A stretch of DNA of 22,782 nt. Source: a virus. Below, piece by piece: positions 1 through 22,782 of the stretch (its first letter is position 1; the number at the start of each line of letters is the position of its first letter). The stretch lies in the IMG/VR virus record IMGVR_UViG_3300048011_000004, positions 1 through 22,782 of that record, one strand, 5' to 3'. Both the position numbers and the translations under genes were made by a program. Below the pieces are notes generated by a model. The model saw only the letters and a program-made list of their open reading frames with translations. It had not been told where the DNA came from and searched no databases.

Positions 1-24
1 CAAGGCGGTAACGTCGTAGCTTAA
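1..24 (+). CDS. 3' end of an upstream gene (partial)
   Basis: Reading from base 1 gives seven codons (QGGNVVA) and then TAA at 22-24, 23 bases before the capsid start. Only this tail is visible, so the product cannot be named. In phages of this layout a decoration, scaffold or protease gene usually sits here. The ending (GTAGCTTAAT) is identical to the last ten bases around the capsid stop, which could be chance. Confidence 0.35.
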   Translation, partial: QGGNVVA

Positions 25-47
25 TCCAGCATAGAAAGGAATAAATA

Positions 48-1034
48 ATGCCCTTGCTGACTCCATCCGCAGTGCATGTAGATCAGCCGCTGACTAACCT
101 CACGCTGGCTTATGCACAATCACAAGAGAACTTTATCGCTGATAAGGTTTTCCCAACTGTCGGTGTTTCAAAACAATCTGACAAATACTACATCTACGAC
201 CGTGCGAACATGAACCGTACTGGTGACGTAGAGAAACTGGCCCCACGCACAGAAGTAAACCGTATCGGTATGACTTTATCTACAAGCAGCTACTTCGCTG
301 ATGTATACGGTCTAGGTATGGACTTCGATGAGCAAACTTTGGCTAACGAAGATGCTATGTTGGACATCCGTTCCGCTGGTGCTGAAACCTTGGCGATGCG
401 TCTGATGATCCATCGTGAAGAGCAGTTCGCAAGCAACTTCTTTGTAGCTAGCCAATGGGGAACTGACAACACATTGAGTGGTAATGACCAATGGTCAGAT
501 TACACTAACTCAGACCCTATTGATGCTGTTACTCTTGCTCGTCGTACTGTTCAGTTAGGTTCAGGTGGCTTCAAGCCAAACACAATGGTTGTTGGTAAAG
601 AAGTACGTGACAAGCTAATCAACCACCCAGACGTTCTTGCTCGCTTGAACGGTGGTGCAACTGTAACCAACACAGCTTTGGTAACTGATGCTAAACTGGC
701 TGAGATCTTTGAGGTAGAGAACTTCTACGTCATGGAAGCTGTCAAGAACTCATCTGTTGAAGGTGTTGCAGAAAGCAATGCGTTTATCGGTGGTAAGAAT
801 GCTCTGTTGTGCTACACCCCATCAAATGCTGGTCTTATGTCACCAGCAGCAGGTTTGACCTTCGCTTGGAACAACCTTGAAGGTGTAAACAACTTGGGTA
901 TTACAGTTGAGTCATTCTCAGACGATGCTCTGAAGCGTCAGCAGATTGCTGAAATGATCCAAGTTAAAATGTCTTACGATATGAAAGTCGTAGGCGCTGA
1001 CTTGGGTTACTTGTTCATCAACGCTGTAGCTTAA
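48..1034 (+). CDS. major capsid protein
   Basis: This 328-residue protein is the likely building block of the icosahedral head. The call rests on overall resemblance to the roughly 330-residue capsid proteins of marine tailed phages (N-terminal TLAYAQSQENFIADKVFPTV, a central FKPNTMVVGKEV segment, C-terminal MSYDMKVVGADLGYLFINAV) and on its place immediately before the neck genes. An HK97-type fold is inferred, not shown. There is no obvious long N-terminal delta domain or protease site, so processing may be absent. The start has a good ribosome binding site (AGAAAGGA at about 31-38). A GC-rich hairpin follows the stop. Codon choice looks like its neighbours'. Confidence 0.85.
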   Translation: MPLLTPSAVHVDQPLTNLTLAYAQSQENFIADKVFPTVGVSKQSDKYYIYDRANMNRTGDVEKLAPRTEVNRIGMTLSTSSYFADVYGLGMDFDEQTLANEDAMLDIRSAGAETLAMRLMIHREEQFASNFFVASQWGTDNTLSGNDQWSDYTNSDPIDAVTLARRTVQLGSGGFKPNTMVVGKEVRDKLINHPDVLARLNGGATVTNTALVTDAKLAEIFEVENFYVMEAVKNSSVEGVAESNAFIGGKNALLCYTPSNAGLMSPAAGLTFAWNNLEGVNNLGITVESFSDDALKRQQIAEMIQVKMSYDMKVVGADLGYLFINAVA

Positions 1035-1036
1035 TT

Positions 1037-1090
1037 TACCTTGGTGGGGGCTGTAGTAATGGCCCCTGCCATCCTTCCCGACGAAAGGTA
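1037..1090 (+). promoter_or_regulatory. post-capsid RNA hairpin that can cover the next ribosome binding site
   Basis: The 61-base gap after the capsid gene folds on paper into a continuous structure. An inner 10-bp stem (1043-1052 with 1061-1070, three G-U pairs, 8-base loop) is flanked by an outer 6-bp helix, TACCTT (1037-1042) with AAGGTA (1085-1090). The right arm of the outer helix contains the AAAGG ribosome binding site of the gene starting at 1096. No T-tract follows, so this is not a standard intrinsic terminator. A role in RNA stability or in lowering translation of the downstream gene relative to capsid is inferred. Confidence 0.5.
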
Positions 1091-1095
1091 GTACA

Positions 1096-1488
1096 ATGAT
1101 CCGACAAGAAAAGATGCCATTTCAACTAGACCGTCCAGTCTTTGTTAAGCGCCCGTTTCAATCTTGGGGCAGACAGCTAAAGAAGGGCGACGAGTTTAAA
1201 TGGAAAGAGATTGGTGTAACTGAAGAGAAGACACTAATCTTGTACAGAGAAGGCTTTATCTATCACAACTCAGACTTTGAAATAGAACGTAGAGTTGGAG
1301 ATGGGTTAGAAGAATTAGATGTAGCTGGACTACACGGCCTTGTCGATAGTATCAACGATAAAGTAAAGTCTAAGACACCCTCTGAGGCTGAGTTTCAGAA
1401 GAAGAAGTGTAAGAAGTCTAAGATAGTTGATAAACAGCGTGGGCTTATTCGTAGCTGGCGTAGAAATTATGGTCACATGGAGACTTAA
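1096..1488 (+). CDS. small basic protein between capsid and neck genes, unknown
   Basis: The 130-residue product is not assigned to a family. The N-terminal half (residues 8-65) looks like a compact beta domain of the type KGDEFKWKEIGVTEEKTLILY...GFIYHN. The C-terminal third is lysine/arginine rich (EFQKKKCKKSKIVDKQ) and could bind nucleic acid or the capsid interior. Its place between capsid and head-tail adaptor suggests a head or neck accessory protein. The start at 1096 has AAAGG 8 bases upstream. An internal ATG at 1114 (residue 7) is an alternative start, because the fold-like part begins there (MPFQLDRPVFVKRPF). Confidence 0.7.
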   Translation: MIRQEKMPFQLDRPVFVKRPFQSWGRQLKKGDEFKWKEIGVTEEKTLILYREGFIYHNSDFEIERRVGDGLEELDVAGLHGLVDSINDKVKSKTPSEAEFQKKKCKKSKIVDKQRGLIRSWRRNYGHMET

Positions 1489-1490
1489 GA

Positions 1491-1952
1491 ATGGCTTGGT
1501 CGTATGATGCAACTGATTTAGGTACAGGTACAGCCTCTGGGCGCTTGAACTCTGTACGGCTCCTTGTAGGGGACACTGACACCACCGACCAACAAGTTCA
1601 GAATGAAGAAATTACTTTTGCTCTATCCCAGACCAGTGACAACATCTATCAAGCTGGCGCTTGGACTGCCAGAACAATCGCTGCACAATACTCTCGTAGG
1701 GTAACACAGAACCTGTCAGGCGCTCTGAGTGCTAACTACAGTGATCTAGCTAATCAGTACACTCAACTAGCTTTAGACCTTGAGCTTAACGGTAAGAAGG
1801 CTGGAGCTAGTGTAGGTGTAGTTGCTGGTGGTATTAGTATAGCTAGAGTAGATACTGTAAGACAAGATACAGATCGTGTTCCACCATCCTTCCGTAGGGA
1901 TAGATTCAAGAACCCACCAAGTTACAGTGGTGATGACTACGATTATAGTTAA
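1491..1952 (+). CDS. head-tail connector (adaptor) protein
   Basis: The 153-residue protein resembles the gp6/gp15-like adaptors that dock under the portal after DNA packaging. The N-terminal signature SVRLLVGDTDTTDQQVQNEE is typical of this group and is followed by a helical region (residues 45-105: AARTIAAQYSRRV...LANQYTQLALDLE). The C-terminus is polar and disordered-looking (FKNPPSYSGDDYDYS). It begins 2 bases after the preceding stop. The order adaptor, stopper, gp10-like, terminator is the standard neck order and supports the call. Confidence 0.75.
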   Translation: MAWSYDATDLGTGTASGRLNSVRLLVGDTDTTDQQVQNEEITFALSQTSDNIYQAGAWTARTIAAQYSRRVTQNLSGALSANYSDLANQYTQLALDLELNGKKAGASVGVVAGGISIARVDTVRQDTDRVPPSFRRDRFKNPPSYSGDDYDYS

Positions 1953-1962
1953 GGGGTAGGTA

Positions 1963-2325
1963 ATGGCATTCTCAAGAGGTTATAACCTACTCAAGATGGT
2001 AGAGGAGTTTGGTGAGCCGCTTACTCTACGCAAGAAGACTACAGCAGGAACCTACGATCCTACTACTGGATCAGTGACAGGTTCCGCTACAACTGACTAC
2101 AGCTTTGAGGGTTACTTCTACAACTACGATCAAGGTATCATAGCTAATGTAGATGAAATCCGTAGAGGCACCCGTAAATGCGTAGTACCAGCTTTAGGAT
2201 TGGCAGTAGAACCCGATGACGAAGATCAGATTATTGGTAACGGTGACACAGTTAATGTTATTTCTGTTGTTACTATATTTTCTAATGGGGTCAAGATTTG
2301 TTTCTTGTGTGATGTGAGAGAGTAA
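1963..2325 (+). CDS. head closure (stopper) protein
   Basis: The 120-residue product is most likely the stopper that seals the head and receives the tail. It has an all-beta look, with paired segments such as EPLTLRKKTTAGTYDPTTGS, YSFEGYFYNY and a late GNGDTVNVISVVTIFSNGV strand pair, as in small head-tail joining proteins. Its position as second neck gene fits. The ribosome binding site (AAGGGG) is close to the start. The stop overlaps the next start as TAATG. Confidence 0.65.
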   Translation: MAFSRGYNLLKMVEEFGEPLTLRKKTTAGTYDPTTGSVTGSATTDYSFEGYFYNYDQGIIANVDEIRRGTRKCVVPALGLAVEPDDEDQIIGNGDTVNVISVVTIFSNGVKICFLCDVRE

Positions 2326-2744
2326 TGTCTATACAAGCAACTATAAAAATCAACTCTTCTTTTAATCAAAAGATGAATAAACTTGATAAATCAGTTGAAG
2401 ATGCAGTATATAACAAATTGGTTGATATAGCACAAACAACTGTTGGTTTATCTCCTGTAGATACAGGTGCTTATGTTACCTCACACTCTTTTCAAACTAA
2501 CACAAGTACAAGGGGTCGTGGTAAATCCTCACGGCGTAAGCCAAGAAAACAAAATGAACAAGCCATGCGTCAAGAAGGTTTAAATAATCTAGTACAAGAT
2601 ATTAACGCCTTAAACTTACCTGATACCACAAAGATTACTCTTCGTAATGATAGTCCTCATGCTCAAGTAGTAGAGAATGGTGGTCCGAATTGGAAAGTGC
2701 AACCTTATAAGGTTTATACTCAAGTGAGAAATATTTATGGCTAG
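2325..2744 (+). CDS. HK97 gp10-like neck / tail completion protein
   Basis: This 139-residue protein carries the family's hallmark pair: a mid-protein SPVDTGAYVTSHSFQTN segment, in which the P-V-D-T-G core is characteristic, and a later NDSPHAQVVENGG segment. Members sit at the head-tail interface. A strongly basic stretch (TRGRGKSSRRKPRKQ, residues about 82-97) interrupts the domain and looks like a flexible insertion. This gene is AT-richer than the capsid gene. It overlaps its neighbours by 1 base upstream and 8 bases downstream. Confidence 0.75.
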   Translation: MSIQATIKINSSFNQKMNKLDKSVEDAVYNKLVDIAQTTVGLSPVDTGAYVTSHSFQTNTSTRGRGKSSRRKPRKQNEQAMRQEGLNNLVQDINALNLPDTTKITLRNDSPHAQVVENGGPNWKVQPYKVYTQVRNIYG

Positions 2745-3159
2745 TATCTATAATGACATACGGGCAGCACTTGAGAACAAGTTAGCTAACACCTCTAATT
2801 TACCTACGGGGATAGCTTATGAGAATGTTTCATTTAGCCCAACTACAGGTACAAGCTACCTACAGACCAATTTTCTCCCGACACTCCGCAGGCCCGCTGT
2901 AAGAGGTTTAAACCCACAACAGAGATACGATGGTGTGTTTGTTGTAACTGCCTACACCCCAGAAGGTAATGGCCCCGCCGCTGCTGATGCCTTAGCTAAT
3001 ACTATCTTAGAGGCTTTTGAAGCAACCACTAAAATCTCCTACAATGGGGATGAAACAATAACTGTATCTATTGACTACGCTGAGAGACAGCAAGGTTTCT
3101 TAGATGCACCTTGGTACTACGTTCCGATTAATATCGGATGGTACGTTTACAATAATTAG
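2737..3159 (+). CDS. tail terminator protein (DUF4128-like)
   Basis: The 140-residue protein matches the pattern of phage tail terminators. An N-terminal helix (SIYNDIRAALENKLAN) is followed by a beta sheet containing RYDGVFVVTAYTPEGNGPAA, a helix (ADALANTILEAFE) and a C-terminal WYYVPINIGWYVYN strand. Such proteins form a ring that caps the tail tube and docks it to the neck. Assignment to DUF4128 is from memory of the family pattern. The gene lies directly before the tail tube gene, as expected. Confidence 0.7.
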   Translation: MASIYNDIRAALENKLANTSNLPTGIAYENVSFSPTTGTSYLQTNFLPTLRRPAVRGLNPQQRYDGVFVVTAYTPEGNGPAAADALANTILEAFEATTKISYNGDETITVSIDYAERQQGFLDAPWYYVPINIGWYVYNN

Positions 3160-3170
3160 GAGAATACATT

Positions 3171-4079
3171 ATGGCCTTCGCACAAGGTTCTCGTTCCAGC
3201 CTATCGTTCATTGTGGAAAGCACATTTGGCACGACTCCTGCTGGTAACTTCACAAACTTACCCTTCAGCACACACTCTTTGAACTTAACTAAAGATCGTG
3301 TAGCTGGCACTGATATTCAAGCTGATCGTATGCCTCGTGTTGACCGTCATGGTAACCGTCAAGCTGCTGGTGACATTGTTGCTGACTTACGTGATGCTGA
3401 CTATGATGCATTCCTAGAATCAGCTATGTTGTCCACTTGGTCAACTAACGTCCTTAAGGTTGGTACAACACCTAAATTCTTCTCTATCGAAGACTATGCT
3501 GCTGACATCGACCAAGCTCGTTTGTTCACAGGTATGACAGTTTCTACTATGGGTATCTCTCTAGCCCCTAACCAGATGGTAACAGCTACCTACGGTATGG
3601 TTGGTAAAGACATGACCATGAGTGCTACTGAGAAGACACAGGACGCTGCATCAGGTGCTGCTCCATTCGATGCCTACTCAGGTACATTAGCTATCGGTAA
3701 CGTAAATGGTACACCCTCTACATCAGCTATCGTAACTGGTATGGACTTCACTCTGACTAACTCATTCGCACCTACCTTCGTAATTGGTAGTGATAGTGCG
3801 CCACAGTTAGAGGTTGGTCGTGCAGAAGTCGAAGGTACTATCTCAGCTTACTTTGAGGATGCAGCTTTAATCAACCGCTTCTTGAATGAGACTGAAACTG
3901 AGCTTGAGGTAACTGTGGGTGATGGTAGCAATACCATGAAGTTCGCATTCCCACGGGCTAAGATTAATAGTGCAGATGTAGGTGTAGATGGCCCAACTAG
4001 CCGTGTTATCTCTATGTCATTCGTAGCACTCTATAACACTACAGATGCAAGTAACTTAGTTATTACTCGCTCTGCATAG
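3171..4079 (+). CDS. major tail tube protein
   Basis: The 302-residue protein is predicted to polymerise into the hollow tail tube. The N-terminus (RSSLSFIVESTFGTTPAG) and the following LPFSTHSLNLTKDRVAG...DIQADRMPRVDRHGNR stretch are typical of the tube proteins of many proteobacterial siphophages (Phage_tube_2-like). Most of the rest is predicted beta strand. The ribosome binding site is AGGAGAA just before the start. The codon use resembles the capsid gene (frequent GGT, CGT and GCT), as expected of a highly expressed virion gene. It is followed by a 97-base structured gap and then the tail chaperone pair, the classical order. Confidence 0.85.
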   Translation: MAFAQGSRSSLSFIVESTFGTTPAGNFTNLPFSTHSLNLTKDRVAGTDIQADRMPRVDRHGNRQAAGDIVADLRDADYDAFLESAMLSTWSTNVLKVGTTPKFFSIEDYAADIDQARLFTGMTVSTMGISLAPNQMVTATYGMVGKDMTMSATEKTQDAASGAAPFDAYSGTLAIGNVNGTPSTSAIVTGMDFTLTNSFAPTFVIGSDSAPQLEVGRAEVEGTISAYFEDAALINRFLNETETELEVTVGDGSNTMKFAFPRAKINSADVGVDGPTSRVISMSFVALYNTTDASNLVITRSA

Positions 4080-4082
4080 GTT

Positions 4083-4148
4083 CCCTAGCTAGGGTGGGGA
4101 GGCATTGGTGTCGGGTCTGATGCTTCCCCTTTAATTACTAACCCGACA
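4083..4148 (+). promoter_or_regulatory. structured intergenic RNA after the tail tube gene, possible pseudoknot
   Basis: The 97-base gap (4080-4176) holds three elements in order. First is a perfect 12-base palindrome CCCTAGCTAGGG (4083-4094). Second is a hairpin with a 10-bp stem, GGGGAGGCAT (4096-4105) with ATGCTTCCCC (4120-4129), one G-U pair and a 14-base loop. Third, the loop bases TGTCGGGT (4109-4116) are exactly complementary to ACCCGACA (4141-4148), so an H-type pseudoknot can form. The AACCCGA motif recurs at 4156-4162. The hairpin is followed by TTTAATTA, a weak T-tract, so a partial terminator that lowers expression after the tube gene is one option. RNA protection is another. Confidence 0.5.
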
Positions 4149-4176
4149 ACTTTTTAACCCGATAAGGAAACTCGAC

Positions 4177-4569
4177 ATGGACTTACTAGATTTAACTCCG
4201 ACTAATGACACCGTTGACATCATCTTAAAACACCCTAATACAGATGAAGATTTAAAGAATGATGATAAAACACCTATGGTTATTACCATGTATGCCCCAC
4301 ACTCTAAGCAGTATAAGGCAGCTATGCATGAGCAAACTAATAAACAACTCAAGAAATCTAAAGGTGGTAAGAAGATTGATGTTACCGCTGAAGAATTAGA
4401 AGACTCTTCTTTAGATGTTTTAGTTAAGGCTACAAAAGAGTGGAATATTACTTACAAAGGTAAAGTACCCCCCTTAACTAAAGCTAAGGAAGTCTACCAA
4501 GAAGTGTTTTGGATCAAGAATCAAATTGAGGAGGCACTCTCTGATTTTTTGGACTTTACGAAGAAATAG
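4177..4569 (+). CDS. tail assembly chaperone, short form (lambda gpG-like)
   Basis: The 130-residue zero-frame product lies between the tail tube and tape measure genes, where tail chaperones are found. In lambda the short form, made in excess, coats the tape measure protein during tail assembly. Residues 1-45 form a beta-rich start (NDTVDIILKHPNTDEDLKND). The middle is lysine rich, and residues 88-116 have the WNITYKGKVPPLTKAKEVY pattern common in this group. The reading frame stops at TAG 4567-4569, shortly after a T-run that allows a -1 shift. The ribosome binding site is AAGGA at 4164-4168. Confidence 0.8.
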   Translation: MDLLDLTPTNDTVDIILKHPNTDEDLKNDDKTPMVITMYAPHSKQYKAAMHEQTNKQLKKSKGGKKIDVTAEELEDSSLDVLVKATKEWNITYKGKVPPLTKAKEVYQEVFWIKNQIEEALSDFLDFTKK

Positions 4570-4913
4570 TATCAGATCTTTGTGAGTGGGCAGAGTTTAA
4601 CTTTAAGCTTAGTCTACCAGATGAAAATGGTACTACGCAACGTGAACACTTAGAACAAGTAGAAAGGCAGATTGGACATAAGCCGAAAGAACTGGAACCC
4701 CCGACAGAATTTCCTACTCTTCTTTCTCATGTCTGGTCTGCCTTTATTGATTTAAACAATAGCAGAACTATGGGGTTCTCTGGCCCTAACCCGATTACTT
4801 ATAGCGAGATAAAAGCTTGGAAAGAACTCACACATACTCCATTATATCCTTGGGAAATCGAGGCTGTAAAGTTAGTAGATGTGCAATATGTAAGGGTTAT
4901 GAATAGTGGCTGA
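4177..4913 (+). CDS. tail assembly chaperone, -1 frameshift long form (gpGT-like)
   Basis: Slipping back one base at TTTTTTG (4545-4551) after codon 125 joins the short form to an open -1 frame. That frame runs from GGA at 4551 to TGA at 4911-4913, giving about 245 residues. The added 120 residues begin GLYEEIVSDLCEWAEF. They include GPNPITYSEIKAWKELT and PLYPWEIEAVKLVDVQYV, the usual ending of gpT-type chaperone extensions (a proline-framed W-E-x-E-A-I/V-K-x-x-D). In lambda the T part bridges the chaperone to the tail tube subunits. The -1 frame has no plausible start of its own, which supports frameshifting. Its stop overlaps the tape measure GTG by 8 bases. Confidence 0.82.
4528..4551 (+). 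promoter_or_regulatory. programmed -1 ribosomal frameshift site with SD-like stimulator
   Basis: The heptamer T-TTT-TTG (4545-4551) is in the correct phase with the zero-frame codons GAT TTT TTG, so it fits the X-XXY-YYZ slippage rule. A full Shine-Dalgarno-like GAGGAGG lies at 4528-4534, ending 10 bases before the heptamer. This is the spacing at which internal SD sequences are known to stimulate -1 shifts, as in E. coli dnaX. No convincing hairpin directly downstream was seen by eye. Confidence 0.75.
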
Positions 4914-6822
4914 CGTATCAATAATCATAGCAACTAATGCGGATCAGGTAAAACAAGAGTTTACTGGTCTTACTGGTTCTGTAGTTGGAGCGGCAGCACA
5001 AGCTAAAGTTTTAACTCAAACTATGCAGTTCTTAGATGCAGCTTTTAATAAAAACAGGATTGATGCTCAACAGTATAGCGCCGCCATAAAACAACTGGAT
5101 GCCGCTGAAGATAGATTATATGCTGCTATAGGTCAAACAACTGCCGCATCTAATCAACAAAGTGCCTCATTTGATAGGGCATCATCTGCTACTAAAAGAA
5201 TGTCAGGCGCTCAATCTCAAGCGGCTATAGCAGCTAAAAGATTAGCGGATGCTCAAAGACTAGCTGGAAAGAGTACCAACAAGTTTGGTATGTACACTCA
5301 ACAGGTTGGTTATCAAGTTGGTGACTTCTTTGTGCAGGTTCAATCTGGTACTGATGCCTTAGTTGCATTTGGTCAACAGGGTACTCAGCTTGCAGGTCTA
5401 CTCCCAGGGTTGGCTGGAGCTATTTTAGGTATCGGACTTGCAATATCCACTGCTCTTGGTCGTGCATACTTAGAGTCAAAGAACCTAACTATAAACTTTA
5501 AAGAGATTAAGAAGGATATGGGTGCGGCACTTGAGCCGATAAAACCTCTTATAGATGCTATAACTTCTGCTTTCTCTTCTCTAGGGGATGTGGCAAGGAA
5601 CGTAGGAACCTTTATAGCTGATAACTTTGCTAGACTTATTTCTTATGCCATAGCCTTTGGCGCTGTAATGGTTACAAAGGTAGTTGCAGGTTTTATCTTA
5701 TCTGGTAGGGCAGCTAGAAGTTTCTTTGCTTTAGTTAGGACAGGCTTAATTGCTTCAGGTATAGGTATACTGGTAGTAGGGTTAGGAGAAGTATTATATA
5801 GGTTCAACGCCTTGATTACTGCAACAGGTAGTTTTAGCGCTGCTATGCAGAAGTTAGGAAACCTGTTTGGTGGTCTGTGGGATTTTGCCATAGCTAAGAT
5901 AGATGTTTACCTTGCCCAACTACAAACTATTGGGCCAGCATTCAAAGCCTTTATGTTTGGGATTTTAAATAGTGTTCTTACAAGCATTCAAAACGGATTA
6001 AATAATACCATAAGTGCCATCAATAGAACTTTTAATACAAGTTTTGAACCTGTGAGAATAGGTGGTTTTGTAGAAGACGCTATGGTTCAAGCTCAGAAGG
6101 ATCTAGGGGAAGCTGAAAGAGCGGTGAACGATCTTAAGTCTGCTGCTGACGGATCTTGGGAATCTCTGATGGGTATGGTAAACGATCTTCTAGGTCTTAC
6201 CAATACAACGACAACGGCTTTAGATACAACTGACTGGTTTATGAATAAACTAGATGACGACACTAAGAAAGCTAATGATTCCCTTAGTAAACAAAATGAT
6301 GCGTTTAAGAAGCTAGAAGATCAAGCAAACAGATTAGCTGCACCCTTCGATGATTTCTTTATGTCTATAATAGATGGAACTACTTCAGTAACTGACTCAT
6401 TTAAGTTAATGGCCTCTGATATTATAAAACAGCTTTACAGGATATTTATAGTAGAGCAAATGGTACAGACAATTAAAGGCGGTATTATGGGTGCTTTAGC
6501 TGGGCCAGTACAAGGTCCACCCGCACCATCTTTGGACGGTGGTGGATACACAGGCTCAGGCCCAAGATCAGGTGGCTTAGATGGTAAGGGTGGCTTTATG
6601 GCTATGCTACACCCTAGAGAGACTGTCGTAGACCACACTAAAGGCCAGTCTACAGGTAATGATAATGTTGTAATTAATCAAACCTTCAGCTTTGCAGCTA
6701 ATGGTGACGAAAGTGTAAGAAAGATTATTGCACAAGAGGCACCTAAGATCTCTAAAATGACAGAACAATCAATATTGGATAGCCGTAGAAGAGGCGGTAG
6801 AATGAAAGCGGTGTTTGGATAA
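4906..6822 (+). CDS. tail tape measure protein
   Basis: This 638-residue protein should set tail length and thread the tube. Residues 30-120 are alanine/glutamine-rich helix. Residues 130-162 carry the conserved YQVGDFFVQVQSGTDALVAF motif of tape measure proteins. Three hydrophobic segments (about 163-186, 244-267, 279-299) could enter the host inner membrane during DNA delivery. The C-terminal part has a glycine-rich GGGYTGSGPRSGG followed by MLHPRETVVDH, an ending frequent in phages of Alphaproteobacteria. The GTG start (4906) is chosen because AAGGG (4892-4896) is well placed and MADVSI is a typical beginning. It overlaps the end of the frameshifted chaperone. At about 1.5 angstrom per residue the tail would be roughly 95 nm (inference). 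Confidence 0.9.
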   Translation: MADVSIIIATNADQVKQEFTGLTGSVVGAAAQAKVLTQTMQFLDAAFNKNRIDAQQYSAAIKQLDAAEDRLYAAIGQTTAASNQQSASFDRASSATKRMSGAQSQAAIAAKRLADAQRLAGKSTNKFGMYTQQVGYQVGDFFVQVQSGTDALVAFGQQGTQLAGLLPGLAGAILGIGLAISTALGRAYLESKNLTINFKEIKKDMGAALEPIKPLIDAITSAFSSLGDVARNVGTFIADNFARLISYAIAFGAVMVTKVVAGFILSGRAARSFFALVRTGLIASGIGILVVGLGEVLYRFNALITATGSFSAAMQKLGNLFGGLWDFAIAKIDVYLAQLQTIGPAFKAFMFGILNSVLTSIQNGLNNTISAINRTFNTSFEPVRIGGFVEDAMVQAQKDLGEAERAVNDLKSAADGSWESLMGMVNDLLGLTNTTTTALDTTDWFMNKLDDDTKKANDSLSKQNDAFKKLEDQANRLAAPFDDFFMSIIDGTTSVTDSFKLMASDIIKQLYRIFIVEQMVQTIKGGIMGALAGPVQGPPAPSLDGGGYTGSGPRSGGLDGKGGFMAMLHPRETVVDHTKGQSTGNDNVVINQTFSFAANGDESVRKIIAQEAPKISKMTEQSILDSRRRGGRMKAVFG

Positions 6823-7439
6823 TGGCTATATCGTATCCCTTAGAGTTACCTACAACAATAGGCATTGCTTCGATTGAGCTTCGTACAGTTAATGCTAATG
6901 CAACTTCTCAATCACCATTTACTTACAAGCAGCAAATACTTTCCTACGGGGGTCAAAGGTTTGAAGCCTCAGTAACTATACCACCTGTAAAGAGAGATCT
7001 AGCAGCAGCTTGGAAAGCTTCTCTGGTAAGTCTTAAAGGATCTTTAGGGACATTCTTACTGGGAGATCCAGACTATCCATTTCCACGGGGTACTCTAAGG
7101 TCTACTTCAGCACAACAGTTTGCTACGGTATCAGGAAACGCTGGTGATACCTTTTTCACAATTACTATGACCGACCAAACAGACACACTATTAGCTGGTG
7201 ACTACATACAAGTTGGTCAAGCCTCAACTGCAAGATTATATCAGGTGCTGGAAGATCGCACTGGTACTGGTGAAGTTGAGATATTTCCAAATCTAAGGTT
7301 AGACTACACAAACGAGGTTGTGGGAACCAATAACACAAAAGGTTTGTTCAGACTAAAAGACAACACAACATCATGGTCAATAGACAATGCATCTATCTAC
7401 GGCATTTCCTTTGAGGCCGTTGAAGCAATTACGGGGTAA
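6822..7439 (+). CDS. minor tail protein, distal-tail (Dit-like) candidate
   Basis: The 205-residue product occupies the distal-tail position directly after the tape measure, with a TAATG overlap. Its central motif, an aromatic/basic segment RDLAAAWKASLVSLKGSLGTF followed by LLGDPDYPFPRG, is recurrent in phage tail-tip proteins. The remainder is beta-rich. A later SGNAGDTFFTITMTDQTDTL...GDYIQVG segment resembles a small beta domain that may contact the fibre. The role in joining tube to tip is inferred from position and motif. A hub component is the alternative. Confidence 0.6.
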   Translation: MAISYPLELPTTIGIASIELRTVNANATSQSPFTYKQQILSYGGQRFEASVTIPPVKRDLAAAWKASLVSLKGSLGTFLLGDPDYPFPRGTLRSTSAQQFATVSGNAGDTFFTITMTDQTDTLLAGDYIQVGQASTARLYQVLEDRTGTGEVEIFPNLRLDYTNEVVGTNNTKGLFRLKDNTTSWSIDNASIYGISFEAVEAITG

Positions 7440-7442
7440 AAC

Positions 7443-10346
7443 ATGGCTGATCGTAAGATATCAGAACTTACAAATTTAACAGGCGCTAATCTGGCTGATG
7501 ATGATGAATTTGCGCTGGTAGATACAAGCGCAGACGAAACTAAAGCGATTACCTTTGGTGAGTTTAAGACTGCCCTAGATACGGCCACTGGCTTTGTCAG
7601 GATCACTGGCGATACCATGACGGGCAACTTGACAGTTCCTAATGTAGTAGTTTCTGGAAATGTTGATGGTCGGGATGTTTCTGCGGATGGCACTAAGCTA
7701 GATGGCATTGAGGCTGGTGCAGACGTTACAGACGCAACCAATGTAACAGCCGCTGGCGCATTGATGGACAGTGAGCTTGCAAACTTAGCCGCAGTTAAAG
7801 CAATCAACCAAGGCTTGTCTACGAGCGACAGCCCTTCCTTTGATGCTGTTACGGTTGGAGGTACGGGTGATCCTTCTTCAGAAATGACAATTTTATCATC
7901 TATAGGTGGCACAAGTGAACTTAGATTAGGTGATACTGATGCTGATGCTGGATCAATAAAATATTTCAATTCAAACGATCAACTTGTTCTGAGGGCTGCT
8001 GCTGCGACTAGGGCGGTTTTTAGTTCAACAGGTGTAGGCATTACAGGCAAAACCACCACAGACGAACTAGACCTTAACGCAATCGCAGCCACCATATCCG
8101 ACACAGCCGTAGACATCTTTGTGTACGACACCCGCAAGGATAGCGATGGCGGTGCATGGCGTAAGCGCACACAGCATACTAGCTGGTACAATGAAACACT
8201 GAACACTAGCACCCGTGGTAGCCGTAAGGAGTTTCCTGCGGTTGCTGTTATTGTTACTGAGTCTAACAAAGTTACTATCTACGACGGTGACAATCCTGAT
8301 ATGCCTATGTGGATGGTATTTGATGGCGGCTCTCGTGCTGATATGATTTATGGTTTGTCTGACAACAGTCAACAAGCTACAAAAATGCTTAATGGTTTAC
8401 TAGTTTCAGTAGGCAATGATTCTGGAGGACAAAGCGGTACATTTCCTATTAGTTTCATTACTGACAACGGGTATTTTTTAAGTGACGCTAGTAGCAGTCC
8501 TTATAAGTATAACGGAAATATTGAACAGAGAAATGATGGTTTAAATGTATCTACAGGAGACTCAGGTAACTACGGTATAACGATCAGTCGCTACGTCAAC
8601 GATGTAGCCATGACCGTTCTCCCCAACGCCCCGATTGATGCTGCTACAGGATTGCCTGTGCCGACTATTGCGGTGGCTACTGATGGTGGGGTTTCTGTTA
8701 TCAAGGATGATGGGACTGTTGTTGATATTACGACTACCTCTGGGGCCAGTGGATGGGGCAAGAGTAACTTTGTAGCCTTTAGAAGTGATAATAAAATAGT
8801 AAGCACTGTTGGATATTCTTCAAGTGATACCTCTGACCGATATGTTCACATTAACACCATTCCAAGTGCAGACTTTTCTTTAGGGAATGGCCTCGACAGT
8901 GTACCATCTGATGGATACCACGGGGCAACTGGTGGTGATGTTGCTATTGTTTCTGTATTTGACGAAGGTAATGGCAGAGATATTACTTCAATAACAGCGG
9001 AGCATTTCGGACAAGCCTCTGGGTTGAGCCAAGTTGCTTATGCTCCGATTGATACTGCCCCTGATCTTACATCTATGGTTGCCTACACTACATCTGATTA
9101 TGCCACAGGCTGGATGAACGGCGACATCAAACTCGCCACCTTGTCCGACACCGATGATACTGACGTTACTGGCAGTAACCTTATCGTCAATGGTGACTTC
9201 AGTTCAAACTCAGATTGGGTTTTAACCAGCATTTATTCAATAGGCAGTGGTGTACTAACTAGCCAAAGTTCTAGTTCAGGTGTTTTAAGACCTAGCGTTA
9301 ATGTAGTTCCAGTTGTAGGTAAAACCTATGTCTTGACTTTTGATATAACCGCCCATTCTGCGGGTACTATATATGTGAACTTTGGGCATATCTGGGTTGC
9401 TTCTGGATATCATGCAGCGGGTGTTGGTTCAAAATCCTTTACATTTACCCCTACTAGCACGGCTGAAAACTTCTCTTTCTACACCGCTGCCTTTGGTGGT
9501 TCTATAGATAACGTAGTATTACGAGAAGCAGAGCCAGACCGCAGTGTGAACGGCAACGGTCTACAGGTTTTCGGCACTGTGACCAAAAACCCTGTGGCTA
9601 CTGGTGCTGATTTGGTGGCGTATAGTGGGTTTAGTAGCAGCAACTATCTGCGTCAGCCTTATAACAGTGACTTGGACTTTGGCACTGGAGATTTCACTTA
9701 CTCTTTTTGGGCTTCGGCTCCATCTAGTGGAACTGATAGATTATGGTTGACCCACGGTAAATACAATACAGCAAAAAGCGGTTTAAACATTCTCCAGTAT
9801 AACTCAGGGGGGTCAGGCGATGAGGCTCATTTTTATGTTGGTAATGCGGGGGCGGGTTATGTTGTCGTCACTGGAATTGAAGGTACGGGTCTGCATAATT
9901 GGGCTGTGGTACGAAAAAGCGGAACCTTAGAAGTTTATCGTGACGGTAAGCTGGCAGGTTCTGTCGCAAATACCAATGACATAAATCTTTCAAACGAAGC
10001 AATAAAAGACTTATATGTTGGCGTAGGACTTTCTGGAAGTAGCGTATATAACTACGGTGCTGGCACATTAGCCCTTCTCCGCATCTCAGCCACAGCCCCA
10101 TCCCCAGAACAGATTGCTAAAATCTACGAGGACGAGAAGTTCCTATTCCAAGATGGCGCACAAGCAACCCTCTACGGCTCGTCTGATGCGGTAACAGCTT
10201 TGGCCTACGACGATAGCACAGAGTTGCTTCATGTCGGTACAAGCGCAGGACGTTCAGTCTTCCAAGGATTACGACGAGTAGACAACACAACAACCGCTGT
10301 CGGTGCTGCAATCAGTGCATCTAACGGCCTAGTGGCTGACGAATAA
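7443..10346 (+). CDS. large tail fibre / receptor-binding protein with CBM-like and LamG-like domains
   Basis: The 967-residue protein is modular. Residues 1-60 are a virion-anchor-like region beginning MADRKISELTNLTGANLADD. Residues 73-130 hold the DGRDVSADGTKLDGIEAGAD module seen in many marine phage fibres. Residues 211-570 form a beta-rich, possibly propeller-like region (with PNAPIDAATGLPVPTIAV and GGVSVIKDDGTVVDIT). Residues 576-695 look like a carbohydrate-binding jelly roll (NLIVNGDFSSNSDW...SIDNVVL). Residues 700-895 resemble a laminin-G/concanavalin fold (LDFGTGDFTYSFWASAP, LEVYRDGKLAGSV). The ending SPEQIAKIYEDEKFLF is common in such fibres. Binding to cell-surface glycans is the likely role. 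The exact receptor cannot be read from the sequence. Confidence 0.8.
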   Translation: MADRKISELTNLTGANLADDDEFALVDTSADETKAITFGEFKTALDTATGFVRITGDTMTGNLTVPNVVVSGNVDGRDVSADGTKLDGIEAGADVTDATNVTAAGALMDSELANLAAVKAINQGLSTSDSPSFDAVTVGGTGDPSSEMTILSSIGGTSELRLGDTDADAGSIKYFNSNDQLVLRAAAATRAVFSSTGVGITGKTTTDELDLNAIAATISDTAVDIFVYDTRKDSDGGAWRKRTQHTSWYNETLNTSTRGSRKEFPAVAVIVTESNKVTIYDGDNPDMPMWMVFDGGSRADMIYGLSDNSQQATKMLNGLLVSVGNDSGGQSGTFPISFITDNGYFLSDASSSPYKYNGNIEQRNDGLNVSTGDSGNYGITISRYVNDVAMTVLPNAPIDAATGLPVPTIAVATDGGVSVIKDDGTVVDITTTSGASGWGKSNFVAFRSDNKIVSTVGYSSSDTSDRYVHINTIPSADFSLGNGLDSVPSDGYHGATGGDVAIVSVFDEGNGRDITSITAEHFGQASGLSQVAYAPIDTAPDLTSMVAYTTSDYATGWMNGDIKLATLSDTDDTDVTGSNLIVNGDFSSNSDWVLTSIYSIGSGVLTSQSSSSGVLRPSVNVVPVVGKTYVLTFDITAHSAGTIYVNFGHIWVASGYHAAGVGSKSFTFTPTSTAENFSFYTAAFGGSIDNVVLREAEPDRSVNGNGLQVFGTVTKNPVATGADLVAYSGFSSSNYLRQPYNSDLDFGTGDFTYSFWASAPSSGTDRLWLTHGKYNTAKSGLNILQYNSGGSGDEAHFYVGNAGAGYVVVTGIEGTGLHNWAVVRKSGTLEVYRDGKLAGSVANTNDINLSNEAIKDLYVGVGLSGSSVYNYGAGTLALLRISATAPSPEQIAKIYEDEKFLFQDGAQATLYGSSDAVTALAYDDSTELLHVGTSAGRSVFQGLRRVDNTTTAVGAAISASNGLVADE

Positions 10347-10356
10347 GGAGTGACAG

Positions 10357-10866
10357 ATGACAGTCAACGTATCTAAGCCAGTAGTAAACGTAAGAGAAAA
10401 ACTGGCAGAACTAGATTACGCAAGATTGCCTTACCAAAAGGCACCTGCGGGGAGTATAATCCAAGTAGATCATTACAAGCGGGATGGCAACGGCAACACC
10501 ATCTCAACAACAAGTCAATCTTATGTTGATAGTGGTATCAGTTTAACCTTTTACCCTAAGTTTGCTAATTCTAAACTTCTGGTTCGTGTTTTTGCGCAAG
10601 TATATGTAAGTGCAAATAATCACGGTAAAATAGCGATTTACAGGGATGACACAGATGAATTGGTGCAAACATCAGTTCATTGGGATGGTTCTTCAACTAA
10701 TCAAGGTGCCTCACAGGGAATGATAGAGGCTCTTGATGATGCGGGAACTACTGAGGCCGTTAAGTATAGCATATACTTTTTAATAAAGGGTTCTTCTGGG
10801 CAAGTGGTTATCAACGGCGAAAGTTACTCTGACGCAGGTATTACTGTCATGGAGATTGCACAATGA
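10357..10866 (+). CDS. fibre-associated beta protein, unknown
   Basis: The 169-residue product follows the large fibre gene with AAGGAG upstream. An N-terminal stretch (MTVNVSKPVVNVREKLAELD) is followed by a jelly-roll-like beta domain (SIIQVDHYKRDGNGNT, ISLTFYPKFANSKLLVRVFA, KIAIYRDDTDELV) ending in YSDAGITVMEIAQ. Similar short proteins are found in marine phage fibre loci. A fibre tip, trimer cap or decoration role is inferred. It overlaps the next gene as ATGA. Confidence 0.6.
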   Translation: MTVNVSKPVVNVREKLAELDYARLPYQKAPAGSIIQVDHYKRDGNGNTISTTSQSYVDSGISLTFYPKFANSKLLVRVFAQVYVSANNHGKIAIYRDDTDELVQTSVHWDGSSTNQGASQGMIEALDDAGTTEAVKYSIYFLIKGSSGQVVINGESYSDAGITVMEIAQ

Positions 10867-11543
10867 TTAAACTACAAGCTATACAATCTTTAAGACCAAA
10901 CGCACAGTTTACGCTTAGAGGCGATGTTCTTGAATGGCACGATACCGAAGCAGTACAGCCAACTGACTTAGAAATACAAGCTGAGATAGCTAAACAGAAC
11001 TATCTTGAAGAAGTTCGTCAGTATCAAAAAGACCGTGAGTATCCTCCAATCGCAGACCAACTAGACCAGATATACCATGAGGGTATTGAAGCATGGAAAG
11101 CAACTATTGATGCTGTGAAAGCGGCTCACCCAAAAGTAGAGCCTGTTGAGGCCGATCAGCAAGCTGCTATTGATAGCCATGTAGCGCAATACATCTTCAA
11201 CCAACAGCTTGCAGACTACCGTGTAGCAGTAGCCCGACTAGCACAATACATCGTTGCAGATGGTCGTGAAGAAGTACGGGAAATGCAGCCTACAGGTGAA
11301 CAGGTCTGGAACGAAGAAACAATGGAAATGGAAGATGTGATGATGGAAGTCGTTACAGTCACAGCCATTGAACCTGTCGAAGCCACGGTTGAACGGACTG
11401 TGTATCCTGATGATCCAATGAGTGATGCAGAGCCTACTGTAGAAACAATCGAAAACCCGTTGATCACCAAAGACAACGAAGAACGTGCAGCGGCTCAAGC
11501 TGTTGTCGATGCTACACCACAACCAGTTAAGGATGCTGCATAA
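10863..11543 (+). CDS. tail-fibre-locus protein, possible fibre assembly factor
   Basis: The 226-residue acidic protein has a helical middle containing REYPPIADQLDQIYHEGIEA...TIDAVKAAHPK. This is the Y-P-x-I-x-D-Q-L-D...W...I-x-x-V-K-x-x-(Y/H)-P-K pattern found in tail-fibre assembly/XkdW-like proteins. The N-terminus (FTLRGDVLEWHDTEAVQPTD) is also usual in that group. Residues 135-205 are rich in E, V, T and M (EETMEMEDVMMEVVTVT) and look low-complexity. The ATGA overlap with the previous gene suggests coupled expression with the fibre. Chaperone versus virion component cannot be decided here. Confidence 0.6.
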   Translation: MIKLQAIQSLRPNAQFTLRGDVLEWHDTEAVQPTDLEIQAEIAKQNYLEEVRQYQKDREYPPIADQLDQIYHEGIEAWKATIDAVKAAHPKVEPVEADQQAAIDSHVAQYIFNQQLADYRVAVARLAQYIVADGREEVREMQPTGEQVWNEETMEMEDVMMEVVTVTAIEPVEATVERTVYPDDPMSDAEPTVETIENPLITKDNEERAAAQAVVDATPQPVKDAA

Positions 11544-12221
11544 ATGTCCCGTGACCTGTCTACTGGTGTAACCGTTAATCTTGAAGATGATGTTATCTTC
11601 CCGTTCTTTGCGGTGGAGCTTAACTTTGATGATGGTACATTTGAAGCGGCAGATGGCAACGTCTACAACCGCATTCTGCGCCTTTGGACAGGTCAAGGCA
11701 CTCTGGTTTATGAAGGTAATGAGTATTTTGGTACAGGTAACTTACTAGATGTATCTCTTATCGAAGAAACCACAGAAATAGCTGCTAAGGGTGCTACTCT
11801 TACTTTGAGCAGTGTACCTAGCGAAGTCATATCTTTGGCGCTCACGGAGCAATATCAGGGGCGCACATGCAAGATATTCTTTGGTCTATTCCAAGAGGGG
11901 CGGCTGGAAGATCAAACAAGTGCAGAGAATGCCCCAGCTTATATCTTGTTGCAGACTGGTGGTAGAATTATCTTAGAGGCTAACAAGACCAGCCTTACAG
12001 AGATCTTCACTGGTTACATGGATCAAATGAGCATCAATGAATCAGCAGATACAAGCACTTTACAACTTACTGCTGAGAATAAGCTTATTGATTTAGAAAG
12101 ACCTAGGGTTGGCAGATTTACCTCAGAGTACCAGAAGTCAATATACCCTGATGATAAGGGTTTTGATTTCGTAGAGAGTATGCAAGAGCAAAAGATAGTC
12201 TGGGGAAGAGCAGGTGTCTAG
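11544..12221 (+). CDS. tail hub-like protein (DUF2163/GTA hub type candidate)
   Basis: The 225-residue protein starts MSRDLSTGVTVNLEDDVIFPFFAVEL and is mainly beta. Motifs include TLTLSSVPSEVISLALTEQY, TEIFTGYMDQMSINESADTS and a C-terminal YPDDKGFDFVESMQEQKIVW. Its layout of a membrane-proximal beta barrel plus a short C-terminal part, and its place before the J-like tip gene, resemble the hub proteins of Rhodobacter GTA and of siphophages. The family assignment is tentative. Its last 8 bases overlap the GTG of the acetyltransferase gene. Confidence 0.55.
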   Translation: MSRDLSTGVTVNLEDDVIFPFFAVELNFDDGTFEAADGNVYNRILRLWTGQGTLVYEGNEYFGTGNLLDVSLIEETTEIAAKGATLTLSSVPSEVISLALTEQYQGRTCKIFFGLFQEGRLEDQTSAENAPAYILLQTGGRIILEANKTSLTEIFTGYMDQMSINESADTSTLQLTAENKLIDLERPRVGRFTSEYQKSIYPDDKGFDFVESMQEQKIVWGRAGV

Positions 12222-12663
12222 CTACCAACAAGAGTTTATTAGCTCTGTTAAGAATGACATCACAGACTTGTTACAGAAAGATTGGTCTGAGATAGAACAC
12301 AGAAAAGACATAAGACCCTTTAATCCTGACTGGGATGCTTATGAAGCCTTAGAGCAAGCTAACATGCTTAAGATCTTTACTGTAAGAGAAAACGACAGAC
12401 TTATAGGATACCACGTAAATATTGTAGCTCCTAGTCTTCATAGTAAAGGTGTATCTCAAGCCTCTGCAGATGTAGTTTACTTACACCCTGACTATCGTAA
12501 GGGGTTTACAGGTTACAAGCTATTTAAGTTTGCAGAGAAGTGTCTGAAAGAAGATGGTGTAAACATATTGCACTTAACAGCAACTGAATTAAATCCGATA
12601 GGACCGTTAATGTCAAAGCTACAGTATGACAAAATAGAAACTAAGTACGAGAAGGTTCTGTAA
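12214..12663 (+). CDS. GNAT-family N-acetyltransferase
   Basis: The 149-residue protein has the GNAT order. Strands LKIFTVRENDRLIGYHVNIV (52-71) and SADVVYLHPDYRKG (84-97) are followed by an acetyl-CoA pyrophosphate-loop candidate R95-K-G-F-T-G100, an amphipathic helix (YKLFKFAEKCLKEDG) and a late strand VNILHLTAT. The loop is a variant of the usual (Q/R)xxGx(G/A). The substrate is unknown. The GTG start at 12214 overlaps the previous gene by 8 bases, and the stop overlaps the J-like gene as TAATG, so it is fixed within the tail-tip operon. An NlpC/P60 peptidase often stands at this place in comparable phages and is absent here. Confidence 0.75.
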   Translation: MSSYQQEFISSVKNDITDLLQKDWSEIEHRKDIRPFNPDWDAYEALEQANMLKIFTVRENDRLIGYHVNIVAPSLHSKGVSQASADVVYLHPDYRKGFTGYKLFKFAEKCLKEDGVNILHLTATELNPIGPLMSKLQYDKIETKYEKVL

Positions 12664-15383
12664 TGGCTGTTACAGTTGGTGCATTTCTATTAGGTCAAAC
12701 AGTTGCCACTGCTGGCGCTGCATACTTTGTTCAATACGCTGTAGGTTACTTAGCTACAACTGCTCTGACAAGTGTGGCACTTAGTGGTCTTATGCCCAAA
12801 CCAGATATTCCTAACCTTTCTACAGGTGCTAATGCAGCTAACAGGGGTTATCAGATATCTACTAGATCTGCTGCAGCTAACCATCAGATTATTTATGGTC
12901 AAACTAAAGTAGGTGGGTCTATTGTTTTTGATGCTGTATCAGGTGTCAATAATAAGGTCTTACACAGAGTAATAGCTTTCTCTGGACATGAGATCGAAGA
13001 GTTCAGTACGTTCTACTTCAATGAAGAGTTCCTTACTCTTACTACAGACACTGATAGTAACGGTGATACTTACTACAAACCAACTTTAGCTACAAATAAG
13101 ACGGGTGCCGTTAGCACTAGGTATAATGATTATGTTCGTATATACCAGCGTAAAGGTGGTACAGAAAATAATACATCAATCCCAGCTTTAATTAGTGCTG
13201 GTGTAAACTGGACACAAGACCATAAGCTACAGGGAACAGCTTATGTCTATATTAGATTAGAGTTTGAAGCTGATGCCTTCCCTAATGGTGTGCCTGATAT
13301 AAGCTGTATTATCAAAGGTAAGAAAGTCTATGACCCCAGATCTTCTGCTACAGCTTGGTCAGACAACCCTGCTCTTTGTATAAGAGATTACCTCACAAGC
13401 TCTACTTATGGTCTAGGAGAGGTCGCAGCTTCTATAGATGACTCCAAAGTTATTATAGCTGCTGATGTATGTGATTATAAGAATTACGATGTAAATAATG
13501 CAGATCCAGCATCCACTAAAACTGGTGGCGTTAGATTTACTATGGATGGCGCATTTACTACTGCAGTTACTCCTTACAGCCATATGATGGATCTGTTGAC
13601 TTCTATGGGTGGTGTCCTTTGGTACGGTCAGGGTAAGTGGCGTATGAAAGCTGCACACTATGTAGAACCCACTGTCACGTTTACTGAAGATGACCTAAGA
13701 GCTAATATACAGATCTCTACTCGTCACAGCCGTAGAGATAACTTTAATACAGTCAAGGGTGTATTTAGAGGCCCTGTCACAGACTTCCAACCTACAGATT
13801 ATGCAGAAGTTACGAACACAGTCTTTAGACAAGCTGATAACAACCAGATAAGCACTTATGATTTAGACTTACCGTTCACTGATAGCTTTGATATAGCCAG
13901 AAGAATTGCTTTAATAACCCTAGAGAGAAATAGACAACAACTTACTGTACAAGCCTCTTTTGGTATGAGAGCTTTCCAAATACAAGTTGGAGATATTGTA
14001 AAGCTAACTATGTCTCGTTTTGGTTGGACTAATAAAGAGTTTGAGGTTATTCAATGGTCTTTTGGTTTACAGGAAGACAATGATCTAAGGTGTGATTTAA
14101 TTCTACGTGAGATATCTGAGAGTGTCTTTGATGATATTTCTGATGGTATCGTCTACGAGAGAGATAACACAACACTCCTAAGCCCGTTTGAAGTACCACC
14201 AGTAGCTATATCTACCTCTAATGAATACGGCGGTGTCTTTAAGGTTGTAAGTGAAAAGTTACTCAGAGAGTTGCAGCTTGAAGTAACAGCAGCAGATGCG
14301 TCTAGAATCGACAGAGTAGAGGTTCAGTATAGGCCGACTGGTACAGCAGATTACCTCAATATAGGTACAGGCGGTCTAGGTCGATATACTGTACCTGATC
14401 TTGATGAAGGTAACTATGATGCTAGAGCTAGAGGTGTCAACACTTTTGGTGTTAAAGGTGAATTTAGCTACTTACTCAATTTTCTACTGGCTCCCTTAGA
14501 CACTCCCCCATCAGATGTTGATAGTAATACCTTTATCTTTGAAGTTTCTGCTGGAACCCTGTTCTTAGAGTGGGAACCCATAAGTGATTTAGATCTTTCT
14601 TACTACCAAATTAAGTACTCTTCAGATGCTACTACATCCTCTACATCAGATGCTAATGCTCTTTGGGGTGGTAACTCTAACATAGCTATTAAGAGAGTTG
14701 CTAGACCTGCTACATTCGCTACAGTGCCAGCTAGGTCAGGCACATTCTTAATCAGGGCATACGATAAAGCTGGTAACCCTTCCGATAATGTAGGGTTTGT
14801 TGTTGTCCCTGCTACTGCCCTGCCGACTTTGGGTGTATCTGTAACGCAGACTGAAAGCGGCTCTCATACATTTGCTGGTAATACCGGCATCAGCAACACC
14901 AACATCACTGTTGATACCTCGCCAAACCCAGATGAGTTACGCATTAACGACACTTCTGCTGCTACGCCAAGCGGTATTTACTACTTTGGTGGCAATCTAT
15001 CAGGTTCACAAACTGCCGACAATGGCGCAGATTATATTGATCTAGGTTCAAGCAGAACAGCTACTACGACAGGAAGTGCAACCTTCGCACGACACATTGA
15101 TTACTCTTCTGTCTTTGATAATATTCCCCAGAATTGGGATACATGGCCCGACACCTTTGATGACTGGACAAATGAAGATGCAGCCTTTGGTGACTTCGCT
15201 ACTGCAGTCCAAGTTAGGGCTACACCAGATGACCCCTCTTCCTCGCCAACTTGGGGGGCTTGGGAAACCGCCATTGGTCAGCAAGTGGTTGGCAGAGGCT
15301 TCCAATTTAGGGTAAACTTAAACGCAACCAATAGCGAAGTATCACCAGCAATCACAGTCCTTTCAGCAACAGTAGGTTACTAA
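12663..15383 (+). CDS. J-like tail tip / host specificity protein
   Basis: The 906-residue protein is the likely tail-tip attachment protein. Residues 1-46 are hydrophobic and small-residue rich (GAFLLGQTVATAGAA...TALTSVALSGLM). Residues 75-255 include IIYGQTKVGG and KGKKVYDPR...WSDNPALCIRDYL, hallmarks of lambda J / Phage-tail_3 proteins. A further hub-like part follows (DIARRIALITLERNRQQLTV, VGDIVKLTM). Two fibronectin-III-like units occupy about residues 530-705. The C-terminal 200 residues are beta-rich (FDNIPQNWDTWPDTFDDWTN) and should project toward the receptor. It is linked by TAATG overlaps to genes on both sides. Confidence 0.85.
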   Translation: MAVTVGAFLLGQTVATAGAAYFVQYAVGYLATTALTSVALSGLMPKPDIPNLSTGANAANRGYQISTRSAAANHQIIYGQTKVGGSIVFDAVSGVNNKVLHRVIAFSGHEIEEFSTFYFNEEFLTLTTDTDSNGDTYYKPTLATNKTGAVSTRYNDYVRIYQRKGGTENNTSIPALISAGVNWTQDHKLQGTAYVYIRLEFEADAFPNGVPDISCIIKGKKVYDPRSSATAWSDNPALCIRDYLTSSTYGLGEVAASIDDSKVIIAADVCDYKNYDVNNADPASTKTGGVRFTMDGAFTTAVTPYSHMMDLLTSMGGVLWYGQGKWRMKAAHYVEPTVTFTEDDLRANIQISTRHSRRDNFNTVKGVFRGPVTDFQPTDYAEVTNTVFRQADNNQISTYDLDLPFTDSFDIARRIALITLERNRQQLTVQASFGMRAFQIQVGDIVKLTMSRFGWTNKEFEVIQWSFGLQEDNDLRCDLILREISESVFDDISDGIVYERDNTTLLSPFEVPPVAISTSNEYGGVFKVVSEKLLRELQLEVTAADASRIDRVEVQYRPTGTADYLNIGTGGLGRYTVPDLDEGNYDARARGVNTFGVKGEFSYLLNFLLAPLDTPPSDVDSNTFIFEVSAGTLFLEWEPISDLDLSYYQIKYSSDATTSSTSDANALWGGNSNIAIKRVARPATFATVPARSGTFLIRAYDKAGNPSDNVGFVVVPATALPTLGVSVTQTESGSHTFAGNTGISNTNITVDTSPNPDELRINDTSAATPSGIYYFGGNLSGSQTADNGADYIDLGSSRTATTTGSATFARHIDYSSVFDNIPQNWDTWPDTFDDWTNEDAAFGDFATAVQVRATPDDPSSSPTWGAWETAIGQQVVGRGFQFRVNLNATNSEVSPAITVLSATVGY

Positions 15384-15748
15384 TGTCACAGAATAGCTTA
15401 ACAATCGGAAATGTAACGGCAGCAGCAGCTAGAACTGCTATTAACAATGCCTTTGATACACTTAAAACTTTACACTCAGGTGCAAGCGCACCGTCTAGTC
15501 CATCAGCCTATATGCTATGGTTTGAAACAGATACAAACAAGCTTCAGATCTATGATGGCGCTCAGTGGATTGTCATAGGTGAAATGGACGCCACTAATAA
15601 CAACTTTCACCCTATTATTGGAAATTGGAAGTTAGACCTTTCTGGAAATGATCTTACCTTTGAATATAACGGCGCAGCAAAAGCAAAACTAAGTTCAACA
15701 GGCACATTTACCGTTGTCGGTGATGTGGTAGCATTTGGAACCATCTAA
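15383..15748 (+). CDS. small fibre-tip / virion protein
   Basis: The 121-residue product has an N-terminal helical part (TAAAARTAINNAFDTLKTLH) and a short beta module, SPSAYMLWFETDTNKLQIYD followed by GAQWIVIG, a motif seen repeatedly in phage fibre proteins. The final third (LSGNDLTFEYNGAAKAKLSS) resembles a beta-helical fibre end. It is translationally coupled to the J-like gene. Probably it is a tail-tip accessory; function is not established. Confidence 0.6.
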   Translation: MSQNSLTIGNVTAAAARTAINNAFDTLKTLHSGASAPSSPSAYMLWFETDTNKLQIYDGAQWIVIGEMDATNNNFHPIIGNWKLDLSGNDLTFEYNGAAKAKLSSTGTFTVVGDVVAFGTI

Positions 15749-16494
15749 TGGCTATACCTTCAACAGGTTCAGTTTCACTCCAAGACATAGAAGATGAATT
15801 TGGCGGTACAGGTCAGATATCTTTGTCAGAATATTATCGTGGTAATACCTATGAAACATTAGTTAGCGGTAATAACACAACTGTACCTCAATCTGGTGCG
15901 ATTAAGTTTAGTCAGTTTCGTGGCTCATTCCAAGCTAGATACCTTACATGGAAACTACTAGGTGCTGGCGGTGGTGGGGGTTATGGTGTTTTTAACGGCG
16001 GTGGCTCTGGTTCAGCTTCTAATGGTGGTGATAGCACCTTAACCTACAGTGGAACTACCTATACCTCTATTGGTGGCGCTGGGGGTGATAATGGGGCCAT
16101 TTATTATAACCAGTCTGGTTCCGCTGGTCAGAACGCAGATACAAGTCAAAGCTATTCTGAGAACTTTGGTACATCTGGCGGTGAAAGCTCGCAACAAACA
16201 AACGGCGCTGCTGGCACAGGCTTTGTTGCTGGGGGATCTGGCGCTGGCGGTGACAATCCTGGTGATTATGATAACTCTGGCAATAAAGGGGAAGGCGGTT
16301 TAGCGGGTGAAGAAACTTCTGGAAATATCTACTTAGCTATAGGTTCTTCTATGGTATACGATTTAGGAGTGGGCGGTGCTGGCGGTGATGGCTCATTTGA
16401 TGGTGCCGCTGGTCTTTCTGGCCTTGTTGTTATTACATCTAATGGGTCAGAAGTTGTCAGGACGAGTACTGACGGAACTTATACGGTGGTCTAA
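15748..16494 (+). CDS. glycine-rich tail adhesin candidate
   Basis: The 248-residue protein starts with a conserved phage module, MAIPSTGSVSLQDIEDEFGG...ISLSEYYRG (residues 1-60). A glycine-rich domain follows (residues about 72-236) with many G, S, N and D residues and very few charged ones (LLGAGGGGGYGVFNGGGSGS, GFVAGGSGAGGDNPG). It ends in a short strand-rich piece. Glycine-rich domains of this kind in T-even gp38 adhesins fold as packed polyglycine-II helices whose loops contact the receptor. A similar arrangement is inferred here from composition only. A silk-like structural filler is the alternative. Confidence 0.65.
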   Translation: MAIPSTGSVSLQDIEDEFGGTGQISLSEYYRGNTYETLVSGNNTTVPQSGAIKFSQFRGSFQARYLTWKLLGAGGGGGYGVFNGGGSGSASNGGDSTLTYSGTTYTSIGGAGGDNGAIYYNQSGSAGQNADTSQSYSENFGTSGGESSQQTNGAAGTGFVAGGSGAGGDNPGDYDNSGNKGEGGLAGEETSGNIYLAIGSSMVYDLGVGGAGGDGSFDGAAGLSGLVVITSNGSEVVRTSTDGTYTVV

Positions 16495-17030
16495 TGTCAT
16501 TTATATTTGATTTTGCAAAACACTCTGTACCTCTAGCTCAATTAAATTTTATCTTATACCCTAGTGTAAGAGAGCTTGTATTTAGCTGCAGAGAAGGTGA
16601 ACTAAGTGTTTGTGTAGTTTTTAACTCCATAGATTCTATAGCAGAATTAATAGGTGATCCACCAGATGTTATAAAAACTTCTACTACTCAGAGGTATGGA
16701 ATAGATCTAGAAAGTATAGGCACAGACAAACAAAGACTTTATGTAGACGGTCAGGAAGATGGAGAGATGCTACGTGGCTTCTACTTCGACCTTAATAAAA
16801 ACTTACTACAACTAAAAAAGTACAAACGTAGTGAGGGAGAATACCCTATTAGTATTGATAGATACGATCATCAGGAAAATTTATTAAACTCAGATGAGCC
16901 AGAATACAGTGGTGATAGCAGTCTTTGGACAGGTCCATCAGAGTTATTAGAAGATGCAGAAGGTTATGATGTAATATACCTTCGTAAAGCTGAAGCAGAT
17001 CAATGTTACATGAGAATTATGGCTAGGTAA
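16494..17030 (+). CDS. unknown protein downstream of the adhesin genes
   Basis: This 178-residue protein is not recognised. It is mixed alpha/beta and acidic overall. A C33-x6-C40 pair lies in the N-terminal part (LVFSCREGELSVCVVFNS), which is uncommon for a virion protein. A YPISIDRYDHQENLL segment and an acidic C-terminal half follow. There is no signal peptide or membrane segment. The TAATG overlap with the adhesin gene suggests a function linked to it, for example folding or attachment. The following lysis gene has its own AAGGA site, so this is the last gene of the coupled tail block. Confidence 0.6.
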   Translation: MSFIFDFAKHSVPLAQLNFILYPSVRELVFSCREGELSVCVVFNSIDSIAELIGDPPDVIKTSTTQRYGIDLESIGTDKQRLYVDGQEDGEMLRGFYFDLNKNLLQLKKYKRSEGEYPISIDRYDHQENLLNSDEPEYSGDSSLWTGPSELLEDAEGYDVIYLRKAEADQCYMRIMAR

Positions 17031-17041
17031 AGGAACTTGAC

Positions 17042-17422
17042 ATGGGATATAAACTAGGAACACGTAGCTTACAGAACTTGTCAGGCGTTCACCCTGATAT
17101 GCAAGCTGTAGTTAAGAAGGCAATAGAGATCACTGAAGTAGACTTCACAGTTATCGAAGGTATACGTCATATTGATCGTCAGAGACAGTTACTCAAAGAG
17201 GGTAAGTCAACTACCCTTAACTCAAGACACATCACAGGTCATGCTGTAGACATGGTTCCTTGGCCTGTAGATTGGGAAGACTTAGATAGGTTTGAAACTA
17301 TGGCTGAAGCCATGAAGGATGCAGCAGAAGAGCTTGACATTTCCATCGTATGGGGTGGTGACTGGAAGAGCTTCTATGATGCACCTCACTTTGAACTTGA
17401 TCGTAAAGTCTACCCAGCATGA
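17042..17422 (+). CDS. endolysin, M15-type L-alanyl-D-glutamate peptidase
   Basis: The 126-residue enzyme should cleave peptide cross-bridges of peptidoglycan at the end of infection. It is a compact single-domain member of the VanY/T5-endolysin group. The zinc-binding motif SRHITGHAVD gives H63 and D70. The second motif DAPHFEL gives a catalytic-type D113 and third ligand H116, with the same three-residue spacing as the known D-x-x-H of T5 endolysin. R45 or Q47 in the IRHIDRQRQLL helix also fits the family. No signal peptide is present, so access to the wall should depend on a holin. The ribosome binding site is AAAGGAA. Confidence 0.88.
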   Translation: MGYKLGTRSLQNLSGVHPDMQAVVKKAIEITEVDFTVIEGIRHIDRQRQLLKEGKSTTLNSRHITGHAVDMVPWPVDWEDLDRFETMAEAMKDAAEELDISIVWGGDWKSFYDAPHFELDRKVYPA

Positions 17423-17688
17423 GTAGAGAAGAAGATAATTGGCACCTCTCTAGGAGTGTACCTATAACCCTTATCTTTGGTCTTATAGCTCAAGCAGCAG
17501 CTATTGTGTGGACTGTCTCTATGATGATGTCAGACATTGAACGTAACGGTGAAGAGATTATGCGTCTACAATCCAGACTATCTATCGTAGAAGATGCTAC
17601 ACAAAGACAAGCAGTATCTATGGCCCGTATAGATGAAAACATTAAAGCAATCCGACAATCAGTAGAGAAAATGGCTAATGAAGACTAA
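17419..17688 (+). CDS. membrane-anchored coiled-coil protein of the lysis cassette
   Basis: The 89-residue protein has one clear membrane segment (residues 14-37, SVPITLIFGLIAQAAAIVWT) followed by a heptad-like helix (residues 38-85, IERNGEEIMRLQSRLSIVED). It overlaps the endolysin stop as ATGA. A single N-terminal anchor with a long coiled coil resembles inner-membrane spanin subunits or holin accessory proteins. No lipoprotein partner gene was found, so spanin identity is unproven. An 18-base repeat begins at its stop codon. Confidence 0.7.
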   Translation: MSREEDNWHLSRSVPITLIFGLIAQAAAIVWTVSMMMSDIERNGEEIMRLQSRLSIVEDATQRQAVSMARIDENIKAIRQSVEKMANED

Positions 17689-17728
17689 TTTCCACTGTAG
17701 GGGATAGTCTTAATTTCCACTGTAGGGG
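17686..17728 (+). repeat. 18-base direct repeat, 25-base period
   Basis: TAATTTCCACTGTAGGGG occurs exactly at 17686-17703 and 17711-17728, separated by ATAGTCT. The first copy begins with the stop codon of the preceding gene. The second copy provides the G-rich bases just upstream of the next start (17735). The whole 46-base gap between the two genes is therefore mostly this repeat. It may be a small tandem duplication or a paired protein/RNA binding site. Confidence 0.9.
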
Positions 17729-17734
17729 TGCAGG

Positions 17735-18178
17735 ATGATAGATCCATTTACAGCTTTGGCTGCTGTCAAGAGTGCTGTCAGTGCGGGTAAGGAGCTTGTC
17801 TCAGTTACTAAACAAATTGGTGAGTTCTTTGATGGTGTCGATGAACTAAGGAACAACCACAATAAAAAGAAGAACAGTCTCTTCTCAGGTGATGATGAGA
17901 ACAGTATGGAGACTTTCGTGAAACTACAGAAGGCTAAGGATGCTGAAGAAGAACTCAGAGCCATTGTGATATCTACTAGGGGTTACTCCGCTTGGGGTGA
18001 GCTACAGGAGATCAGAGCTAGAACACGTAGAGAACGTAAAGAGAAAGAAGCTGCTGCTAAACTCCGTAAGCAAGAGATAGTAGAGAAGGTAGTTGTTATT
18101 GGGGGTACATTAACTGTGTTGTCTATTATAACAGGTATAGCTGTACTTCTGATAATGTCATCAAAGGGGATGTTATAA
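17735..18178 (+). CDS. tail-anchored membrane protein with charged helix, unknown
   Basis: The 147-residue protein begins MIDPFTALAAVKSAVSAGKE, a beginning I recognise from a recurrent but uncharacterised group in marine phages, usually near lysis or tail-end genes. Residues 60-118 form a strongly charged helix (LQEIRARTRRERKEKEAAAK). One membrane segment lies near the C-terminus (residues about 118-141, VVIGGTLTVLSIITGIAVLL). A lysis accessory or membrane-remodelling role is inferred from the neighbours alone. The upstream gap is almost wholly the 18-base repeat. Confidence 0.7.
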   Translation: MIDPFTALAAVKSAVSAGKELVSVTKQIGEFFDGVDELRNNHNKKKNSLFSGDDENSMETFVKLQKAKDAEEELRAIVISTRGYSAWGELQEIRARTRRERKEKEAAAKLRKQEIVEKVVVIGGTLTVLSIITGIAVLLIMSSKGML

Positions 18179-18471
18179 TGGGTTTAGAGGCTAAAGGTAC
18201 TTTACCATTTCAGATGTATCAGGTGCCTGAGTTTACAGCTACTACAGTGACTACACCACCCACTCCCCCAGCTAAGACTAGCGCTGATAAGCCAAAGGTT
18301 GTAGAGCCAGCTACTCGTAGTGAAGTTACCATAAGACTTGACAAGTACTGGCAAGAGAAGGCTGAAGAACTCTTAAACAGACAAAGAAGTATGGCTGAGA
18401 TAGCTTACAGTCCCAATGGTAGAATTGTAGCGCCTATAGAAGTAGGTAAGATACTAGACGTAGAGGTTTAA
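18178..18471 (+). CDS. small proline/threonine-rich protein, unknown
   Basis: The 97-residue protein has a disordered-looking P/T-rich linker (residues 18-45, TATTVTTPPTPPAKTSADKP) between a short N-terminal peptide and a helical C-terminal part (EVTIRLDKYWQEKAEELLNR). There is no signal peptide or lipobox, so an outer-membrane spanin is not supported. It overlaps the preceding membrane protein as TAATG and precedes the two holin-like genes. Confidence 0.6.
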   Translation: MGLEAKGTLPFQMYQVPEFTATTVTTPPTPPAKTSADKPKVVEPATRSEVTIRLDKYWQEKAEELLNRQRSMAEIAYSPNGRIVAPIEVGKILDVEV

Positions 18472-18472
18472 T

Positions 18473-18670
18473 ATGGAAACTATACTAGCTTGGAAACTAC
18501 TACCACGACTAATGATGTTAGTTATGACTGGTATGTATATTAGAGTGATTGAATGGTTTATGTCGTTACCACCAGAGGCTATGACATCACAGGCAACTGC
18601 ACTCACTGCAACTGTAACTGGGGCATTAACAGGAGCCTTTGCAGTTTGGTTAGGGAATGAAAGCAAATGA
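18473..18670 (+). CDS. two-TM small membrane protein, holin-like
   Basis: The 65-residue protein has two predicted membrane segments: residues 10-32 (LPRLMMLVMTGMYIRVIEWF) and 40-61 (QATALTATVTGALTGAFAVW). A short loop with prolines lies between them. Size and topology fit a class II-type holin or an antiholin. Similar W-F-M...GALTGAFAVWLG proteins occur beside holins in other alphaproteobacterial phages. It begins 1 base after the previous stop and overlaps the 3-TM holin by 4 bases (ATGA), so the two are probably made together. Confidence 0.65.
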   Translation: METILAWKLLPRLMMLVMTGMYIRVIEWFMSLPPEAMTSQATALTATVTGALTGAFAVWLGNESK

Positions 18671-19017
18671 TAGGACAAATAATAGGTAGTGTAGTTGGTC
18701 TAGCTACAAGTGTAATTGACAGTAAGACACAGATTAAACTCACTGAAGCTGAGATTAAGAAGAAACAGCTTACAGGTGAGATTGACTGGGATCTAGCTGC
18801 TATACAGGCTACACAGAATAGCTGGAAAGATGAATGGATAACCCTACTTTTCAGTATTCCATTAATTTTAGCATTTTGTGGTGATTGGGGTAATGCTATA
18901 GTCCAAGCTGGATTTGCAGCACTTGAGACTATGCCAACATGGTATCAATATAGCCTTGGCGGTATCGTATCAGCATCTATAGGAATCAGATCAGTATCTA
19001 AATTTTTCGGTAAGTAG
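18667..19017 (+). CDS. holin, GTA-type 3-TM family
   Basis: The 116-residue protein shows the pattern of the GTA_holin_3TM group (formerly DUF3154). An amphipathic hydrophobic N-terminus (MIGQIIGSVVGLATSVIDSK) is followed by a charged helix (KLTEAEIKKKQLTGEIDWDL). The hallmark SWKDEWITLLFSIPLILAF membrane segment lies at residues 52-70, and a last segment is WYQYSLGGIVSASIGIRS (92-109). It would open the inner membrane so the peptidase can reach the wall. It is the last plus-strand gene, 33 bases before the terminator stem. Confidence 0.85.
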   Translation: MIGQIIGSVVGLATSVIDSKTQIKLTEAEIKKKQLTGEIDWDLAAIQATQNSWKDEWITLLFSIPLILAFCGDWGNAIVQAGFAALETMPTWYQYSLGGIVSASIGIRSVSKFFGK

Positions 19018-19050
19018 TTCACAAAAAGACTACCTTATAAAACTAAATAA

Positions 19051-19083
19051 CCCCCCTAGAAATTAAACTAGGGGGGCTTTTTT
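19051..19083 (+). terminator. intrinsic terminator closing the late operon
   Basis: A perfect 9-bp stem CCCCCCTAG (19051-19059) with CTAGGGGGG (19068-19076), an 8-base A/T loop, then C and TTTTTT (19078-19083). It lies between convergent gene blocks. On the minus strand the stem is followed by TTATTTAGTTTTAT, a weaker T-rich run, so it may also work for the opposite operon, whose last stop codon (19082-19084) overlaps the T-tract. Confidence 0.92.
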
Positions 19084-19255
19084 ATTCTTCTGGGGTGTTC
19101 ATTTCTGGTGGTGTTAGTTCAAGGTGTGTCATAACCATAGCTAGACCTTCATACAGAGTATCTATTTCTCCTTTGATCTGTCCAAACTTATATGCCAACC
19201 CTGCTGATATAATTAGGTTTACAACTATAATACCCTCAAAGAGTGTAATTTGCAT
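19082..19255 (-). CDS. 57-aa single-TM protein, unknown
   Basis: This short gene starts at ATG 19255-19253, overlapping the DUF3310 stop as TAATG, and ends at TAA 19084-19082 in the terminator T-tract. The product begins MQITLFEGIIVVNLIISAGL (membrane segment about residues 5-23). A charged helix (YKFGQIKGEIDTLYEGLAMV) and a proline/glutamate tail (TPPEMNTPEE) follow. The overlap, the good hydrophobic/polar layout and the fit exactly up to the terminator support a real gene. No function can be assigned. Confidence 0.7.
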   Translation of the reverse strand: MQITLFEGIIVVNLIISAGLAYKFGQIKGEIDTLYEGLAMVMTHLELTPPEMNTPEE

Positions 19256-19518
19256 TATTTATGTGTCTCCATCCATCGTTTGCGTAATCTATTAAGATAC
19301 CAAATTGCTTTGTCTATATCCTCTAGTCCGTTCTTGTACTCACAACGCCACATGTATTTCAACACATTAGCTGCGTGTGGTGCTATACTGCCTGACATAT
19401 TTTCTGTCATAGCCTCTATAGCGTCAATGCACTCTATACCTGCTTGATTGTAGTGTACAGGCTTCTCAACAGGGTCATGCCCTACCTGATTTAGTCTACT
19501 TAAATCCCACTTAGCCAT
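19255..19518 (-). CDS. DUF3310 family protein
   Basis: The 87-residue protein carries the DUF3310 pattern: KPVHYNQAGIECIDAIEAM (19-37), then HAANVLKYMWRCEYKNGLED (48-67) and KAIWYLNRLRKRW (70-82). The family is common in phages, often within nucleotide metabolism and replication regions. It is sometimes called a nucleotide-kinase-like protein, but no activity is established. Its place after the RNR and nuclease genes fits. The ribosome binding site on the minus strand is GAAAGGAGAGCTAT before ATG. Confidence 0.85.
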   Translation of the reverse strand: MAKWDLSRLNQVGHDPVEKPVHYNQAGIECIDAIEAMTENMSGSIAPHAANVLKYMWRCEYKNGLEDIDKAIWYLNRLRKRWMETHK

Positions 19519-19542
19519 ATAGCTCTCCTTTCATAAACCGTA

Positions 19543-19731
19543 TTATGCACTCTCTGGAACCTGAAAGCAATAGCTTTTTGCAATAGATTCGGGTGTGGGC
19601 CTAGTTTTCATCAATTCTTTTTCCATTCTATTACCAAGTTGGACACAAGATGCCTTCTCCATAAATACTCCATTAAAAGAATTTACTTTGATATTTCCTT
19701 CGTGCATTAGAATTACTACTAGAACCCACAT
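19543..19731 (-). CDS. 62-aa protein, unknown
   Basis: The 62-residue protein has a clear ribosome binding site (AAAGGAGAAACCT before ATG on the minus strand) and lies between the nuclease and DUF3310 genes. It starts MWVLVVILMHEGNIKVNSFN, so a short hydrophobic N-terminus (residues 1-9) precedes a polar body with C29 and C55 (EKASCVQLGNRMEKELMKTR, AKSYCFQVPES). The N-terminus could be a weak export signal and the cysteines a disulfide pair, but this is speculative. The function is unknown. Confidence 0.65.
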   Translation of the reverse strand: MWVLVVILMHEGNIKVNSFNGVFMEKASCVQLGNRMEKELMKTRPTPESIAKSYCFQVPESA

Positions 19732-19748
19732 AGGTTTCTCCTTTTTTG

Positions 19749-20195
19749 TCAGACGGTCTTTACTAATTCCGCTGATGTGTATGGTATATGAAAAAATAAC
19801 TCATTCTTCCGTATGTATCTCCCCTTAGCTCCACCTAGACTTTCTTTGGTAAGTAATGTGTCCTTGATACGCCATGCTTGCTTCATGTCTTTACGGAATA
19901 CGTAGAAGTTTAGTACACCGTTCTCAGACCCATGCTTGTCTAACAGCCTCTGTTTCCTCTCAGGAATGCGTATATCCTTCCAAGTAACAGGCCAATCCCC
20001 ATCCCAAGCTACCTTAACCTCTGCCTCGTTAAAATAGGTGTATCCACCCTTCTGAGACACGACATCAACGTAGTAGTTCTCTTCTGTATTTACTATGGTA
20101 TGGCCCCTACTTTCTAGCAGGGACACAAGTGCTTCTTTTGCAGGGCCATCATAAGCTTCGTATAAAGCCCTGCTAAACTTCTTTCTTACTGTCAT
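19749..20195 (-). CDS. putative PD-(D/E)XK nuclease
   Basis: The 148-residue protein fits a small restriction-endonuclease-like fold. A helix (DGPAKEALVSLLESRGHTIV) leads into strand YYVDVVSQ with D44. This is followed by a strand carrying E59-V-K61 (NEAEVKVAWDGDWP), giving the D...ExK catalytic arrangement. A late strand NFYVFRKDMKQAW completes the core. R78 and R80 in the IRIPERKQRLLDKH segment could contact DNA. It is translationally coupled to the class II RNR (ATGA overlap at 20192-20195). Host DNA breakdown to feed the RNR would be a sensible role, but a DNA-packaging or repair nuclease is possible. Family assignment is by motif only. Confidence 0.6.
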   Translation of the reverse strand: MTVRKKFSRALYEAYDGPAKEALVSLLESRGHTIVNTEENYYVDVVSQKGGYTYFNEAEVKVAWDGDWPVTWKDIRIPERKQRLLDKHGSENGVLNFYVFRKDMKQAWRIKDTLLTKESLGGAKGRYIRKNELFFHIPYTSAELVKTV

Positions 20196-22141
20196 GTTAT
20201 GTCCACCATCTCACATACGTCACCAGTACATGCCATTGTTTGCATACCAGAGGTATTGTCTTCTTTTTCGTAGTCTGATAACTTTGTCCAGTCAATATCT
20301 GTCGGCATCTGAGCAAGCAAATCCTCATAGCTTGGGGTCACTACGTACTCTTCTCCATCTTCGTACCGATACCCAACAACAGGCTTATCCTTAAAGGTTT
20401 CCTGATAAGGTGCTTGTTGGTAGGTGTGATCTGAGTGTGGCAAGAAAGATACACCACTCATTTCATCAAAGTATTTGTACACAAATGCACCTACTTCCAT
20501 CCATTCTTCATCCCGCACTGAGATAGTCACGCTTGGTTTATGCTCACACCAATGCCTCTGGTACATAAGCCACATTTCTAGCTGTTCAATAGCTGTCATG
20601 TCGTTGCGTGTAATAGACCCAGAGGGTGACTGCACAGGGAAACTAAACACTGTAGTTGTGTCAGACTGCCTTTCACAAGGCTCACTGGGCACTCCCTGAT
20701 CCTTTAGGAAGTTAGTAAGTGGATCTTTGTTGTCACCACGTACTGTACGGATGTAGTATGGACTGTGACGGGCATGAATACCACTAGCACTATCTACCAA
20801 CTGAGAAACTGTACCCGATGGTTTCACGCACGTAATAGCAGCCGCCACAGGAATATTAAGACGTTCTGCCCATTCCTTGTTTGTCTCAACTGCAACACTC
20901 TTTAAATGCTCTAGGGTTTTAGCTAGCCCAACATTCTTACTTGTCATAAGAACATTATCCATTATCCCTGTGAGTGACACACCAAGCAAACGCTCCTCTT
21001 CTGTGTTGGTAGTCCACACCTTTCGCAAATACGGAAACTTGGTGAAGGTTGATTGGATAGTTCCCAAAATAGTTGCCATACGGACTTTGCGTTCCAAATC
21101 TTCAATGGTGTCCGTAGCACGTACAACAACTTCTGTAAGGTTGCAGAACTGATACGGCCTAAGTATAATTTCGCTGCACGGGTTAGTTCCGAACTCATAA
21201 TTTGCATCCCTGCGTCCATTCTTAGCTGCTTGTATCTTACTTGCCTGTCGATTAAACACGCCACGCTCACCAGACTTAGACTCCACAAGGGCAGTCCACT
21301 CACGCATGAATGTCTCCATGTCAGGCTTCTCTGTGTAGCTGACACTGTTGTTAGCTAAGGCCCGATGACCAGCAGTTTCCCACCACTGACCTGACTTAGC
21401 GTGACGCATACGATCATCTGACAGGTTAGACAAACTAATCATAGCACTACGGCGCACACCGCCAACAACTACTACTTGACCAATAAAGCACATAAGATCG
21501 TGACACTCGATACTAGACAGCTTACGTCCTTGTGCTGCTTTGAATGTCTGTACAGCGAAGTTGAATAGCTCAACCAGAGGCGCTGGACCACTAGCTCTAC
21601 CACCAAATGTTTTTAACCTTGCTCCGGCAGGTCGGATCTTAGATACATCCCACTTAGGGATTTCCCCTGCCCATAACAAAGCTAATAGTTGACGGAAGCC
21701 TTTGGCCCAGCCCTCTTTACTGTCCTTAACGTGAATAATTGTGTCGCTAACAAATAACTCAGGAACCTCTGGGAGTTTAGAAATGAACTGACGTTCAACA
21801 CTGAACCCCACCCCTGTACCACACAAGAGAATAAACATAGCTTCATCGAAGCTCTTAGGGTCATCTACAGGCAGGTAAGAACAGTTATACCCTGCTGTAT
21901 TGTCACGATCTAAAGCCTTGCCAGCAGTCATCATAGCTCGCATAGAAGGCATTACCTCTAAGTTTAAGATAGCCTGTTCTATGTTCTTGGTGTATGTGTC
22001 ATCACCAGCCTTCGGCTTGACTACACTGTCTATGTAACGACTCACAGTCTCTGACCATGTTTCTCTTGCATCACCCTTCCAACGTGCATAACGTGAAAGT
22101 GCAATAAAGTTTTGGTATGGGGTGGGGAGCATATTGTTCAT
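20192..22141 (-). CDS. nrdJ: adenosylcobalamin-dependent (class II) ribonucleotide reductase, monomeric type
   Basis: The 649-residue enzyme reduces ribonucleoside triphosphates to deoxy forms using a B12 radical. Residues match the Lactobacillus leichmannii monomeric enzyme. C87 in AGYNCSYLP is the first redox cysteine. N320-P-C322-S-E324 holds the thiyl-radical cysteine with its Asn and Glu partners. C333 follows 11 residues later, the same spacing as C408/C419 in the model enzyme. The C-terminal C638-x4-C643 (MACTGDVCEM) should accept electrons from thioredoxin. It is shorter than the bacterial enzyme (about 740 residues). The ATG overlaps the DUF1127 stop. Independence from oxygen and from a second subunit suits marine phages, but it needs host cobalamin. 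Confidence 0.93.
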   Translation of the reverse strand: MNNMLPTPYQNFIALSRYARWKGDARETWSETVSRYIDSVVKPKAGDDTYTKNIEQAILNLEVMPSMRAMMTAGKALDRDNTAGYNCSYLPVDDPKSFDEAMFILLCGTGVGFSVERQFISKLPEVPELFVSDTIIHVKDSKEGWAKGFRQLLALLWAGEIPKWDVSKIRPAGARLKTFGGRASGPAPLVELFNFAVQTFKAAQGRKLSSIECHDLMCFIGQVVVVGGVRRSAMISLSNLSDDRMRHAKSGQWWETAGHRALANNSVSYTEKPDMETFMREWTALVESKSGERGVFNRQASKIQAAKNGRRDANYEFGTNPCSEIILRPYQFCNLTEVVVRATDTIEDLERKVRMATILGTIQSTFTKFPYLRKVWTTNTEEERLLGVSLTGIMDNVLMTSKNVGLAKTLEHLKSVAVETNKEWAERLNIPVAAAITCVKPSGTVSQLVDSASGIHARHSPYYIRTVRGDNKDPLTNFLKDQGVPSEPCERQSDTTTVFSFPVQSPSGSITRNDMTAIEQLEMWLMYQRHWCEHKPSVTISVRDEEWMEVGAFVYKYFDEMSGVSFLPHSDHTYQQAPYQETFKDKPVVGYRYEDGEEYVVTPSYEDLLAQMPTDIDWTKLSDYEKEDNTSGMQTMACTGDVCEMVDIT

Positions 22142-22347
22142 TCTTGTTCTTTTCCTCTCGCTCTCATAGTTTTATCTTCTTCTAACCAGACCATTCGATC
22201 AATGTTTGACCTAGATATGCCAATATCTTTTAATTCTTTGTCGGTCAACTGATTTAATTGTTTAATTGCTAGTCGGTGACTTCGCCATGTCGCAAGGTAG
22301 TTCATGTAACGCCAGAACCACGACATGCCTGATTTCTTCTTACTCAT
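22138..22347 (-). CDS. DUF1127 (YjiS-like) small basic protein
   Basis: The 69-residue protein carries the DUF1127 signature. An aromatic/basic start (SMSWFWRYMNYLATWRSHR) leads to the conserved core AIKQLNQLTDKELKDIGISR and S-N-I-D (residues 27-50). An acidic/basic tail follows. Bacterial members, abundant in Alphaproteobacteria, affect RNA turnover and carbon or phosphate physiology; the Rhodobacter sphaeroides member CcaF1 is one example. A phage copy could alter host RNA metabolism (inference). It is coupled on both sides: ATGA overlaps with the 29-aa gene and with the RNR. No separate ribosome binding site is visible (AACAACAAAA precedes the ATG). Confidence 0.85.
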   Translation of the reverse strand: MSKKKSGMSWFWRYMNYLATWRSHRLAIKQLNQLTDKELKDIGISRSNIDRMVWLEEDKTMRARGKEQE

Positions 22348-22433
22348 TTTTTGTTGTTCTCACTAATTATAATCCATATAAAACCTAATATAAGAAACGA
22401 CAATATACTTGCCGCTGGTAATAGGTCACTCAC
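22344..22433 (-). CDS. 29-aa single-TM microprotein
   Basis: This GTG-started frame (22433-22431) overlaps the MazG stop as GTGA and ends in TGA (22346-22344), overlapping the DUF1127 start as ATGA. The product is a short acidic head, MSDLLPAAS, then a nearly perfect membrane helix ILSFLILGFIWIII (residues 10-23), then a polar tail SENNKK. It exactly fills the otherwise empty gap between MazG and DUF1127, and the paired overlaps match the rest of the cassette. There is a GGAG on the minus strand in the MazG end (about 22445-22442), suitably placed as ribosome binding site. The function is unknown. Confidence 0.7.
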   Translation of the reverse strand: MSDLLPAASILSFLILGFIWIIISENNKK

Positions 22434-22765
22434 CGATTATCTCCTGACCCTTGTAGTGTACCATTCTTTACACGATCATTCAACTTCTCCATGTTCAATT
22501 CGATAATCTTAATCAAACTGCCACCAAAGATATTGGATAATGCTACTGTATAAAATAGTACATCTCCTAGCTCTTTCAAGACCGCATCGTCATCAATTCG
22601 CTTATCACGAAACAATTTCTTGATCTTCTCTGATACCTCACCAGCTTCGCCAGTAAGACCTAGTGCATTTTCAATTAACCGCTCACGCCCTTTTGTAAGC
22701 ATCTTGTCCTCTACAAACTGTGAGTACATGTCAATCATATCTTTCATATCTTTCGCTGAGTACAT
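22430..22765 (-). CDS. MazG-like nucleotide pyrophosphohydrolase
   Basis: The 111-residue protein has the MazG/dUTPase-like helical motif. Counting from the ATG, E40-x2-E43 in LTGEAGEVSEKIKKLF and E65-x2-D68 in KELGDVLFYTVAL are the magnesium-binding ExxE and ExxD pairs. The C-terminal helix LNMEKLNDRVKNGTLQGSGD is typical of phage members. Phage MazG proteins hydrolyse nucleoside triphosphates and were once proposed to lower (p)ppGpp. Here the role may be nucleotide-pool sanitation beside the RNR. I chose ATG at 22765. A TTG at 22768 in the same frame is possible but unlikely. Anything upstream lies outside the window. Confidence 0.85.
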   Translation of the reverse strand: MYSAKDMKDMIDMYSQFVEDKMLTKGRERLIENALGLTGEAGEVSEKIKKLFRDKRIDDDAVLKELGDVLFYTVALSNIFGGSLIKIIELNMEKLNDRVKNGTLQGSGDNR

Positions 22766-22782
22766 CAATGTATTACTATCTC

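Follow-up and report, generated by a model that had tools for sequence, protein, structure and literature searches.

Genes at the tail-tip locus

The analysed stretch of DNA (the window) is a 22.8-kb viral record of 22,782 nucleotides, in which the genes for major head, neck, tail terminator, tail, tape measure, distal tail, hub and J proteins follow one another in that order. The host is likely a marine rhodobacterium, because the major capsid protein is 80% identical to its counterpart in Roseobacter phage CRP-6. The features of the window used in this study are the following.

4906..6822, + strand: tape measure protein, upstream of the GNAT gene
6822..7439, + strand: distal tail protein (phrog_1302), upstream of the GNAT gene
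11544..12221, + strand: hub-like tail protein (phrog_2048 tail protein), sharing 8 nt with the GNAT gene
12214..12663, + strand: gene of the GNAT-fold, predicted acetyltransferase, 149 aa, GTG start, type 5 allele
12663..15383, + strand: J-like central tail-tip protein (phrog_5616 tail fiber, phrog_31 central tail fiber J)
12663..12797, + strand: J codons 1-45, the putative substrate segment, hydrophobic, with the first charged residue not before 46
12666-12668, + strand: second codon of J, Ala, as read from the sequence
20192-22141, - strand: ribonucleotide reductase (phrog_367), on the strand opposite to the tail genes

The ORF at 12214-12663 is a stop-free frame with 149 codons' worth of protein, and several stops interrupt frame 1 on the opposite strand. 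The initial annotation had placed this gene in the tail-tip translation unit, overlapping the hub-like gene by 8 bases and the J-like gene by 1 base; both overlaps were exact in the sequence, with TAATG at the GNAT/J junction, and the hub-like and J-like labels held at the family level through the PHROG matches given above.

Three other parts of the tail region were recorded in passing. A LamG-domain protein and two more ORFs (7443-11543) separate the distal tail gene from the hub gene, which are adjacent in many relatives. A gap of about 340 bases (4570-4905), bounded by the tape measure gene and by the small ORF that follows the tail tube-like gene, could hold a frameshifted tail assembly chaperone. 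A small ORF 3ʹ of J (17042-17422) is kept in many relatives; in CRP-6, a gene annotated as an M15 peptidase lies downstream of J.

The window protein has a GNAT fold

The window protein matched the Pfam model Acetyltransf_1 (PF00583) with 21.6 bits at a cut-off of 20.7, and the PHROG acetyltransferase family phrog_1249 over residues 15-147 (E 9.2e-14). Its AlphaFold2 model was confident (pLDDT 94.2, pTM 0.88). When this model was searched against the PDB with Foldseek, 375 chains were found at E ≤ 0.001, and nearly all of the 50 shown were named acetyltransferases. Upon alignment to solved structures, Z was at least 8 in 936 of 999 aligned chains. The top Z belonged to RimI, a ribosomal-protein-alanine N-acetyltransferase (Z 16.7, rmsd 2.4, 141 residues), with many other GNATs within 1. 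A PDB profile search gave 45 matches, NAA30 and a RimI chain included. By modelled fold and Pfam match the protein is a member of the GNAT superfamily, for which acetyl transfer is the predicted activity; the identity first given to the gene was borne out by sequence models and structure prediction alike.

The NCBIfam search of the window protein returned no match, and the rimI model gave none at E ≤ 0.1. Among 49 alignment members, the general GNAT model matched 30 (best E 2e-6) and the rimI model 22, weakly (best E 0.0014). The window protein is like RimI and other N-alpha-acetyltransferases in fold, size and the proposed terminal Ala substrate, and differs from RimI by the missing NCBIfam match and by a loop variant. 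We infer that it works like RimI, a putative activity, without being a RimI family member by the NCBIfam model. With PADLOC there was a single 12-bit match for the window protein and none for that of locus L226.

In an alignment with 48 other distinct IMG/VR relatives (29-66% identity), from which identical proteins and the partial GNATs L068 and L078 had been removed, E26, G65, R95 and G97 were invariant. In a larger set of 103 loci, R95 was present in 103/103 and D or E at position 86 in 102/103, position 26 was E in 101 and D in 2, and G97 was kept in 86/103. E26, D/E86 and R95 are likely site residues. The pyrophosphate loop of GNATs follows the pattern Q/RxxGxG/A. As first annotated, the loop of the window protein is a variant: it reads R-x-G-x-x-G, the middle Gly of solved GNATs being replaced by a variable residue in the tool alignment. 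The R and the last G were kept, and a Gly stood one place earlier in 86/103 loci.

In near relatives the hub-J slot holds a GNAT gene or nothing

The gene neighbourhood was surveyed from three kinds of seed. Among the GNAT-seeded IMG/VR loci, the order hub-GNAT-J was found in 60 of 75; two loci, on cut contigs, retained GNAT plus J, and a hub-J pair was missing from 13. When loci were seeded with a J profile (the best 80 of more than 600 candidates), GNAT lay between hub and J in 46 of the 72 new readable loci; with a hub profile (likewise the best 80 of more than 600), it did so in 54 of 60. The two profiles were each built from 15 GNAT-positive loci, and the two sets share some contigs, so these counts are not independent. 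As the seeds were GNAT-positive and the candidates were cut to their top-scoring part, the survey covers near relatives. One scan of bacterial genomes gave three loci.

In the remaining 26 J-seeded and 6 hub-seeded loci the slot was empty, with 24-93 bases separating the hub stop from the J start as aligned to the profile; the start codon chosen for J in 23 of these loci lay at -1, 2 or 11 bases from that stop. No gene other than GNAT was seen in the slot of near relatives with readable hub and J. No GNAT was found elsewhere in 24 contigs without a slot GNAT, most of them short and searched without a positive control.

The 193 loci with hub and J were reduced to 139 distinct by hub, of which 128 were long enough for tree building (105 with and 23 without GNAT). 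On the hub+J tree, the presence of GNAT needed 2 changes, whereas 200 shuffles required 21.5 on average and never fewer than 17. The GNAT-negative loci formed two clades, of 15 tips (support 1.0) and 8 tips (support 0.71). The gene could have been random cargo, which the initial annotation had named as the outcome that would speak against its reading; the survey rejected this, with GNAT or no gene at the hub-J junction and those 2 changes on the tree. Comparing L109 (GNAT-negative) with L022 (GNAT-positive), the order of homologous genes was identical from the ORFs before the tape measure gene to the gene after J, GNAT excepted. Two small gene clusters between the distal tail and hub genes occurred in 29/105 and 17/105 GNAT-positive loci and in 0/23 GNAT-negative loci.

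GNAT alleles have been exchanged in place

GNAT types were studied in 103 of the 105 GNAT-positive loci. Over these 103 loci, GNAT distances correlated poorly with those of the hub at r about 0.23-0.24 and with those of J at r 0.23, compared to r 0.89 between hub and J; the raw GNAT-hub correlation exceeded all 300 permutations. The proteins fell into six types with a mean identity of 30-45% between types. These were interleaved on the hub+J tree, where 23 type changes were needed versus 41.9 for shuffled types; type 1 by itself took 10 there, and a single one on the GNAT tree.

Single pairs of loci gave the same picture. The hub proteins of L226 and L202 were 95% identical and the J proteins 91%, and their GNATs 41%. 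In six pairs with different types, DNA identity fell at the hub-GNAT junction and recovered about 100-190 bases into J, with further dips inside J in some of them. As judged from these alignments, the replaced block is the GNAT gene, usually together with the J N-terminus. Breakpoints also lie between the two, because L226 and L211 share the GNAT (windows 96-100% identical) and not the J N-terminus (windows 53-58%). GNAT did not covary beyond the J core with any of five segments (partial r -0.12 to 0.08), namely the hub (n=103), its C-terminal half (n=103), the J C-terminus (n=71), the downstream gene (n=57) and the upstream gene (n=36).

GNAT alleles are coupled to the N-terminus of J

In the 128-locus set, the N-terminal 45 or so residues of J were hypervariable and mostly uncharged beside a well-conserved core, and they seem to be exchanged apart from the rest of J.

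When divergence of the J core was accounted for, GNAT covaried with J residues 1-45 (partial r 0.48), and 0/300 permutations were as high. The last 45 aligned residues of the hub, which border GNAT on its other side, gave -0.03 as a control, a middle hub segment 0.11, and two later J segments 0.14. Among pairs with J cores more than 85% identical, J 1-45 was 76% identical when the GNAT type was the same (75 pairs) and 24% when it differed (29 pairs), while the hub end was 95% and 94% identical, respectively.

The charge of this segment differed with the presence of GNAT. The first 20 residues of J were without D, E, K or R in 102/105 GNAT-positive and 0/23 GNAT-negative loci (92/95 and 0/21, respectively, when counted as distinct N-termini), against a background of 71/827 + strand ORFs of at least 90 aa in the same loci, J ORFs included. 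Both GNAT-negative clades kept the hydrophobic stretch, with a charged leader in front of it: J charge per 10 residues ran 2.48, 1.96 and 0.04 in GNAT-negative loci, and 0.01, 0.02 and 0.05 in GNAT-positive ones. As there were only two losses, this charge switch rests on two events.

The coupling was sharpest at J residue 2, which was Val in 15/16 loci with type 1 GNATs and Ala in 53/56 with type 4. With type 5, the type of the window (n=26), it was Ala in 20, Val in 4, Gly in 1 and Pro in 1; with type 2 it was Pro in 2/2, and in the remaining 3 loci Ala. The background at residue 2 in these loci (n=599) was 39% Ala, 28% Ser and 4% Val. Pro stood at this position in 4/105 GNAT-positive loci, both type 2 alleles included; an N-terminal Pro is a poor acetylation target.

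Within types, pairwise identity at residue 2 was 0.88 for type 1, 0.90 for type 4 and 0.60 for type 5, and at residue 3 it was 0.42 and 0.40 for types 1 and 4. Later positions within these two types were mostly at 0.1-0.3, with peaks of 0.51 (residue 5) and 0.66 (residue 9) for type 1 and of up to 0.43 for type 4. When loci shared the GNAT type and their J cores were less than 60% identical, residue 2 was common to 88% of 784 pairs, and positions 6-40 were 15% identical. When J cores were more than 80% identical, residue 2 was common to 91% of 127 same-type pairs and to 12% of 84 different-type pairs; for type 1 versus type 4 it was 0/64, which follows from the type counts. Mapped on the hub+J tree, residue 2 needed 20 changes; with the J tree it needed 18, and with the GNAT tree 11, for which shuffling gave 25.6. 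Physical linkage contributes to this coupling as well, since only a few bases separate codon 2 of J from the end of the GNAT gene. Such retention of codon 2 while codon 3 decays would not be expected from plain hitchhiking.

Occupants of the slot in more distant tailed phages

A hub match was present in 109 cultured records, and the slot was read in ten. A DUF6950 protein followed the hub in CRP-6, CRP-406, CRP-811, CRP-821, Loki, IMEAB3, 9g and Mae-JY04, a HlyC-family protein in Pelagibacter phage HTVC112P (E 3e-16), and a protein matching phrog_1249 (E 1.8e-10), with no Pfam match, in Paracoccus phage Pthi1. The contigs related to HTVC112P held HlyC in 65/65 readable slots (of 80 pelagiphage-type loci), those related to one of the DUF6950 phages held DUF6950 in 10/10, and Pthi1-type contigs held GNAT in 3/3. 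The slot proteins other than GNAT are located as follows.

L235:4055-4441, and 65 IMG/VR loci among L241-L319: HlyC-family (RTX toxin acyltransferase) protein, between hub and J
L230-L234, L237-L239 and L320-L329: DUF6950 proteins, after the hub

Both resemble the window GNAT in size and in their place after the hub, and belong to different Pfam families. HlyC represents a family of lysine acyltransferases in toxins. The HTVC112P protein aligned with ApxC residues 47-136 only; the catalytic His of ApxC lies before that range, and judging from the alignment the phage protein may lack it. DUF6950 is a putative peptidase family. In 12 sequences it had an invariant Cys in a WGxxDC-like motif and no His that was invariant or nearly so, and the AlphaFold2 model, made from 8 sequences, was poor (pLDDT 55). 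The initial annotation had expected a cell-wall peptidase at this place in comparable phages, which was half borne out: the cultured relatives do hold DUF6950, a putative peptidase with an invariant Cys and, in the 12 sequences, no invariant or nearly invariant His. In open-access literature nothing was found on DUF6950 with phage. Uncharged J N-termini also occurred in DUF6950 phages, which have no GNAT, and there began with Met-Pro (J N-termini viewed in 6/10 DUF6950-type loci). For the pelagiphage type, J N-termini were viewed in 13 of the 65 readable loci.

A putative N-alpha-acetyltransferase for J and the alternatives

The GNAT fold, the fixed position of the gene, its co-presence with an uncharged J N-terminus and the allele-specific coupling to J residue 2 are observations. 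From them we infer, one by one, catalysis, removal of Met, J as the substrate and a purpose for the cap. The putative role that we propose, a dedicated N-alpha-acetyltransferase for the tail-tip protein J, has in our estimate an even chance of being right. J starts with about 40 hydrophobic residues, whose sole charge would be the free alpha-amine once Met is removed. The GNAT gene overlaps that of J and is translated just ahead of it; the enzyme would pick out the Ala or Val that has become N-terminal, the choice being set by the GNAT allele, and would acetylate that residue, so that the last charge is gone. The capped segment could then be hidden inside the assembled tail tip or insert into the host envelope as DNA enters. 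Since residue 2 tracks the adjacent GNAT allele and the alpha-amine would be the only charge, acetylation of that amine would be expected. The modelled fold is in keeping with such an enzyme, as are NAA30 and RimI among the profile matches. Of the three options that the initial annotation had offered, covariation with the J N-terminus thus favours acetylation of a virion protein, with J as the candidate substrate.

Several observations count against an N-acetyltransferase: the loci with Pro-2, the mixed residues of type 5, the missing middle Gly of the loop, the lack of a rimI match for the window protein and the better match of its relatives to a general GNAT model, the uncharged Met-Pro starts of J where there is no GNAT, and the type 1 peaks at residues 5 and 9.

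The enzyme could instead be directed at the host, made late or carried in the virion, as an acetyltransferase like phage Rac, with the swaps reflecting an arms race and the tie to J reflecting linkage or translation-start context. The enzyme might also act on a host target early, another option of the initial annotation. Such a role would suit the exchange of alleles in place, with about 23 type changes on the hub+J tree, the lack of covariation with the hub, the J C-terminus and the downstream and upstream genes beyond divergence of the J core, and the absence of GNAT from two clades, which shows it to be dispensable. Rac (LUZ19 gp28) is a phage GNAT tested by experiment; its gene overlaps the first of the structural genes, and the enzyme causes cleavage of host RNAP alpha (PMC7552054). 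The overlap with a structural gene recalls the window. Its phiKMV counterpart, gp28, matched phrog_1249 weakly (E 4e-5). However, its alignment to the family of the window GNAT was unconvincing (hhalign probability 0.6%), and it differs from the window GNAT in its PHROG (phrog_3986), its place in the genome, its loop (RNTGVA, with the middle Gly) and its host target. Moreover, a host-directed enzyme leaves J residue 2 and the strict place of the gene unexplained, and an enzyme for early takeover would hardly be expected next to tail genes. We consider this reading unlikely, while granting it some weight.

A GNAT-fold chaperone or assembly factor might bind the hydrophobic J N-terminus without catalysis and keep J soluble until the tail tip is built. 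The coupling to the J N-terminus would be equally expected, the acetyl-CoA loop is altered, and the slot proteins of the sister lineages may be catalytically altered as well, in view of the lack of an invariant or nearly invariant His in the 12 DUF6950 sequences and the ApxC 47-136 alignment of the HlyC-like protein. Nevertheless, E26, D/E86 and R95 are among the most conserved GNAT positions, two clades do without the GNAT, and the coupling is sharpest at one terminal residue, as would suit an enzyme acting on the terminus more than a chaperone that covers 40 residues. A chaperone is quite unlikely in our view.

That the GNAT acetylates lysines of the hub or J, and not the N-terminus, is very improbable. 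HlyC occupies the same slot in pelagiphages, which would fit a lysine target, but 0 columns of the hub and the profile-covered first ~500 aa of J, the range of this test, were at least 85% conserved in GNAT-positive loci and at most 10% in both GNAT-negative clades; as a control, 245 pairs of GNAT-positive clades gave 0 to 6 such columns. Hub K82 fell weakly, from 72% in GNAT-positive loci to 13% and 12% in the GNAT-negative clades. Packaging and injection of the GNAT, another of the options first offered, is most improbable: the gene adjoins tail-tip genes, but a slot-type protein is absent from the virion table of 11 proteins of phiPsa17 (no gp13 homologue; PMC4517105), from the virion proteins of YA3 named in the text (PMC7326022) and from the nine gel bands of G11 (PMC10142737), all of them distant short-tailed phages, as far as the consulted parts of these papers go.

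GNATs at a comparable place in short-tailed phages

GNATs of phrog_1249 also occur in Zobellviridae and other podophages, which are short-tailed, unlike the window phage. ICP2 gp8 and VpV262 ORFS, among those scanned, fell in the same PHROG as the window GNAT, and the predicted fold of the VpV262 protein (Q8LT55) was like that of the window protein (TM 0.87). In eight records of short-tailed phages, a named tail gene lay next or next but one upstream in KZY1, ICP2, ct2os315 and VpV262, and an internal virion protein gene lay next or next but one downstream in ICP2, VpV262 and PfAn1; the remaining neighbours are unannotated. Ten IMG/VR podophage-type loci had a homologue of the ct2os315 stabilisation protein upstream (in two with one small ORF between); downstream, nine had a homologue of the next, unnamed gene of ct2os315 and one a homologue of a PfAn1 internal virion protein. 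In this survey, a wrong ORF was taken for the GNAT in L228 and L229, and no neighbours were assigned in L082, L083 and L227. All 18 downstream proteins viewed started with Met and a small residue (A, S, V or G). Over their first 20 residues 6 were uncharged, 11 had acidic residues only and 1 had a basic residue; that only 6/18 are uncharged also counts against the N-acetyltransferase reading.

Podophage GNATs at this place are already known, and those described in earlier reports include ZP6 ORF12 (PMC8515928), G11 ORF39 (PMC10142737) and YA3 ORF13 (PMC7326022). For the GNAT pc40 of SIO1/Cobavirus, a correspondence to T7 gp13 has been suggested (PMC6775973); pc40 is likened to the window GNAT from its description in print. 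G11 and the Cobaviruses have the same gene order beside T7-type internal virion genes (PMC10142737 and PMC6775973), and in T7-like phages gp14, whose gene follows the GNAT-equivalent place, has been assigned to the ejection channel (PMC4517105 and PMC10142737). The passages of PMC3765740 and PMC9960094 contained nothing decisive on prior art, and PMC10386132 made no mention of it. In open-access literature we found no proposal of an N-terminal acetyltransferase for phage tail proteins, the role newly proposed here.

It is possible, if doubtful, that two phage morphotypes carry dedicated N-alpha-acetyltransferases which cap the membrane-active N-terminus of the next-door protein, that is, J in siphophages and, in podophages, the product of the gene leading into the internal virion proteins. 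The terminal-residue specificity would be swapped as a cassette with the substrate N-terminus, and other lineages would use a HlyC-like or DUF6950 protein, a Met-Pro start or a charged leader. Should the role proposed for the window GNAT hold, a phage would encode its own maturation enzyme for a protein of the penetration device. This could partly account for J N-termini being so variable and yet uncharged, and would open a way to study the proteins encoded where T7 has gp13. The GNATs of the marine phages CRP-4/5 and CRP-901/902, which may lie at this kind of place, were taken as host-metabolism genes (PMC6918029; PMC10149686). The coupling supplies a concrete candidate substrate and residue.

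T7 gp13 (PF11090) lies between tail gene 12 and gene 14, a place comparable to that of the GNAT. No sequence relation between it and the window GNAT was detected (hhalign probability 0.1%, single sequence), and T7 gene 7, tried as a homologue too, aligned weakly (hhalign probability 11-18%). The T7 gene 7 'host range' protein (L087:131-532) nevertheless showed a weak, repeated likeness to the GNAT family, and several GNATs matched phrog_2746 (E 0.004-0.04).
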